64,000 nucleotides of DNA from Paramesorhizobium deserti (GTDB lineage Bacteria; Pseudomonadota; Alphaproteobacteria; Rhizobiales; Rhizobiaceae), in NCBI RefSeq assembly GCF_001558695.1, contig NZ_LNTU01000023.1, forward strand, positions 310,001 to 374,000, in the 5' to 3' direction. Positions 1-64,000 of the stretch are shown piece after piece. Both the position numbers and the translations under genes were made by a program. Within the stretch, counting starts at the first letter, position 1, and every line of letters begins with the position of its first letter. Below the pieces are notes generated by a model. That model was given only the letters and a program-made list of their open reading frames with translations, did not search any database and was not told the origin of the DNA.

Positions 1-255
1 GCCGCGCGCGGATTTGCCGGCGGCCGTCGAGCGCTCCGGTATCTTTTTAGGCTGCTTCGGCTTTCCCGCCTTTACCTTCTCCGCTTCGGCGCCGATTTCG
101 GCGGCCCAATCCGCGATCGAGCCGGACAGGGGCGTGCCTGTCAGCCCGGCCTGGGGCGCTTCGCCAAAACCGTCGGTCGCAAACGTCTCGTCGCTCTCCG
201 GACGGTCGTATTCGCCCGAGCGCGGCGCGGATGAATTTTTCGGTAATGATGCCAT
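1..255 (-). CDS. uvrB: UvrABC system protein B, N-terminal part (partial, runs off left edge)
   Basis: An open frame starts at an ATG at 255 and continues without a stop for 85 codons off the left edge. It carries the motif EAPQAGLTGTPLSGSIADW at about residues 32-50. From memory, this low-complexity extension precedes the helicase core of UvrB, the damage-verifying subunit of nucleotide excision repair, in rhizobia. The UvrB motor motifs themselves lie outside the window, so the identification rests only on this extension. No strong Shine-Dalgarno is seen before the ATG, and I see no GTTC-N7-GTTC SOS box in the short upstream gap. Confidence 0.65.
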   Translation of the reverse strand, partial: MASLPKNSSAPRSGEYDRPESDETFATDGFGEAPQAGLTGTPLSGSIADWAAEIGAEAEKVKAGKPKQPKKIPERSTAAGKSARG

Positions 256-289
256 GGCCGCAATATGGAGAGAGTCAGGAGAAATGAAA

Positions 290-319
290 AGGGCGCGGCG
301 GGGAAAACCTCTGCGCCCT
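290..319 (-). terminator. Rho-independent terminator after the SH3 gene
   Basis: A 7-bp G+C-rich stem (AGGGCGC at 290-296 with GCGCCCT at 313-319) is followed on the minus strand by TTTTCATTTCTC. It lies just past the stop of the SH3 protein gene and before the uvrB start. Confidence 0.7.
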
Positions 320-337
320 CTCATGCTGTATCGGCGT

Positions 338-361
338 CTCCTGACAGTATGTTGTCAGGAG
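338..361. promoter_or_regulatory. 9-bp perfect palindrome between the SH3 gene and uvrB
   Basis: CTCCTGACA (338-346) and TGTCAGGAG (353-361) form a perfect dyad around a 6-nt centre. It lies about 85 bp upstream of the uvrB start. It has no T-run, so it is more likely an operator than a terminator. The binding protein is unknown. Confidence 0.4.
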
Positions 362-380
362 GACATTTGCTTTGTCCGGG

Positions 381-914
381 TTAGCGCGGGCCATCCCAAT
401 TCGGCATGATGCGCCTGCTGCTGCGCCAGCGCGGCCGATCCCAGTCGCCGCGATCACGCCAGCTTGGCCGGTCGCGCCAACGTGGGCCATCCCAACGATC
501 ACGATGCCAATGCCGGCGATGCCAGCGGTCACGATAATATCCACGATCGCGATAATAATGCCGGTCGCTCAGTGCGGAGCCGATAATGGCGCCGGCGATC
601 AGCGGGATGCCGATTGCGGCGGCGCTGTTGCTGAAATCTCCGGAATATCCCGCCGATCCCTGACGGGTCGCGAGATAGCGTGAGGACGCCCAGCCGGACA
701 GGCCGCCATAGTACACATGGCACCAGCCATAACCAGCGGTACAGCCCCTGACATCCACCCGCGCGCCATTGGGAAGCGTGCCGATGGCGGCATATCGCGT
801 TCCCGGTCCGCTACGCACGTTCAAATCCGTGGTGACCAGTGCGGTTGCAGCCTGGGCTGAGCCGGCAGCAAACACACCTGTGGCCAGGACGATGGTTCTC
901 AAGAGTGATTTCAT
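381..914 (-). CDS. Secreted SH3-domain protein with Arg/Trp-rich tail
   Basis: The ATG at 914 (177 aa) is chosen because GGAG lies 8 nt upstream and a signal peptide begins there (residues 1-22, ending GSAQA). A bacterial SH3 (SH3b) domain follows at about residues 25-80, with the typical LNVRSGPG motif. Next come a hydrophobic Gly/Ala stretch at about 97-115 and a tail of repeated WRDR/HWHRDRW units rich in Arg, Trp, His and Asp. SH3b domains generally bind cell-wall or ligand peptides in the envelope. The basic tail suggests contact with peptidoglycan, LPS or nucleic acid, which is inference. The gene is monocistronic and ends in a good terminator. Confidence 0.8.
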   Translation of the reverse strand: MKSLLRTIVLATGVFAAGSAQAATALVTTDLNVRSGPGTRYAAIGTLPNGARVDVRGCTAGYGWCHVYYGGLSGWASSRYLATRQGSAGYSGDFSNSAAAIGIPLIAGAIIGSALSDRHYYRDRGYYRDRWHRRHWHRDRWDGPRWRDRPSWRDRGDWDRPRWRSSRRIMPNWDGPR

Positions 915-1001
915 GGATATGCTCCATGTTACAGACAATCCATCCCTCTGCACATGATAACGCCAAATGCGGGGTTTATGTTCCGGTCAGCCAGTAAAGG
1001 T

Positions 1002-2159
1002 TCAACGCGGCAGGTCGGTGGCGGCGGTGAGAATGCGTGCGGGAAGATAGAGCACCAGCGAGGCCGCGCCCTGGATAACAGAGGAGCCATCGGCAAGGAT
1101 GGCCTCGCCCGGCGTCGGGCCTTCGCCCTCCAGCGTGCGCTCGGTCAGTCCGCCCCTGCGCACGAGGGTCATCAGGGTCGGCGAACTGGCGAACACGTCA
1201 TGACTGCCGCCATCGACCGCGGACAGATCGAGCACGGCGATGCCGTTGTCCCTCAGCATCTGGATGCTGGAGCCGTCGCCGACGCGGGGATGGCCGCCGG
1301 TGATGCGCCCGGAGATGTTGAGCGCCTTGTCTTCCCTGGAAACCAGGACCGCGAAGGGACGGGGCAGTTTGCCGATATCCTTTACCTGCTCCTTGAACAC
1401 GTCGACATCGATATCGGGAGCCGCGAGCATGACGCCGGTCAGCCGGTCGAGCGGTGTGCGCTTGCCGGAGATGGCGAGGGTGCGCAGGGCCTCCATGACC
1501 ACCAGCGTGCCCATGGAATGGCCGACCAGCAGGATGCGCTTCGCTTTCGTCCGGCTGACGATCTCCAGCAGCTTGGCAAGCCCGTCGCGGGCGAAATTGG
1601 CGCTATCTCGGTCATAGGCGTAAAGCCCGAGAGAGCCGCCGGAGGGCCAGGCATAGTGGACGGCGACCGATTTGAAGCCGTAATCGTGGATGAACTGGGC
1701 CTCGCGGAAGGTGCTGTCGGCGAAATTATTGTTGTAGCCGTGCACGAAGATCAGGATTTCCTGCTCGTCGGCCGGGCGGGCGGCCAAGGCCGCGTTCAGC
1801 TTTTCGGTGAAAACCTTGCTGTTATCGTAAGGCTGGAAGGCGACAGCGGCGAAATACTTGGCGGGATTGGGCTTGTAGCCGGTTTTTTCGACGAGACCGT
1901 TCTTGTGGTTGGGCGGAATGCCAACATCGACGCGTGCGAAATTGAGCGTCGGCGAGCGCTTGGCATTATAGGGCAGGGACAGATTGTCGGAGCGTTGACG
2001 GCTGGTGGCGATATAGATCGGCACCACGGCCGCCGGCTTCGCTGCCGTATCGACCATGATGTCGCTGCTCGGCCCCAGCCACAGAACCGCGCGCGGCCCT
2101 CCGCATCCCGCCAACAGCAGTATCGCCAGCAAAAGCGCCGAAATTCGTGCAATCGTCAT
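1002..2159 (-). CDS. Alpha/beta hydrolase lipoprotein (DUF900 family)
   Basis: The start at 2159 (385 aa) gives a lipoprotein signal with lipobox LLAGC, Cys19 being the lipidated residue. The longer frame upstream of it looks like noise. The hydrolase core shows FVHGYNN at about 138-144 (oxyanion strand region) and a GHSMG nucleophile elbow at 213-217 with Ser215. These fit the DUF900/esterase-lipase family, of unknown substrate, presumably anchored in the outer or inner membrane facing the periplasm. It is transcribed away from the thioesterase gene, so the 275-bp gap between them holds two divergent promoters. Confidence 0.82.
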   Translation of the reverse strand: MTIARISALLLAILLLAGCGGPRAVLWLGPSSDIMVDTAAKPAAVVPIYIATSRQRSDNLSLPYNAKRSPTLNFARVDVGIPPNHKNGLVEKTGYKPNPAKYFAAVAFQPYDNSKVFTEKLNAALAARPADEQEILIFVHGYNNNFADSTFREAQFIHDYGFKSVAVHYAWPSGGSLGLYAYDRDSANFARDGLAKLLEIVSRTKAKRILLVGHSMGTLVVMEALRTLAISGKRTPLDRLTGVMLAAPDIDVDVFKEQVKDIGKLPRPFAVLVSREDKALNISGRITGGHPRVGDGSSIQMLRDNGIAVLDLSAVDGGSHDVFASSPTLMTLVRRGGLTERTLEGEGPTPGEAILADGSSVIQGAASLVLYLPARILTAATDLPR

Positions 2160-2434
2160 CAGGTGTCCCGGTGCCTTGCGGTCGTCAGTTTTGTCGTTGC
2201 GGCCGCCCAGCTGGGGCGAGTGCAAGCACAAAACCAGCAATCGCGCGGTGTCGCAACCGGATATCATTCCGATATCCACCGATAGATGTATGCCGATGGC
2301 GCAGTGTGGCCTTTGGCATACACCAATGAGGTTCAAGCCCAGGATTAAGCGCTTCTCAGCCGTTCTCTCCTGCATCATCATGGCCGTCAAGGGCGCGATT
2401 CTGATTGCCCGCTTCAGCGAAAGGACGACTGACG

Positions 2435-2839
2435 ATGACGGAAGAGGCCAATCCCATGGGGATGCTGACACTGCGCACCCAGGCGATGCCGCGCGACGCC
2501 AACGCGGCGGGCGATATTTTCGGTGGCTGGGTGATGGCGCAGATGGATTCCTCCTGCGGCATACGCGCGGCGGAGCGGGCGCAGGGACGTGTCGTGACCG
2601 CCGCCGTGAAGGAGATGTCCTTCGCCAAGCCGGTGAAGATCGGCGATACGCTCTGTGTCTATACCGATATCGTCCGCGTCGGGCGTACCTCGATCACGTT
2701 GAAGGTCGAGGCCTGGGCGCAGCGCTACCTGACCCTCAGGATGGAACTCGTGACCAGCGCGGAATTCGTCATGGTCGCCTTGGACAAGGACGGCAAGCCG
2801 ACGCCGGTGCCGCCGGCAACCGATATGCTGACGACCTGA
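2435..2839 (+). CDS. Acyl-CoA thioesterase, YciA-like hot-dog fold
   Basis: The ATG at 2435 follows AAGGACGA with good spacing and gives 134 aa, the usual length for YciA-type thioesterases. The motif RDANAAGDIFGGW (about 20-32) carries the catalytic Asp region of the single hot-dog domain. The later segments V-T-A-A-V-K-E-M-S-F and the G-D-T-L-C-V-Y-T strand are also typical. The family hydrolyses short- to long-chain acyl-CoA in the cytoplasm to recycle CoA. Specificity cannot be read from the sequence. It stands alone, diverging from the DUF900 hydrolase. Confidence 0.88.
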   Translation: MTEEANPMGMLTLRTQAMPRDANAAGDIFGGWVMAQMDSSCGIRAAERAQGRVVTAAVKEMSFAKPVKIGDTLCVYTDIVRVGRTSITLKVEAWAQRYLTLRMELVTSAEFVMVALDKDGKPTPVPPATDMLTT

Positions 2840-2875
2840 TTCAGCTTTTCCGATCAAGGCGCTGTTTTTGAATCC

Positions 2876-3643
2876 CTATCGGCAGGCGCGATAGCCGTTG
2901 CGCCGCTGCATGAGATCGAAATGGAAATGATCGCTATGCTCGCGATTGTAGCCCGGTCCGAGCACGGTGGTGAAATAATCGCAGGCATCGGCACGGACGC
3001 TGTTGAGAAGTCCACGCTCGCGGAAGGAGAACCAGCCTGGCTTGTGCACCTTCACAGCCTTGCCGTTGTTGAGCTTGATCCGAGTGACGTCGATCGCGTT
3101 GCCGCGCGAATGCTCGGACATCTTGGCGCCGCGCCGGTGGTTCATCGTGCGGCAGGAATAGCCGCCGGCATTGTAGATGGTGTCGACGCCGGAGAAATAG
3201 CGGAAGCGCGTCGACGGCACGAGGTCTCCCTTGACCCAGCGGGCGAAGGCTTCGGTCACGGCGCAGTTGAGCTTGGCGGCGGGCTTGAAGTCGATCGCAC
3301 CGCCCGCAAAGCCCGACACCAGAATGGGGTTATCGATGCGGCATGAACCACCGTCATTGATGGGCGGCAGTTCGGAGAAGACCACGCCGAGCCGTTTCAG
3401 CCGCTGCCGGCAGGCCGTCTCCTCGGAGGATTGCGTGTAGATGTTCTCGCCTGCGGTGACCGGGTTCTCGACCGGCGGCAGGAAACCGTAGCTCTGGTCT
3501 TCGTTGACCGGCGCTGAAAGGGACATGCCGACATCGGCCTCGGGGCGGCGAACCGTCTCGCGCGAGCAGGACGCGGTGAAGGCGGCGGCGCAGACGGCCA
3601 GAAGCGCGGCAAGGCGCCGGGATTGGGACAACGCGATACTCAT
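2876..3643 (-). CDS. Extensin-like C-terminal domain protein (LAS-type peptidase fold)
   Basis: The start at 3643 (255 aa) has GGAAG upstream and begins a signal peptide of about 25 residues. The segment ends TASC, a poor lipobox, so lipidation is doubtful. The mature protein matches the bacterial extensin-like family. It has several paired cysteines, SEHSRGNAIDV at 176-186 and HSDHFHFD at 236-243. The His/Asp pattern of these motifs is that of zinc LAS peptidases such as D-Ala-D-Ala carboxypeptidases. An envelope role in peptidoglycan or outer-membrane integrity is likely but not proven by sequence. Confidence 0.85.
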   Translation of the reverse strand: MSIALSQSRRLAALLAVCAAAFTASCSRETVRRPEADVGMSLSAPVNEDQSYGFLPPVENPVTAGENIYTQSSEETACRQRLKRLGVVFSELPPINDGGSCRIDNPILVSGFAGGAIDFKPAAKLNCAVTEAFARWVKGDLVPSTRFRYFSGVDTIYNAGGYSCRTMNHRRGAKMSEHSRGNAIDVTRIKLNNGKAVKVHKPGWFSFRERGLLNSVRADACDYFTTVLGPGYNREHSDHFHFDLMQRRNGYRACR

Positions 3644-3884
3644 GTCCGTTACTTCCATCTTGCGCCTCGAATGCCGGCGCATGATCACATTGATGGGGCG
3701 GGCGGGATCGACGATAGGCGGCAAGCGTAAAGGAAGAGTCAGCGCTGCCGTTAAGGGCTGTGACCGAAAAGCGGCGGCGCCGTGGAATCATCGCGGCGGA
3801 TGCTCCCTTCCTGATTTTCCCCCTTGCTTTTGCCGCCGCTCATCGTGCAATGGCGCCCGTTTTCTCATTTCTCGCAGGACGCCT

Positions 3885-4235
3885 ATGCGGGTGCTGTTAT
3901 CCCCCTCCATTCTACCCATCCTGATGCTGGTCGCCTCGAACGTCTTCATGACATTCGCCTGGTATGGGCATCTCAAATTCACCAAGGTGCCGCTGGTTGC
4001 CGTCATCCTCGTCAGCTGGGGCATCGCGCTGGTGGAATATTGCTTCGCCGTTCCCGCCAACCGGATGGGGCATGCGATCTATTCGACGGCGCAGTTGAAG
4101 ACGATCCAGGAGGTCATCACCCTGACCGTCTTCGTGGCGTTCTCGGTGTTCTATCTCAAGGAGCCGTTGACGTGGCAGCACCTGGTCGGCTTCGCGCTGA
4201 TCGCCTGCGGCGCGGCGCTGATCTTCAAGGCCTGA
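3885..4235 (+). CDS. DUF486 four-helix membrane protein
   Basis: The ATG at 3885 (116 aa) is preferred over the much longer upstream frame. It follows an AGGAC box and gives the standard DUF486 length. Four hydrophobic helices cover most of the protein, with F-A-W-Y-G-H-L-K-F after helix 1 and the conserved C-F-A-V-P-A-N-R-M-G-H between helices 2 and 3. DUF486 proteins resemble half-size drug/metabolite transporters and their substrate is unknown. The end overlaps the convergent EamA transporter gene by 11 bp, so the two transcripts are antisense at their tails. Confidence 0.88.
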   Translation: MRVLLSPSILPILMLVASNVFMTFAWYGHLKFTKVPLVAVILVSWGIALVEYCFAVPANRMGHAIYSTAQLKTIQEVITLTVFVAFSVFYLKEPLTWQHLVGFALIACGAALIFKA

Positions 4236-5121
4236 TTTTCAAGACGCGGCGCTCGCGCATCATCGGGACGAGTTCGACGGCGAGCATGGCGGCGAAGATC
4301 AGGGCGCAGCCGGCAAGGCCGGTGGAGGGCAGGCGCTCGCCAAGCAGGATGGCCCCGAAGAGGGCTGCGAAGAGCGCTTCCGAAGACAGGAAGATCGCGG
4401 CCTGTGGCGCCGTCGTGTAGCGCTGGCCCACGGCCTGCAGCGTGAAGGCGACGCCTGAGGAGAAGATGCCGGTGAAGAGGATTTCCGGCGCTGCGGCGCG
4501 CACGGCCGCCCAGTCGATGCCTTCCTGCGCCAGCCCGATGGCAAGCCCCAGGACTGCACAGAAGGCGAACTGAACCGCACAGAGGGTGAGCGGCCTGCCG
4601 GTGCGGTTGGCATAGCGCGTGATGAAGAGCACCTGCAGCGCCCAGAACAGGGCGCCGAGGATGACCATCCAGTCGCCCGGCGCCAGGGCATCGAGCGCTC
4701 CTCCGGAAAGCAGCCATATGCCGGTGAGCGCGGCGAGCGCGCAGGGCCAGATGATCGGGTGTGGCCAATTGCGGAACAGGATGATGCCGACGATCGGCAC
4801 GATCACCACGTAAAGCCCGGTCAGGAAGCCGGCATTGGTGACGGATGTGGTCATCATGCCAAACTGCTGCGCGGCGATGCCGGCGAACAACAGAAGACCG
4901 ATGAACAAAAAGCCGAAATGGTCGGAGGATTTGAGTGCCTTCGGCGCCTGCCGCGCTTCCCGCAGGGCAAGGGGAAGCACGGTCAGCGTTGCGAGGACGA
5001 AACGCAGGCCAATGAAGATCAGCGGTCCGATGCTGGCCATCGCCGTCGATTGCGCGACGAAGCCGAGACCCCAGATCGCACCGGCAAGGAGAAGAACCAG
5101 ATTGGCGCGGGTGCGCGGCAT
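4225..5121 (-). CDS. EamA/DMT family transporter
   Basis: The start at 5121 (298 aa) is chosen because GGAG sits 7 nt upstream and the N-terminus MPRTRANLVLLLAG runs straight into helix 1. About ten transmembrane segments form two EamA repeats, with G-A-I-W-G-L-G-F-V in helix 1 and L-G-A-L-F-W-A-L-Q-V in the second repeat. The family exports amino acids, sugars or other metabolites, but the substrate is not deducible here. It converges on the DUF486 gene, another DMT-related protein, with an 11-bp overlap. This adjacency may be functional or a coincidence. Confidence 0.88.
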   Translation of the reverse strand: MPRTRANLVLLLAGAIWGLGFVAQSTAMASIGPLIFIGLRFVLATLTVLPLALREARQAPKALKSSDHFGFLFIGLLLFAGIAAQQFGMMTTSVTNAGFLTGLYVVIVPIVGIILFRNWPHPIIWPCALAALTGIWLLSGGALDALAPGDWMVILGALFWALQVLFITRYANRTGRPLTLCAVQFAFCAVLGLAIGLAQEGIDWAAVRAAAPEILFTGIFSSGVAFTLQAVGQRYTTAPQAAIFLSSEALFAALFGAILLGERLPSTGLAGCALIFAAMLAVELVPMMRERRVLKIRP

Positions 5122-5291
5122 TTCGAACTCCATGGACAGCATTTGATGCGGTATTCCTTGTGAAGGAATACCGTCTGTTACCTTGTTTAGGCTAAATTGC
5201 TCCCGAGCCTTAGCCATTGCGAATCGCGCAGGCAAGTGCCGGGAGGGTAGGGCAGCTCTCGGAAGCTGCAGAAACAATCGAGGAGAGGCGA

Positions 5292-6359
5292 ATGATCCCG
5301 AATGAAATCAGGTTGATGCGCATTGTGCCGGTCGCGCTCCTCACCGCGGCTCTGGTGGCCGGCTCCGCTTTGCCGGCCTTTGCGACCTACAAGAAGGTGC
5401 GCGATATTTCGGTCAGTTGCAGCTTTGTCCAGACCTGTACGCTTTCCTCCTGGCAGAACAAGGTGCAGGGGCTTTACGCATTGTCAATTGAGCGCGCTGC
5501 CGGCCCCGAAACGCAGCCGGTGCTGGTGCTCGGCGCGGCGGAACTGGCGCCGCGCTCGACGGTCAGCATTTCGGTGGACGGCAGGCAGGTGCTGGATATC
5601 CCGGCCTCGTCCTTCAAGCAGAACAGCGAAGGGGGTGAATATCGTTATGCCGACCAGACAGATATGGCCAAGCTGATCGATGCGCTGAAGGCGGGGAGCA
5701 GGGCGGAGGTGCGTCTGCAGACCAAGGAAGGATCGTTGAAGGCCGATTTCTCGCTTGCCGGCTTTGTCGGCGGGCTCATCTTCATGGATGAGACGCAGGG
5801 ACGCGTCGGGACGGTGGACGCCCTGCAGGCGAAGGGCGACAAGCCGTCGGCGCCAGCACCCGAAGTTACTGCCATCGACAGTTTCGACAAGATACCAGAG
5901 CCGATCCGGGCAGTTTTCACCGGCGACGATACGGTCTGCGGCGGCGTCGATGCCGACCGGTTCGCTGCGGTGGGCGGCTTCGCGGCCAAGATCGGCGATC
6001 GCACCTTGCTCGGCCTGCCCTGCGGGGTCGGCGGCGCCTATAACCAGCCCTATGTATTCTATCAGGAGCAGGATGGGCGGGTGACGCCGGTTGCATTGCC
6101 GGTGATGGGCGACAAGGGCCCGACGACGACCGCTACCGCCTGGAATATCGACTGGGATCAGGCGAGCCGGACGCTGACGGCCTTCTTCAGGGGACGTGGG
6201 CTGGGCGATTGCGGTGTCTACAATGTATGGAAAGCGGAGGAAGGCGACGAGGACGGGATCACCTTCGTGCTGATGCAATCGCGCAGCAAGGGTGAATGCG
6301 ACGGCAATGACGGCGGCGGCCCGGCAAACTGGCCCGCCAACTGGCCGCTGAAGAAATGA
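5292..6359 (+). CDS. DUF1176 periplasmic protein
   Basis: The ATG at 5292 follows AGGAGAGG and gives 355 aa with a signal peptide of about 31 residues (ending LPAFA). The mature protein resembles DUF1176 proteins. These have an invasion-associated-locus-like beta domain in the first half, around the C-S-F-V-Q-T-C segment. The second half has further cysteine pairs (D-D-T-V-C-G-G, L-P-C-G, D-C-G-V-Y) and a W-K-A element. Its function is unknown and it is probably periplasmic and disulfide-bonded. The stop at 6357-6359 directly abuts the stop of the convergent sugar dehydrogenase gene, with no room for a separate terminator. Confidence 0.8.
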   Translation: MIPNEIRLMRIVPVALLTAALVAGSALPAFATYKKVRDISVSCSFVQTCTLSSWQNKVQGLYALSIERAAGPETQPVLVLGAAELAPRSTVSISVDGRQVLDIPASSFKQNSEGGEYRYADQTDMAKLIDALKAGSRAEVRLQTKEGSLKADFSLAGFVGGLIFMDETQGRVGTVDALQAKGDKPSAPAPEVTAIDSFDKIPEPIRAVFTGDDTVCGGVDADRFAAVGGFAAKIGDRTLLGLPCGVGGAYNQPYVFYQEQDGRVTPVALPVMGDKGPTTTATAWNIDWDQASRTLTAFFRGRGLGDCGVYNVWKAEEGDEDGITFVLMQSRSKGECDGNDGGGPANWPANWPLKK

Positions 6360-7496
6360 TCAGGCCCGCGATAGCCGAATGATCGGTGCGTTGCTGCTGT
6401 CGGGCAGCAGATAGATCGAACCGTCGGGGGCGACGCGCACGTCGCGGATGCGGCCGAACTCGTTCTGGAACATCCGCTCCTCGCTGACGATGCGGGCGTT
6501 GTCGTCGCGGTCGAGGCGTACCAGCATCTGATATTTCAGCGCGCCGGCCAGCAGATCACCTTTCCATTCCGGGAACATATCGCCGCTATAAACAGCAAAG
6601 CCGGAGGGCGCGATTGAGGGATCCCAGTAATAGAGCGGCTGTTCATAACCCTCGGCCGCCGTACCTACGCCGATCCTGGTGCCGGAATAGTGGCGGCCAT
6701 AGCCGATCTCCGGCCAGCCATAATTCTTACCGGCTTCGGGGCGATTGACCTCGTCGCCGCCGCGCGGGCCGTGCTCCGTGATCCAAAGCGCATTGGTGAG
6801 CGGATCCCATGCAGCGCCTTGCGGGTTGCGGTGTCCGGTCGACCAGATCTGCGGCAGCGCCTTGCCGCCATCGGCGAATGGATTGTCTCGGGGAACCGAA
6901 CCGTCGGCGTTGATCCGCAGCACCGATCCCGCTGGATCCTGCGGGTCCTGCGCCCGGTCCATATCGCCGCGCTCGCCGAAGGTGACGAACAGCGTGCCGT
7001 CTGGCGCGACGACGATGCGCGAGCCGAAATGCTGGCCGCGCGATGTCTTTTTCTTTGTCGAGAACAGCGTTTTCACATCGCGCAGACGTGCGGTTTCGCC
7101 GTCCTCCTCGAGGCGCGCACTGGCGATCGCCGTGCCTGCTCCGCCATTGCCGGGCTCGGAATAGGTGAAATAGATGATGCCGCTTTTTTCGAAATCCGGC
7201 GCCAGTGCGACATCGAGCAACCCGCCCTGGCCACTGTCCCAGACCTTCGGCACGCCTGATATGGGCTCGGAAAGCTCACCTTTGCGGACGATGCGCATGG
7301 TTCCGGCCTTTTCGGTGACCAGCAGTGCACCATCGGGAAGAAAGGCGAGGCTCCAGGGGGAGGCGAGGCCCGTTGCGACCGTCTCCGCCCTGATCCTTAC
7401 CTTTTCGGTGGCGATCTCCTGCGCGCCGGCAGATGAGAGGCCTGTAAACAGGATGGCGAAGAGGCTTGCAAGGGTAACGGTCGTTCTGTTCGTCAT
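6360..7496 (-). CDS. PQQ-dependent sugar dehydrogenase (soluble aldose dehydrogenase type)
   Basis: This 378-aa protein starts with a cleavable signal peptide (about 25 residues, ending SSAGAQ). It continues as a six-bladed beta propeller of the glucose/sorbosone dehydrogenase family. Visible signatures are L-P-D-G-A-L-L-V-T-E, the L-L-D-V-A-L-A-P-D-F blade, G-Q-H-F-G-S-R-I with the likely catalytic-base His, and G-H-R-N-P-Q-G-A-A-W-D for PQQ/Ca2+ binding. The enzyme would oxidise aldoses in the periplasm with PQQ as cofactor. No pqq biosynthesis genes lie in this window. It is transcribed divergently from greA. Confidence 0.87.
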   Translation of the reverse strand: MTNRTTVTLASLFAILFTGLSSAGAQEIATEKVRIRAETVATGLASPWSLAFLPDGALLVTEKAGTMRIVRKGELSEPISGVPKVWDSGQGGLLDVALAPDFEKSGIIYFTYSEPGNGGAGTAIASARLEEDGETARLRDVKTLFSTKKKTSRGQHFGSRIVVAPDGTLFVTFGERGDMDRAQDPQDPAGSVLRINADGSVPRDNPFADGGKALPQIWSTGHRNPQGAAWDPLTNALWITEHGPRGGDEVNRPEAGKNYGWPEIGYGRHYSGTRIGVGTAAEGYEQPLYYWDPSIAPSGFAVYSGDMFPEWKGDLLAGALKYQMLVRLDRDDNARIVSEERMFQNEFGRIRDVRVAPDGSIYLLPDSSNAPIIRLSRA

Positions 7497-7583
7497 GACC
7501 TGAATCTAGCGGGGCGGAGGCGGGCTTCAAGTCAATGCTGCGTGAACGGCTCGGCCAGGCTGCCCCAGAGGCATAGATTTTTT

Positions 7584-7615
7584 CTTCGTGAAATCGCCGC
7601 GATCGGTGCTATATT
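7584..7615 (+). promoter_or_regulatory. Putative greA promoter
   Basis: A good -10 element TATATT lies at 7610-7615. The -35 region around 7584-7592 (TTCGTGAAA) is weaker. Transcription would begin near 7621, before the leader terminator. Confidence 0.45.
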
Positions 7616-7632
7616 ACGAAGATAATGATTTG

Positions 7633-7672
7633 AACGGTTCCGAAGCTTTGCTCCGGGGGCCGTTTTCTTTTT
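7633..7672 (+). terminator. Leader terminator (attenuator) upstream of greA
   Basis: AACGGTTCC (7633-7641) pairs with GGGGCCGTT (7656-7664, two G-U pairs). The stem extends through AGC/GCT to a 3-nt loop and is followed by TTTTCTTTTT up to 7672. It sits between the -10 element and the greA start at 7725. The only upstream gene points the other way, so this must act on the greA leader itself and would release an RNA of about 50 nt. Confidence 0.65.
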
Positions 7673-7724
7673 GTGTCTCAATGCCCCTTGAATGGCGCAG
7701 CATAGGCAGAGGAAAGGACTGGGC

Positions 7725-8198
7725 ATGGAAAAGTTCCCGATGACTCAAGGCGGTTTCGACAAGCTCAAGGAAGAGCTTCGCTGGCGTCAACAGGAGGAAC
7801 GGCCGCGCATCATCGATGCAATTGCCGAGGCACGCGCGCATGGCGACCTCTCTGAAAATGCGGAATACCATGCCGCCAAGGAAGCGCAGAGCCTCAACGA
7901 GGGCCGCATCGGCGAGCTGGAGGATTTCGTAGCGCGCGCGGAGATCATCGACATTTCCAAGCTTTCAGGCGACAAGATCAAATTCGGCGCCACGGTGACC
8001 GTTGTCGACGAGGACACCGAAGAGGAAAAGGTCTACCAGATCGTCGGCGACCAGGAAGCCGATGTGAAGCAGGGCCGCATCTCCATTTCTTCGCCGATCG
8101 CGCGGGCACTGATCGGCAAGAGCGAGGGGGATACGATCGAGGTCAATGCCCCCGGCGGCTCGCGGTCGTATGAGATCGTCGGTCTTAGATACTCTTAA
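7725..8198 (+). CDS. greA: Transcription elongation factor GreA
   Basis: The ATG at 7725 follows AGGAAAGGA and gives 157 aa, the normal size. The N-terminal coiled coil carries the signature [18 protein letters not shown]. Its acidic tip enters the RNA polymerase secondary channel and stimulates cleavage of backtracked transcripts. The C-terminal FKBP-like domain ends in [12 protein letters not shown]. The gene is first in a likely operon with lpsB and a GT25 gene, 9 nt from the next start, and is preceded by a leader terminator. Confidence 0.97.
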
Positions 8199-8207
8199 GC
8201 GGCAGGC

Positions 8208-9284
8208 GTGTCGGAGCGTATAAGCGACGTCGAGGTCGTCGCGCCCAATTTCAAGCGCCAGCTTTCTGGGGTGACCTCGACCATCGTGCAGCTTATCCCG
8301 TTGCAGCGACAGCTGGGCCTTGGGATAGCAACCCTCGGACCCGGCCTGCCGGACGGCCTGCCAAGGCTCGGCTGGTTGTCCCTCTTTAGCTTCTGGCGGA
8401 GGCCGAAAGGGCGGGATGTCCGCATCTGGCATGCGCGGCGCAACAATGAGATGGTGGCAGGCGTGCTGATGCGCGATGTTTTGCGCATGCCGCTCCGCCT
8501 CGTCTTCACCTCTGCCGCGCAGCGCAATCACAAGCCTTTCACCAAATGGCTGATCCGCCGCATGGATGCGGTGATCGCCACCAGCGCGCGTTCCGGCAGC
8601 TATCTGGAAGTGCCGCACACTGTCATCATGCATGGCGTCGATATGAAGCGGTTTCATCCGCCGCAAATGCCGGAAGACGACTTCTCTGCCTCCGGCCTGC
8701 CGGGGCGATATGCTATCGGCTGCTTTGGCCGGGTGCGTCACCAGAAAGGCACGGATCTTTTCGTCGATGCCATGATCGCGCTCCTGCCGGACCATCCGGA
8801 CTGGACGGCGATCATCACCGGCCGCACCACGGCCGAGCACAAGGGGTTCGAGGACGATCTCAAGGCGCGCATTGTTGTGGCCGGACTTGAAGATCGCATT
8901 CTCTTTTTGGGCGAGGTGCCGGATATCAAGGTCTGGTACAGGCGGCTTTCGCTCTATGTCGCGCCATCGCGCAACGAAGGGTTCGGCCTGACCCCGCTGG
9001 AAGCAATGGCGTCCCGTGCCGCGGTGGTGGCGAGCGACGCCGGGGCCTATGCCGAGATGATCGAACCGGGAAAGACCGGGGTCGTGGTGCCGGCGGGCGA
9101 CGGCGCCGCCTTGAAGGAAGCGATCCGACCCTATCTCACCGATCCCGATCTTGCCGCAATCCATGGCAACAATGCGCTCGCTCATGTGCGGGAGAATTTC
9201 CCGCTCGAAAAAGAAGCGGCGGCGATCATGGATGTTTATAAGCGGGTGTTCGCTTCAGGGGGCAGAAACAATGGTAGGAAATGA
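8208..9284 (+). CDS. lpsB: LPS core mannosyltransferase, GT4 family (LpsB/LpcC)
   Basis: A GTG at 8208, 9 nt after greA, opens a 358-aa GT-B glycosyltransferase. Rhizobial LpsB/LpcC features are V-A-P-N-F-K near the start, I-W-H-A-R-R-N, the G-R-V-R-H-Q-K-G-T-D-L-F-V-D loop, and the GT4 motif E-G-F-G-L-T-P-L-E-A-M-A at about 254-265. The family adds mannose to the inner core of lipopolysaccharide at the cytoplasmic face. Placement next to greA matches, from memory, Sinorhizobium and relatives. It overlaps the next gene by 4 bp (ATGA), so translation is coupled. Confidence 0.87.
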   Translation: MSERISDVEVVAPNFKRQLSGVTSTIVQLIPLQRQLGLGIATLGPGLPDGLPRLGWLSLFSFWRRPKGRDVRIWHARRNNEMVAGVLMRDVLRMPLRLVFTSAAQRNHKPFTKWLIRRMDAVIATSARSGSYLEVPHTVIMHGVDMKRFHPPQMPEDDFSASGLPGRYAIGCFGRVRHQKGTDLFVDAMIALLPDHPDWTAIITGRTTAEHKGFEDDLKARIVVAGLEDRILFLGEVPDIKVWYRRLSLYVAPSRNEGFGLTPLEAMASRAAVVASDAGAYAEMIEPGKTGVVVPAGDGAALKEAIRPYLTDPDLAAIHGNNALAHVRENFPLEKEAAAIMDVYKRVFASGGRNNGRK

Positions 9285-10078
9285 AAGCCAAAGCCTTTGT
9301 CATCCATCTCGCACGAGCCGAGGCACGCAAGCCCCAGGTCGAAAAGCTGCTTGAAGAACTCAGCCTGCCGGCGGAGATCATCGATGCGGTAGACGCTGCG
9401 ACATTGTCCGAAGGAGATGTCGATGCCGTCTATCGTGGCAAGCTCCACCGTCCGGCCTATCCTTTCAGGCTGCGCCAGACCGAGATCGCCTGTTTTCTGT
9501 CGCATCGAAGAGCATGGCAGGCAATCGTCGATCAGGATCTTGATGCCGGGCTTGTCGTCGAGGATGATGTGCAGCCCGATGCGCAATGGTTCACGCCGGT
9601 TCTGCTGGTCGCGCTGAAGACGATCCAGCCCCGCGATCTGATCCGCTTTCCCTGCACCGCGCGTGGCGAAAAGGGACCGGTCGTGGCTGAAGAAACCGGC
9701 GCTATATCGATAATCGCGCCGCATTCGCCCGGCCTGGGCATGCAGATGCAGCTGATCGGGCGCGAGGCGGCCGCGCTTCTGCTCGATGTGACGCGGCAAT
9801 TCGATCGTCCCGTGGATACAACGGCCCAGATGCGCTGGATCAATAAGGTGCGTGTCCTTTCCGCCCGTCCGATCTGCATCCGTGAAATTTCGGGGACGCT
9901 TGGCGGCACGGTGGTGCAGAACAAGTCGAAGACGCTGGCCGAGATCGTCAACCGGGAAATCAGGCGGCCGCTCTACCGCGCATCGGTCGCCATTCGCAAC
10001 GCCTTGATCAGAGCATCGGTCAGCCATCTATTCTGCACGGCAGCCATGGCGGAAACGTTGATGGATGGCCTTCTATGA
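9281..10078 (+). CDS. Glycosyltransferase family 25 (LPS biosynthesis)
   Basis: This 265-aa protein starts in an ATGA overlap with lpsB. GT25 signatures are the opening F-V-I-H-L-A-R-A-E-A-R strand, CFLSH at 71-75 and the metal-binding EDD at 94-96. The family contains lipooligosaccharide glycosyltransferases (often galactosyltransferases) that act on nucleotide-sugar donors. The operon position argues for a role in core LPS assembly. The acceptor and sugar cannot be read from sequence. A second GT25 gene lies at about 37.7 kb. Confidence 0.87.
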   Translation: MKAKAFVIHLARAEARKPQVEKLLEELSLPAEIIDAVDAATLSEGDVDAVYRGKLHRPAYPFRLRQTEIACFLSHRRAWQAIVDQDLDAGLVVEDDVQPDAQWFTPVLLVALKTIQPRDLIRFPCTARGEKGPVVAEETGAISIIAPHSPGLGMQMQLIGREAAALLLDVTRQFDRPVDTTAQMRWINKVRVLSARPICIREISGTLGGTVVQNKSKTLAEIVNREIRRPLYRASVAIRNALIRASVSHLFCTAAMAETLMDGLL

Positions 10079-10105
10079 GACTGGAATTCGGGGCTGATTT
10101 GCGGG

Positions 10106-10576
10106 TTAGATCAGCATCAGCGCTTCGTCCTTGACCGGACGAATGGTGAGGGCGGTGCGCACGGAATCGACATTGGGAGTCGCGGTCAGTTCCTCGATCA
10201 CGAAGGTCTGGAACGTGTTGATGTCGCGGGCGACGCAATGGAGCAGGAAATCCGATTCGCCCGAGACCATCCATGCACGGCGCACCAGCGGCCAGTGCTT
10301 GGTCTTTTCGGCGAAAGCCTTGAGATCGGCGTCCGCCTGGCGGTGCAGGCCGACAGAGCAGAAAGCGACGAGGTCCTGACCAAGGGCTGAGCCGTTCAAA
10401 ATGGCGCGATAGCCCCGGATAACGCCGCTCTCCTCGAGCTTGCGGACCCGACGCAGGCAAGGCGGCGCGGAGATGCCGACACGGTCCGCCAACTCGACAT
10501 TGGTGATGCGCCCGTTGTTCTGCAACTCGCGCAGGATTTTCCAGTCGATATCGTCGAGATCAGCCTTGATAGGCAT
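10106..10576 (-). CDS. Lrp/AsnC family transcriptional regulator
   Basis: The start at 10576 (156 aa, GGAG 8 nt upstream) gives the standard Lrp length. The helix-turn-helix spans about residues 20-53 (V-E-L-A-D-R-V-G-I-S-A-P-P-C-L-R-R). The RAM ligand-binding domain follows, with M-V-S-G-E-S-D-F-L-L-H-C-V. It is divergent from trxB, as in other rhizobia. The ligand is probably an amino acid. A dyad in its own upstream region (10599-10633) is a candidate autoregulatory site. Confidence 0.9.
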   Translation of the reverse strand: MPIKADLDDIDWKILRELQNNGRITNVELADRVGISAPPCLRRVRKLEESGVIRGYRAILNGSALGQDLVAFCSVGLHRQADADLKAFAEKTKHWPLVRRAWMVSGESDFLLHCVARDINTFQTFVIEELTATPNVDSVRTALTIRPVKDEALMLI

Positions 10577-11894
<1,318 letters not shown>

Positions 11895-12059
11895 GGTATG
11901 CGATAATTCAGGCGAGGGCGGTCTGCAAATGGCGTCTTTCTGCGCTTCCGGTGCTCATGTACTGAAATACGGTCCGCTCCGGTTCTCGAAAGCTACCATT
12001 TTCGCCAGGCCCTAACCTGAATTTCAACATATCCTCTCTGATTGCAAAAGGACGGAAAA

Positions 12060-12965
12060 TTGGTTGCACCGCTCGATTGGGACAAGCTGCGCATATTCCA
12101 TGCCGCTGCGGAGGCGGGGTCGTTTACTCATGCCGCGCAGACATTGCACCTCTCGCAGTCGGCGATCTCACGTCAGGTCAGCGCGCTGGAGCAGGATGTC
12201 GGTGTGCCGCTGTTCCAGCGCCATGCGCGCGGGCTGATCCTCACCGAACAGGGAGAGTTGCTCTATCGCACGGCGCATGACGTGCTGATGAAGCTGGAAA
12301 ATGTCCGCTCAAGGCTTGCCGAAAGCAGGGAGAAGCCTTCCGGCCGGTTGCGGGTGACCACGACGGTTGGTCTCGGCTCGGGCTGGCTGATCGAGCGGGT
12401 GCAGGAGTTCATCGAGCTTTATCCGGATGTCCGGCTGCAGCTGATCCTCGACAATGAGGAGCTCGACCTCACCATGCGGCACGCCGATTGCGCGATCCGC
12501 CTGCGCCAGCCGCAGCAGCCGGATTTGATCCAGCGCCGGCTCTTCACGGTGCACATGCATGTCTATGCTTCCGCCAGCTATATCGCCAAATACGGCAAGC
12601 TGACCTTGGTGGACGAGCTCGACGAGCATCGCATCGTCACCTTCGGCGAGCCGGCGCCAAGCTATCTGACTGGGCTCAACTGGCTCGAAGTGGCGGGCCG
12701 CAGCGATGGCAACCCGCGTATTCCTGCCTTGCAGGTCAACAACCTCCTTTCGGTCAAGCGCGCCGTGCAGCGTGGCGTCGGCATCGCGGTCCTGCCCGAC
12801 TATATGGTCGAAAAGGAATCCGGCCTGGTGCGGCTTCTTCCCGACATGGAGGAGATCCCTTCGTTCGACACGTTCTTCTGCTATCCCGAAGCGCTGAAGA
12901 ACTCCGCCAAGCTGCATGTCTTCCGCGATTTCCTGTTTTCCAAAGCGCGCACCTGGTCGTACTGA
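12060..12965 (+). CDS. lsrB: LysR-type regulator LsrB/VtlR
   Basis: The start is chosen at TTG 12060 because AAGGACGG lies 6 nt upstream. An in-frame TTG at 12042 lacks such a site. The 301-aa protein has a LysR helix-turn-helix at about 18-40 (A-G-S-F-T-H-A-A-Q-T-L-H-L-S-Q-S-A-I-S-R-Q) and a ligand domain with V-T-T-T-V-G-L-G-S-G-W-L. Sequence and position after trxB match LsrB of Sinorhizobium, equivalent to VtlR of Brucella and Agrobacterium. These regulate LPS and redox genes and activate AbcR sRNAs. An AbcR-type sRNA lies immediately downstream. Confidence 0.87.
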   Translation: MVAPLDWDKLRIFHAAAEAGSFTHAAQTLHLSQSAISRQVSALEQDVGVPLFQRHARGLILTEQGELLYRTAHDVLMKLENVRSRLAESREKPSGRLRVTTTVGLGSGWLIERVQEFIELYPDVRLQLILDNEELDLTMRHADCAIRLRQPQQPDLIQRRLFTVHMHVYASASYIAKYGKLTLVDELDEHRIVTFGEPAPSYLTGLNWLEVAGRSDGNPRIPALQVNNLLSVKRAVQRGVGIAVLPDYMVEKESGLVRLLPDMEEIPSFDTFFCYPEALKNSAKLHVFRDFLFSKARTWSY

Positions 12966-13228
12966 CCGGTACGGCGGGGGGATTTCGCTTTCGAATCGAG
13001 CAGACTGCCGTTTCTCGCGGCAGTGATTTGCCCAAAATCATGCTGCATTGCACAGTCGAAGGACAGGAAAAGCGCGGCGGAACACGCGCTGCAAGCGAAG
13101 AATTTTACCTGCAGTAGTGCTCACGTTTCCGTGATGTTTTCCCAACTACATGAAATCATGGAGAATTTTTCGAATTCTCCGCTATGCATTGTGCGCATGG
13201 CTGCAATGCGATTTCGTATACTTGAATA
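12966..13228. other. Gap between lsrB and the sRNA
   Basis: No gene is supported here. There is a hairpin ACTGCC/GGCAGT just after the lsrB stop without a T-run. A 5-bp hairpin at 13121-13134 is followed by TGTTTT. A GAGAATT/AATTCTC hairpin lies at 13161-13179. I looked for a second AbcR copy and did not find one. Confidence 0.5.
13186..13222 (+). promoter_or_regulatory. Promoter and candidate LsrB site of the AbcR sRNA
   Basis: TATACT at 13217-13222 is a good -10 element. Overlapping the -35 region are inverted arms GCATTG (13186-13191) and CAATGC (13204-13209) separated by 12 bp, which suits a LysR-type activator. The assignment to LsrB is inference from gene order. Confidence 0.5.
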
Positions 13229-13372
13229 AAAGGGGGGATGCGCGCATATCCGGGGCATCTCAACGATGCGTCTCCTCCTCCCATTGCGCATCCTTGAGTG
13301 TTCCCCTCTGGAGGTTTCGCCGGAAACGGCACCTTCACAACTCAAAGCCGGACGCATGTCCGGCTTTTTTTT
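13229..13372 (+). ncRNA. AbcR-type trans-acting sRNA (alpha-r15 family)
   Basis: The RNA would run from about 13229 to the T-run at 13365-13372. Its terminator stem is GCCGGAC/GTCCGGC (347-353 with 358-364 past 13000). In the 5' domain GGATGCGC (13236-13243) pairs exactly with GCGCATCC (13286-13293). This encloses a GCATC-TCAAC-GATGC hairpin and exposes a TCTCCTCCTCCC loop complementary to ribosome-binding sites. A second pyrimidine stretch, TTCCCCTCT, follows. Position between lsrB and aatA and this architecture match AbcR1/AbcR2, Hfq-dependent sRNAs that repress ABC transporter mRNAs in rhizobia. Only one copy is seen here. Confidence 0.78.
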
Positions 13373-13399
13373 GCCTTCAGCAACCCGTCAGTGCGCTCC

Positions 13400-13425
13400 A
13401 AAAGAAAAGGGGCCTTGCGGCCCCT
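13400..13425 (-). terminator. Terminator of aatA
   Basis: On the minus strand GGGGCC, a GCAA loop and GGCCCC are followed by TTTTCTTTT. It lies 28 bp past the aatA stop. Confidence 0.85.
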
Positions 13426-13452
13426 TCTGTTCGATCCTGATCCGGTCCCGGT

Positions 13453-14721
<1,269 letters not shown>

Positions 14722-14908
14722 CTATGTCGCAATGCGGCGCGAATCGCAAGGAAAGCTTTGCCTCACGCTTTCACAGCTGAGCGATTTGACGCAGGGTGTT
14801 GCGGCAAATTGCCGAAACATCAGCAATTCTTCAGCCACAGTTCAGCCAAACTGATTGGACGGCAGGAGATCGACGCGGCATTACTCGCGGGAAACGGAGA
14901 ACCGACCG

Positions 14909-15529
14909 ATGCCCGTCCTTTATTCGCAACTTGATTCAGGAAATTGCTACAAGCCACGGCTTCTGATGGCAAAATTGGGAATGCCGTTCCGCCATGTGGC
15001 CATGTCCTCGGTCGATGGCTCGACGCGCAGGCCGGAATATCTTGCCAAAAACCCGAACGGCAAGGTGCCGCTGCTCGAAATGGATGATGGGCGCTTGCTT
15101 GCCGAATCCAACGCCATCCTGCTGCATTTGGCCGAGGGCACGCGCTTCCTGCCGGCGGATGCCTATGAGCGGGCGCTCGCCTATCAGTGGCTGTTCTTCG
15201 AGCAATATAGCCACGAGCCTTATATCGCGGTGCGGCGGGCGCTGATGCTTTATCCCGAACGGGCGAAGGAGGCGACGCCGGAAAAGCTCAACGCGACCCT
15301 TGCAGGCGGCGAGAAGGCGCTGGGCGTGATGGAAGCGCAATTGCAGAAGACGCCCTTTCTGGCGGGCGATGCGATCAGCGTCGCCGATATCGCGCTTTAT
15401 GCCTATACGCATGAGGCGGATCGCGGCGGCTTCGATCTCAAGCGCTATCCCGCCGTTTCCGCCTGGCTTGACCGCGTCGCCGTCGATCCGGGGCATGTGC
15501 CGATCGGCTGGCTGCCGGAAAACGGATGA
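14909..15529 (+). CDS. Glutathione S-transferase family protein
   Basis: The ATG at 14909 (206 aa, GGAGA upstream) starts directly in the thioredoxin-like domain (M-P-V-L-Y-S-Q-L-D-S-G-N-C-Y-K). The conserved N-G-K-V-P-L-L and A-E-S-N-A-I-L-L-H-L glutathione-site motifs lie near residues 50-75. The all-alpha C-terminal domain carries A-G-D-A-I-S-V-A-D-I-A-L-Y-A-Y. Substrate is unknown and the protein is cytosolic. The gene diverges from aatA and ends in a shared bidirectional terminator. Confidence 0.9.
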   Translation: MPVLYSQLDSGNCYKPRLLMAKLGMPFRHVAMSSVDGSTRRPEYLAKNPNGKVPLLEMDDGRLLAESNAILLHLAEGTRFLPADAYERALAYQWLFFEQYSHEPYIAVRRALMLYPERAKEATPEKLNATLAGGEKALGVMEAQLQKTPFLAGDAISVADIALYAYTHEADRGGFDLKRYPAVSAWLDRVAVDPGHVPIGWLPENG

Positions 15530-15572
15530 GGCTGGCCTGATCCGCTTTCAAACGGACTTCAAGGTTAAATAG

Positions 15573-15600
15573 AAAAAGGCGGGTTCAACCCCGCCTTTTC
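15573..15600. terminator. Bidirectional terminator between the GST gene and cspA
   Basis: An AAAAAGGCGGGG-like stem around a short loop pairs with CCCCGCCTTTT, with A/T tracts on both sides. It serves the plus-strand GST gene and the minus-strand cold-shock gene. Confidence 0.85.
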
Positions 15601-15632
15601 CATTCTGGTTCTATCGCAGTGAAGCGAAAAAA

Positions 15633-15842
15633 TCAGGCAACCGTGAGGTTGTCCGCAGAGGACTTGCCCGAACGGCGGTCCTGCACGATTTCGTAGTTGA
15701 TCTTCTGGCCTTCGTTGAGGCCGCGCAGACCGGCGCGCTCGACGGCGGAGATGTGGACGAAAACGTCCGCGCCGCCCTGATCAGGCTGAATGAAGCCGAA
15801 GCCCTTCGTGCCGTTGAACCACTTCACTGTTCCCGTAGCCAT
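15633..15842 (-). CDS. Cold-shock protein, CspA family
   Basis: This 69-aa single cold-shock domain has RNP1 KGFGFI at 13-18 and RNP2 VFVHI at 27-31. Such proteins bind single-stranded RNA and melt secondary structure. A strong AAAGGAG lies upstream of the ATG. Rhizobia carry several paralogues, so a numbered csp symbol is not assigned. Upstream there is room for a long leader, as is usual for cold-shock genes. The gap to carB (15843-16071) holds a 61-codon open frame I do not believe. Confidence 0.95.
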
Positions 15843-16071
15843 GGGAAACTCCTTTAACGTCGTAAAAATATAAGCCCGTACAGGTATTCATACGTGCCCG
15901 TGAATCGAGATTATAGAGAGGAGATCGTCAGGAAGCGCGAACGGGTCGCACGGGTCGCAAAGTCACTCGACCGAAATATCGATGAGCCGACTCTATGCCA
16001 CAACGGCCCCGATTACAAGCAGCCCGCGGAAATGATTATGACCTCATTTCCGCGCCACCGTCCGAAACATC

Positions 16072-19557
<3,486 letters not shown>

Positions 19558-19942
19558 GGTCTTATCCCGTCGTTCGGCGCGCTGCCCCGGAAAACCCGCG
19601 CGGAAATATCCCGGCGGGTTGGCAACAAGGTTCGTCTATGAGGCTAAGCGGGCCTTATAGGCAAAGGATCGTCGCGGCGTAACCCCCAAAATCAGGATTT
19701 TTCATGGTTTTGTCCCCTTTTTCCTATCGTCATCAACAGGGTTGATGATGGCGCCGGCAATTTCAGCGCGCAGGCACCGCCGGGGGAACCGGCGCGCACT
19801 TTTAAGAAAGAGGACACCGAACTTGCCGTTGGTTCATGCCAGTGACGGTTTCCTCTGTTAGGATATGCTAAGCTTGGTTGTGAATGGTCGCCTTTTGCGC
19901 CATTAATCCTTTCGAGAGCAGCCATCGAGGAGTGCCGATATC
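19558..19942. other. Divergent carB / zinc peptidase upstream region
   Basis: This 385-bp gap has no supported gene. It should hold the carB and peptidase promoters. I see no convincing leader peptide, PyrR or arginine-type element. Confidence 0.4.
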
Positions 19943-20869
19943 ATGCGCTGGCAGGGCCGCAGGCAAAGTGACAATGTGGAAGATCTCCGTGGCGAGAATA
20001 CCGGTATGCAGGGCGGTCTCGGCCAGGGTGGGATGGGCCTCGGCGGGGGCGGACTGATCGGCCCGGTGTTCCAATTGGTGCGCAGCGGCGGCATTTCCGG
20101 CATCGTTATTTTGGTCGTGCTGTTCTTTGGGCTGCGGGCCTGCGGGCTTGATCCGCTGCAGCTTCTCCTGACCGGCAACATCGCGCCGGTCCAGCAGACC
20201 CAGACATCGGGAGCGCCTACCCAGCAGCGCAATGACGAGATGACGCAATTCGTCAGAACCATCCTGGCGGAAACCGAGGATGTGTGGAGCGGCATCTTCA
20301 AGGCCAATGGCGCGACCTATACGCCGCCGACCCTGGTGCTGTTCAACGATCATGTGCCGTCGGCATGCGGCTTTGCCAGTGCCGCCTCCGGCCCATTCTA
20401 CTGCCCCGGCGATCGCAAGGTCTATCTCGATCTGAGCTTCTATAACGAACTCGCGAACCGCTTCGGCGCCTCCGGCGATTTCGCCCAAGCCTATGTGCTG
20501 GCGCATGAAGTCGGCCACCATGTGCAGAACCTGCTCGGCATCTTGCCGCGCTTCAACCAGATGCGGCAGTCGATGAGCGAAGCGCAAGCCAACGCAATGT
20601 CGGTCCGCGTCGAGCTGCAGGCGGACTGCTTCGCCGGCATATGGGGCTATTACACGAACCAGGAAGGCATCGTCGAACAGGGCGATCTCGAAGAGGCGAT
20701 CAATGCCGCCCACCAGATCGGCGACGATACGCTGCAGAAGCGCACCCAGGGTTATGTGGTGCCGGAAACCTTCAATCACGGCACCTCGGCGCAGCGGGCA
20801 GACTGGTTCACCCGCGGCTATAATTCCGGCAAGCTCGAATCCTGCGATACGTTCAACGCGGATATCTGA
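19943..20869 (+). CDS. Neutral zinc metallopeptidase, YpfJ family
   Basis: This 308-aa protein has a Gly-rich N-terminus, one transmembrane helix at about 50-66, and an extracytoplasmic peptidase domain. The zinc site HEVGHH is at 188-193 and a downstream Q-A-D-C-F-A-G-I-W supplies the third ligand region. This is the putative neutral zinc metallopeptidase family (YpfJ-like), whose physiological substrate is unknown. GAGGAG precedes the ATG. The gene lies between carB and a transporter and ends in its own terminator, so it is monocistronic. Confidence 0.9.
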   Translation: MRWQGRRQSDNVEDLRGENTGMQGGLGQGGMGLGGGGLIGPVFQLVRSGGISGIVILVVLFFGLRACGLDPLQLLLTGNIAPVQQTQTSGAPTQQRNDEMTQFVRTILAETEDVWSGIFKANGATYTPPTLVLFNDHVPSACGFASAASGPFYCPGDRKVYLDLSFYNELANRFGASGDFAQAYVLAHEVGHHVQNLLGILPRFNQMRQSMSEAQANAMSVRVELQADCFAGIWGYYTNQEGIVEQGDLEEAINAAHQIGDDTLQKRTQGYVVPETFNHGTSAQRADWFTRGYNSGKLESCDTFNADI

Positions 20870-20893
20870 CGCGGTTCATTCCAAAGCATGAAG

Positions 20894-20920
20894 AAAAGGC
20901 GGCATCAGCCGCCTTTTTGT
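20894..20920 (+). terminator. Terminator of the zinc peptidase gene
   Basis: AAAAGGCGGC, an ATCA loop, GCCGCC, then TTTTTGT, 25 bp past the stop. Confidence 0.85.
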
Positions 20921-21076
20921 TTGGAAAACGAGTGAAAAATCAAATTTCTGCACCGTTTTCATCATGAATATTGATGTGTTCTCGGATTGTTTCGCCAGAA
21001 TTTTTCAAATATGGATTTCGCCTCTTCGTCTCCTCGCGTGTTGTTTGCAGAGGGCGTTTTCGTTTGCGGGTTTTCC

Positions 21077-22312
21077 ATGATCGATCCCAAATTCGTCCGG
21101 CGCGGGCTGTCGCTCGTCTTCGTCATTCTCTTCCTGGATATCATCGGCATCGCCATCATCATGCCGGTGCTGCCCGCCTTTCTGGAGGAACTGACCGGTG
21201 CCAGCGTCAGCGAGGCGGCAATCGACGGCGGCTGGCTGCTGCTCGTCTATGCGGCAATGCAGTTCATTTTCGCGCCGCTGATCGGAAACCTGAGCGACCG
21301 TTTCGGGCGCCGGCCGCTACTGCTTGCCTCGGTGCTCACCTTCGCCATCGACAATCTGATCTGCGCATTGGCGACGAGCTACTGGATGTTGTTCGTCGGT
21401 CGGGTGCTCGCCGGCATCAGCGGCGCGAGTTTCGCCACGGCCTCCGCCTATATCGCCGACGTCAGCAATGACGAGAACCGCGCGCGCAATTTCGGACTGA
21501 TCGGCATTGCCTTCGGCACGGGCTTCGTCATCGGCCCGGTGCTCGGCGGGATATTGGGCGAATTCGGCCCGCGCGTGCCCTTCTATGGCGCGGCGGCGCT
21601 CGCCTTCGCCAATTTCGCCGTTGCGTTCCTCTTCCTGCCCGAAACGCTGGGAAGCCAGCACAGGCGGAAATTCGAATGGACGCGCGCCAATCCACTCGGC
21701 GCACTGAAGCAGATGCGCAATTATCCCGGCATCGGCTGGGTGGGGCTCGTCTTTTTTCTCTACTGGCTGGCCCATGCCGTCTATCCGGCCGTCTGGGCTT
21801 TCGTCGGCACCTATCGCTATGGCTGGAGCGAGGGCCAGATCGGCCTGTCGCTCGGCATATTCGGTATCGGGGGCGCCATCGTCATGGGGCTGATCCTGCC
21901 GCGTATCGTGCCGGTGCTGGGCGAATGGAAGACGGCCGCGGTCGGGCTTGCCTTCTGTGCCCTCGGTCTTTCCGGCTATGCGGCGGCATGGCAGGGCTGG
22001 ATGGTCTATGCGGTGATCCTGCTGACGGCGCTGGAAGGGCTGGCCGATCCGCCGCTGCGCAGCATCGCGGCCGCAAAAGTGCCGCCCTCGGCGCAGGGTG
22101 AACTGCAGGGGGCGCTCACCAGCCTTTCCAGCTTCACGACGATCATCGGTCCGCTGATCTTCACGCAGATGTTCGGCTTTTTCACCGGACCGAGCACGCC
22201 CGTTACCTTTGCCGGCGCGCCCTATGCCGCCGCGGCGCTCTTCGTTTTCGTGGGGCTTCTGGTCTTTGTCTTCCGGGTGAAGGCGCCATTAATGAAAAAA
22301 GCCGGCGGGTAA
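21077..22312 (+). CDS. MFS efflux transporter, TetA/Tcr type
   Basis: The start at 21077 (411 aa) is chosen by family alignment (M-I-D-P-K-F-V-R-R-G). The Shine-Dalgarno is weak, and an upstream in-frame ATG at 21011 cannot be excluded. Twelve transmembrane helices are visible. The MFS motif A is G-N-L-S-D-R-F-G-R-R-P-L-L-L after helix 2, and motif C is G-F-V-I-G-P-V-L-G-G in helix 5. Such pumps export tetracycline-like drugs by proton antiport in some bacteria, but chromosomal rhizobial members are not proven resistance genes. No tetR-type gene is adjacent. The stop codon sits in the loop of the terminator. Confidence 0.87.
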   Translation: MIDPKFVRRGLSLVFVILFLDIIGIAIIMPVLPAFLEELTGASVSEAAIDGGWLLLVYAAMQFIFAPLIGNLSDRFGRRPLLLASVLTFAIDNLICALATSYWMLFVGRVLAGISGASFATASAYIADVSNDENRARNFGLIGIAFGTGFVIGPVLGGILGEFGPRVPFYGAAALAFANFAVAFLFLPETLGSQHRRKFEWTRANPLGALKQMRNYPGIGWVGLVFFLYWLAHAVYPAVWAFVGTYRYGWSEGQIGLSLGIFGIGGAIVMGLILPRIVPVLGEWKTAAVGLAFCALGLSGYAAAWQGWMVYAVILLTALEGLADPPLRSIAAAKVPPSAQGELQGALTSLSSFTTIIGPLIFTQMFGFFTGPSTPVTFAGAPYAAAALFVFVGLLVFVFRVKAPLMKKAGG

Positions 22313-22325
22313 CGCCGGCTTTTTC
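22295..22325. terminator. Bidirectional terminator between the MFS gene and carA
   Basis: AAAAAAGCCGGC (to 22306) and GCCGGCTTTTT (from 22314) enclose a 7-nt loop that contains the MFS stop codon. T-runs flank both sides, so it also ends carA on the minus strand. Confidence 0.88.
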
Positions 22326-22345
22326 GTTTCCAATGTTTCAGGTCG

Positions 22346-23569
22346 TTATGCTGCCTTCGACCGTTCCGGCAGCGCCGGCTCGCCCTTCTTCTCGCGAATG
22401 AGATTGAAGAAGCGACGGAAGAGATAATGCGAATCCTGCGGGCCGGGCGAGGCTTCCGGATGGTGCTGCACCGAGAAGACCGGCTTGCCGGCAAGGCGCA
22501 GGCCGCAATTGGAGCCGTCGAACAGCGAGATATGGGTTTCGTCGACGCCCTTGGGCAGCGAGGCCGAATCGACGGCGAAGCCGTGGTTCATCGAGACGAT
22601 TTCCACCTTGCCGGTGGTGTGATCCTTGACCGGATGGTTGGCGCCGTGATGGCCCTGATGCATCTTCTGCGTCTTGGCGCCAAGCGCCAGCGCCAGCATC
22701 TGGTGGCCAAGGCAGATGCCAAAGAGCGGAATATCCGTCTCGATCAGCTTCTTGATGGCGGGCACGGCATATTCGCCGGTGGCCGCCGGATCGCCAGGGC
22801 CGTTCGACAGGAAAATGCCGTCGGGATTATGCGCCAGCACATCCTCCGCCGTCGCAGTCGCAGGCAGCACAGTCACCTTCGCGCCAAGCCCGGCGAGGAG
22901 GCGCAGGATGTTGCGTTTCACCCCGTAATCGATGGCGACGATATGGTAGCGCGGCGTTTCCTCCGTGGCATAGCCCGTATTCCAGGCCCATGGCGTCTCG
23001 GTCCAGACGGAGGTCTGGCCGGAGGTGACCTCTTTGGCGAGGTCGAGATTCTCCAGGCCGTGCCAGGCGGCGGCGCGCTTCTTCAACGCGGGAAGATCGA
23101 ATTCGCCGGAAGGATCATGCGCGATGACAGCATTCTGCGCTCCCGTCTCGCGGATCAGCGCCGTCAGCGCGCGGGTGTCGATACCGGAAAGCGCAATGAC
23201 GCCGCGGTTCTTCAGCCATTGGTCGAGATGGGTGGCCGCGCGATAGTTTGAAGGGTCGGTGACATCCGCCTTGAACACCGCGCCGACGGCGCCGGCGCGG
23301 TTGGCCGGCGTCAAGTCCTCGATATCCTCGTTGTTGGTTCCGACATTGCCGATATGCGGGAAGGTGAAGGTGACGATCTGCCCGGCATAGGAGGGATCGG
23401 TGAGGATTTCCTGATAGCCGGTCAGCGCCGTATTGAAGCAGACTTCAGCCTCGACGGCCCCGGTGGCGCCGACGCCCTTGCCCTCGATGACCGTGCCGTC
23501 CGCGAGAATGAGCAGGGCGGTCGGTTTGGTCGTCGTCCACGGCGCTGTCTTGTTGGCGGGGGCGGTCAT
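22346..23569 (-). CDS. carA: Carbamoyl-phosphate synthase small (glutaminase) subunit
   Basis: The start at 23569 (407 aa) has GGAG at 7 nt; the longer frame upstream is discarded. The N-terminal CarA domain (A-L-I-L-A-D-G-T-V-I-E-G, F-N-T-A-L-T-G-Y-Q-E) is followed by a class I glutamine amidotransferase domain. Its nucleophile is Cys286 in F-G-I-C-L-G-H-Q, with His/Glu in V-Q-H-H-P-E-A-S-P-G-P. It supplies ammonia to CarB. In this chromosome carA and carB are separated by the MFS and peptidase genes, all between the two car genes and on the opposite strand. Confidence 0.97.
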   Translation of the reverse strand: MTAPANKTAPWTTTKPTALLILADGTVIEGKGVGATGAVEAEVCFNTALTGYQEILTDPSYAGQIVTFTFPHIGNVGTNNEDIEDLTPANRAGAVGAVFKADVTDPSNYRAATHLDQWLKNRGVIALSGIDTRALTALIRETGAQNAVIAHDPSGEFDLPALKKRAAAWHGLENLDLAKEVTSGQTSVWTETPWAWNTGYATEETPRYHIVAIDYGVKRNILRLLAGLGAKVTVLPATATAEDVLAHNPDGIFLSNGPGDPAATGEYAVPAIKKLIETDIPLFGICLGHQMLALALGAKTQKMHQGHHGANHPVKDHTTGKVEIVSMNHGFAVDSASLPKGVDETHISLFDGSNCGLRLAGKPVFSVQHHPEASPGPQDSHYLFRRFFNLIREKKGEPALPERSKAA

Positions 23570-23775
23570 CGGGCACTCCAGATCGGTTCGTGAATCAGGA
23601 CTTGAAAGAAAGTCAGCTTCATTCCATATGACATGACAAAACGCGACGGGCCAATGAAAGCCTGCCGCCGCGTGTCCATGACAATGTCCAGCTAGGCTTT
23701 GGACAATAGAGAAACCGGACGCTTCGGTCAATCGTTAACGACAAACGTTCCACCGAATAATTTCGTGAGGAAATT

Positions 23776-23802
23776 CAATTGTTTGCTTATAAGCAGCAAT
23801 TG
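23776..23802. promoter_or_regulatory. Dyad in the carA / YqeY divergent promoter region
   Basis: A perfect 12-bp palindrome TGCTTATAAGCA (23784-23795) is flanked on both sides by CAATTG (23776-23781 and 23797-23802). Its position suits an operator or a promoter-overlapping site. The binding protein is unknown. Confidence 0.35.
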
Positions 23803-23855
23803 ATTTCGATTTCACGAAGCGTTAAAGTTCGGTAACCATACTAGGAGATACCCCC

Positions 23856-24308
23856 ATGCTGCGCGACGAGATCGCCCAGGCACTGACCACCGCTCTAAAG
23901 GCACAGGATAAACGCCGTATTTCGACGCTTCGCCTTATCATGGCGGCGTTGAAGGATCGCGACATCGCGCACCGCACCGCGGGCAAGGACCCGGTTTCGG
24001 ACGACGAGTTGCGCGCCATTCTTGTCAAAATGATCAAGCAGCGCGAGGAATCGGCCAGAATCTATGAAGAGGGCAACCGTATCGAGCTGGCCGAGGGCGA
24101 GCGTGCGGAGATCGAGATCATCCGCAGCTTCCTGCCCGAGCAGCTTTGCGAAGCCGATTTGAAGAAAGTGTGCGCCCATGTCGTCGAGGAAGTCGGCGCC
24201 GGTGGCCTGCGCGATATGGGCAAATGCATGAATGCGCTGAAGGAACGCTTCCCCGGCAAAATGGACTTCAGCAAGGCGAGCGGCATCGTCAAGGAACTGC
24301 TTCAGTAG
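23856..24308 (+). CDS. GatB/YqeY domain protein
   Basis: This 150-aa protein starts after AGGAG. It matches the stand-alone YqeY family, which resembles the tRNA-binding tail of GatB. N-terminal helices with K-D-R-R-I-S-T-L-R-L-I are followed by I-I-R-S-F-L-P-E-Q-L and the C-terminal G-K-M-D-F-S-K-A-S-G-I-V-K. A tRNA-related role is presumed, not shown. In many bacteria yqeY sits beside dnaG and rpoD, and here dnaG and rpoD follow 2-4 kb downstream, interrupted by an opposing transporter gene. Confidence 0.92.
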   Translation: MLRDEIAQALTTALKAQDKRRISTLRLIMAALKDRDIAHRTAGKDPVSDDELRAILVKMIKQREESARIYEEGNRIELAEGERAEIEIIRSFLPEQLCEADLKKVCAHVVEEVGAGGLRDMGKCMNALKERFPGKMDFSKASGIVKELLQ

Positions 24309-24335
24309 GGCAGGTTATAGATTTCGGAAGAATTC

Positions 24336-24370
24336 AACGGCGGCTTGGAGATGAGCCGCCGTTTGTTTTG
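24336..24370 (+). terminator. Terminator of the YqeY gene
   Basis: AACGGCGGCT and AGCCGCCGTT enclose an 8-nt loop and are followed by TGTTTTG. Confidence 0.82.
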
Positions 24371-24410
24371 GGAGGGGGGATGAGTCGCGATTTACGGGAG
24401 CGAATCCCTC

Positions 24411-26084
24411 TCAGCTCTGCGCCACTTTTAGCCTTGTGTCCCGGAGCAGGCCCTGTTCCTCGAGGACAGGATAGGCCATAGAGGCCAGGAGAGAATTGAT
24501 CTGCTTCAAATCGCGGATCGTGTCGAGGTGGATCGTGCTCGTCTCGAGGCTGCGCGTGGTGCCCTGGCGCAATCGTGAGAAATGCTGCTGGCTGGTTTCC
24601 TTCTCCATGTCGCGCAGCCTGTCCTTCTCCTGCACGAGCTGACGGGCGGTGTGCTCGTCGCGCGAGATCAGCACGTTGAAGGCGAGATGGGCGTTGGCGA
24701 GCACGAGAGCGTGGAATTGCGAGAGCTCGCGCCAGCCTTCGTCGGTGAATTCGAGCTTGCGGTCCATCTTCTTCTGCGCATGGGCGAGCATGTTGCGCAC
24801 GATGATGTCGCCGACCTGCTCCAGCTTGACGCAGGCGCCGAGCAGTTCCTGCGTGCGCAACGCCTCGTAGTCGGAGAGGTTTCTGGTGGCGAGGCGGGCG
24901 AGATAGAGCTTGATGTCGGCGTGGCGGCGGTCGACGAGATCGTCGAGAGCTGCCAGCTCCTTGATGCGGACCGGATCGGGTTTCTCATAGAGATCCATGA
25001 TCCGCCGCAGCATGAGTTCCACGGTCTCACAGACTCGCACCACCTCGCGCGTTGCATTGGCGAGCGCCTGTGACGGCGTGTCGAGAACGCTCGGGTCGAG
25101 GGCGCTGACTTCTTCGGTCGCCAGCGGTTGCTGCGGCTGGGCTTTCGGCGCATTGAGATTGACCAGCGCCTCGGTGGCACGCAGCACCAATCCCGAAAGG
25201 GGGATGCCGGCCAAAAGGATGATAAGGTTGAACAGGATATGGGCGTGGACGATCTGGTCGACTGGATCGCTGCCGAGTAGGCTCACAGGCGGATGGAAAA
25301 TCAGGAACAGCGTCAGGATGACGAGCGAGCCAGCGCCGCGCATCATGAGATTGCCGAGCGGCACGACACGGGTTTCGGGCGGCGCGTTGCGGGTCAGGAT
25401 CGGCGCGATGATCGAGGAGCCCAGATTGACGCCCAGCACCATGACGAGGCCCAGTTCCGGCTGGATGAGGCCGCGCGAGGCGAAGCTGACGAGCAGGATG
25501 ACGCCGGCGATGCTGGAATGGAACAGCCAGGTGATGAGGGCCGCCAGCAGATAGGCGGTAATGGGGTCGCTGGAGAGATAGCCGACGATGACAGGCAATA
25601 TCTGGCTGTGGCGCAGCGGCTCGGTCGCCTGGCTCGTCATTTCGAGCGAGAGGATCAAAAGGCCGATGCCGACCAGGATCCGGCCGTTCTGACGCCAGTC
25701 GCGGCGCTCGGTGGTCATGAAGATGGTGGTGCCGGCGAGAATGCAGAGCGGCACGAGAAGCGTCAGGTCATAGCTTAGGATCTTGACGACCAACGCGGAG
25801 CCGACCTCGGCACCGCGAACGGCCATCAGCCCGGCGATGCCGCTGACGAAGCCGGAACCGACGAAAGAGCCGACGAGAAGCGTGACGGCGGTGGAGCTTT
25901 GCAGGGCGATGGCCATTGCCGTGCCAAAGCCGACGGCGAGCACCGGCCGCTTCATCACGCTGCGCAGGCGCCGACGCAGCCGGTCGCCATAAGTCCGTTC
26001 CACCCCCGTGCGCACCATGCGTGTCGCCCACAGGAGCAGGGCCACCGCTCCGGCCAGATGCAGCAAGACGACAGAACCGTTCAC
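24411..26084 (-). CDS. Na/Pi-cotransporter family protein with PhoU-like domain
   Basis: A GTG at 26084 with AAGGA about 9 nt upstream gives 557 aa. The N-terminal half has about eight hydrophobic segments with the two Na/Pi-cotransporter repeats: A-L-Q-S-S-T-A-V-T-L-L-V-G near 55-67 and a second H-S-S-I-A-G-V-I-L-L near 190. From about residue 320 a helical PhoU-like domain follows. It probably imports phosphate with sodium and senses phosphate status. A three-repeat PHO box about 175 bp upstream on the same strand (26259-26287) makes PhoB control likely. Confidence 0.9.
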   Translation of the reverse strand: MNGSVVLLHLAGAVALLLWATRMVRTGVERTYGDRLRRRLRSVMKRPVLAVGFGTAMAIALQSSTAVTLLVGSFVGSGFVSGIAGLMAVRGAEVGSALVVKILSYDLTLLVPLCILAGTTIFMTTERRDWRQNGRILVGIGLLILSLEMTSQATEPLRHSQILPVIVGYLSSDPITAYLLAALITWLFHSSIAGVILLVSFASRGLIQPELGLVMVLGVNLGSSIIAPILTRNAPPETRVVPLGNLMMRGAGSLVILTLFLIFHPPVSLLGSDPVDQIVHAHILFNLIILLAGIPLSGLVLRATEALVNLNAPKAQPQQPLATEEVSALDPSVLDTPSQALANATREVVRVCETVELMLRRIMDLYEKPDPVRIKELAALDDLVDRRHADIKLYLARLATRNLSDYEALRTQELLGACVKLEQVGDIIVRNMLAHAQKKMDRKLEFTDEGWRELSQFHALVLANAHLAFNVLISRDEHTARQLVQEKDRLRDMEKETSQQHFSRLRQGTTRSLETSTIHLDTIRDLKQINSLLASMAYPVLEEQGLLRDTRLKVAQS

Positions 26085-26258
26085 GAGATCACGTCCTTCG
26101 GGTAAGCGCCACGGATTGAAGCCGAAAGAGCATTCAAACTACCGTAGCGTAACATGAAAAAACTAACGTAACTTAACAGGATAAAATATGTTCCGGCTAA
26201 GCAGTTTCCACCAGCCAGCAGGCATTTTGAGGTATTTCCCTTACTTCCTGTTGGTCAT

Positions 26259-26287
26259 GTGACAATTTTATGACGGATGGATGACAG
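26259..26287 (-). promoter_or_regulatory. PHO box (PhoB site) upstream of the Na/Pi transporter
   Basis: On the minus strand CTGTCAT (26287-26281), CCGTCAT (26276-26270) and TTGTCAC (26265-26259) are direct repeats spaced exactly 11 bp with A/T-rich linkers. This is the known PhoB half-site (consensus CTGTCAT, 11-bp period), oriented toward the transporter gene. Confidence 0.72.
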
Positions 26288-26463
26288 AGGGTAGCGGGAT
26301 CGCGCCGTCGGTGTCGCAATCAGGCCTTTTCAGGTATAGGCCGTTCGGCAGCTGGCGAGTTTCGCGTGGGGATAAACTGAACTCATCGTTTGGTGTGTGC
26401 TCGCGGTCTGGCCTATAATATAGGATGGCCCCGAGGCCAGAAGTTCTCCAGAGCGATTTGACA

Positions 26464-28416
26464 ATGCGTTTTCCGCCTTCCTTTCTCGACGAGATACGAG
26501 ACCGCGTGCCGATCTCGACGCTGATCGGAACGCGCGTTTCCTTCGACCGCAAGAAGACCAATGCGTCGAAAGGCGACTACTGGGCGTGCTGCCCGTTCCA
26601 TGGCGAGAGGACGCCGAGCTTCCACTGCGAGGACCGCAAGGGGCGCTATCATTGCTTCGGCTGTGGCGTGACGGGAGATCATTTCAAGTTCCTCACCGAA
26701 CTGGAGGGCTTGAGTTTCCCCGAGGCCGTGCAGCGCGTGGCCGACATGGCCGGCGTGCCGATGCCGGCGCGCGACCCGGAAGCGGAAAAGCGCGAGGCAG
26801 AGCGCGCGACGCTGCACGATGTGATGGATATGGCGGCGCGGTTCTTCGAGCAGCAATTGCAGTCAGCGGCGGGGGCGAAAGCGCGCGCTTACTTACGCGA
26901 CCGGAGCCTGTCGTCGGCGACGCAGCAGGCGTTTCGCCTGGGCTATGCGCCGGAAAGCCGCAACGCGCTCAAGGAATATCTGGCCGGCAAGGGCGCAACG
27001 CGCGAGCAAATCGAGGCCTGCGGCCTCGTCTATCACGGCGAGGACATCGCGGTTTCCTATGATCGCTTCCGCGACCGCGTCATGTTTCCGATCGAGGATA
27101 CGCGCGGGCGGGTCGTCGCCTTCGGCGGGCGGGCGCTGTCGCCGGATGCGCCCGCCAAATATCTGAACTCGCCGGAAACCGAGCTCTTCCACAAGGGACG
27201 GATGCTTTATAATGCGCTGCGTGCGCGCAAGGCCTGCCAGCCGCAGGGCGGCGAGCCGGCAAAGCCGGTCATCGCCGTCGAAGGCTATATGGATGTCATT
27301 GCCTTGGCGCAGGCGGGATTTGCGCATGTGGTGGCGCCGCTCGGCACGGCGCTGACCGAGGACCAGCTCGAACTCCTGTGGCGGATGAGCCCGGAGCCGG
27401 TGCTCTGCTTCGACGGCGACCAGGCGGGCATCCGCGCCGCTCACCGGGCTGTCGATCTGGGGCTGCCAGGCTTGAAGCCCGGCCGCTCGCTGCGCTTCGC
27501 GCTTCTGCCGGAGGGCAAGGATCCCGACGATCTCGTTAAGGCGGAGGGGAGCCAAGCTTTTCAGGCGGTGCTCAGGGATGCACGGCCGCTTGCCGACATG
27601 CTGTGGGCACGTGAGACGTCGGGCGGCGTGTTCGATACGCCTGAGCGGCGCGCGGAGCTCGAAGCGCGGCTGCGCGAGATAACGGCGCGCATCGGCGACG
27701 AGAATGTGCGGCGCCATTATGCGCAGGAGATGCGGGACCGGGCGCAGCAGTTCTTCGGCCAGGCGCGGCAGGGTGGCAACCGTCAGGGCAATAACCGCAA
27801 TTTCGGGCAGGGCGGCTATGGCCAGCGGGGTAGAGGGGCGGCCGCCGGGCGGCTTGCCGTTTCCGAAAGCCTCGCCCGCTCGTCGCTCGTCAAAAGCGCT
27901 TCCTCCCCATCCATGCCGCCATTACGCGAGACGGCTATCCTGCTCATCCTCCTCAATCACCCGCGGCTGATCGACGAGGACTTCGAGGCGATGGCCGCGC
28001 TCGACCCCGAACATCCGCAGCTGCGCCGGCTGCATATGGCGATGCTGGACGCGATGGCGGAAGCGCATCTGCAGAGCGGCACGGAAATGCGCGAAGCGTT
28101 GCGCGCGGCCGGCCACGGCGAGCTGATCGAGACGCTGGAAGCGATCGTGCGACGTGCCCGCGTCTGGACGGCGACGGAAAGAGCGGCGGAAGAGGATGCG
28201 CGTGAAGCGTTGCGGCAGGCGGTTCACTTGCATCAGCGCGCAAGAATTCTACATAAAGAGCTCAGAGCGGTGGAAGCCGCGCTTATGGAAGATGAAACGG
28301 GCGAAGTTTTCGGACGTCTCATCGATATCCAGAACGAAATCCGCAAGGCGGAGGCAACTGAAGCATTGATCGAGGGATTTGGAATCCCGTCCGGACGTCC
28401 GGTCGGCGGGTTCTGA
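26464..28416 (+). CDS. dnaG: DNA primase
   Basis: The ATG at 26464 is chosen because M-R-F-P-P-S-F-L-D-E-I is the family start, giving 650 aa; its Shine-Dalgarno is weak. The zinc-binding domain has CCPFH at 42-46 and CFGC at 64-67. The catalytic domain with TOPRIM motifs follows: V-E-G-Y-M-D-V-I-A and F-D-G-D-Q-A-G. A Gly/Asn/Gln-rich linker lies near 440-470, then the helicase-binding C-terminal domain. It makes RNA primers at the replication fork. rpoD follows after 338 bp. Confidence 0.97.
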   Translation: MRFPPSFLDEIRDRVPISTLIGTRVSFDRKKTNASKGDYWACCPFHGERTPSFHCEDRKGRYHCFGCGVTGDHFKFLTELEGLSFPEAVQRVADMAGVPMPARDPEAEKREAERATLHDVMDMAARFFEQQLQSAAGAKARAYLRDRSLSSATQQAFRLGYAPESRNALKEYLAGKGATREQIEACGLVYHGEDIAVSYDRFRDRVMFPIEDTRGRVVAFGGRALSPDAPAKYLNSPETELFHKGRMLYNALRARKACQPQGGEPAKPVIAVEGYMDVIALAQAGFAHVVAPLGTALTEDQLELLWRMSPEPVLCFDGDQAGIRAAHRAVDLGLPGLKPGRSLRFALLPEGKDPDDLVKAEGSQAFQAVLRDARPLADMLWARETSGGVFDTPERRAELEARLREITARIGDENVRRHYAQEMRDRAQQFFGQARQGGNRQGNNRNFGQGGYGQRGRGAAAGRLAVSESLARSSLVKSASSPSMPPLRETAILLILLNHPRLIDEDFEAMAALDPEHPQLRRLHMAMLDAMAEAHLQSGTEMREALRAAGHGELIETLEAIVRRARVWTATERAAEEDAREALRQAVHLHQRARILHKELRAVEAALMEDETGEVFGRLIDIQNEIRKAEATEALIEGFGIPSGRPVGGF

Positions 28417-28463
28417 TTCGCTGTGAATGCACAAAATGATTCGCTTTTTTGGAGCGAATCAGA
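28412..28463 (+). promoter_or_regulatory. Mutually exclusive hairpins at the dnaG stop
   Basis: TCTGATTCGCT (28412-28422, including the dnaG stop) is perfectly complementary to AGCGAATCAGA (28453-28463). The same right arm can pair with a second TGATTCGCT at 28437-28445. Neither form has a U-run after it, so this may be an RNA-processing or stability element rather than a simple terminator. The rest of the 28417-28754 gap holds no gene I can support. Confidence 0.4.
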
Positions 28464-28754
28464 TGACTCGCTCTTGACGAGCGGCCGAAATGACGGAATC
28501 AGGACGATTTAATCATTGGGTAAAATGGAAAACCGGCAATGGCCCCGCGGTTTTTCCCGCGAAAATTGTCTGAAGGCAGGCGGTTCGCCACCTGGATACG
28601 AAAATCCTGCGGTGCCGAAAACAGGGTTAATCGGCTATTAACAGGAAACAGCTACCGCTGATCATCATGACGATGTGCGAAGCCCGATTGGCGAAGCCGT
28701 CCGCACTCTCTACCCCTTATAAGAAAAGCGACCGGGTCGCCTGGAGATAAATAT

Positions 28755-30773
<2,019 letters not shown>

Positions 30774-30832
30774 GGAACAGGCAAGCTGCGTTCGTTCCTC
30801 GACAGCTGATCGGCTCTCGCAGATATTGATGA

Positions 30833-30860
30833 AAAGGGTGGCTCGTGCCGCCCTTTTTCT
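30833..30860 (+). terminator. Terminator of rpoD
   Basis: AAAAGGGTGGC, TCGT, GCCGCCCTTTTT (one G-U pair), then CTTTTC, about 60 bp after the stop. Confidence 0.85.
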
Positions 30861-30945
30861 TTTCTGATTGATGCTTTGCTTGCCTGTGTGCGGCGGCGGG
30901 ATCATACTTGGAGAAGCATGGGGCGGGGCACCAAGGAGGTGTACC

Positions 30946-31239
30946 GTGACGACCTACATCATGCTTATCAACTGGACGGAACAGGGTGTGAAAAGCCTGC
31001 GTGAATCGCCGCGCCGGCTGGATACCGCAAAAAAGCAGCTCGAGGAGATGGGCGGCGCCATCAGGGCGTTCTATCTGACGATGGGCGAATGGGACATGGT
31101 GGCGATCTGCGAGGCGCCTGACGATGCGGTCGCGGCCCGGTTTGCGCTACAGCTCGGCTCGGCCGGCAATGTGCGAACGCGTACCCTCAAGGCATTCCCG
31201 GAAGCTGCCTATCGCGAGATCATCGCCTCGCTCGGCTGA
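30946..31239 (+). CDS. GYD domain protein
   Basis: A GTG at 30946 preceded by a near-perfect AAGGAGG starts a 97-aa protein. Upstream extensions of the frame lack a site. The ferredoxin-like GYD fold shows T-Y-I-M-L-I-N-W-T-E-Q-G and G-E-W-D-M-V-A-I-C-E-A-P-D-D. Function of this small cytoplasmic family is unknown. The next gene (HlyU-like) follows 68 bp on, so the two could be cotranscribed. Confidence 0.87.
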   Translation: MTTYIMLINWTEQGVKSLRESPRRLDTAKKQLEEMGGAIRAFYLTMGEWDMVAICEAPDDAVAARFALQLGSAGNVRTRTLKAFPEAAYREIIASLG

Positions 31240-31307
31240 AGGCGCACCGCCTCGACAGTGCCTGCCGAACCGGCTAGTTTCCCGGAAAATCGAAAGCGAG
31301 GTTGCAT

Positions 31308-31604
31308 ATGTCCTTTTTGAAACGTCTCTTCGGCGGTGGCGGCGGCAAAGCCGGTGAAGCGGCGGTGGAAGCCGCTGCCGGCAAGGAAGCCGAGCACAAT
31401 GGCTTCCTGATCCGCGCCACGCCATACAATGAAGGCGGGCAATACCAGACCTGCGGCGTCATCACCAAGGAGGTGAACGGCGTGGTGAAGGAGCACAAGT
31501 TCATCCGGGCCGACAAGTTCGCCAGTCTCGACGATGCGATCAACGTCTCCCTTTCCAAGGGACGCCAGATCATCAACGAACAGGGCGAACGGATATTCGA
31601 TTGA
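31308..31604 (+). CDS. HlyU family protein
   Basis: The ATG at 31308 has GAGG 7 nt upstream and gives 98 aa. A Gly-rich linker (G-G-G-G-G-K-A-G-E-A) follows M-S-F-L-K-R-L-F. The conserved block is G-F-L-I-R-A-T-P-Y-N-E-G-G-Q-Y-Q-T-C-G, then H-K-F-I-R-A-D-K-F. The Pfam family is named after HlyU, but this short form lacks the winged helix of Vibrio HlyU, so a regulatory role should not be assumed. Confidence 0.85.
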   Translation: MSFLKRLFGGGGGKAGEAAVEAAAGKEAEHNGFLIRATPYNEGGQYQTCGVITKEVNGVVKEHKFIRADKFASLDDAINVSLSKGRQIINEQGERIFD

Positions 31605-31650
31605 AGTGGTTCCTGTTTTGGGATCGCTTAATGCTGTGCCATTCTGCAGC

Positions 31651-31835
31651 GTCGAGACGGTGGAGAGGGTGAGGCATGGATTCCAGTGACAAGTACTGGA
31701 ATGACGGGAGTTTGGGCCGTTGGCCCCCGGCCTTCAACCTTTGCGTTTATAGAACGGTTCCTGAAAGGGCGAAATCATCACCACCCCGTCATTCCAGTGC
31801 TTGTCACTGGAATCCATGCCTCAACGATGCCGCTA
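31651..31835. repeat. Intergenic inverted-repeat element, complete copy
   Basis: Two 39-bp arms, 31670-31708 and 31785-31823, are inverted copies with one mismatch, separated by 76 bp. Each arm contains an inner 9-bp hairpin (ATTCCAGTG / CACTGGAAT) with a 5-nt loop. The same element recurs as a left half at about 47240-47360 and a right half at about 48625-48700. It has no coding capacity and resembles rhizobial RIME/MITE-type repeats. Confidence 0.85.
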
Positions 31836-31946
31836 TTACTACGGGGGAAGGATAGGGCTCGTTTCCATTGAAATCCTTCCATGGGACACAAAGCCAAAAA
31901 TCTCACCGGCCTCTTGTCAGCCTGGAAATGCAGCATAGTATCCGTC

Positions 31947-31984
31947 TGTCCAAAGTAATAGTCTTATGTCTGTTATATTGGACA
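31947..31984. promoter_or_regulatory. Dyad upstream of the D-amino-acid enzyme gene
   Basis: TGTCCAA (31947-31953) and TTGGACA (31978-31984) are inverted arms 24 bp apart, about 35 bp before the start codon. The A/T-rich spacer contains TTATAT. It may be an operator for an unlinked regulator. Confidence 0.35.
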
Positions 31985-32018
31985 TGTAATGCAGAATCCG
32001 AGCGCACAGGACGGGACC

Positions 32019-33335
32019 ATGGCTGACATTTCTCTTTCCACTGCCGGTGAGGCGGCGATCGTCGACGATCGCATCCGCGGCTTTCCCGCCGGCCACGCGC
32101 CGCTGACGCTCGCCGAGATCGGCCACCAGGGATGGAAGCCTTATGACGGGGGGATGTCGCTGCCGTTGATCTCGCTCGACCGGGCCGCCTTCGCGGCGAA
32201 TGCCGACCTGATGATGCGCTATGTCCGTGAGCACGGCATCGCGATCGCGCCGCATGCCAAGACGCCGATGTCGACGGCACTCGCTGGCCAGTTGCTGGAG
32301 GCGGGCGCCTGGGGCGTCACGGTTGCCGATATCCGGCAGGCGTCAGTCATGCTCAAAGCCGGCTTTCGGCGCCTGATCCTTGCCAATGAGATCGGCGGTC
32401 CGGCGGCGGGCAGGCGGCTGGCGTCATTGCTTACCGCCTATCCTGATGCGGAACTGCATATTTTTGCGGATTCGCCCGATATCGTTACTGGACTGGCCCA
32501 GGCATGGGCGGGACGCAGCGATCTGCCCGAGATCGGCATTCTCATCGAGCTTGGTGCCGCGCGTGGCGGCGCGCGGTCGCTTGATCAGGCGACGGCTGTC
32601 CTTGATGCAGTCCTTGCGGTGAAGGATGCGGCGATCCGGCTTTCCGGCATCGCAGCCTATGAGGGGGCAGCGGCGACGGCCGATCCCGTCGAAACCGTAA
32701 CCCGTATCGCCGATCTTATGAAACTGACAGCGGATTTCTACCGCGCTGTCCGGGCTCGTGTCGGGGCCGATACGCCACTGATCGTCACCGCCGGCGGTTC
32801 GGTCTATTTCGACCTGGTGGTCGGGGCATTGCTGCTGGCCCTGAAAGACGATGCGCATGCCAGGCTGGTACTGCGCAGCGGCGCGATCTTCTTCCACGAT
32901 CATGGCGTATACGAGCGGGGGCTCGCCGGCCTCGATGCCCGCTCGGGCTTCACCATCGGCGGCAGCGTGGTTTCGGCGGCCGAGAGCTTCCGTCCGGTGC
33001 TGAGGCTCTGGGCGGAGGTGCTTTCACGGCCCGAGCCAGGGCTTGCGATCTGCGGCATGGGGCTGCGCGACGTGGCCATGGACCAGGGACTCCCACGTCC
33101 GCTGGCGCTTTACCGGGGAGGGGAAAGGCTGGGCGCGCTTTCCGGCGCCGCAGTCACCAAGCTCAACGACCAGCACGCCTTCGTCAGCTTTGGAGAGGGG
33201 GCGGATGTGGCGGTGGGCGATGTGATGGAGTTCGGCATCTCCCATCCCTGCACCTGTCTTGACCGTTACGCGCTGATCTATGGTCTCGACGCGGCGCAGA
33301 CGGTCATCGCCGTCTATCCGACCAGCTTCGGCTGA
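32019..33335 (+). CDS. DSD1-like PLP enzyme (D-serine dehydratase / D-threonine aldolase family)
   Basis: The ATG at 32019 (438 aa) follows ACAGGACGGG. The N-terminal alanine-racemase-type barrel carries the PLP lysine K81 in A-P-H-A-K-T-P-M. The C-terminal beta domain ends with H409-P-C411, matching the His-x-Cys zinc pair of eukaryotic-type D-serine dehydratase. The family deaminates or cleaves D-serine, D-threonine or 3-hydroxy-aspartate; which substrate applies is not readable. The gene stands alone behind a repeat element and a possible operator. Confidence 0.85.
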   Translation: MADISLSTAGEAAIVDDRIRGFPAGHAPLTLAEIGHQGWKPYDGGMSLPLISLDRAAFAANADLMMRYVREHGIAIAPHAKTPMSTALAGQLLEAGAWGVTVADIRQASVMLKAGFRRLILANEIGGPAAGRRLASLLTAYPDAELHIFADSPDIVTGLAQAWAGRSDLPEIGILIELGAARGGARSLDQATAVLDAVLAVKDAAIRLSGIAAYEGAAATADPVETVTRIADLMKLTADFYRAVRARVGADTPLIVTAGGSVYFDLVVGALLLALKDDAHARLVLRSGAIFFHDHGVYERGLAGLDARSGFTIGGSVVSAAESFRPVLRLWAEVLSRPEPGLAICGMGLRDVAMDQGLPRPLALYRGGERLGALSGAAVTKLNDQHAFVSFGEGADVAVGDVMEFGISHPCTCLDRYALIYGLDAAQTVIAVYPTSFG

Positions 33336-33365
33336 TGGCGCGATGGCGCTTCTCCCCGGCGGGCG

Positions 33366-35414
33366 TCACCTGCTCGCCACTGGGGCGACCAGCGGCGTGA
33401 TGCGGCGGATGGCGACGCGGCGGTTCTCCTGCTCGGGGCCTTGCGTGTTGATCTTCAGATAACGCTCGCCATAGCCCTGGGTGGACATGTTCTCCGGCGG
33501 TATCTCGAAGACATTGGTGAGCGCTTCGGCAACCGCCTCGGCGCGCCGGTCGGAAAGCACCAGATTGGCCCGGTCTGAGCCGACGGCATCGGTGTGGCCC
33601 TCGATGAGGAAGGTTTCGGCCGGGTTCTTCTTGAGGATCTCCAGCATGGCGTTGGCGACGTTTTCCATACGGGCGATCTGATCCTCGGCGATTTCGGCCG
33701 AGCCGAAGCCGAAGGTGATTGTATCGAGATCAATGCGGCGGAGCTTGTCGCGGAGGCGTGCCGAACGCTTGACCTCGTCAATCGAATAGGTCCGCTCCAC
33801 CCGTTCGACGGGCGGCTGTGAGAGGAATGCATAGACCTCGTCCTCGGGCGCATCCGGATCGTCGAATATGTACTCCTCCTCGGGAATGGCCAGCCGCAGC
33901 GGCGGCAGGTCTTCTCCCGGATCGCGCCAGGCGATCCGTTCCTCGTGGTGGTCATCGGGCGTGTAGCTCAGCAATATTTCGTTGCCGTCCGGCATGATGC
34001 GCGAACGCTGGATGACATCGCCATAGCGGTTGCGGATGGTAACGATCTGGACACCGTTCGGCCGCACGATGGTTTCGCGGACGCGCTGGCGCGGCAGGTC
34101 CTCGTAATAAACCTCGCGCGCATCGCGCGACAGGCGGGGCCGGTCGGGGCTCTCGACATAGATGTTGTTGTTGATCTCGACCAGCGTGCGATCATCGGAC
34201 TGCTGCAGGACCTGCACATCCCTCGGCCGCTCCCAGCGCGGAGCGCGCTCGACGCGCGTGCCTTCCTCTGCGCGAACCGATTCGACGCGGATGGGGTTTT
34301 CCAATCGCTGCGCCTCGGCATCATTCGCCGGCGGCGGTGCAGGCTGCTCGGCCTGATCTGCGGGCGCGGCTTCCTGTGCGCCTTCCGGCTGGGGTTGCGG
34401 GCGCCGCAGGGGCTGACCGTCTTCCGGAGAGGCGGGCGCCGCCTCCTTGGCACTGTCCAGCGCGGGCGCGGCGTTTTCGGGCTGCGGCGCGGCTTTCTCC
34501 GTTGCAGGGGGCGGGGCTGGTGGCTGTTCAGCTGTTATGCCATCGTCGGATTTGGGGACCGGCTGCTCCGCCTGATCGGAGGGCTGAGGAGGCGCGGCCT
34601 GCTCGTCCATGGGTGTAGCCTTTTCGGGCGCGGCGGGTTCGTCAGGCGCGGCCTGCCTGCGGTTCAGGGGCTGTTCCTCCTGAGCTGGTTGCTCAGGCGT
34701 TGCCTCTTCCGGGGCCTTCTGTGCGGGCGCGCGTTCGGGAACTGGTGCCGGCGCGAGTTGTTCCTCCTGCTCCTGTCTCAATGCCTTGTCGGCCTGCCGC
34801 TTCGCCTGTTCGGCGGCTTTCTCCGCTTCCTTCTCGGCCTCTCGCTGAGCAGCCCTGGTCTGCCGCTTCGCCTGCTCGGTCGCCTTCTCCTGGGTTCTTT
34901 CGGTTGCCCTGATTTCGGCGTCCGTTTCCTTCTTCGCTCTTTCCGCCCGCTTCTCAAGCTGAGACTCCGTCTTCCTCTGCTCTTCTTCGGTGATGCGCTT
35001 GGCCTTTTCGTCCTGCGCCCGCTTTTCGGCCTCCTCGACCTGTTTTGCGGCTTCACGGTCGGCTTGGCGCCGAGCCTCTTCCTCGACTTGCTTCTGGGTT
35101 TCGGCGGCTTCTTGCGCCGCCCTATCGGCTTCTCGCTTGGCGTCCTTTTCCGCCGCGCGCTGCTCCTTCAACTGCTGTTCGGCCTCCTCCTGCGCGGCGC
35201 GCTTTGCCGCCTCGGCTTCCTTTCCCTGTTGTCTGAACAGTTCTTCCGCCTGCGGATCGTCCGCGGCAGGCAATTCGCCTTCCTGCTGGGCCAGGAGGAT
35301 ATTGCTTCCCGTATCGTAGGACTGCGGGTGATGAAGCGACGCATTCGTTCCCGCGCCGGCGGGACCGGCGAGCAGCATGGCGGTCGAGGCGAGCAATAGG
35401 GCAGAACGTTTCAT
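33366..35414 (-). CDS. OmpA-family protein with long charged coiled-coil N-terminus
   Basis: The start at 35414 has AAGGA at about 7 nt and begins a signal peptide of about 21 residues (682 aa in total). Residues about 45-225 are an almost uninterrupted Lys/Glu/Ala/Arg/Gln coiled coil. Residues 225-370 are rich in Pro, Gln and Ala. A middle domain with repeated R-V-E-R and V-R-E-T-I-V-R follows. The C-terminal OmpA domain (about 560-682) has F-L-I-E-G-H-T-D-A-V-G-S and L-S-D-R-R-A-E-A-V-A for peptidoglycan binding. It is likely a periplasm-spanning envelope protein. Confidence 0.9.
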   Translation of the reverse strand: MKRSALLLASTAMLLAGPAGAGTNASLHHPQSYDTGSNILLAQQEGELPAADDPQAEELFRQQGKEAEAAKRAAQEEAEQQLKEQRAAEKDAKREADRAAQEAAETQKQVEEEARRQADREAAKQVEEAEKRAQDEKAKRITEEEQRKTESQLEKRAERAKKETDAEIRATERTQEKATEQAKRQTRAAQREAEKEAEKAAEQAKRQADKALRQEQEEQLAPAPVPERAPAQKAPEEATPEQPAQEEQPLNRRQAAPDEPAAPEKATPMDEQAAPPQPSDQAEQPVPKSDDGITAEQPPAPPPATEKAAPQPENAAPALDSAKEAAPASPEDGQPLRRPQPQPEGAQEAAPADQAEQPAPPPANDAEAQRLENPIRVESVRAEEGTRVERAPRWERPRDVQVLQQSDDRTLVEINNNIYVESPDRPRLSRDAREVYYEDLPRQRVRETIVRPNGVQIVTIRNRYGDVIQRSRIMPDGNEILLSYTPDDHHEERIAWRDPGEDLPPLRLAIPEEEYIFDDPDAPEDEVYAFLSQPPVERVERTYSIDEVKRSARLRDKLRRIDLDTITFGFGSAEIAEDQIARMENVANAMLEILKKNPAETFLIEGHTDAVGSDRANLVLSDRRAEAVAEALTNVFEIPPENMSTQGYGERYLKINTQGPEQENRRVAIRRITPLVAPVASR

Positions 35415-35617
35415 CGGGTTTTTCCTTGGACTTTTTCGGTTCTTGTTTTCGTTGAGCCAAGGCCTGACAAACGAATGGGACCGCACTTTGTTCCGTTTCG
35501 GACAGGGATGCGGCGTTGCCGTGCCGGCCGTTCAAATCTCTCCAATCGCTGAAACATCCGTTCATCCGCATGGCATCGTGACTGGACGAACGGGCCCCGC
35601 CGCTGTATCCCGCCCGG

Positions 35618-36061
35618 ATGAAGCGACCATTTTGGCAGACGAAGACGCTGGAAGAACTCAACCGCAGGGAATGGGAAAGCCTTTGCGACGGTTGCGGCCG
35701 GTGCTGCCTGCACAAATTGCAGGACGAGGATACGGACGAAATCTACTGGACGAGCGTCGCCTGCACGCTGCTCGATGCGGATACGTGCCAATGCTCGGAT
35801 TATCCCAACCGCAGGAAAAAGGTGCCGGACTGCGTGTTCCTGACGCCGGAGATCGTCGAGGAGGCCGACTGGCTACCCAAGACCTGCGCCTACCGGCTCG
35901 TGGCGGAGGGGCAGGACCTCTATTGGTGGCACCCGCTGGTGTCAGGCGATCCCAACACGGTGCATGAGGCCGGCATCTCGGTGCGCGGCAAGGTTACGGC
36001 CTTCGACCACGACATGGAATGCGATGACGATTATCTCGAACACATGACCGGAACCGGCTGA
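35618..36061 (+). CDS. YcgN-like cysteine-cluster protein (UPF0260)
   Basis: This 147-aa protein has the CDGCGRCC cluster at 23-30 and further cysteines in C-T-L-L-D, C-Q-C and P-D-C-V-F-L. This is the UPF0260/YkgJ-type zinc- or iron-binding cluster family of unknown function. M-K-R-P-F-W at the start is the usual family N-terminus, although no strong ribosome-binding site is visible. It diverges from the OmpA gene. The last part (W-W-H-P-L-V-S-G-D) is well conserved in this family. Confidence 0.9.
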
Positions 36062-36199
36062 TAGCGCTCGCCTTAATTCCGCGCCGAATGAATAGCAGAT
36101 GAATGGCGGGTTGGCCGTTTATTCAGCTTTTGCGTGTTAGCAACACACCAGAGCTGGCAAACGGATGGCCAGCCGCCACTGAATATTGGAGGTAATTCC

Positions 36200-36553
36200 A
36201 TGTCCCGCATTTCCTTGAAGCGTATTGTTCTGCCTGCCGTGATCGGCCTTGCCGCCGTGTTCTCGGCCGGGGCATCGGCCAATGCCGCGCCGCTTGCGCC
36301 CGCCGTTTCCGTCACCTCCGGCGTCCAGGGCCATGTGGTGCAGGTCGATCACCGCTACGGCCATCGCCATCATCGCCCGGTCGTCCGCCGCGCCTGCACG
36401 CCGAACCAGGCTGCGCGCAAGGCCGCCCGCATGGGCATCCGCAATCCGCGCGTCGTCGTGCGCCGTGATGTGGTGCGCGTCAATGGCTGGCGGCATGGCC
36501 GTCCGCGCAGCGTGCTCTTCGCCCGCGCTCGGGGATGCCCGGTTCTCCGCTAA
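36200..36553 (+). CDS. Small secreted Arg/His-rich protein, function unknown
   Basis: The ATG at 36200 (117 aa) follows TGGAGG; earlier in-frame starts lack a site. A signal peptide of about 29 residues (ending ASANA) is followed by a His/Arg-rich segment (H-R-Y-G-H-R-H-H-R-P). The C-terminal region is basic with two cysteines (R-R-A-C-T-P-N-Q and A-R-G-C-P-V-L-R). I do not recognise a characterised family. Similar short basic periplasmic proteins are common and uncharacterised in rhizobia. A terminator follows. Confidence 0.78.
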   Translation: MSRISLKRIVLPAVIGLAAVFSAGASANAAPLAPAVSVTSGVQGHVVQVDHRYGHRHHRPVVRRACTPNQAARKAARMGIRNPRVVVRRDVVRVNGWRHGRPRSVLFARARGCPVLR

Positions 36554-36571
36554 AGGCAAAACCAGAGAAGC

Positions 36572-36602
36572 AAAAAGGGCGCCTCGCGGCGCCCTTTTCA
36601 TT
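36572..36602. terminator. Bidirectional terminator
   Basis: AAAAAGGGCGCC, a TCGC loop, GGCGCCCTTTT, with T/A tracts on both sides. It serves the small basic protein (+) and the SIMPL protein (-). Confidence 0.87.
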
Positions 36603-36620
36603 TCGGCCGATTACTGGTTG

Positions 36621-37373
36621 TTACTGCTTCAGCTCGAAGGTGACGTTGACCGTCACATTATAGGTGTTCTCGCCGGCCGCGACCGGCACCGCATCGGCGG
36701 CCTGCGCCTCGGCCATCATCATCTTGTTGCGGGCGAAGGGAACGGGTTGCGGGCGGAAGGACTGCTCACTGATCTCGACGACGCGGCCGAGGCCGACGCC
36801 GGCTGCGTCCGTCAGCGTCTTGGCCTTGGCGATGGCGTCGGCCATGGCACGCTTGCGCGCCTCGTTGATGGCGGCGGCGGGATTGTCGTTGACGAAACTC
36901 AGGTTCCCGCCCTGGTTGACGCCGAGCGACACCGACTGGTCGAGCACGGCGCCGACCTTGTCGAGATCGCGCACCCGCACGGTGAGCGTGTTGGTGACGG
37001 TATAGCCGGTGATCTTCGGCTCTTTCAGGCCGTTCTTGTCGTCGGGATAGACATAGCGCGGCTGGATGTTGACGCCGGAAGTCTGGAGATCGCGCTCCTC
37101 GATACCGGCCTCCTTCATGGCGGCGAGGACCTTGCCCATGGCCTCGTTGTTGGCGGTCATGGCGTCGCGGGCGGTCTCGGCCTCGCGCAAGACGCTGAGC
37201 GTCAGCACGGCCATGTCGGGCGCGGCGGTCGTCTCGCCTTCGCCGGTGACGACGATGCGCGGCACGGGCTTGGACATGTCATTCTCCTGAGCGTTGGCGG
37301 GAAGCGACGCAGCGCCGAGAAGGGCTGCGGCGAAAAGGGCAGGGCCGAAAAATGCCTGTGTTGCCTTAGTCAT
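36621..37373 (-). CDS. SIMPL domain (DUF541) periplasmic protein
   Basis: This 250-aa protein has a signal peptide (residues 1-28, ending PANA) and a SIMPL domain. The domain shows [25 protein letters not shown] and the C-terminal [15 protein letters not shown] proteins form ring-like oligomers in the periplasm or envelope. Named members include BP26 of Brucella, an immunodominant antigen, and oxidative-stress protein YggE of E. coli. GGAG precedes the ATG. Confidence 0.9.
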
Positions 37374-37489
37374 GAAGAAAGCTCCGATTCAAAAATGTCC
37401 CAACGATGCATCGCTGCCAAGCGAATATGTGCGTAATAGGGCAGGAGGCTTGTGAAAGCGAGATGTTTAGGCTAGGGCAGTGTTGCGTG

Positions 37490-37566
37490 GGGCCTGTAGC
37501 TCAATTGGTTAGAGCCGGCGGCTCATAACCGCTTGGTTGGGGGTTCGAGTCCCTCCGGGCCCACCA
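37490..37566 (+). tRNA. tRNA with CAT anticodon, probably tRNA-Ile2 (lysidine type)
   Basis: A complete cloverleaf with encoded CCA. The acceptor GGGCCTG pairs with CGGGCCC, and the D arm is GCTC/GAGC. The anticodon stem GGCGG/CCGCT encloses loop CTCATAA (anticodon at 37524-37526). The T arm is GGGGG/CCCTC with TTCGAGT. The anticodon arm closely resembles that of E. coli tRNA-Ile2 (GGCG-n-CTCATAA-n-CGCTTGG), which reads AUA after TilS makes lysidine at C34. Elongator tRNA-Met is the alternative. Confidence 0.95.
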
Positions 37567-37723
37567 TTTCGAAATTTCATCACAACGTCAATGGCTTAGC
37601 AATGCTGTCATGAAGATTGACGCTGCGACGGAAGCTTATTCGGGCTGGAACCGCGGTTTTTCATCCAACTGAAAATTTTAGGAGGCGTTTGCTTTTTGGG
37701 GGGCAGCATAAGGAGCATATTTC

Positions 37724-38539
37724 ATGAAATCTTATTTGATTAATCTCGACCGATCGCAGGATCGGTTGAAGCTGATGACATATGCCTTCTCGTCGCTCGG
37801 AATCGCTTTTGAACGGGTGCCGGCAATCGATGGAGCCATACTTACTCCGGAATTGCTGAAGACCGTCTGTGCCAATCAATCCATGTCAGCGGGAAGCATC
37901 GCCTGTTTCCTAAGTCATCGTGAATGCTGGGATCGTATCGCGAACGGCGATGGCGATTATGGCGCGATTTTCGAAGACGACATCCATTTCTCGCCCGTTT
38001 CCAGGCAGTTTCTGGGTAACGATGACTGGATTCCTAGAGATGCAGATATCGTAAAACTTGAAAGTTTTAACCGCAAAACCCTGATCGCGAAGAAATCGCA
38101 TGTCGAAATCGACGGCCATGGGGTCCGCCGACTGTATTCCATACACCTCGGGGCCAGTGGATATATTCTTTCAAAAGCATGCGCCAAACGTCTGCTCGCA
38201 GAAACGACGCCGATCACGACATCGATAGACCATGTCCTTTTCAATCCTCAACATGGGAAATTTCAGGCCATGGCGGTCTACCAGGTCGTGCCGAGCTTGT
38301 GTGTCCAGGATCAGTTTATTTCGCGTAGTTCCCTGGCTAACGCATTGAAAACCACGATCGAGCTTGCAATCCCCAAGCGCAAAGGCTGGTCGAAGTTGAG
38401 AAGGGAACTCGTGCGGCCTTTTGAGAAAATCGGAATTCTTGTGCGGGGATTGTGGATCAATCACTTCACGCAGAAGCAATGGGGCCGTATACCATTTTCC
38501 CTGCCCGAGGCCATGGCAAGGGCAGATGTGGAAGAATGA
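37724..38539 (+). CDS. Glycosyltransferase family 25, lower GC, next to the tRNA
   Basis: This 271-aa protein begins M-K-S-Y-L-I-N-L-D-R-S-Q-D-R, the GT25 first strand. CFLSH is at 61-65 and the metal-binding EDD at 84-86. It resembles LOS/LPS galactosyl- or glucosyltransferases. Codon use and base composition are visibly more A/T-rich than the neighbours, and it sits 158 bp downstream of a tRNA gene. Both features suggest acquisition by horizontal transfer. No integrase or direct repeat of the tRNA end is seen. No other polysaccharide gene adjoins it. Confidence 0.87.
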   Translation: MKSYLINLDRSQDRLKLMTYAFSSLGIAFERVPAIDGAILTPELLKTVCANQSMSAGSIACFLSHRECWDRIANGDGDYGAIFEDDIHFSPVSRQFLGNDDWIPRDADIVKLESFNRKTLIAKKSHVEIDGHGVRRLYSIHLGASGYILSKACAKRLLAETTPITTSIDHVLFNPQHGKFQAMAVYQVVPSLCVQDQFISRSSLANALKTTIELAIPKRKGWSKLRRELVRPFEKIGILVRGLWINHFTQKQWGRIPFSLPEAMARADVEE

Positions 38540-38673
38540 TTGCCCGATGGCGACCAGTAGCCATTCGTGAGACCTGCCAGAGGTCGCCTTAAGCCACCCA
38601 GGAACCTTTCCTCCTTCCCCTCGTTCTGATCATATCCATCCATCCGCCCTTCATCCCATCAGGGGAGGCAGCA

Positions 38674-38910
38674 ATGGTCATGACCACATGGCTCGGCGCC
38701 ATGCTCTTCATCGTCGGCATCCTGTTCCTGGCGAAGGCAGCCATCGATCGCGGGCGGCTGAGCGATCCGCATGTCGGGCCCAGGGCAGGGCGCACGCTGG
38801 AGCCGCCGCGGCGCGGGCTGCGGTTCCTCGGACTCGCCGCGAACTGGCCGGGCATCGTCTTCACCGCCGCCGGCGCGCTCCTCATGCTGGCGGGCGCATT
38901 GATCGAATAG
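38674..38910 (+). CDS. Small two-helix membrane protein, unknown
   Basis: This 78-aa protein starts after a strong AGGGGAGG. Helix 1 spans about 5-22, a basic Pro/Arg/Gly loop follows (P-R-A-G-R-T-L-E-P-P-R-R-G), and helix 2 spans about 56-76. I do not recognise the family. The good ribosome-binding site and codon bias support expression. It precedes the DUF475 gene by 200 bp on the same strand. Confidence 0.65.
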   Translation: MVMTTWLGAMLFIVGILFLAKAAIDRGRLSDPHVGPRAGRTLEPPRRGLRFLGLAANWPGIVFTAAGALLMLAGALIE

Positions 38911-39110
38911 GTCGCCCATGTGCAGGGGCGGCCGCGCGCTGCAAGTGATGCGGCGCGGGAAATCCTCCGCTTTCTCTTGTTCGGCCGCTGCTTCCCCTCT
39001 AAATAGATCGATGACGGCTTCGTGAGGGAGGGCTTGCGCTGCCGCCGGCCCGGCCGAGGGCATCCCCGGGCGGCCAGATGCGGATCGTCATTTCTTTTCA
39101 GCGGATTACC

Positions 39111-40175
39111 ATGGCCATCTTTCGCTATTTCATCTGGGCCTTTCTCTTCACGATCGTCGGGCTGGCGCTTGGGGGCTGGCTTGGTTATGCGACGACGGGC
39201 ACTGTCCAGGGGGCCATTTCGGTCTTCTTCATCTGCCTGGTGCTCGGCATTCTGGAAATCTCGCTCTCCTTCGACAATGCCATCGTCAATGCGCGCATCC
39301 TGCGCGACATGACACCCCGATGGCAGCGGCGCTTCCTCACCTGGGGCATCATCATCGCCGTCTTCGGTATGCGGGTCATTTTTCCGCTCGCCGTCGTCGC
39401 CATCGCCGCCTGGATCGATCCGATCTCGGCGCTGCGCCTTGCCGTCTTCCAGCCGGCGGAATATGCGCGCCTCATCGGCGAGGCGCATACGGGGATCGCG
39501 GCCTTCGGCGGCACATTCCTCATGATGGTCGGGATGAAATATTTCTTCGATGTCGAGAAGGATGTGCACTGGATCAGGGCGCTGGAAAGCCGCCTGTCGA
39601 AATTCGCCTCCATACAGGGCGTGGAAATCGGCATCGTCCTGATCCTCATCCTGCTTTTCTCGGCGCGATTACCGGAGGCGGAGTCGGATGTCTTCATGAC
39701 CGCGGCGATCTACGGGCTTCTGACCTTCCTCGCCGTGGAAGGGCTGGGCGAAGTGCTCGACGCCACGCAGGAGCAGATGGAGACCGTGCGCAAGGGCGGT
39801 CTCGGCGCGTTCATCTATCTCGAAGTGCTCGACGCCAGCTTCTCCTTCGACGGCGTGATCGGCGCCTTCGCGCTTTCCACCAATCTTTTCGTCATCGCCA
39901 TTGGCCTCGGCATCGGCGCCTTCTATGTCCGCTCGCTGACGATCATGCTGGTCGACAAGCAGACGCTCGGCCAATACCGCTATCTCGAGCATGGCGCCTT
40001 CTATGCCATCCTGGTGCTTGCCGTGATCATGTACGCGCAGACCTTGATGCACATCCCCGAGGTCATCACGGGGCTGATTGGCGCGGGGCTGATCCTCTTC
40101 TCGTTCGTCTCGTCGCTGCGCTACAACAAGGCCAATCCCGGATGGCAGGAAAACGAGGGTGCGCACGGGCGGTAG
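39111..40175 (+). CDS. DUF475 (TerC-like) integral membrane protein
   Basis: The start at 39111 (354 aa, M-A-I-F-R-Y-F) is preferred because an N-terminal helix begins right after it; ATG 39078 is possible. About eight to nine transmembrane helices are present. The acidic motifs S-F-D-N-A-I-V-N-A in the first half and F-S-F-D-G-V-I-G-A-F in the second half are the TerC/LysE-superfamily signature of metal-handling membrane proteins. A role in metal (Mn2+ or tellurite-related) export is possible but unproven for DUF475. Confidence 0.9.
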   Translation: MAIFRYFIWAFLFTIVGLALGGWLGYATTGTVQGAISVFFICLVLGILEISLSFDNAIVNARILRDMTPRWQRRFLTWGIIIAVFGMRVIFPLAVVAIAAWIDPISALRLAVFQPAEYARLIGEAHTGIAAFGGTFLMMVGMKYFFDVEKDVHWIRALESRLSKFASIQGVEIGIVLILILLFSARLPEAESDVFMTAAIYGLLTFLAVEGLGEVLDATQEQMETVRKGGLGAFIYLEVLDASFSFDGVIGAFALSTNLFVIAIGLGIGAFYVRSLTIMLVDKQTLGQYRYLEHGAFYAILVLAVIMYAQTLMHIPEVITGLIGAGLILFSFVSSLRYNKANPGWQENEGAHGR

Positions 40176-40193
40176 GACCCGCCCGCGCCGGTT

Positions 40194-41591
40194 TCAGGCC
40201 ACCTCCGCCGGAGCCCATCGGGCGCGGGTGAGCCAGCGCCAGAGGAGGAGTGCGGCCACAACAGCCAGGCCGAGGAACAGGCCAGTCCATATGCCCGCGC
40301 CGTCAAATCCCATCCCGAAGGCCAGATAGGTGCCGAGCGGCACGCCGACGCCCCAATAGCCGATCGCTGCATAGATCATCGGCATGGTGGTGTCGTGGAG
40401 GCCGCGCAGCATTCCGCTGCCGACGGCCTGGGCGCCGTCGGCGATCTGGAAAAGCGCGGCAAAGACCAGGAAGGTGACGGCGTGGACGACGACCTCCGCA
40501 TTTTTCGGATCATCCAGATCGATGAAGGCGCTGATGAGAAGACGCGGCACGGATACCATCACAATGGCCGTCAGCGTCATGAAGCCGACGCCGAGCGCAT
40601 AGGCGGTCCAGCCGGCGCGGCGGATGCCCTCCCTGTCGCGGGCGCCGAGGAAACGGCCGACGCGGATTGTCGCCGCCTGGCCGAAGCCGAGCGGCACCAT
40701 GAATGTCAGCGAGCAGATCTGGATGGCGATGGCGTGAGCGGCGAGCGACGAGGCGTCGATCAGCCCCATCAGCAGGGCCGCGCCGTTGAAGATCGACACC
40801 TCGAAGACGACGATCGCCGCAATCGGCAGGCCGAGCCGCAGGATCTGGCGGAAGCGCGGCCAGTCGGAACGCCAGAACCGGCCGAAAAGCCGGTAGCGGC
40901 GGAACTGCCTTTCCCTCAGCACGACGATCACGAGGCCCAAAAACATCAGGCTGTTGGAAAGCGTGGTGGCCAGTCCCGAACCGACGACGCCGAGCGCCGG
41001 AAAGCCGAGGTTGCCGAACATCAGGCACCAGTTGGCGAGCGCGTTGAACGGCACGGCGAAGGCGACCACGATCATGGCCCAGCCCGGCCGCTCGAGGGCC
41101 GAGATGAAGGAGCGCAGGACGATATAGCCGTAGAAGGGCAGCAGGCTCCATTGCAGCGTGTGCATGTAGCGGCCGGCCTGATGCGCGAGTTCCGGCTTCT
41201 GTCCCATCATGAGCAGGATCGTTTCGGCATTCCACAGCATGAGCCAGAGCGGCACGGCGGTGATGAGAGCCACCCACAGGCCCTGGCGCACCGTGCGCCT
41301 GATCTCGCGCACGGAATGGCGGTTCGCCCCCAATTCCTTGGCGAGGATGGGCGAGGTGGCAAGGATCAGCCCCATGCCGAAGAACATCGGCGTGTAATAG
41401 AGGTTGGAGCCCAGCGCGCCCGCGGCGAGCGCATCCGGGCCGATCCAGCCCATCATCATGACGTCGGTCGCCGTCATCGCCGTCTGGGCGAGATTGGTCA
41501 GGATCATCGGCCAGGCGAGCGCCAGCATAATGCGCGCCTCCTGCCAGAAAGTGTCGATGCCGCGCAAACGCGCTTCGATGGTGGTGGTCAT
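40194..41591 (-). CDS. MATE family efflux transporter, NorM-like
   Basis: The start at 41591 (465 aa) gives the usual N-terminus and discards a 24-codon upstream extension. Twelve helices in two MatE repeats are visible, with P-M-I-L-T-N-L-A-Q-T-A-M in helix 1 and G-L-P-I-A-A-I-V-V-F-E at the start of the second repeat. These pumps export cationic drugs or metabolites by Na+ or H+ antiport. The gene follows pncA on the same strand with a 140-bp gap. A regulatory link to the gbc genes further upstream is possible but not evident. Confidence 0.93.
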   Translation of the reverse strand: MTTTIEARLRGIDTFWQEARIMLALAWPMILTNLAQTAMTATDVMMMGWIGPDALAAGALGSNLYYTPMFFGMGLILATSPILAKELGANRHSVREIRRTVRQGLWVALITAVPLWLMLWNAETILLMMGQKPELAHQAGRYMHTLQWSLLPFYGYIVLRSFISALERPGWAMIVVAFAVPFNALANWCLMFGNLGFPALGVVGSGLATTLSNSLMFLGLVIVVLRERQFRRYRLFGRFWRSDWPRFRQILRLGLPIAAIVVFEVSIFNGAALLMGLIDASSLAAHAIAIQICSLTFMVPLGFGQAATIRVGRFLGARDREGIRRAGWTAYALGVGFMTLTAIVMVSVPRLLISAFIDLDDPKNAEVVVHAVTFLVFAALFQIADGAQAVGSGMLRGLHDTTMPMIYAAIGYWGVGVPLGTYLAFGMGFDGAGIWTGLFLGLAVVAALLLWRWLTRARWAPAEVA

Positions 41592-41730
41592 TGTAAACAA
41601 ACCGGAAAAAATCCCGTGAAAACGGGAGAAATCATGATGCCTGCGGCGACGGTATTTCCGCAATCAGCGGTTGTTTCGCGAAAGCTGGAAAGCCGTCAGA
41701 CGCCGGCGGTGTGAGAGAACTAGTGCGTTT

Positions 41731-42330
41731 TCAGGCGAGAACGACGCCTGCTTCCCGCATTCGGCCGGTCATCTCCGCCATCGACCCGGCGAGATCGATG
41801 CCGCGGCAGGCCTCGAGAAGCACCTTGACCGAAAAACCCTGCTCAACCGCGTCGAGCGCCGAATAGGCAACGCAGAAATCAGTGGCAAGTCCTGCCATGG
41901 TCAGATGCCGGATGCCGCGCTCGCGCAAGTACCCGCCGAGCCCGGTCGGGGTCGTGTGATCGTTCTCGAAGAAGGCCGAATAGCTGTCGATCGACGGGCG
42001 GAAGCCCTTGCGCACCACCAGTTCCGCCCTGGTCCACTCCAGCGCGGGGTGGAAATCGGCGCCGCGGCTTCCCTGGATGCAGTGGTCGGGCCAAAGCTTC
42101 TGCTCGCCATAGGGCATGTCCACCGTTTCGAACGGGCTCTTGCCGGGATGCGTGGAGGCGAAGCTGGAATGGCCGGTCGGATGCCAGTCCTGCGTCAGGA
42201 TGACGTGTTCGGACGTCTGGATGCGGCGGTTCAGCTCCGGCACGATCTCGTCGCCGCCATCGACGGCCAGCGCGCCACCGGGGCAGAAATCATTCTGCAC
42301 ATCGATGATGATCAATGCTTCTTCCGCCAT
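41731..42330 (-). CDS. pncA: Nicotinamidase / pyrazinamidase
   Basis: This 199-aa isochorismatase-fold enzyme starts after a strong AGGAGG. The catalytic triad is D10 (I-I-D-V-Q-N-D), K108 (V-V-R-K-G-F) and C153 (T-D-F-C-V-A-Y). The metal site D48-W-H50...H54 and the G-L-A-T motif are also present. It hydrolyses nicotinamide to nicotinate for NAD salvage. It lies 170 bp downstream of gbcB and upstream of the MATE gene, all on the same strand. Confidence 0.96.
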   Translation of the reverse strand: MAEEALIIIDVQNDFCPGGALAVDGGDEIVPELNRRIQTSEHVILTQDWHPTGHSSFASTHPGKSPFETVDMPYGEQKLWPDHCIQGSRGADFHPALEWTRAELVVRKGFRPSIDSYSAFFENDHTTPTGLGGYLRERGIRHLTMAGLATDFCVAYSALDAVEQGFSVKVLLEACRGIDLAGSMAEMTGRMREAGVVLA

Positions 42331-42501
42331 TCGAACCTCCTGCGACGCGTTTCCGGAGCGGTTCCGATTTCCAGAAGAAAACCGGAAAACCGTCTCATTT
42401 TTTAAACAAGCGCGGTTGGAACCGCGAACTTGCCGGTAATTTTTTCCGGAAAGAGGTGCGTCAGAAATGCCGTTTCGTCAACTGACAGAATGGTGTTCGG
42501 C

Positions 42502-43599
42502 TCAGATATCGATCTCTACCGGACCCACCGGGCGGGTGCAACAGGCGAGGATATAGCCTTCACCGATCTCGTCGTCGCGGATGCCGCCATTGTGGTTCAT
42601 CACGGTTTCGCCGCCGCCGCATAAGACCTTGCAGGTGCCGCAGACGCCGAACTCGCAGGCGCTCGGGATCTTCAGTCCCGCGCTGCGGGCGGCCAGGAGA
42701 ATGGTGTCGTCAAGGCCGCATTCCACCTCGACGCCGGACCGGGTGAACCGCACGGTGGCCGTCTGCGGCATTGCGCCGGGATCGTCGCCTGCGGGCGAGG
42801 TTGGCGTTACCACGGTTTCGGCCGCCGGCTGGAAGCTTTCCTGGTGGTAGCGCGCCATGTCGAAGCCCATCGCCTGCAGCGCCTCGCGCACGGCGCGCAT
42901 GAAGGGTTCCGGCCCGCAGCAGAAGACGGTGCGGTCGTTGAAATCGGGCGCAAGCAGTTCCAGCCTCGTTCGGTCGATCCTGCCATGCAAGCCGCTCCAG
43001 GCATGGCGCGGAGAGGATTGTTCGGCGATGAAGGAAAGCTTCAGCGCCGCCATGCGGGCGGCGAGCAATCGCAGCTCGTCATGAAAGATGATCTCATCAG
43101 GACGGCGGGCGCAATTGATGAAGGCGATATCGGTCGCGGGCGCGCAGTCGTGCAGCCAGCGGGTCATCGACATCATAGGCGTGATGCCGGAACCGGCCGA
43201 GATGAAGAGGTATTTCCCGTCCGGGTGGCTCGCCAGGGAAAAATCCCCGGCCGGGCCGTAAGCCCTGATCCGCATGCCCGGCCGCAAATGGTCGAGCATC
43301 CAGCGCGTACCGACAGAGCCTTGCTGCGCCTTGACCGTCACCGCCAGCGAATAGGGGCGTGATGGCGTGGAGGAGAGGGTGTAGGTGCGCATCGCCGGTT
43401 CGGGCGAGACCGGCAGTTCCAGCGTGACGAACTGGCCGGGCGCGTAGCGGAACCAGTTCTGGTCGGGTGTGCGGAAGGAGAAGGTCATGACATCTGGCGC
43501 CTCCTCGACGGCGGCGATGCATTCGAGCATCTGCAGCTTGTCGTTCCAGGGCAGCATCTCGTCGAGGTGCCTTACGGTGTGAGGCGGCATGACACTCAT
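42502..43599 (-). CDS. gbcB: Glycine betaine monooxygenase, reductase subunit
   Basis: This 365-aa three-domain reductase has an FAD domain with R-T-Y-T-L-S-S at 71-77, an NAD(P)H domain (G-S-G-I-T-P-M, C-G-P-E-P-F-M), and a C-terminal plant-type [2Fe-2S] ferredoxin with ligands C315, C320, C323 and C353. It would pass electrons from NADH to the Rieske oxygenase GbcA encoded 23 bp upstream. The assignment rests on this pairing. AAGGA precedes the ATG. Confidence 0.88.
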   Translation of the reverse strand: MSVMPPHTVRHLDEMLPWNDKLQMLECIAAVEEAPDVMTFSFRTPDQNWFRYAPGQFVTLELPVSPEPAMRTYTLSSTPSRPYSLAVTVKAQQGSVGTRWMLDHLRPGMRIRAYGPAGDFSLASHPDGKYLFISAGSGITPMMSMTRWLHDCAPATDIAFINCARRPDEIIFHDELRLLAARMAALKLSFIAEQSSPRHAWSGLHGRIDRTRLELLAPDFNDRTVFCCGPEPFMRAVREALQAMGFDMARYHQESFQPAAETVVTPTSPAGDDPGAMPQTATVRFTRSGVEVECGLDDTILLAARSAGLKIPSACEFGVCGTCKVLCGGGETVMNHNGGIRDDEIGEGYILACCTRPVGPVEIDI

Positions 43600-43622
43600 G
43601 ACCAGTCTTCCTTGATTTTAGC

Positions 43623-44867
43623 CTATGCGACCCGGCTGAGCGGTACAGCTTCGCCCTCCAGGCGGGGCGTGATGAAATTCGCGTACCACTCGACAAACTG
43701 CATCACGCCGCCCTCATGCTCGACCGAATAGGGGCCTGGCTGATAGACGGGCGATTTGATGCCGACGGCATTCTCCTCGACGATGCGGCGATCCTGGTCG
43801 TTGGTCTCGATCCAGACATGGGTCAGTTCGTGGAGGTCGTAGTCGACGCCCTCGACGGCATCCTTGTTGACCAGCCATTTGGTGGTGACCTGGGTTTCAT
43901 CGGCGCTGATCGGCAGCACGCGGAAGGAGATCGCGTGGTCGCCGAGGACGTGGTTCCAGCTCGAGGGGTAGTGGAACAGGAGCATCGTGCCGATATGGCT
44001 TTCGGTGATGCTGGGGCTCAGAGGCTTCTTCACCGCGCGTTTTCCCGAAAGCGTGTAGCTCTCGGCGTCGCGCAGGAGCGGCACGCGGGTGATGCGGTAC
44101 TGCCCGTCTGGCGCCATCCTGAAGGTGGAGGGCAGGCCGACCGCCTCGCATTTTCGCCACAGGGCGGTGATCTCGGGGTCGTCCATCAACCCCTGCACGC
44201 CTGATGCCGTCGGCGCCTCGGGATAGGTGCGGCAGAGCTCGGGATGGTTGGCCGCGCAATGATAGCATTCGCGATTGTTTTCCCAGACCAGCTTCCAGTT
44301 GCCCTTCTCAATGATGGTGCTCTCATAGGCCACCTTGGTTTCGCCAAGGCGATGCGGTGCAAGATAGGGCTCGATCGTGGCGCGCGTTGCCGCGAAATCC
44401 GGCGCCTCTTCCGCGATACAGATGAAGATATAACCGGCGACGCTCTCGCAATGGACCGGCTTCAGGCCGTATTGGGCCGGGTTGAAATCCGGGCCGACCT
44501 GGCGAGCGAAGAGCAGTCGGCCGTCGAGCTCATAGGTCCACTGGTGATAGGGGCAGACGAGTTTCGCCGCTGTTCCCCTTTCGGCCGAACAGATGCGCGA
44601 GCCGCGGTGACGGCAGGAATTGTGGAAGGCGCGGATGCCGCCTTGCGCGTCGCGCACCACCACCACGGGATAGGCGCCGATCTGCACCGTCAGATAGCTG
44701 CCGGTCTTCGGCAATTCGCAATCATGGCCGACGAAAAGCCATTCGCGATAGAAGATGTGCTCCAGATCCAGCTTGAAATAATCGGGATCGGTGTAGAACT
44801 TCTGCTCCAGGCTGAAATTGGCATTGCGCCCCTTCAGATATCCCAGCATTTCACTACGAACGTCCAT
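43623..44867 (-). CDS. gbcA: Glycine betaine monooxygenase, Rieske oxygenase subunit
   Basis: This 414-aa ring-hydroxylase-type oxygenase has Rieske ligands C85/H87 and C105/H108, followed by the mononuclear iron region N-N-R-E-C-Y-H-C-A-A-N-H. The C-terminal block T-T-K-W-L-V-N-K-D-A-V-E-G-V-D-Y-D and Y-Q-P-G-P-Y-S closely resembles GbcA of Pseudomonas as I recall it. The enzyme demethylates glycine betaine to dimethylglycine and formaldehyde. Its leader carries a cobalamin riboswitch, so B12 probably represses the operon. Stachydrine-type Rieske demethylases are the main alternative identity. Confidence 0.87.
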   Translation of the reverse strand: MDVRSEMLGYLKGRNANFSLEQKFYTDPDYFKLDLEHIFYREWLFVGHDCELPKTGSYLTVQIGAYPVVVVRDAQGGIRAFHNSCRHRGSRICSAERGTAAKLVCPYHQWTYELDGRLLFARQVGPDFNPAQYGLKPVHCESVAGYIFICIAEEAPDFAATRATIEPYLAPHRLGETKVAYESTIIEKGNWKLVWENNRECYHCAANHPELCRTYPEAPTASGVQGLMDDPEITALWRKCEAVGLPSTFRMAPDGQYRITRVPLLRDAESYTLSGKRAVKKPLSPSITESHIGTMLLFHYPSSWNHVLGDHAISFRVLPISADETQVTTKWLVNKDAVEGVDYDLHELTHVWIETNDQDRRIVEENAVGIKSPVYQPGPYSVEHEGGVMQFVEWYANFITPRLEGEAVPLSRVA

Positions 44868-44997
44868 GCCTTGCCTCGCTCAGCCAATGTTGGATCTGGT
44901 AACCGGGCGAGGGGGAGAAGAGGCCAGGGACGGCGCACGGCCCCGGTCGAGGACGTGACGTGCACGGGACTCCGCTTGACCGCCCGCCGCGATCAGT

Positions 44998-45180
44998 CGA
45001 ATTTGTCCTTCAGGCTGGTTTCCGGGCTTCGGAGCGATCCTTGCGGATGATTGCGGCACCTTCCCAGGCTTAACGCCCAGTGGTCTTATCGCCGCGTTCC
45101 AACTCCATTACCGTTGCGGGGGCAGCATCGGTTTCCCACCGATTTCCCAATTATCGCCATCCCTAGAATGGCAGCACCTG
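44998..45180 (-). promoter_or_regulatory. Cobalamin (adenosylcobalamin-type) riboswitch
   Basis: Reading the minus strand, the conserved blocks appear in order. They are GGGAAATCGGTGGGAAACCG and GCTGCCCCC (45148-45118), GCAACGGTAAT (45117-45107), CCACTGGGC (45083-45075), GGGAAGG (45065-45059), and the B12 box GCCCGGAAACCAGCC (45027-45013). This is the RF00174 architecture. The only downstream gene on this strand is gbcA, 130 nt further on. No U-tract terminator follows, so the switch may act on translation or through Rho. Confidence 0.93.
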
Positions 45181-45371
45181 AACGCCATGATCTAACCAGC
45201 GGGCGGTTCGTCGCGCTCATGCAGAAACGACATCGGCTTCACGCAAAGACGACACGGTTCACGAATAAGGGAATGTGGCATTCGTCACACTTTTAGGATT
45301 GTCATCGGGGTGGGAAGACGGCTACCACACCGTATCCCGCGTTATGGTTCCCGCATGGGAGGAAAAACTTC
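45181..45371. other. Promoter region between the riboswitch and lyxA
   Basis: No gene is supported. It must contain the minus-strand promoter of the riboswitch-gbcAB transcript and the plus-strand promoter of the isomerase gene. I could not single out either. Confidence 0.4.
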
Positions 45372-46061
45372 ATGCAACGCTCAGAAATCAACGAAATCAT
45401 TCGTGAAAGCGACGCCTTCATCCGCTCCTTCGGCTATGTGATGCCGCCTTTCGCCTACTGGTCGCCGGAGGAGATGAAGACGCGCACGACAAGCGACGCG
45501 TCGGCGATCCGCGATGCGCGACTCGGCTGGGACATCACCGATTACGGCCAGGGCAAGTTCGCCGATCTCGGGCTGTTCCTCTTCACCACGCGCAACGGTA
45601 ATGCCGAGGACCTGAAGAAGGGCACCGGCATGCTCTATGCCGAGAAGATCATGATCTCGCGCAAGGACCAGCTTTCGCCGATGCATCGCCATATCGTGAA
45701 GGCGGAGGACATCATCAATCGCGGCGGCGCAACGCTGACGCTCGAGCTTTTCAATTCGCTGCCAGACGGCAGCGTGGACGAAGAGAGCGACGTGACGGTC
45801 GCCAGCGACGGTCGTCTTGTCACGCTGAAGGCGGGCGGGCTCCTGAAGTTGAAGCCGGGCGAGAGCGTCACGCTGCTGCCGGGCAACTGGCATGCATTCT
45901 GGGGCGAGGGTGGCGACGTGCTGATCGGCGAGGTATCCACCGTCAACGATGATCTGACGGACAATATCTTCCGCGAGAAGATCGGCCGCTTCTCGACGGT
46001 CGAGGAGGATGTGGCGCCGCTTCATCTCCTGGTGTCCGACTATGACAAATGGCTCGCCTGA
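45372..46061 (+). CDS. D-lyxose ketol-isomerase family protein
   Basis: This 229-aa cupin-type sugar isomerase starts after GGGAGG. Conserved features are A-Y-W-S-P-E-E near residue 26, the metal-binding M-H-R-H-I-V-K-A-E-D-I near 97-108, and the C-terminal H-A-F-W-G-E-G-G. The family interconverts D-lyxose/D-xylulose and D-mannose/D-fructose. The physiological substrate in rhizobia is unclear. An aldo/keto reductase follows 77 bp downstream, but a terminator lies between them. Confidence 0.88.
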   Translation: MQRSEINEIIRESDAFIRSFGYVMPPFAYWSPEEMKTRTTSDASAIRDARLGWDITDYGQGKFADLGLFLFTTRNGNAEDLKKGTGMLYAEKIMISRKDQLSPMHRHIVKAEDIINRGGATLTLELFNSLPDGSVDEESDVTVASDGRLVTLKAGGLLKLKPGESVTLLPGNWHAFWGEGGDVLIGEVSTVNDDLTDNIFREKIGRFSTVEEDVAPLHLLVSDYDKWLA

Positions 46062-46080
46062 CCGGTTGGCGAATGTCTGG

Positions 46081-46106
46081 AAAGCCGGAATATGCGGCCG
46101 GCTTTC
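46081..46106 (+). terminator. Terminator after the lyxose isomerase gene
   Basis: AAAGCCGG, AATATGCGG loop region, CCGGCTTTCTTC, 20 bp past the stop. Confidence 0.75.
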
Positions 46107-46138
46107 TTCGTGCTTGAGGAAACGCGAAAGGAATTGAA

Positions 46139-47188
46139 ATGGGATGGGAACCGCGTGCCGATCGATACGACACGATGAAATACAATCGCTGCGGACGCAG
46201 CGGCCTGCATCTGCCGGCGATCTCGCTGGGCCTGTGGCACAATTTCGGCGATGATACGCCGCATGCGACGAAGCAGACGCTCTGCCGCACGGCTTTCGAT
46301 CTCGGCATCAATCATTTCGACCTCGCCAACAATTACGGTCCGCCTCCGGGTTCGGCAGAGATCGCCTTCGGCCGCATCCTGCGCGAGGATTTCCACAGGC
46401 TTCGCGATGAGCTGATCATCTCGTCGAAGGCGGGTTACCGCATGTGGCCAGGCCCTCATGGCGAATGGGGCAGCCGCAAATATCTGATCGCAAGCTGCGA
46501 CCAGAGCCTGAAGCGGCTTGGGCTGGATTATGTCGACATCTTCTATTCGCACCGCTTCGATCCGGAGACGCCGCTGGAGGAGACCATGCAGGCGCTCGAC
46601 CACATCGTGCGCTCGGGCCGGGCGCTCTATGTCGGCATTTCCTCCTACAATTCGAAGCGCACGCGCGAGGCCATGGCGATTCTGGAGGAACTCGGCACGC
46701 CTTGCGTGATCCACCAGCCTAGCTACTCCATGATCAATCGCTGGATCGAGGAGGATGGTCTGGTCGACACGCTCGAGGAACTCGGCATCGGCTCCATCGC
46801 GTTCACACCGCTGGCGCAGGGCATGCTGACATCGAAATATCTCAAGGGAATTCCTGAGGAGAGCCGTGCGGCACAGGGCAAGTCGCTGAGGACCGAGTTC
46901 ATCAACGAGGCGACGATCGCGCGTATTCGCGGGCTCAACGATATCGCGGCCAGGCGCGGGCAGACGCTGGCGCAGATGGCGCTCGCCTGGGTGCTGCGCG
47001 GCGGGCGCGTCACCTCCGCCCTGATCGGAGCCAGCCGCCCCGAACAGATAGCCGATTGCGTCAAGGCGCTGGAAAAACCTGATTTCACCGAGGCAGAACT
47101 GCGCGAGATCGACAAATTTGCCCAGGATGCCGACGTCAACCTTTGGGCAGCTTCAGCCGAGCGGCCGGGACCCGAGCGGAAGCATTGA
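46139..47188 (+). CDS. Aldo/keto reductase, YghZ/Gpr type
   Basis: This 349-aa TIM-barrel reductase starts after AAAGGAA. It closely follows E. coli Gpr (YghZ) in L-H-L-P-A-I-S-L-G-L-W-H-N-F-G-D, N-N-Y-G-P-P-P-G-S-A-E and S-S-K-A-G-Y-R-M-W. The catalytic Asp, Tyr, Lys and His of the family are all visible. YghZ reduces L-glyceraldehyde 3-phosphate and methylglyoxal with NADPH, so an aldehyde-detoxifying role is likely. An 8-bp G+C hairpin (47199-47222) follows without a clear T-run. Confidence 0.9.
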   Translation: MGWEPRADRYDTMKYNRCGRSGLHLPAISLGLWHNFGDDTPHATKQTLCRTAFDLGINHFDLANNYGPPPGSAEIAFGRILREDFHRLRDELIISSKAGYRMWPGPHGEWGSRKYLIASCDQSLKRLGLDYVDIFYSHRFDPETPLEETMQALDHIVRSGRALYVGISSYNSKRTREAMAILEELGTPCVIHQPSYSMINRWIEEDGLVDTLEELGIGSIAFTPLAQGMLTSKYLKGIPEESRAAQGKSLRTEFINEATIARIRGLNDIAARRGQTLAQMALAWVLRGGRVTSALIGASRPEQIADCVKALEKPDFTEAELREIDKFAQDADVNLWAASAERPGPERKH

Positions 47189-47239
47189 ACAGGCTTTAGC
47201 CCGCCGCGGATCGCCGGCGGGCGAGGGGGCATTCTGAAC

Positions 47240-47360
47240 CGTTATTGCGGTGGAGAGGTTGAGGAATGGATTCCAGTGACAAGCACTGGAATGACGGAAG
47301 ATTGGCTGTTGAGCGACAATCTTCAACCTCTTTGCCTGCAAAACGGTTCTTGATGTGGCG
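47240..47360. repeat. Intergenic repeat element, left half only
   Basis: The segment matches the complete element at 31.65-31.83 kb from GGTGGAGAGG through the arm at 47260-47298 and on to CTTCAACCT and AACGGTTC near 47345. It then diverges, where the complete copy continues for about 30 bp to its right arm. The missing right half appears 1.3 kb away at 48625-48700. Confidence 0.75.
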
Positions 47361-47367
47361 CGGCGAC

Positions 47368-47401
47368 AGCTTCTGGACAAATTTGCATTAGCTTCTGGAC
47401 A
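47368..47401. repeat. Left inner repeats of the Cys-rich peptide cassette
   Basis: AGCTTCTGGACA occurs twice, at 47368-47379 and 47390-47401, start to start 22 bp. The inverted word TGTCCAGAAG occurs twice at the other end (48470-48479 and 48605-48614). Multiple repeats at both ends recall the termini of IS21-family elements, but no transposase is present. Confidence 0.6.
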
Positions 47402-47420
47402 GCAAAACTAGATGCGAGGA

Positions 47421-47446
47421 AACCCCGCCACAAAGGCAGCGGGGTT
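47421..47446 (-). terminator. Terminator after Cys-rich peptide gene 1
   Basis: Minus strand AACCCCGC, a 10-nt loop, GCGGGGTT, then TCC. The T-run is short. Confidence 0.6.
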
Positions 47447-47461
47447 CGTTTCAATGAGACG

Positions 47462-47668
47462 CTAGATGCAGTGACAAGTGCCGTTTGCGCAGATCCCGCC
47501 CAAATAGCCATTTTCGATGCAGTAGGATGCGCATGACACCGAGTTGCAAGCTGCAGCAACCGGCCCCGCGCCGATCAACAGCGCGAACGCTGCGATAGTC
47601 AATTTCCGGCGCAGCGAAGTGGCCCTGAAGGCATCGGCAAGTTTCGGCAGTGTGGTCATTGCAAGCAT
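47462..47668 (-). CDS. Secreted six-cysteine, defensin-like peptide 1
   Basis: A 68-aa precursor starts at 47668 with GGAGGG at 6 nt. Residues 1-40 form a basic then hydrophobic leader (S-L-R-R-K-L-T-I-A-A-F-A-L-L, ending P-V-A-A-A) suited to signal peptidase I. The mature part of about 29 residues has Cys at 41, 46, 50, 60, 65 and 67 (C-x4-C-x3-C-x9-C-x4-C-x-C). It also has N-G-Y-L-G-G-I-C, a gamma-core-like GxC. The C-x3-C...C-x-C spacing is that of CS-alpha/beta defensins. The mature peptide is not cationic (net about -1). Function is unknown; it is the last of three tandem paralogues. Confidence 0.8.
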   Translation of the reverse strand: MLAMTTLPKLADAFRATSLRRKLTIAAFALLIGAGPVAAACNSVSCASYCIENGYLGGICANGTCHCI

Positions 47669-47709
47669 GGTATCCCTCCGTGACAGCGGGGCTCGGTTTC
47701 AGCTAACGG

Positions 47710-47919
47710 CTAGAAGCAGTGGCAAGCGCCGTCAGCGCCGCAGGTCCCGTCTAAATAGCCTCTTTGGATGCAAGTGGCGATGCAAGTCACCGGGTTGCAG
47801 GCTGCAGCAACCGGCCCCGCGCCCATCAGCAGCGCGAACGCTGCGATAGTCAATTTCCGGCGCAGCGAGGTGGCCCTGAAGGCATCGGCAAGTTTCGGCA
47901 GTGTGGTCATTGCAAGCAT
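47710..47919 (-). CDS. Secreted six-cysteine, defensin-like peptide 2
   Basis: This 69-aa precursor starts at 47919 with GGAGGG. Its first 40 residues differ from peptide 1 at one position only, while the mature part is about half identical. Cysteines are at 41, 46, 50, 60, 66 and 68 (C-x4-C-x3-C-x9-C-x5-C-x-C) around R-G-Y-L-D-G-T-C. The longer reading frame starting at 48015 lacks a ribosome-binding site and is discarded. It is 42 bp from peptide 1 with no full terminator between, so both may share a transcript. Confidence 0.8.
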   Translation of the reverse strand: MLAMTTLPKLADAFRATSLRRKLTIAAFALLMGAGPVAAACNPVTCIATCIQRGYLDGTCGADGACHCF

Positions 47920-48046
47920 GGTTTCCCTCCAAATGTTGAAGCGCCGGCCCATGGGCGTGGCGCGGGTGATCCCCCTTCTTTGCGGCCGGTGCCGGCAGGC
48001 CGGCACGGGCGACACCTCGCGGCCGGGAAGACCGGCAGGCGATGCT

Positions 48047-48078
48047 GAAAAGCCCCGCCGCCGAGGCAGCGGAGCTTC
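48047..48078 (-). terminator. Terminator after Cys-rich peptide gene 3
   Basis: Minus strand AAGCTCCGC, a loop, GCGGGGCTTTTC (one G-U pair). It lies 15 bp after the stop of peptide 3. Confidence 0.65.
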
Positions 48079-48092
48079 CTTTCACGCACAGA

Positions 48093-48302
48093 CTATGAAT
48101 TGCATATGCAGTACTGTCCCATGCATGTGCCGCCGGAATAGCCCATAGATAAGCACATGTCGCGGCAAGCCGGGTTAGTGCACGCCGCCCAAGCGGCACC
48201 GGTACTCAGAAGCAACGCGGCTCCTGCGGTTATCAGTTTCCGGCGACGATTGGCGATGAAGGCACGCAGTGAGAAGTTCGGCAGTGTCGAAGTCGCAAAC
48301 AT
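48093..48302 (-). CDS. Secreted six-cysteine, defensin-like peptide 3
   Basis: The start at 48302 (69 aa) is chosen because GGGGGA lies 6 nt upstream, as in the sister genes; ATG 48314 has no site. The leader (A-N-R-R-R-K-L-I-T-A-G-A-A-L-L, ending A-A-W-A-A) is clearly related but diverged. Cysteines fall at the same positions as in peptide 1 (41, 46, 50, 60, 65, 67), around M-G-Y-S-G-G-T-C. The mature peptide is near neutral. It is promoter-proximal in the array. Alternatives to a toxin or antimicrobial are a signal peptide or protease inhibitor. Confidence 0.78.
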   Translation of the reverse strand: MFATSTLPNFSLRAFIANRRRKLITAGAALLLSTGAAWAACTNPACRDMCLSMGYSGGTCMGQYCICNS

Positions 48303-48413
48303 TGTTTCCCCCATTGATGAAAAGGGACCATATGACAGCCCCGAGCAGCGTCGGCTCTCTCCCCCTCCTTCTCGGGTGACGCATAACCGGAAGGACCTGA
48401 GCAATGTACGGGC

Positions 48414-48443
48414 GTTTTATGACGGCGGCAACGCGCTTGACAG
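48414..48443 (-). promoter_or_regulatory. Putative promoter of the Cys-rich peptide array
   Basis: Minus strand CTGTCA (48443-48438), 18-bp spacer, TAAAAC (48419-48414). Both hexamers are partial matches, and this is the best candidate upstream of peptide 3. A leader of about 100 nt would follow. Confidence 0.35.
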
Positions 48444-48469
48444 AACAATGCGGGAAGAATGCGCGAATC

Positions 48470-48614
48470 TGTCCAGAAGGTTGCGCACTTTGCCGTCAGT
48501 TTTTGCCGCTAATTTTCATGCGCCGTTCCGCTGGCGTTAGCGGACAGGGCGGCGTTTCTCATTGTTTTTCAAAGGGCTGCGGGCGTTCGATCTGGATTGC
48601 TCCGTGTCCAGAAG
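48470..48614. repeat. Right inner repeats of the Cys-rich peptide cassette
   Basis: TGTCCAGAAG occurs at 48470-48479 and 48605-48614. The inward-reading sequence from the first copy (CTTCTGGACA, then GATT, CGC, GCATT) resembles the left end (CTTCTGGACA, then AATT, TG, CATT), giving an imperfect inverted repeat of about 20 bp around the peptide genes. The stretch between the two words holds no gene I can support. Confidence 0.5.
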
Positions 48615-48624
48615 GTAACACCCC

Positions 48625-48700
48625 CCTACAGTTCATCCCCACCTCGTCTTCCCAGTGCTTGTCACTGGGATCCATGCCTCAACGGTGCCGCGGTTGCTAT
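48625..48700. repeat. Intergenic repeat element, right half only
   Basis: The right arm lies at 48642-48681 and continues into CAACGGTGCCGC, matching the right flank of the complete copy at 31.8 kb. Within the inner hairpin a T-A pair is replaced by C-G on both strands (CCCAGTG / CACTGGG), a compensatory change that keeps the stem. Confidence 0.75.
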
Positions 48701-48724
48701 GTGAGCCCGATGGCTGAATTGTCG

Positions 48725-49054
48725 TTAGTCGACCTTCGTAACCGCCTTCTTCTCGTTGGCGATCAGCCAGAGATTGCGGATATAGATGAAGAGGCCCATG
48801 CCCTGGCCGGCGATGAAGACGGGGTCCTCGCGCTGGATGGCGTAGACGAGAAGCATCGTACCGCCGCCGAGCGAGAAGAACCAGAAGGCGACGGGCACGA
48901 CGCTGCGCCTTGCCCGCTCGGATGCGATCCACTGCACCACGAAGCGCATGCTGAAGCAGATCTGGGCAACGAAGCCCAAAATCACCCAGGCGTCGAGCTG
49001 CTTGACGAAAACATCGTGAAACCAGGTCGCCAGTTGAGCGAACAAATCAGCCAT
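48725..49054 (-). CDS. Lipid-A-disaccharide synthase N-terminal-like (LAB_N) membrane protein
   Basis: This 109-aa protein has three hydrophobic helices and matches the LAB_N domain: L-G-F-V-A-Q-I-C-F-S-M-R-F-V-V-Q-W, then P-V-A-F-W-F-F-S-L-G-G and Y-I-R-N-L-W-L-I. Despite the name, stand-alone LAB_N proteins are not LpxB. They usually accompany GT2 glycosyltransferases in polyprenyl-phosphate-sugar pathways. Its start overlaps the end of the upstream GT2 gene by 8 bp, supporting a shared role in envelope glycosylation. Confidence 0.88.
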   Translation of the reverse strand: MADLFAQLATWFHDVFVKQLDAWVILGFVAQICFSMRFVVQWIASERARRSVVPVAFWFFSLGGGTMLLVYAIQREDPVFIAGQGMGLFIYIRNLWLIANEKKAVTKVD

Positions 49055-49778
49055 GGGTAATCTCCGTTACGCCCGGCACGACTTTGCGACGGCGGCGCAG
49101 CCACCAGACGCCGTAGAGATCGAGAATGCCACGCGCTCCGCGATCCAATATGCCGTAATTCGATTTGCCGTGGCGCCGCTCACGGTCGATCACATCGACG
49201 TGGACGACGCCGTATCCCTCGCGGATCACCAGCGCCGGCAGATAGCGATGCCAGCCGTCGAAGAACGGCAATTGCCGGAAGAGCTCCGTATGCACGGCCT
49301 TCAGCCCGCAGCCGGAATCGCGCGTATCGTCTTTCAGCAACGCGCTGCGCAGCTTGTTGGCAAGGCGCGATGATATCTGCTTGAGCTTGGTGTCGGTGCG
49401 TTTCAGCCGCTGTCCGGCCGCAATCCCGACGGAGGGCCCGGCGGCGGCGAGCGCATCCGCGAGTTTCGGCAGATAGGCGGGATTGTTCTGGCCGTCGCCA
49501 TCCATGGTCACGACGATCTGGCCTTGTGCCGCGAAGACGCCGGAGCGCACGGCGGCGCTCTGTCCGGCAGAGCGGTCGTGGCGGATATGGCGCAGCGGCA
49601 GGCCGGATTGCATCCTTTTCGCCAGAACATCGCCGGTCGCATCGGTGGAGCCGTCGTCGACGACGATGACCTCATGGGCGCGGCCCTTCATGGCGGCGTC
49701 CACCTCATCGAGCAGGAATGCGAGATTGTCGGCTTCGTTCCGGCAGGGAATGACCACCGAGATCATCGTATCAGTCAA
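49047..49778 (-). CDS. Family 2 glycosyltransferase, dolichol-phosphate-mannose synthase-like
   Basis: A TTG at 49778 with AAGGA upstream gives 243 aa; ATG 49766 is an alternative. GT2 motifs are V-V-I-P-C-R-N-E-A-D-N near 8-18, D-D-G-S-T-D at 41-46, the metal motif M-D-G-D-G-Q-N-N-P near 95, and R-H-G-K-S-N-Y-G. The protein lacks C-terminal membrane helices. It probably transfers a sugar to undecaprenyl phosphate at the inner membrane, with the LAB_N protein as partner. A GT39/ArnT-type acceptor enzyme is not next to it. Confidence 0.87.
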   Translation of the reverse strand: MTDTMISVVIPCRNEADNLAFLLDEVDAAMKGRAHEVIVVDDGSTDATGDVLAKRMQSGLPLRHIRHDRSAGQSAAVRSGVFAAQGQIVVTMDGDGQNNPAYLPKLADALAAAGPSVGIAAGQRLKRTDTKLKQISSRLANKLRSALLKDDTRDSGCGLKAVHTELFRQLPFFDGWHRYLPALVIREGYGVVHVDVIDRERRHGKSNYGILDRGARGILDLYGVWWLRRRRKVVPGVTEITHG

Positions 49779-49901
49779 CTATCCAAATCCTTCGGAGCGG
49801 GCATGCGGGCGCACAGATTTCCACCCAGCTGAATAATGCGCGGCTGAATAGCACCGAAAAGGCGACATTGCCACGGAGAACTTGTGATATCGCGGTGTCC
49901 T

Positions 49902-51551
49902 TTAGCGTTTTTCGCGAATGTCGGTGAGCGTCCTCGCCGGTGTGATCGCTTCGGGATCGAGCTTGATTTCGATGATCGCCGGTTTGCCGCTTGTTCTCGC
50001 ACGTTCAAAGGCGGGCGCGAAATCTTCCGTTTTTTCAACCGTTTCGCCATGGCCGCCATAGGCCCTGGCGAGGGCGGCGAAATCCGGGTTGGTGAGCCCT
50101 GTTGCCGAAATGCGGCCGGGATATTCGCGCTCCTGGTGCATCCGGATCGTGCCATACATGCCATTGTTGATGACGAGCACGATGATCGGAAGGTCGTACT
50201 GGACGGCGGTGGCGAAATCCTGCCCGTTCATCAGGAAACAGCCGTCTCCTGCAAAGCAGACGACCATGCGGTCGCGATATAGCTGCTTGGCGGCGACAGC
50301 GGCGGGCAGGCCATAGCCCATCGAGCCGGAGGTCGGCGCGGCCTGCGTGCCGAAGCGGCGGAAGCGGTGAAAGCGATGCAGCCATGTGGCGTAGTTGCCG
50401 GCCCCGTTGGTCATGACCGCATCTTCGGGCAGGTTGGCCTCGAGCCACGCCATGATCGGCCCCATGGCAACCGCTCCCGGCCCGGTTTCGGGCGGTGTCG
50501 ACCATTCGAGATAGGCGGCATGGGCGGCAGCTGCTTCGCCCGCCCATGGCAGCGGGCCGATCGGCGTCAACTCGTCGACCGCTTCCGCAAATGCATCGGG
50601 CGCGGCGTTGATGGCAAGCGCCGGGCGGTAGACCCGGCCGAGCTCTTCCGGGTCTGGATGGACGTGCACCAGCGTCTGCCTGGGATAGGGGGTGTCCACC
50701 AGCGTGTAGCCGGAGGAGGGCATCTCACCGAAGCGGCCGCCGACGAGGAGCAGGAGATCGGCCTGTTTCACCCGTTCGGCCAGCGCCGGGTTGATGCCGA
50801 TGCCGACATCGCCGGCATAATTGGGGTGGAGGTGATCGAACAGCATCTGCCGGCGGAAGGAGCAGCCGATAGGCATTTCCCATCGCTCGGCAAAGCGCGT
50901 GATCCGATCGACGGCCTCGGCATTCCAACGTGAGCCGCCGAGGATCATGAGAGGCTTCTTGGCGGTTTCGAGAAGCATGTCGAGCTTCCTTATCGCCGCC
51001 GGCGACGGCGCGGTTTCGACCGGCTGCCAGGCCTGCGGGGCAGGGGCTTCGGCCTTCTCGACAAGCATATCCTCGGGAAGCGCCAGCACGACCGGACCGG
51101 GCCTGCCCGATGTCGCCACCGCGAAGGCGCGGGTGACGAATTCAGGAATGCGGGCAGGATCGTCGATTTCGGCCACCCATTTAGCCATATCGGCGAAATG
51201 GCGGCGATATTCGACCTCCTGGAACGCCTCGCGCTCGCGGGCATCGCGCTGCACCTGGCCAATGAAGAGGATCATCGGCGTGGAATCCTGCATGGCGATA
51301 TGGATGCCGGGGGAAGCGTTGGTGGCGCCGGGGCCGCGCGTGACGAAGCAGATGCCGGGCTTGCCGGTGAGCTTGCCCCAGGTTTCGGCCATCATCGCGG
51401 CTCCGCCTTCCGCCCGGCAGACGGTGACGCCGATATCGGCGTCATGAAGAGCGTCGAGCACGGCGAGATAGCTTTCGCCCGGCACGCAGAACAGGCGCTC
51501 GACGCCATTGGCGGCAAGCGCTTCGACGATCAGTTGGCCGCCCGTCTTCAT
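49902..51551 (-). CDS. Thiamine pyrophosphate-dependent enzyme, acetolactate-synthase-like
   Basis: This 549-aa protein has the three TPP-enzyme domains. The cofactor-activating Glu48 is in C-R-A-E-G-G-A-A-M-M-A-E, and the TPP/Mg motif G-D-G-C-F-L-M-N-G-Q-D-F-A-T-A...N-N is near 430-460. The middle domain lacks clear FAD features I could confirm. Its start overlaps the CoA-transferase gene by 4 bp (ATGA). By analogy with oxalyl-CoA decarboxylase plus formyl-CoA transferase, the pair may decarboxylate or cleave a CoA ester, but this protein looks ALS-like, so no symbol is assigned. Confidence 0.85.
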   Translation of the reverse strand: MKTGGQLIVEALAANGVERLFCVPGESYLAVLDALHDADIGVTVCRAEGGAAMMAETWGKLTGKPGICFVTRGPGATNASPGIHIAMQDSTPMILFIGQVQRDAREREAFQEVEYRRHFADMAKWVAEIDDPARIPEFVTRAFAVATSGRPGPVVLALPEDMLVEKAEAPAPQAWQPVETAPSPAAIRKLDMLLETAKKPLMILGGSRWNAEAVDRITRFAERWEMPIGCSFRRQMLFDHLHPNYAGDVGIGINPALAERVKQADLLLLVGGRFGEMPSSGYTLVDTPYPRQTLVHVHPDPEELGRVYRPALAINAAPDAFAEAVDELTPIGPLPWAGEAAAAHAAYLEWSTPPETGPGAVAMGPIMAWLEANLPEDAVMTNGAGNYATWLHRFHRFRRFGTQAAPTSGSMGYGLPAAVAAKQLYRDRMVVCFAGDGCFLMNGQDFATAVQYDLPIIVLVINNGMYGTIRMHQEREYPGRISATGLTNPDFAALARAYGGHGETVEKTEDFAPAFERARTSGKPAIIEIKLDPEAITPARTLTDIREKR

Positions 51552-52726
51552 GACTGCCTCCCCTTTGTCAATTCCGTTAGAATTTCCTCCGTGTGCTCGC
51601 CGAGACGCGGTGAGGGGCGCTCATAGCTGAGCGGGCTCGCCGACATCAGGATCGGCGTGCGCACGGAAGGAATGGTGTTGCCATGGCCGTCGTCGAGATC
51701 GAGGCGCAGGCCGCGCGCGACGATCTGCGGATCGGCGAACATCTCGCCGATGCGGTTGATCGGGCCGGCAGGCACGCCGTTCTCGACGCAGGCATAGAGC
51801 AGGTCGGCGCGCGTGCGCTTCGAGGTTTCCGCGCTGACCGCTGCCGTCAGGGCCGCGCGATTGTCGAGCCGGGCGCGATTGGTGGCGAAGCGGGGATCAG
51901 GGGGCAGGGCGTCGAGGCCCAGAATGGCGCAGAGCCGGGTGAACTGGCCATCATTGCCGACGGCGAGGATCAGATGCCCGTCGGAGGTCGGCACGACTTC
52001 ATAGGGTGCGATGTTGGGATGGGCGTTGCCCATGCGGTTCGGGCTCTTGTGGCTCACGAGATAGTTCATCGCCTGATTGGCCATGACGGCGGACTGCACG
52101 TCGAAGAGTGCCATGTCGATCCACTGGCCTTCGCCGGTGCGGCCGGCATGGATAAGCGCGGCTTGAATAGCGGTCGCGGCATAAAGGCCGGTGAAGATGT
52201 CGGCGACGGCGAGGCCGACCTTCTGCGGCTCGCGGTCCGGCTCCCCGGTCACGGACATCAGGCCGGACATGCCCTGGATGATGAAATCGTAGCCCGCCTG
52301 CTTCGCATAGGGGCCGGTCTGGCCGAAGCCGGTGATCGAGCAGTAGACGAGGCGCGGGTTGACGGCGTTCAGGCTTTCATAATCGAGGCCGTATTTCTTC
52401 AACCCACCGACCTTGAAATTCTCGATCACCACATCGGCGTCACGGCAGAGCGCGCGGACGATTTCCCGGCCTTCTTCAGTGGTGAAATCGGCGGTGATCG
52501 AACGCTTGCCGCGGTTGCAGGCGTGAAAATAGGCGGCGGAGAGGTTTTCGCCATCCGCCCCGGTAACGAAAGGCGGGCCCCAGCCGCGCGTCTCGTCGCC
52601 GCCATTGGGGTTCTCGACCTTGATGACGTCGGCGCCGAGATCGGCCAGGATCTGGCCGGCCCACGGGCCTGCCAGCACGCGCGCAAGCTCAATCACTCGG
52701 ACGCCGGAAAGCGGTGCCTCAGACAT
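51548..52726 (-). CDS. CaiB/BaiF family (class III) CoA-transferase
   Basis: The start at 52726 (392 aa, M-S-E-A-P-L-S-G) is preferred; an in-frame GTG at 52744 is possible. Family features are L-S-G-V-R-V-I-E-L-A-R-V-L-A-G-P, L-G-A-D-V-I-K-V-E-N-P and the likely catalytic Asp147 in A-G-Y-D-F-I-I-Q-G. It exchanges CoA between carboxylic acids by a covalent mechanism. The translationally coupled TPP enzyme downstream suggests a two-step pathway. The acid substrate is unknown. Confidence 0.9.
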   Translation of the reverse strand: MSEAPLSGVRVIELARVLAGPWAGQILADLGADVIKVENPNGGDETRGWGPPFVTGADGENLSAAYFHACNRGKRSITADFTTEEGREIVRALCRDADVVIENFKVGGLKKYGLDYESLNAVNPRLVYCSITGFGQTGPYAKQAGYDFIIQGMSGLMSVTGEPDREPQKVGLAVADIFTGLYAATAIQAALIHAGRTGEGQWIDMALFDVQSAVMANQAMNYLVSHKSPNRMGNAHPNIAPYEVVPTSDGHLILAVGNDGQFTRLCAILGLDALPPDPRFATNRARLDNRAALTAAVSAETSKRTRADLLYACVENGVPAGPINRIGEMFADPQIVARGLRLDLDDGHGNTIPSVRTPILMSASPLSYERPSPRLGEHTEEILTELTKGRQS

Positions 52727-52800
52727 GATGGCGATTTCTCCCACGGAAATATTGCGGCGCGCTTTTCAACGGAAACTCCCTGATCTCTCAATGGAAACTC

Positions 52801-53823
52801 TTATTGCCGATTTTGCGGTGATTGTTCGACAATCCGGTCGAGCCAGGCGATGAAATCCCGCGTGACGGCATCACGGTTGATCTCGTTCAGGCTTTCGTGC
52901 CGCGTCTCCGGATAGATGCGCTTCGTCACATCGCTGAAACCCATGGCTTTCATACGATGCGCTAGCGCTGCCACGGCCTTGCCATTGTCGGTTGCCGGGT
53001 CTTTCTCTCCGCCGACCAGATGAAAGGGCATGGTGCGCGGGACCTTGCCGAAATTCCTGTTATTTGCGCCACGAAAGACGAAATCAAAAACATCGATCCA
53101 CATGGCGACCGAGGCGTCCCAGCCGCAAGCGGGGTCGGCGATATAGGCGTCAACCGCCGCCGGATCGCGGGAAAGCCAGTCGAAGTCCGTCCGTCTGTCC
53201 GGGATGCGGCGTGCCCATTGGCGGAAGGTGAGCTTCGGCAGGACGCGGCTCGGCACATCCGAGCCGAGCAGCATCCGCTCGGCTCTCAGGATGAGCTGGG
53301 CAAGCCTGCCGCTGGCCCCGGCGGAAAAATTGGCGTTCCAGATCGCCGCCGCATCGACCGTTTCAGGGTGACGCAGGACATAAGCGAGCGTGATCAGCGC
53401 GCCCATGGAATGGCCGAAGATGATGACGGGCAGACCGGGATGGGCCGCATGGATATGGGCGTTGACCGCGGCGACATCGGCAAGCACCTTCTCGGCTCCG
53501 CCGCGAGAAGAGAACATGCCCTTCGGCGCATCCACCGCTTTGGTTTCACCATGGCCGCGATGATCATGCGCATAAACGTGAAAGCCCGCCTGGGCGAGGT
53601 TTTCCGCGAAGCGGGCATAGCGCGCGGCGTGCTCGGCGAGCCCGTGATTGATCTGCACCACGCCCCGCGGCACGCCGTGCGCCCGCGCCTGGCGCAGGCA
53701 AAGCATGGCGCCGGAAGGCGAGGCCAGAATTTCCGCTGTCTGGAAAGGCAATCCGCTACCCCCGAGTGAACGCCGGCGATCTTGACTGCGTGGCGATGCA
53801 ATAGTCAATTGGCGTTCTGTCAT
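52801..53823 (-). CDS. Alpha/beta hydrolase, lysophospholipase / monoacylglycerol-lipase type
   Basis: This 340-aa serine hydrolase has the HG oxyanion motif at 60-61 (I-N-H-G-L-A-E-H), H-D-H-R-G-H-G at 86-92, and the nucleophile S139 in GHSMG (137-141). The acid and His residues lie in G-E-K-D-P-A-T-D and Y-P-E-T-R-H-E near the C-terminus. There is no signal peptide, so it is probably cytoplasmic or membrane-associated and acts on lysophospholipids or monoglycerides. The ribosome-binding site is weak. Confidence 0.88.
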   Translation of the reverse strand: MTERQLTIASPRSQDRRRSLGGSGLPFQTAEILASPSGAMLCLRQARAHGVPRGVVQINHGLAEHAARYARFAENLAQAGFHVYAHDHRGHGETKAVDAPKGMFSSRGGAEKVLADVAAVNAHIHAAHPGLPVIIFGHSMGALITLAYVLRHPETVDAAAIWNANFSAGASGRLAQLILRAERMLLGSDVPSRVLPKLTFRQWARRIPDRRTDFDWLSRDPAAVDAYIADPACGWDASVAMWIDVFDFVFRGANNRNFGKVPRTMPFHLVGGEKDPATDNGKAVAALAHRMKAMGFSDVTKRIYPETRHESLNEINRDAVTRDFIAWLDRIVEQSPQNRQ

Positions 53824-54307
53824 GACTTTGTCATATGCAGGAATGATCTTACCTGCCTAAATTTTGATCTGTGCAATTTATTTTTGCAAGACTGTTTGAA
53901 ATCCCCTTGATAATTTCGAAAAGCTGCGCAAAAGTGCCGGTCGGAATTGGTTGAAAGACGACATTTCCAGGGCTGGCGGGCTTTATCGGGTGTTCTTTTC
54001 AACGACGACATGACCGGTTTGACGGGGTTGCTCGGGGGCTGACCCGAGGGAAAACTGTCTTCAACACTTTACATGCCGCCCATGGAAGAGAGGTGCTTCC
54101 GCAAGCGGAACCAGAGGGGAAACCGGGTGACGGAAATATCCGCGCCCGGTTTTCGCACTTTTCGGGACAGGCGTTTCTCGATCATTGCCCCGGCGTTCCA
54201 ATTCGCCTACATACGGCGCAATCTTTATTCAGCCACATGATCTCATCCGAAAGCCTGCAACTTTCGGGATCATGCTCTAATCCCCAAGAGTGGAGACGAC
54301 GCGCGCA
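53824..54307. other. 484-bp gap before ettA, with a two-tier hairpin
   Basis: No gene is supported. AAACCGGG (54120-54127) pairs with CCCGGTTT (54145-54152), and inside it CGGA (54131-54134) pairs with TCCG (54139-54142). TCGCACTTTTC follows. This could be a leader attenuator or the 3' end of a small RNA about 155 nt before the ettA start. The first 100 bp hold the hydrolase promoter. Confidence 0.4.
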
Positions 54308-55957
54308 ATGGCACGCCAATTCATCTATCACATGGCCGGCCTCAACAAGGCTTACGGCAACAAGAAGATTCTCGAGAACCTGCACCTGTCCTTCTATCCC
54401 GATGCCAAGATCGGCATTCTCGGCCCGAACGGCGCCGGCAAGTCGACGGTGCTGCGCATCATGGCGGGGATCGACAAGGAATATACCGGCGAAGCCTGGC
54501 TCGCCGATGGCGCGACCTGCGGATACCTGCCGCAGGAACCGGAGCTCGATCCTTCAAAGGACGTGCTGGGCAACGTCATGGAGGGCGTCGCCAAGAAGAA
54601 GGCGATCATCGACCGCTATAACGAACTAATGATGAACTATTCCGACGAGACGGCGGAGGAGGGTGCCAAGCTCCAGGACATCATCGACGCACAGAACCTT
54701 TGGGATCTGGACAGCCAAGTCGAAATGGCGATGGAAGCGCTGCGCTGCCCTCCGGGCGATGCCGACGTCACCAAGCTGTCGGGTGGCGAAAAGCGCCGCG
54801 TGGCGCTGTGCAAGCTCTTGCTTTCGCAGCCGGACCTGCTTCTCCTCGACGAGCCGACCAACCATCTCGATGCCGAAACCACGGCGTGGCTCGAAAAGCA
54901 TCTGCGGGAATATCCGGGGGCGGTGCTGATCATCACTCACGACCGCTACTTCCTCGACAATGTGACGGGCTGGATTCTCGAGCTCGACCGTGGCCGCGGC
55001 ATTCCCTATGAGGGCAATTATTCGGCCTATCTGGAGGCCAAGGCCAAGCGCATGAAGCAGGAGGGGCGCGAGGAAGCCTCCCGCCAGAAGGCGCTGGAGC
55101 GCGAGCGCGAGTGGATCGCCTCCAGCCCCAAGGCGCGGCAGGCGAAGTCGAAGGCGCGCATCAAGGCCTATGACGAACTGGTCAAGGCGGCGAACGATCG
55201 CCGCCCGGGCGAGGCGCAGATCATCATCCCGGCGGGCGAGCGGCTCGGCCAGGTGGTGATCGAGGCTGAGGGACTGACCAAGGCCTTCGGCGATCGCGTG
55301 CTGATCGAAGATCTCGAATTCAAGCTGCCGCCCGGCGGCATCGTTGGTGTCATCGGGCCGAACGGCGCCGGCAAGTCGACCCTTTTCAAGATGATTACCG
55401 GCCAGGAGAAGCCGGATTCGGGCGCGATCCGCATCGGCGAGACGGTGCATCTCGGCTATGTCGACCAGAGCCGCGACCATCTCGACCCGAACAAGACGGT
55501 CTGGGAGGAAATCTCCGGCGGCAACGACATCATCAAGCTTGGCAAGCATGAGATGAACAGCCGCGCCTATTGCGGCGCCTTCAACTTCAAGGGCGGCGAC
55601 CAGCAGCAGAAGGTGGGCAACCTCTCGGGCGGCCAGCGCAACCGCGTGCATCTCGCCAAGATGCTGAAAGCGGGCGGCAATGTCATCCTGCTCGACGAGC
55701 CGACCAACGATCTCGACACGGAAACGCTTTCGGCGCTGGAAGATGCGCTTGAGAATTTCGCCGGCTGCGCCGTCATCATCAGCCACGACCGCATGTTCCT
55801 CGACCGTCTGGCCACGCATATCCTCGCCTTCGAGGGCGACAGCCATGTGGAATGGTTCGAGGGCAATTTCGAGGAATACGAGGCCGACAAGATCCGCCGC
55901 CTCGGGCCGGATAGCGTCAACCCGAAGCGTGTGACGTACAAGCGGCTGACGCGCTGA
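54308..55957 (+). CDS. ettA: Energy-dependent translational throttle protein EttA (ABC-F)
   Basis: The ATG at 54308 (549 aa, M-A-R-Q-F-I-Y-H-M) is the family start; an in-frame GTG at 54290 is also open. Two ABC domains carry Walker A GPNGAGKS at 39-46 and again near 351. Each has an LSGG signature and D-E-P-T-N-H-L-D / D-E-P-T-N-D-L-D. A charged linker arm with E-R-E-R-E-W-I and [10 protein letters not shown] separates them. EttA binds the ribosomal E site and gates initiation according to ADP/ATP ratio. Confidence 0.96.
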
Positions 55958-55981
55958 TCCATTACGATCATTGTTAAATTG

Positions 55982-56013
55982 GCTCCTTTGCTATACATGT
56001 ATAGCAAAGGAGC
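55982..56013. promoter_or_regulatory. 32-bp perfect palindrome: operator/hairpin of the toxin-antitoxin operon
   Basis: The sequence from GCTCCTTTGCTATACA to its exact complement is a perfect palindrome centred at 55997/55998 and is followed by TTTTT. It contains a TATAC -10-like word, and its right arm AAAGGAGC is the antitoxin ribosome-binding site, 7 nt before the ATG. It can act as an operator, as a hairpin hiding the ribosome site, and as an ettA terminator. Confidence 0.75.
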
Positions 56014-56019
56014 TTTTTC

Positions 56020-56262
56020 ATGCTTGCTTTGCGGCTGCCACCTGAAATCGAAAAGCGTCTGGATGAACTGGCCCGAAAGACGGGCCGGACGAAGAGTTAT
56101 TACGCTCGCGAAGCTATTCTGGAACATATCGACGACCTTGAAGATCTCTATCTCGCCGAGCAGCGCGTCAAGGAAGACGGGCCCACGATCCCGCTTGAGG
56201 ACGTGGTGAAGAAATATGAGGAGATCGACAAGGATGTGACTGGTGTGGACGATCAGGTTTGA
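56020..56262 (+). CDS. Ribbon-helix-helix antitoxin, RelB-like
   Basis: This 80-aa protein begins M-L-A-L-R-L-P-P-E-I-E-K-R-L, a classic ribbon-helix-helix strand, followed by the helix A-R-K-T-G-R-T-K-S-Y-Y-A-R-E-A-I. The C-terminal half (E-D-V-V-K-K-Y-E-E-I-D-K-D-V) would wrap the toxin. It would neutralise the toxin and repress the operon at the 32-bp palindrome just upstream. It overlaps the toxin gene by 20 bp. Confidence 0.9.
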   Translation: MLALRLPPEIEKRLDELARKTGRTKSYYAREAILEHIDDLEDLYLAEQRVKEDGPTIPLEDVVKKYEEIDKDVTGVDDQV

Positions 56263-56506
56263 TGCCAAGGCCGAAAAGGAACTCGGTCGCCTCTCAAGCA
56301 TTGATCGCCAACGGATTTTGAAATTTCTTCAGCAACACGTTGCACCTTCCGAGAACCCGCGCTCGATCGGCGACGCGCTTGCAGGTCCGCTCTCCGGCTT
56401 TTGGCATTATAGGGTAGGTGACTATCGTGTGATCGTCAGGATGGACGATCAAGCAATCACGGTTTACGTGGTGCGCATCGGTAACCGCCGTGAAGTTTAT
56501 CGATAG
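56243..56506 (+). CDS. RelE/ParE-family toxin
   Basis: A GTG at 56243 inside the antitoxin gene gives 87 aa. The fold shows T-I-R-F-D-A-K-A-E-K-E-L-G-R-L, G-F-W-H-Y-R-V-G-D-Y-R-V-I-V-R, and the C-terminal Y-V-V-R-I-G-N-R-R-E-V-Y-R of RelE mRNA interferases. It would cleave mRNA on the ribosome when free of antitoxin. All conserved Arg/Tyr residues are present, so it looks intact. This is a type II toxin-antitoxin module with the usual order. Confidence 0.9.
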   Translation: MWTIRFDAKAEKELGRLSSIDRQRILKFLQQHVAPSENPRSIGDALAGPLSGFWHYRVGDYRVIVRMDDQAITVYVVRIGNRREVYR

Positions 56507-56534
56507 ATCATCAAGGACGTTGTAGGGACGGGAT

Positions 56535-57302
56535 ATGAAAGACTGGTCGGCGACGCAATATCTGAAATTCGAGGACGAGCGCAGCAGACCGGCGCGCGAT
56601 CTGGTCGCGCAGGTGCCGCTGGCCGCGCCGCAAAGAATAGTCGATATCGGCTGCGGGCCGGGCAATTCGACTGAGCTTCTGGCGGCGCGCTGGCCGGAGG
56701 CGGAGATATCGGGTTTCGATACCTCACCCGACATGATCGAGAAGGCGAGGGCGCGCCTACCCAAGCTTCGCTTCGAACTGGGCAATGTGGCCGAGTGGAC
56801 GCCGGACGGCGATGTCGATCTGTTGTTCTCGAATGCCGTCTTCCAGTGGCTGCCGGATCATGTCGCGCAACTCAAGCGGCTGTTCGATGCCTTGAAGCCG
56901 GGCGCTGTGCTGGCCGTGCAGATGCCCGACAATCTTGCCGAGCCGACGCACCGGATGATGACGGAGGTTGCGCGGGATCCCCACTGGGCGACGCGTATCG
57001 GGGCCAAGGCACGCGATCCGCTGCCGCCGGTTTCCGCCTATTATGATGCGTTGTCGCCTGTGGCGGGGAGCATCGATATCTGGCACACGATCTACAATCA
57101 CCCGCTGGCCGGGGCCGAGGCAATCGTCGAATGGGTGAAGGGAACCGGGCTCAGACCCTTCCTCGACCCGCTCAGCGAGGAGGAGCAGAAGGCGTATCTC
57201 GCCATCTATACCGCGCGCATTGCGGAGCATTACCCGCTGGCGCGCGACGGCAAGGCGCTCCTGCGTTTCCCGCGTTTCTTCCTGGTGGCGCAGAAGGGCT
57301 AA
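56535..57302 (+). CDS. tam: Trans-aconitate 2-methyltransferase
   Basis: This 255-aa class I SAM methyltransferase has the Tam N-terminus ([20 protein letters not shown]). Motif I is [12 protein letters not shown] near 37-48, and [10 protein letters not shown] follows near 100. It esterifies trans-aconitate, an inhibitor of aconitase formed spontaneously from cis-aconitate. Length and motifs match the family throughout. It follows the toxin-antitoxin pair by 28 bp. Confidence 0.93.
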
Positions 57303-57395
57303 CCCATCAGAATTTGTCAGCGGTTGATCAGCGATTCGCAATAGTCCGCGCCGGCGGATTGGCTTATATCAGCGGAATGAAGCAGGGGGCGTGCC

Positions 57396-58043
57396 GTGAC
57401 CGATCTTTTATCGCAGCTTGAAGACAATGTCGGGAAAATGCCCGAAATCGTGCCGGGCCGCCGGATCAGCGGCAGAGTTGCCGGGCTGTTCGATGCGCTG
57501 CATGGGCATTTCGGCACGCGGGCGGCGGATGAGCTGGAACTGTCGTTCGAGGGCATCCGCGGCGATTACCACGCGGGGCTGACGCGCAAATCCGGCGGGC
57601 GCGAGCCATGGTATCCGCGCGGCACCGAGATGCGCAACGAGCGCCAGCTTTCGCTCGTCGCTCCCGATGAGCTGGCCGCTATCGCCGGTGGTCTCGGCAT
57701 TGCCGAAGTCAAGCCGGAGTGGATCGGCGCCAATATGAATATCGAGGGCATTCCGCTCTTTTCCATGCTGCCGCCACGCACGCTCCTGTTCTTCGAGGGC
57801 GGCGTGACGCTGCGGGTGGATGGCCAGAACGCGCCCTGCAAGATCGCCGGCACCGCGCTCGCCGAGAATGCGGGCGTCGCCGATGTGGCGGGGACGGCGC
57901 TGGATTTTGTCCGCGTCTCCAAACGTTTGCGCGGGCTTGTCGCCTGGGTCGAGAAGCCGGGCACGGTGAAGGCTGGCGAGAAGGTGGAAGCCAAGATACC
58001 CGAGCAGTGGATTTGGAGCAGTGGATTTATCGGGGGTGAGTGA
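57396..58043 (+). CDS. MOSC domain protein
   Basis: A GTG at 57396 after AGGGGG gives 215 aa. The MOSC domain shows G-I-R-G-D-Y-H-A-G, E-W-I-G-A-N-M-N-I-E-G and G-Q-N-A-P-C-K-I-A-G-T with the conserved Cys. MOSC domains handle sulfur for molybdenum cofactor enzymes or reduce N-hydroxylated substrates. The exact partner is unknown. It converges on the kinase-like gene, 9 bp apart. Confidence 0.87.
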   Translation: MTDLLSQLEDNVGKMPEIVPGRRISGRVAGLFDALHGHFGTRAADELELSFEGIRGDYHAGLTRKSGGREPWYPRGTEMRNERQLSLVAPDELAAIAGGLGIAEVKPEWIGANMNIEGIPLFSMLPPRTLLFFEGGVTLRVDGQNAPCKIAGTALAENAGVADVAGTALDFVRVSKRLRGLVAWVEKPGTVKAGEKVEAKIPEQWIWSSGFIGGE

Positions 58044-58052
58044 CTGTTGATC

Positions 58053-58559
58053 CTATTTTGTATTTTGCAACGCGACTGATGTCAGAAATGCCGCAACGTC
58101 CAGTCGACCGCACAGCTTTAGCTTATGCGACGGATACGCCTCGAAAAACCGCTTATGAGCATCGAATGAATTCAGATGGTTTTTCCGAAGACGGTAGCCT
58201 CGCGTGTATTCCAGAAGCTCCTCGAACTGTTCTTCAGTTCCGCCATTCGTTTGGCCTCGTTGCAGGAGATTAGAAATGCACTCCTCGTCGGAGATATCGA
58301 GCCAAATCAGGGTTGTCACACGCGGAAGCATTTGCTGAATGATTGAGCCGTAGATGCCTTCCATGATCCAAGAGTTGCCATTCGCAGCCCGGGCAACCAA
58401 TTGGTCACGCTCGTCGCGTGGACGCTCCCCTACAAAATTCGGCAGCCAGTGAAAATCATCGAGGTGGTACGCTGGGAATTGTAGCCTGCGGGCTAGCTCT
58501 TGAGCCAGCCATGTCTTGCCACTTCCGCCGTTCCCCATGATGAAAATTCTATCCATCAT
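58053..58559 (-). CDS. Adenylate-kinase-like P-loop NTPase (FlaR-type)
   Basis: This 168-aa protein has Walker A GNGGSGKT at 9-16, L-D-D-F-H-W in place of Walker B, and a lid-like R-G-Y-R-L-R-K-N segment. It resembles the small nucleoside-kinase-like proteins often annotated as DNA topology modulation protein FlaR, whose function is poorly defined. Codon use is more A/T-rich than its neighbours, which suggests recent acquisition. The start could be either of two adjacent Met codons. Confidence 0.82.
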   Translation of the reverse strand: MMDRIFIMGNGGSGKTWLAQELARRLQFPAYHLDDFHWLPNFVGERPRDERDQLVARAANGNSWIMEGIYGSIIQQMLPRVTTLIWLDISDEECISNLLQRGQTNGGTEEQFEELLEYTRGYRLRKNHLNSFDAHKRFFEAYPSHKLKLCGRLDVAAFLTSVALQNTK

Positions 58560-58593
58560 TCAACTCCGCCTCGCTCAAGGTCAGAGCGATACT

Positions 58594-58911
58594 TTACACG
58601 CCTTCCTCCTCATCCGCCTCCAGCAATCTCGTCGCCCGCCATTCCGTCAGCTTGGCATTGACCGCGTCGAGCACGAAGAAGCGGGCGGAATCCTTGTCGT
58701 AGCCTTCATCACGCAGCGCGTCGTAATCGGTATGGACATGGCGTATGTGTGCGACCGTCGCCAACCAGACGGCGACGGATGGCGGCAGCGTCTTCATATG
58801 CGGGGCTTGAGCTGCGGCGCGGATCGGCTCCGAATCCGAATAGGGCACGGCCGGCAGGAGCGCCGTCAAAGCCTTGCCGATAGCGCGTTGACGTGCAGTG
58901 CCGGCGCTCAT
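58594..58911 (-). CDS. DUF2293 protein
   Basis: This 105-aa protein starts after AAGGGAA. It contains the conserved L-P-P-S-V-A-V-W-L-A-T-V-A-H-I-R-H-V-H-T-D-Y-D block and D-E-G-Y-D-K-D-S-A-R-F-F-V. DUF2293 is a short alphaproteobacterial family of unknown function. It is divergent from the ArsR-methyltransferase gene with only about 120 bp between starts, so the promoters may be coordinated. Confidence 0.85.
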   Translation of the reverse strand: MSAGTARQRAIGKALTALLPAVPYSDSEPIRAAAQAPHMKTLPPSVAVWLATVAHIRHVHTDYDALRDEGYDKDSARFFVLDAVNAKLTEWRATRLLEADEEEGV

Positions 58912-58982
58912 TTCATCGTTCCCTTTCCACTTCGGTCCCGCCCATGGCGGTTTGTGCTTGCATGCTTTCCCATTTTCACATA

Positions 58983-59003
58983 AACATATCTTTATATCTT
59001 TCG
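58983..59003. promoter_or_regulatory. A/T-rich dyad before the ArsR-methyltransferase gene
   Basis: AACATATCTTTATATC at 58983-58998, followed by TTTCG, contains the imperfect palindrome ATAT-CTTT-ATAT, 28-48 bp upstream of the start codon. It is a candidate autoregulatory site for the adjacent ArsR-type protein and resembles motifs I recall for SAH-responsive SahR. The match is from memory only. Confidence 0.4.
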
Positions 59004-59030
59004 AGGCATTGCCTCAGACGGGATCATGCT

Positions 59031-60038
59031 ATGAACAACAGCAGTCTTCATCTGGACCCGATGGTTGATACGCTGAAAGCGGCGGCGGAATCCAGCCGGC
59101 TGCGCATTCTGGCGCTCCTGTCGCGCGGCGATCTGACGGTTTCGGATCTCACCTCCATTCTCGGCCAGTCGCAGCCGCGCGTTTCGCGTCATCTCAAGCT
59201 GCTTTACGAGGCGGGGCTCATCAACCGTTATCAGGAAGGGTCCTGGGCTTATTTCCGGCTTTCCGACGAGGGGTCGAGCGGCGAGATCGCCCGTGCGCTG
59301 ATCGCCCGGCTGGATGACGCCGATCCGCTTCTGGAGCGCGACCTGGAACGGCTGGCGGCGGTCAAATCGCAGCGCCAGCAGAAGGCGACGGCCTATTTCA
59401 GCACCAATGCCCGCAGTTGGGACCGCATCCGCCTGCTGCACGTCTCCGAAAGCGCGGTGGAAGCAGCGCTGAAGCGCATCGTCGGCAAGACGCCGTTCCA
59501 GTCGATGCTGGATGTCGGTACCGGCACGGGGCGCCTCCTCGAACTGTTCTCGCTGCTTTATGTGCGCGGCGTCGGCATCGATATCAATCGCGATATGCTG
59601 ACGGTGGCCCGCGCCAATCTCGACCGCGCCGGCATCACCAATGCTCAAGTGCGGCAGGGCGATGTTTATGCCCTGCCGGTGGAACGGGAGAGCTTCGATC
59701 TCGTCACCATCCATCAGGTGCTGCATTTCCTTGAGGACCCGCAGGCGGCGATCCGCGAGGCGGCGCGGGCGCTGCGGCCCGGCGGGCGGCTCTTGATCGT
59801 CGATTTTGCGCCGCATACGCTGGAGTTCCTGCGCGAGGAGCACGCGCATCTGCGCCTCGGCTTCAGCGACGAGCAGATGCGCGCCTGGCTGACCGAAGCC
59901 GGCCTTGCCGTCGATGAAACCCAGAAGCTGGAATCGAAAGGCGGGGATGCCGGGCTGACCGTGAAATTATGGCTCGCACAGGATCCGCGCCTGATCATTG
60001 CCGACCCTTCCTCCCAAGACTTGACGGAGAGTGTTTGA
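59031..60038 (+). CDS. ArsR-type regulator fused to a SAM-dependent methyltransferase
   Basis: The start at 59031 (335 aa) is chosen because the winged helix begins right after it. The HTH covers about residues 8-75 (R-I-L-A-L-L-S-R-G-D-L-T-V-S-D-L-T, Q-P-R-V-S-R-H-L-K-L-L). A linker follows, then a methyltransferase fold with motif I D-V-G-T-G-T-G-R-L near 163. There is no metal-binding Cys pair typical of ArsR. It overlaps metF by one base, so the fold probably senses SAM or SAH and controls methionine-cycle genes. This role is inference from context. Confidence 0.88.
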   Translation: MNNSSLHLDPMVDTLKAAAESSRLRILALLSRGDLTVSDLTSILGQSQPRVSRHLKLLYEAGLINRYQEGSWAYFRLSDEGSSGEIARALIARLDDADPLLERDLERLAAVKSQRQQKATAYFSTNARSWDRIRLLHVSESAVEAALKRIVGKTPFQSMLDVGTGTGRLLELFSLLYVRGVGIDINRDMLTVARANLDRAGITNAQVRQGDVYALPVERESFDLVTIHQVLHFLEDPQAAIREAARALRPGGRLLIVDFAPHTLEFLREEHAHLRLGFSDEQMRAWLTEAGLAVDETQKLESKGGDAGLTVKLWLAQDPRLIIADPSSQDLTESV

Positions 60039-60988
60039 TGAGCGTTTTCGGTCTTTCCCGCCGTCCTGATATCGGACAGACGACGCGGGTCTCCTTCGAA
60101 TTCTTTCCGCCGAAGACGGAGGAGATGGAAAAGCGGCTCTGGGAGACGGTGACGCGGCTGGCGCCGCTGAAGCCCGAATTCGTGTCGGTGACCTATGGCG
60201 CGGGCGGTTCGACGCGCGAGCGCACGGCCCGCACGGTGGCGCGTATCCTGAAGGAGACCGATGTCACGCCGGCCGCGCATCTGACCTGCGTCGATGCGAC
60301 GAAGGAAGAGGTCGACACGGTGATCCGCGAGTTCTCGGCGCTGGGGATCAAGCGGTTCGTGGCGCTGCGCGGCGATCCGGCCGGCGGGGTGGGCGATCAG
60401 TACCGGCCGACGCCGGGCGGTTATTTCAACGCCGCCGAGCTGGTTGCGGGCCTGAAGGCCTTCGCCGATTTCGACATTTCCGTCTCCGCCTATCCCGAAA
60501 AGCACCCGGAAAGCCCGGATTTCGCCACCGATATCGACATGCTGAAGCGCAAGGTCGACAATGGCGCGACGCGGGCGATCACCCAGTTCTTCTTCGACAA
60601 CGACCTTTATGAGCGCTATGTCGAGCGCGTGCGCCGGGCCGGCATCTATATCCCCATCCTGCCGGGCGTGCTGCCCATCCACAATTTCAAGCAGGTGACC
60701 AATTTCTGCTCACGCGCGGGCACGCATATCCCGGCCTGGCTGGCGGAGCGCTTCGATGGCCTGGAAAACGACCCGCAGACGCATATGCTGGTTGCCGCCG
60801 CGGTGGCCGCTGAACAGGTGCTCGACCTTGTCGAGCGCGGCGTGCAGGATTTCCATTTCTATACGATGAACCGCGCCGATCTTGCCTTCGCCATCTGCCA
60901 TCTGATCGGCATCCGCCCGCACAAGCAGGGGGTGGAGAACGAACCGACCAAGGCTGTGAGCCCGGATCTGGCGGGAGCGGCCGCGTAA
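60038..60988 (+). CDS. metF: 5,10-methylenetetrahydrofolate reductase
   Basis: The ATG at 60038 shares its A with the stop of the regulator gene (TGATG). The 316-aa TIM-barrel flavoprotein shows S-F-E-F-F-P-P-K-T near 19-27, V-T-Y-G-A-G-G-S-T near 51-59, L-R-G-D-P and I-T-Q-F-F-F-D. It makes 5-methyl-THF for methionine synthase. The upstream fused regulator and a strong terminator define a two-gene operon. Confidence 0.96.
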   Translation: MSVFGLSRRPDIGQTTRVSFEFFPPKTEEMEKRLWETVTRLAPLKPEFVSVTYGAGGSTRERTARTVARILKETDVTPAAHLTCVDATKEEVDTVIREFSALGIKRFVALRGDPAGGVGDQYRPTPGGYFNAAELVAGLKAFADFDISVSAYPEKHPESPDFATDIDMLKRKVDNGATRAITQFFFDNDLYERYVERVRRAGIYIPILPGVLPIHNFKQVTNFCSRAGTHIPAWLAERFDGLENDPQTHMLVAAAVAAEQVLDLVERGVQDFHFYTMNRADLAFAICHLIGIRPHKQGVENEPTKAVSPDLAGAAA

Positions 60989-60998
60989 TGACCGCATT

Positions 60999-61031
60999 GA
61001 AAAAGCCCGGACGCTGTGCCGGGCTTTTTCC
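60999..61031 (+). terminator. Terminator of the metF operon
   Basis: AAAAAGCCCGG, an 8-nt loop, CCGGGCTTTTTCC. Confidence 0.9.
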
Positions 61032-61083
61032 TTTTGTTCTTCCCCTGGGATTGAGGACCCCTATCTGCAGTTTCTGATCCTTC

Positions 61084-61170
61084 TTATGGAAGAAGGCCCA
61101 TTACCATCGCACCGACAAATGCGAACGCTGCACAGATCATCAGGACATTAAGCGAACGTGTAAGTCCCAT
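61084..61170 (-). CDS. 28-residue single-helix membrane peptide
   Basis: An ATG at 61170 preceded by AAGGAGG (perfect Shine-Dalgarno, 7 nt spacing) opens a 28-codon frame. It begins M-G-L-T-R-S-L-N, continues as one hydrophobic helix (V-L-M-I-C-A-A-F-A-F-V-G-A-M-V-M-G) and ends L-L-P. The ribosome site and the positive-then-hydrophobic layout argue that it is real. I recall similar tiny proteins in rhizobia but know no function. Both neighbours are on the other strand, so it has its own promoter in 61171-61250. Confidence 0.65.
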   Translation of the reverse strand: MGLTRSLNVLMICAAFAFVGAMVMGLLP

Positions 61171-61535
61171 CGGTCTGCCTCCTTCGAGCGCCATAGCTCA
61201 TACAACAATCGGATGATCATCCAAATGGCGCTGGGTTAACGGCCGGGAATCTATGCTCAATCGGGTCACAAAAAAAGCGGAATTCGTGCTGCATCGCGAC
61301 ATTTATGAGGAAAATATTTCCCTCTATCGGTCTAAACGATTGAAAAAAAACGTTTACCTCGCCCGTTCACTTTTCGTGAAGCATAGCGTCCGCGCGAGCG
61401 GAAATCAGATTTTTGCCATTTTCAGAGCATCGGACGATTCGCTTTAAACCTCAATTGGGCCCAAGTCGCCGTAATGGCTTTTTTCTGTCGCCAAGCCTTG
61501 TTAGGCTCCCGCCGCCAGACCGGCTTGGAGGTCCG
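61171..61535. other. 365-bp A/T-rich gap before the decarboxylase gene
   Basis: It must hold the promoter of the 28-residue peptide (minus) and of the decarboxylase (plus). A 64-codon plus-strand frame at 61253-61447 lacks a ribosome-binding site and family resemblance and is not called. The region is markedly A/T-rich around 61260-61360. Confidence 0.4.
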
Positions 61536-62756
61536 ATGCAACGATTCGATACCGCACGGGACGTCGCCCTTTCGACGCGTCCGGATCATCCGGTCTACTG
61601 CTTCCATCCGCGGGTGTTGGTGGAGGACGCCCGCCGGTTCATGGACATGTTTCCGGGCGAAACCGCCTATGCGGTGAAGACCAATGGCGAGCCGATGGTG
61701 CTCAAGACCCTTGCCGACAACGGGATCGATCTGTTCGATGTCGCTTCGCCGGCGGAATTCGCAGCCGTGCGCGAGACCGCGCCCAATGCGCGGATGCTCT
61801 ACATGCACCCGGTCAAGGCGCAGTCCGACATTCGCCTGGCGCTCGAGACCTATGGCATTCGCGTGCTGGCGATCGACCATGAGGACGAGATCACCAAGGT
61901 GACGCGCATCGTCCGCGCGCTCGATATCGATCCGGGCCAAATCACCATCTATGTCCGTATCCAGACAAAAGGCCATGCGGCTTACGAACTCTCGAAAAAA
62001 TTCGGCGCTGCTCCCGCCCATGCGGTGGAACTTCTGCAGCGGCTGCACCGGACCGGCTACAAGGTGGGCATCTGCTTTCACGTCGGCAGCCAGATCGAGG
62101 ATCCTGATACCTATGAGCGGGCGCTGCGTTCGGCGGACTGGGTGCGCAACCGTGCCGGCGTTCCCTTGGCGGGGCTCGATATCGGCGGCGGCTTTCCCGC
62201 CGAATATGGCCATGATCCGCGCCGCAAGCATGTCGAGATGCCGTCGCTCGGGCAATTGATGTCGCGGCTGCGCGGCGACATTGCGGAATGGGGTTTTGCC
62301 GACCTGCCTTTGGTGGCGGAGCCGGGGCGTGTGATCGTGGCGCGCGCCTTTTCGCTGATCGTGCGCGTATTGTTGCGAAAGGGCAGGCGGCTCTACATCA
62401 ATGATGGCATCTGGGCGTCGCTGTCGGATTCCTGGACGGGCAAGATCACGCTGCCCGCCCGCTTCATCCCCGATCCGGCGATCAAGAACCGCAACGGCAA
62501 TTCCAAGTCGATCGTGCCGTTCCGCGTCTGCGGCGCGACATGCGATTCCGTCGATATATTGTCGCGGCCGTTCTGGCTGCCGGAGACGGTGGATACCGGC
62601 GACTGGATCGAAATCGGCCATATCGGCGCCTATTCCATGGCGCTGCGCACCCGCTTCAATGGGTTTTATCCCGATACGTTCGTCGAGGTGGAGACGCCCT
62701 TCGACGAGGGTGAGGAGCCCGACAGCTTCGCTTCGCTGGAAACAATGGCGGGATAA
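61536..62756 (+). CDS. Ornithine/lysine/arginine decarboxylase, fold type III
   Basis: The ATG at 61536 follows GGAGG and gives 406 aa. The PLP lysine is K48 in Y-A-V-K-T-N, and the glycine loop is G-G-G-F-P. The active-site Cys336 is in C-G-A-T-C-D-S-V-D, contributed to the partner subunit of the dimer. The family makes polyamines (putrescine or cadaverine) by decarboxylation. At 406 aa it is slightly longer than the short alphaproteobacterial enzyme. Which basic amino acid is preferred is not readable. Confidence 0.87.
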   Translation: MQRFDTARDVALSTRPDHPVYCFHPRVLVEDARRFMDMFPGETAYAVKTNGEPMVLKTLADNGIDLFDVASPAEFAAVRETAPNARMLYMHPVKAQSDIRLALETYGIRVLAIDHEDEITKVTRIVRALDIDPGQITIYVRIQTKGHAAYELSKKFGAAPAHAVELLQRLHRTGYKVGICFHVGSQIEDPDTYERALRSADWVRNRAGVPLAGLDIGGGFPAEYGHDPRRKHVEMPSLGQLMSRLRGDIAEWGFADLPLVAEPGRVIVARAFSLIVRVLLRKGRRLYINDGIWASLSDSWTGKITLPARFIPDPAIKNRNGNSKSIVPFRVCGATCDSVDILSRPFWLPETVDTGDWIEIGHIGAYSMALRTRFNGFYPDTFVEVETPFDEGEEPDSFASLETMAG

Positions 62757-62972
62757 CGGCTTTGCGTCATATGACGCTTCCGTGACGGCCTGTTTAAGTT
62801 CTTCGTAAGGATAGGCCGCTTAAAGTCGATCCAGAAACGGCGCGAGGACCTTGATGTCCCGCGAGGCATGATGCCGCTCCGTCGAGCCGGGCCCGTCGGC
62901 ATGTTCCATGATCCTTCCCCATGACTTTCAAAGACATTGCTTTCGAGCAGGATATCCGGACGAGGAACCGTC

Positions 62973-64000
62973 ATGCATGCATTCAGGAACGAAACCGCGT
63001 CGCCGCGTGCGCCTGAAACCGTGCCGGAAGAGGCGATCGATATCCCGACCGAATTCGACGATGTACGCTATATGCTGCATTGCTGGCAGGCAGCGCGCAT
63101 CAATATGCCGCTGCCTTCCTACGAGGATTTCACGCTCGGCAATATGGGGCGTTTCGCCGACGAGATCGCGGTGGTTCATTGCAAGCCGGGCAAAGCCGCC
63201 AGAATGCTGCGCGCCGGCAAGGCGGTTCGCTCGATCCTCCGCTTCGGCCAGGAGCAGGCGCCCGATCTTGGCGCCGTGCCTTTTGGCTTCAGGCATGCCA
63301 TCGATTCGGCCATCGACCGCTCGCGGCTGACCGCCGAGCCGAGCCTCACGCTCTGCCGCTGGCTGATCGAAAACAAGGTTTCGACCCTGGAGATCATCGC
63401 CTTCCCGCTTTCGTGCCGCTGGACGGGAGAGTATTTCCTCTTGCTGATGCGCCCGCGCAAGGCGCAGCTCAATCTTCCAAAGCTGCTCATCAATGCCTCG
63501 CAGCAGGGCATTCTCGGGCTCAATCCTGTCATGGGCGCGGATGGGTTGCCGCGTGATTTCCATATTCTGAGCGTCAACAATGCGGCAGCCCGCTTTCTCG
63601 GCTCGCAGCCGGACCGGCTGCAGTTCACGCTTTTTTCCGAGGCGCTGGCGCGCATGGGGATCGCTACCATGCCCAGACGATTGCTGCGGGCGGCGCGCGG
63701 CGAGCCGATCGAGCCGTTCGAGCTTGCCTATCAGCTCGACGCAAACCCGCTTGCCTTGCAGGTCGGTGTCGATTCCGCCGACGGCATCCTCGCCGTGACC
63801 CTGACCGATATCCGGGATCTCAAATCCCGCGTGACGCTGTTCCGCTCGCTCTTCGATGACAATCCGGCGCCGATGTATGTGCGTGCGCAGGGCGAGGAGG
63901 GTTTCCTTAACGTCAATGAAGCGGCTCTGCGCCTTTACGGCTACGGTCGCGAGGCTTTTCTCAAGCTCGGCGTATCGGATATCCGAGCTGACGGGCCTGC
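62973..64000 (+). CDS. PAS-domain signalling protein, N-terminal part (runs off right edge)
   Basis: An ATG at 62973 with GAGGAA upstream opens a frame of 342 codons to the window end. The first about 280 residues (L-H-C-W-Q-A-A-R-I-N-M-P-L-P-S-Y near 35-50, A-F-P-L-S-C-R-W-T-G-E-Y near 140) match no domain I can name. A PAS domain begins near 290 (L-F-D-D-N-P-A-P-M-Y-V-R, N-E-A-A-L-R-L-Y-G-Y). There is no signal peptide. The output domain (GGDEF/EAL or histidine kinase) lies outside the window. Confidence 0.7.
   Translation, partial: MHAFRNETASPRAPETVPEEAIDIPTEFDDVRYMLHCWQAARINMPLPSYEDFTLGNMGRFADEIAVVHCKPGKAARMLRAGKAVRSILRFGQEQAPDLGAVPFGFRHAIDSAIDRSRLTAEPSLTLCRWLIENKVSTLEIIAFPLSCRWTGEYFLLLMRPRKAQLNLPKLLINASQQGILGLNPVMGADGLPRDFHILSVNNAAARFLGSQPDRLQFTLFSEALARMGIATMPRRLLRAARGEPIEPFELAYQLDANPLALQVGVDSADGILAVTLTDIRDLKSRVTLFRSLFDDNPAPMYVRAQGEEGFLNVNEAALRLYGYGREAFLKLGVSDIRADGP

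Follow-up and report, generated by a model that had tools for sequence, protein, structure and literature searches.

What do three adjoining small genes with cysteine-rich products encode in the genome of Paramesorhizobium deserti, how did they come to lie where they do, and what might their products be for? The genes are found within a window of 64,000 nucleotides (assembly GCF_001558695.1, contig NZ_LNTU01000023.1, positions 310,001 to 374,000 of the forward strand), which is the whole stretch of DNA that was analysed and to which all coordinates refer unless another sequence is named. Peptides of this kind have been classified before: according to the accessible text of Cardoso et al. 2024 (PMC11561630), 74 bacterial cis-defensins are grouped into five classes, and class I comprises 20 members, three of them from ‘Paramesorhizobium desertii’. 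Class I peptides are described there as secreted, with a short loop between the first and second cysteines (the n loop) and with one to four residues ahead of Cys1.

Three adjoining genes and their precursors

The three genes, here referred to as P1, P2 and P3, are located on the minus strand of the window and encode precursors of 68, 69 and 69 residues (Table 1). The leaders, of about 40 residues, contain an invariant RRKL followed by a hydrophobic stretch and, as judged by eye, an A-x-A-type end; if cleavage at this site is assumed, one or two residues precede Cys1. The tails carry cysteines at positions 41, 46, 50, 60, 65/66 and 67/68, giving a full framework of C-x4-C-x3-C-x9-C-x4/5-C-x-C with a G-x-C turn at cysteine 4, and the mature parts carry net charges (K/R minus D/E) of -1, -1 and 0. 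The initial annotation had described three minus-strand genes with these precursor lengths and cysteine positions, a leader with a basic patch and a hydrophobic core, the C-x3-C-x9-C-x4/5-C-x-C spacing with its GxC turn, and mature parts that are neutral to slightly acidic; all of this was recovered on re-derivation, and we add the x4 spacing between Cys1 and Cys2. Read in six frames, the window contains three matches to a loose six-cysteine pattern, all of them within P1-P3, and 60 simulated windows built from its first-order base transitions contain none. In all three genes, a purine-rich, Shine-Dalgarno-like stretch is separated from the ATG by a gap of 4-5 bases.

Table 1. Features of the locus, in window coordinates
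Feature	Position	Strand	Remarks
Left partner of split palindromic repeat dimer	47258..47296	+	39-nt arm; arms 90% complementary
Block with three genes	47341..48632	.	1,292 bp; ~25 nt repeat-dimer spacer at syntenic RMAD-H1 site
Outer limits of four TTCTGGACA / TGTCCAGAA copies	47371..48613	.	starts 47371, 47393, 48470, 48605
Terminator-like 12-bp hairpin after P1	47420..47447	-	fold -19.7 kcal/mol, 56-base stretch
Defensin-like precursor P1	47462..47668	-	68 aa; ~40-aa leader and six-Cys tail
Shine-Dalgarno-like GGAGGG of P1	47674..47679	-	read from sequence
Defensin-like precursor P2	47710..47919	-	69 aa; 39/40 leader residues as in P1, tail diverged
Shine-Dalgarno-like GGAGGG of P2	47925..47930	-	read from sequence
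Terminator-like 13-pair hairpin after P3	48049..48078	-	three G-U pairs, ends in T-run; fold -29.6 kcal/mol, 61-base stretch
Defensin-like precursor P3	48093..48302	-	69 aa; precursor-wide identity to P1 38%
Shine-Dalgarno-like GGGGGA of P3	48307..48312	-	read from sequence
Right partner of split palindromic repeat dimer	48645..48683	-	39-nt arm, inverted to left one

P1 and P2 form a tandem duplicate (a 192-nt repeat at a spacing of 251 nt, with 89% identity). Their leaders differ by one nonsynonymous and three synonymous changes in 40 codons, and their tails by 15 nonsynonymous and six synonymous changes in 28 aligned codons, the extra Gly codon of P2 being left out. Positive selection on the tails, which was considered, is not shown by these counts (tail dN/dS ~0.6). 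Synonymous changes between the two genes, too, are more frequent in the tails than in the leaders (Fisher P 0.0497), and homogenisation of the leaders would fit the pattern as well as diversification of the tails.

Strong hairpins follow P1 and P3 and none follows P2, from which we infer that P2 and P1 may be expressed as one transcript and P3 as another. A consensus terminator scan found two candidates against a shuffle mean of 2.2, which is no excess; it picked up only a smaller stem overlapping the P1 hairpin and did not list the P3 hairpin. No sigma-70-type promoter was found in a promoter scan.

Assignment to the CS-alpha/beta defensins

The initial annotation had proposed that the genes encode CS-alpha/beta defensin-type secreted peptides and had suggested profile searches against the corresponding families as a check. 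In these searches defensin and toxin families are indeed matched, at scores below the curated Pfam cut-offs: P1 matches Toxin_2 (E 3.9e-4, 21.1 bits against a cut-off of 25.1) and Defensin_2 (E 0.0022, 18.3 bits against 20.4), P3 matches the Defensin family PF24552 (E 4.7e-4, 20.6 bits against 27), P2 reaches at best an E of 0.049 and at most 14.1 bits (cut-off 27), and in the Pfam scan of P1-P3 no score lies above any curated gathering cut-off. We read these scores as probable divergence and not as a lack of relationship. The NCBIfam actinodefensin model NF038042 gives 10.2 bits for P1 and 13.2 bits for P3 against a cut-off of 65, and no match for P2. In phmmer searches of the PDB, P1 finds a defensin (E 1.7e-4) and P3 a scorpion toxin (E 0.0031). 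At an E limit of 1, a profile of four mature peptides, P1-P3 and a homologue from Mesorhizobium sp. RMAD-H1 (see below), matches 44 sequences in the PDB; 42 of them bear the names of defensins, thionins or venom/channel toxins, which we take to share the CS-alpha/beta fold, and the other two are UMP-CMP kinases. The best of these matches is a 31-residue defensin (E 2.5e-5), and the structure of the bacterial peptide AMSIN (2RU0) is matched with an E of 2.3e-4.

All four peptides have the C...C-x3-C...C...C-x-C framework with GxC and, as is characteristic of class I, six cysteines without an extra one; their n loop is x4 or x5. The proposed assignment is thus supported by sequence and profile searches, and it is very probable that P1-P3 encode class I bacterial cis-defensins of the CS-alpha/beta type and that these are exported.

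Compared with invertebrate and fungal defensins (Defensin_2, PF24552), the peptides are alike in cysteine spacing, GxC and a G-Y/F turn, but differ in their short Cys1-Cys2 loop, low charge, bacterial host and sub-cut-off Pfam scores. GXGCP defensins have a Gly-aromatic-Gly-Cys-Pro N-terminus and a His before Cys3, with the Pro found in 80/88 and the His in 72/88 in the accessible text of PMC12284004. Both the GXGCP (lipid II) motif and the His are missing in all four peptides, so that the earlier likening to plectasin-type defensins holds for the cysteine framework and fails for this motif. Scorpion alpha-KTx toxins (Toxin_2) are similar in framework and length, but their KCxN (channel) signature is likewise missing in 4/4 peptides. 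Actifensin and actinomycesin (AMSIN) from Actinomyces are also bacterial CS-alpha/beta peptides; the actifensin precursor has 69 residues, and some of its relatives are multi-copy (PMC6989792, accessible text). As far as described there and in PMC12284004, actifensin carries GXGCP and its genes are mostly found in conserved ABC-transporter operons, whereas P1-P3 lack the motif, have a signal-peptide-like leader and a near-neutral charge, and are without a transporter among nine neighbours.

Published relatives and distribution of homologues

P1-P3 are almost certainly the three class I peptides published for this species in PMC11561630, an identification that rests on species and number, since searches of the P. 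deserti genome gave only these three well-scoring genes (the first returned P1-P3 and two further matches, with E of 0.17 and 0.36, that lack the cysteine pattern, the second returned three). Shared features are the species, the number of sequences, the secreted precursors, the six-cysteine GxC framework and the short N-terminal tail. In our literature search, PMC11561630 alone pairs defensin with Paramesorhizobium; its accessible text mentions the species once (in the legend of Figure 2), and that text was not found to cover the genome context, the repeat insertion or a homologue in RMAD-H1. The initial annotation noted that such peptides are rarely reported in bacteria; with three class I defensins published for the same species, the trio is not supported as a novelty. 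Its idea of a legume symbiont whose peptides mirror the NCR peptides of the host is without support, since desert soil was the source of ‘Paramesorhizobium deserti’ A-3-ET (PMC4850856). When the P. deserti genome was searched for NodA, nothing was returned, but 14 control genomes were equally silent, so that this result does not establish absence. In the accessible text of a further survey (PMC8819291), a related, ancient-invertebrate-type group was found only in actinobacteria and myxobacteria.

Within the genus, homologues are found in two of the six genomes, those of P. deserti and RMAD-H1. The latter encodes a single 68-residue precursor (contig NZ_JACHWN010000001; positions 9650-9856 of the extracted locus L041) that is 42-51% identical to P1-P3 and has a mature part with a net charge of +1. 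A search of the Rhizobiaceae, also suggested in the initial annotation, thus yields a homologue in a second species, but across the family the six-cysteine pattern is limited to 2/394 genomes: at E up to 0.01 and with up to 15 candidates scored per genome, 24/394 match, and a pattern scan around the match found no six-cysteine pattern in the other 22 (the open reading frames of four of these were also read by eye). Draws at the level of the order (397 genomes), class (385) and phylum (398) gave two, five and three further weakly matching genomes, respectively, none with the six-cysteine pattern; the draws overlap, and a loose prefilter precedes scoring, so that weak relatives could be missed. 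RMAD-H1 is not among the matches of these draws and is taken as not drawn. Genome-contig searches for related loci returned none with query P0002 and only RMAD-H1 with query A4, tblastn gave no match in plasmids (queries P0001 and P0003) or phages (P0001), and no relative was found in viral contigs searched with A4. One small frame in another genome (G1256, locus L075) has a defensin-like cysteine spacing with the final C-x-C missing and is probably a chance occurrence.

Proposed export, maturation and function

In the proposed model, the leader would carry the precursor across the inner membrane, most likely via Sec; an invariant RRKL ahead of the hydrophobic core would also be compatible with the Tat route, and Pfam and NCBIfam scans of P1-P3 at E up to 10 contained no Tat model. 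Signal peptidase would then cut at A-x-A directly ahead of Cys1, and the periplasmic Dsb system would form the disulfides C1-C4, C2-C5 and C3-C6; the genome has two DsbB-family matches over the curated cut-off. The resulting peptides of ~29-30 residues would leave the cell and inhibit competing microbes, and the specificities of the three may differ, as their tails vary more than their leaders.

Antagonism of neighbouring microbes appears to be the most likely role, since a tested class I relative acts in this way (accessible text of PMC6989792, PMC12284004 and PMC11561630), and by this analogy we would put it just short of an even chance. For the published relatives actifensin and AMSIN, the activity is directed at Gram-positive bacteria (PMC6989792, PMC12284004, PMC8819291, as far as accessible). 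Two further reports, again from accessible text, count against antagonism: 80% of the bacterial defensins in PMC8819291 are cationic, set against charges of -1, -1 and 0 here, and the class II relative Xanthusin-1 proved to be without antimicrobial activity (PMC11561630). Neither a transporter nor an immunity protein is present among the nine neighbouring proteins examined (42.5-53.8 kb). With this result, the motifs missing in all four peptides and the near-neutral charge, a lipid II mechanism should not be assumed. The explanation as a whole, exported cis-defensins acting against competing microbes, is in our view evenly balanced between being right and wrong.

A different reading of the same observations is that the products are not weapons: they would remain periplasmic or be directed at the producing cell itself, for example as modulators of envelope stress or of the cell wall. 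This would agree with the lack of an exporter or immunity protein among the nine neighbours, the lack of cationic charge and the missing lipid II motif, but the patchy distribution (2/6 genomes in the genus, 2/394 in the family) and the duplication would both be unusual for a housekeeping role, and we consider this reading unlikely. Somewhat less likely again is that soil eukaryotes (amoebae, nematodes or fungi) are the targets, in the manner of channel-blocking or antifungal CS-alpha/beta peptides; Toxin_2 is the best Pfam match of P1 and the profile also matches alpha-KTx structures, but to our knowledge a target is not predictable from similarity inside the CS-alpha/beta superfamily. The absence of the channel-blocker signature KCxN (PMC11561630, accessible text) from all four peptides also speaks against such targets.

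A probable insertion between palindromic repeats

The trio is flanked by an aldo/keto reductase gene (46139-47188) and a LAB_N gene (48725-49054). In five congeners both flank genes lie close together with no defensin pattern between them, and the unmatched stretch between the flanks measures ~25 bp in RMAD-H1, compared with ~98 to 641 bp in the remaining four genomes. In P. deserti, the block with the three genes separates the two partners of a palindromic repeat dimer, and at the syntenic site in RMAD-H1 this dimer is intact and empty. A gain in P. deserti, as opposed to a loss in RMAD-H1, is the direction of change that we infer. The RMAD-H1 defensin gene is found in a different place, beside a tRNA-Pro/tRNA-Arg segment; at 8498-9856 of L041 this segment is inverted relative to five other genomes, with the defensin gene at the junction. 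The G+C content of the block, 0.59 compared with 0.614 for the window, is not unusual (50/314 windows are as low). Inside the block there are four copies of the 9-base TTCTGGACA / TGTCCAGAA, the only ones in the whole window, placed two per side of the trio and inverted, which may delimit the inserted unit or constitute a regulator site.

With one mismatch allowed, the cores of the flanking repeat occur 27 times in forward and 19 times in reverse orientation in the P. deserti genome, compared with none for a reversed control, and the dimer cores are 108-110 nt apart in seven of eight fetched copies, the exact search having missed the second core of the eighth. Dispersed cores of the palindromic dimer thus number 46 here, 70 in one congener (G001), 66 in RMAD-H1 (G005) and 4, 2 and 6 in the other three. 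In the accessible text of PMC3733652, CGTC-type REPs have CGTC at one end, a stem of 8-9 bp and a loop of 4-5 nt, and mostly form head-head dimers. Compared by description, the flanking repeat is alike in its tag, 8-bp stem and 5-nt loop, but its tags face inward, forming a tail-tail dimer of a kind described there as rare in CGTC families, and we therefore hold back a CGTC-type assignment.

Could the block be without a function at present, as selfish or degenerating cargo that travels along with palindromic repeats or from one to another? Its position inside a repeat dimer that is unbroken and has no insert in RMAD-H1, and the separate location of the RMAD-H1 copy, beside a segment whose orientation is reversed compared with five congeners, would suit this explanation, but all four reading frames are intact and their cysteines conserved even though identity is only ~38-51% in five of the six pairs (P1-P2 81%), and ribosome-site-like stretches are retained, which makes it improbable. 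It is highly improbable, in spite of their small size and of Pfam scores under the curated cut-offs, that P1-P3 are reading frames open by chance or encode cysteine-rich peptides that bind metals and have no relation to defensins, given a pattern seen in 0/60 simulated windows, the PDB profile matches, the framework in 4/4 peptides and a homologue in a second species.

Elsewhere in the window, a cobalamin riboswitch (RF00174, 105 bits) is matched at 45000-45196 on the minus strand, the match being cut at 45000, where the searched stretch begins. It lies upstream of genes for a Rieske ring-hydroxylating oxygenase (43623-44867) and a ferredoxin-type reductase (42502-43599). A Rieske oxygenase/reductase pair is an unusual target for a B12 switch, if the riboswitch controls them.

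Implications

The peptides themselves are almost certainly already in print, and what is added here is modest, namely the probable insertion at the repeat dimer, the homologue in RMAD-H1 and the absence of the motifs. It is conceivable, though in our opinion doubtful, that the rhizobial peptides constitute a functional branch apart from the lipid II-binding GXGCP peptides, the insect group with XTCD and the channel blockers, one that is near neutral in charge, without dedicated transport or immunity genes, more constant in its leaders than in its tails, and gained as small blocks of genes at palindromic repeats and other points of rearrangement. The trio provides independent confirmation of defensin-type peptides in Alphaproteobacteria, and their function becomes testable through the genome context, the occurrence in a second species and the lack of the lipid II motif.
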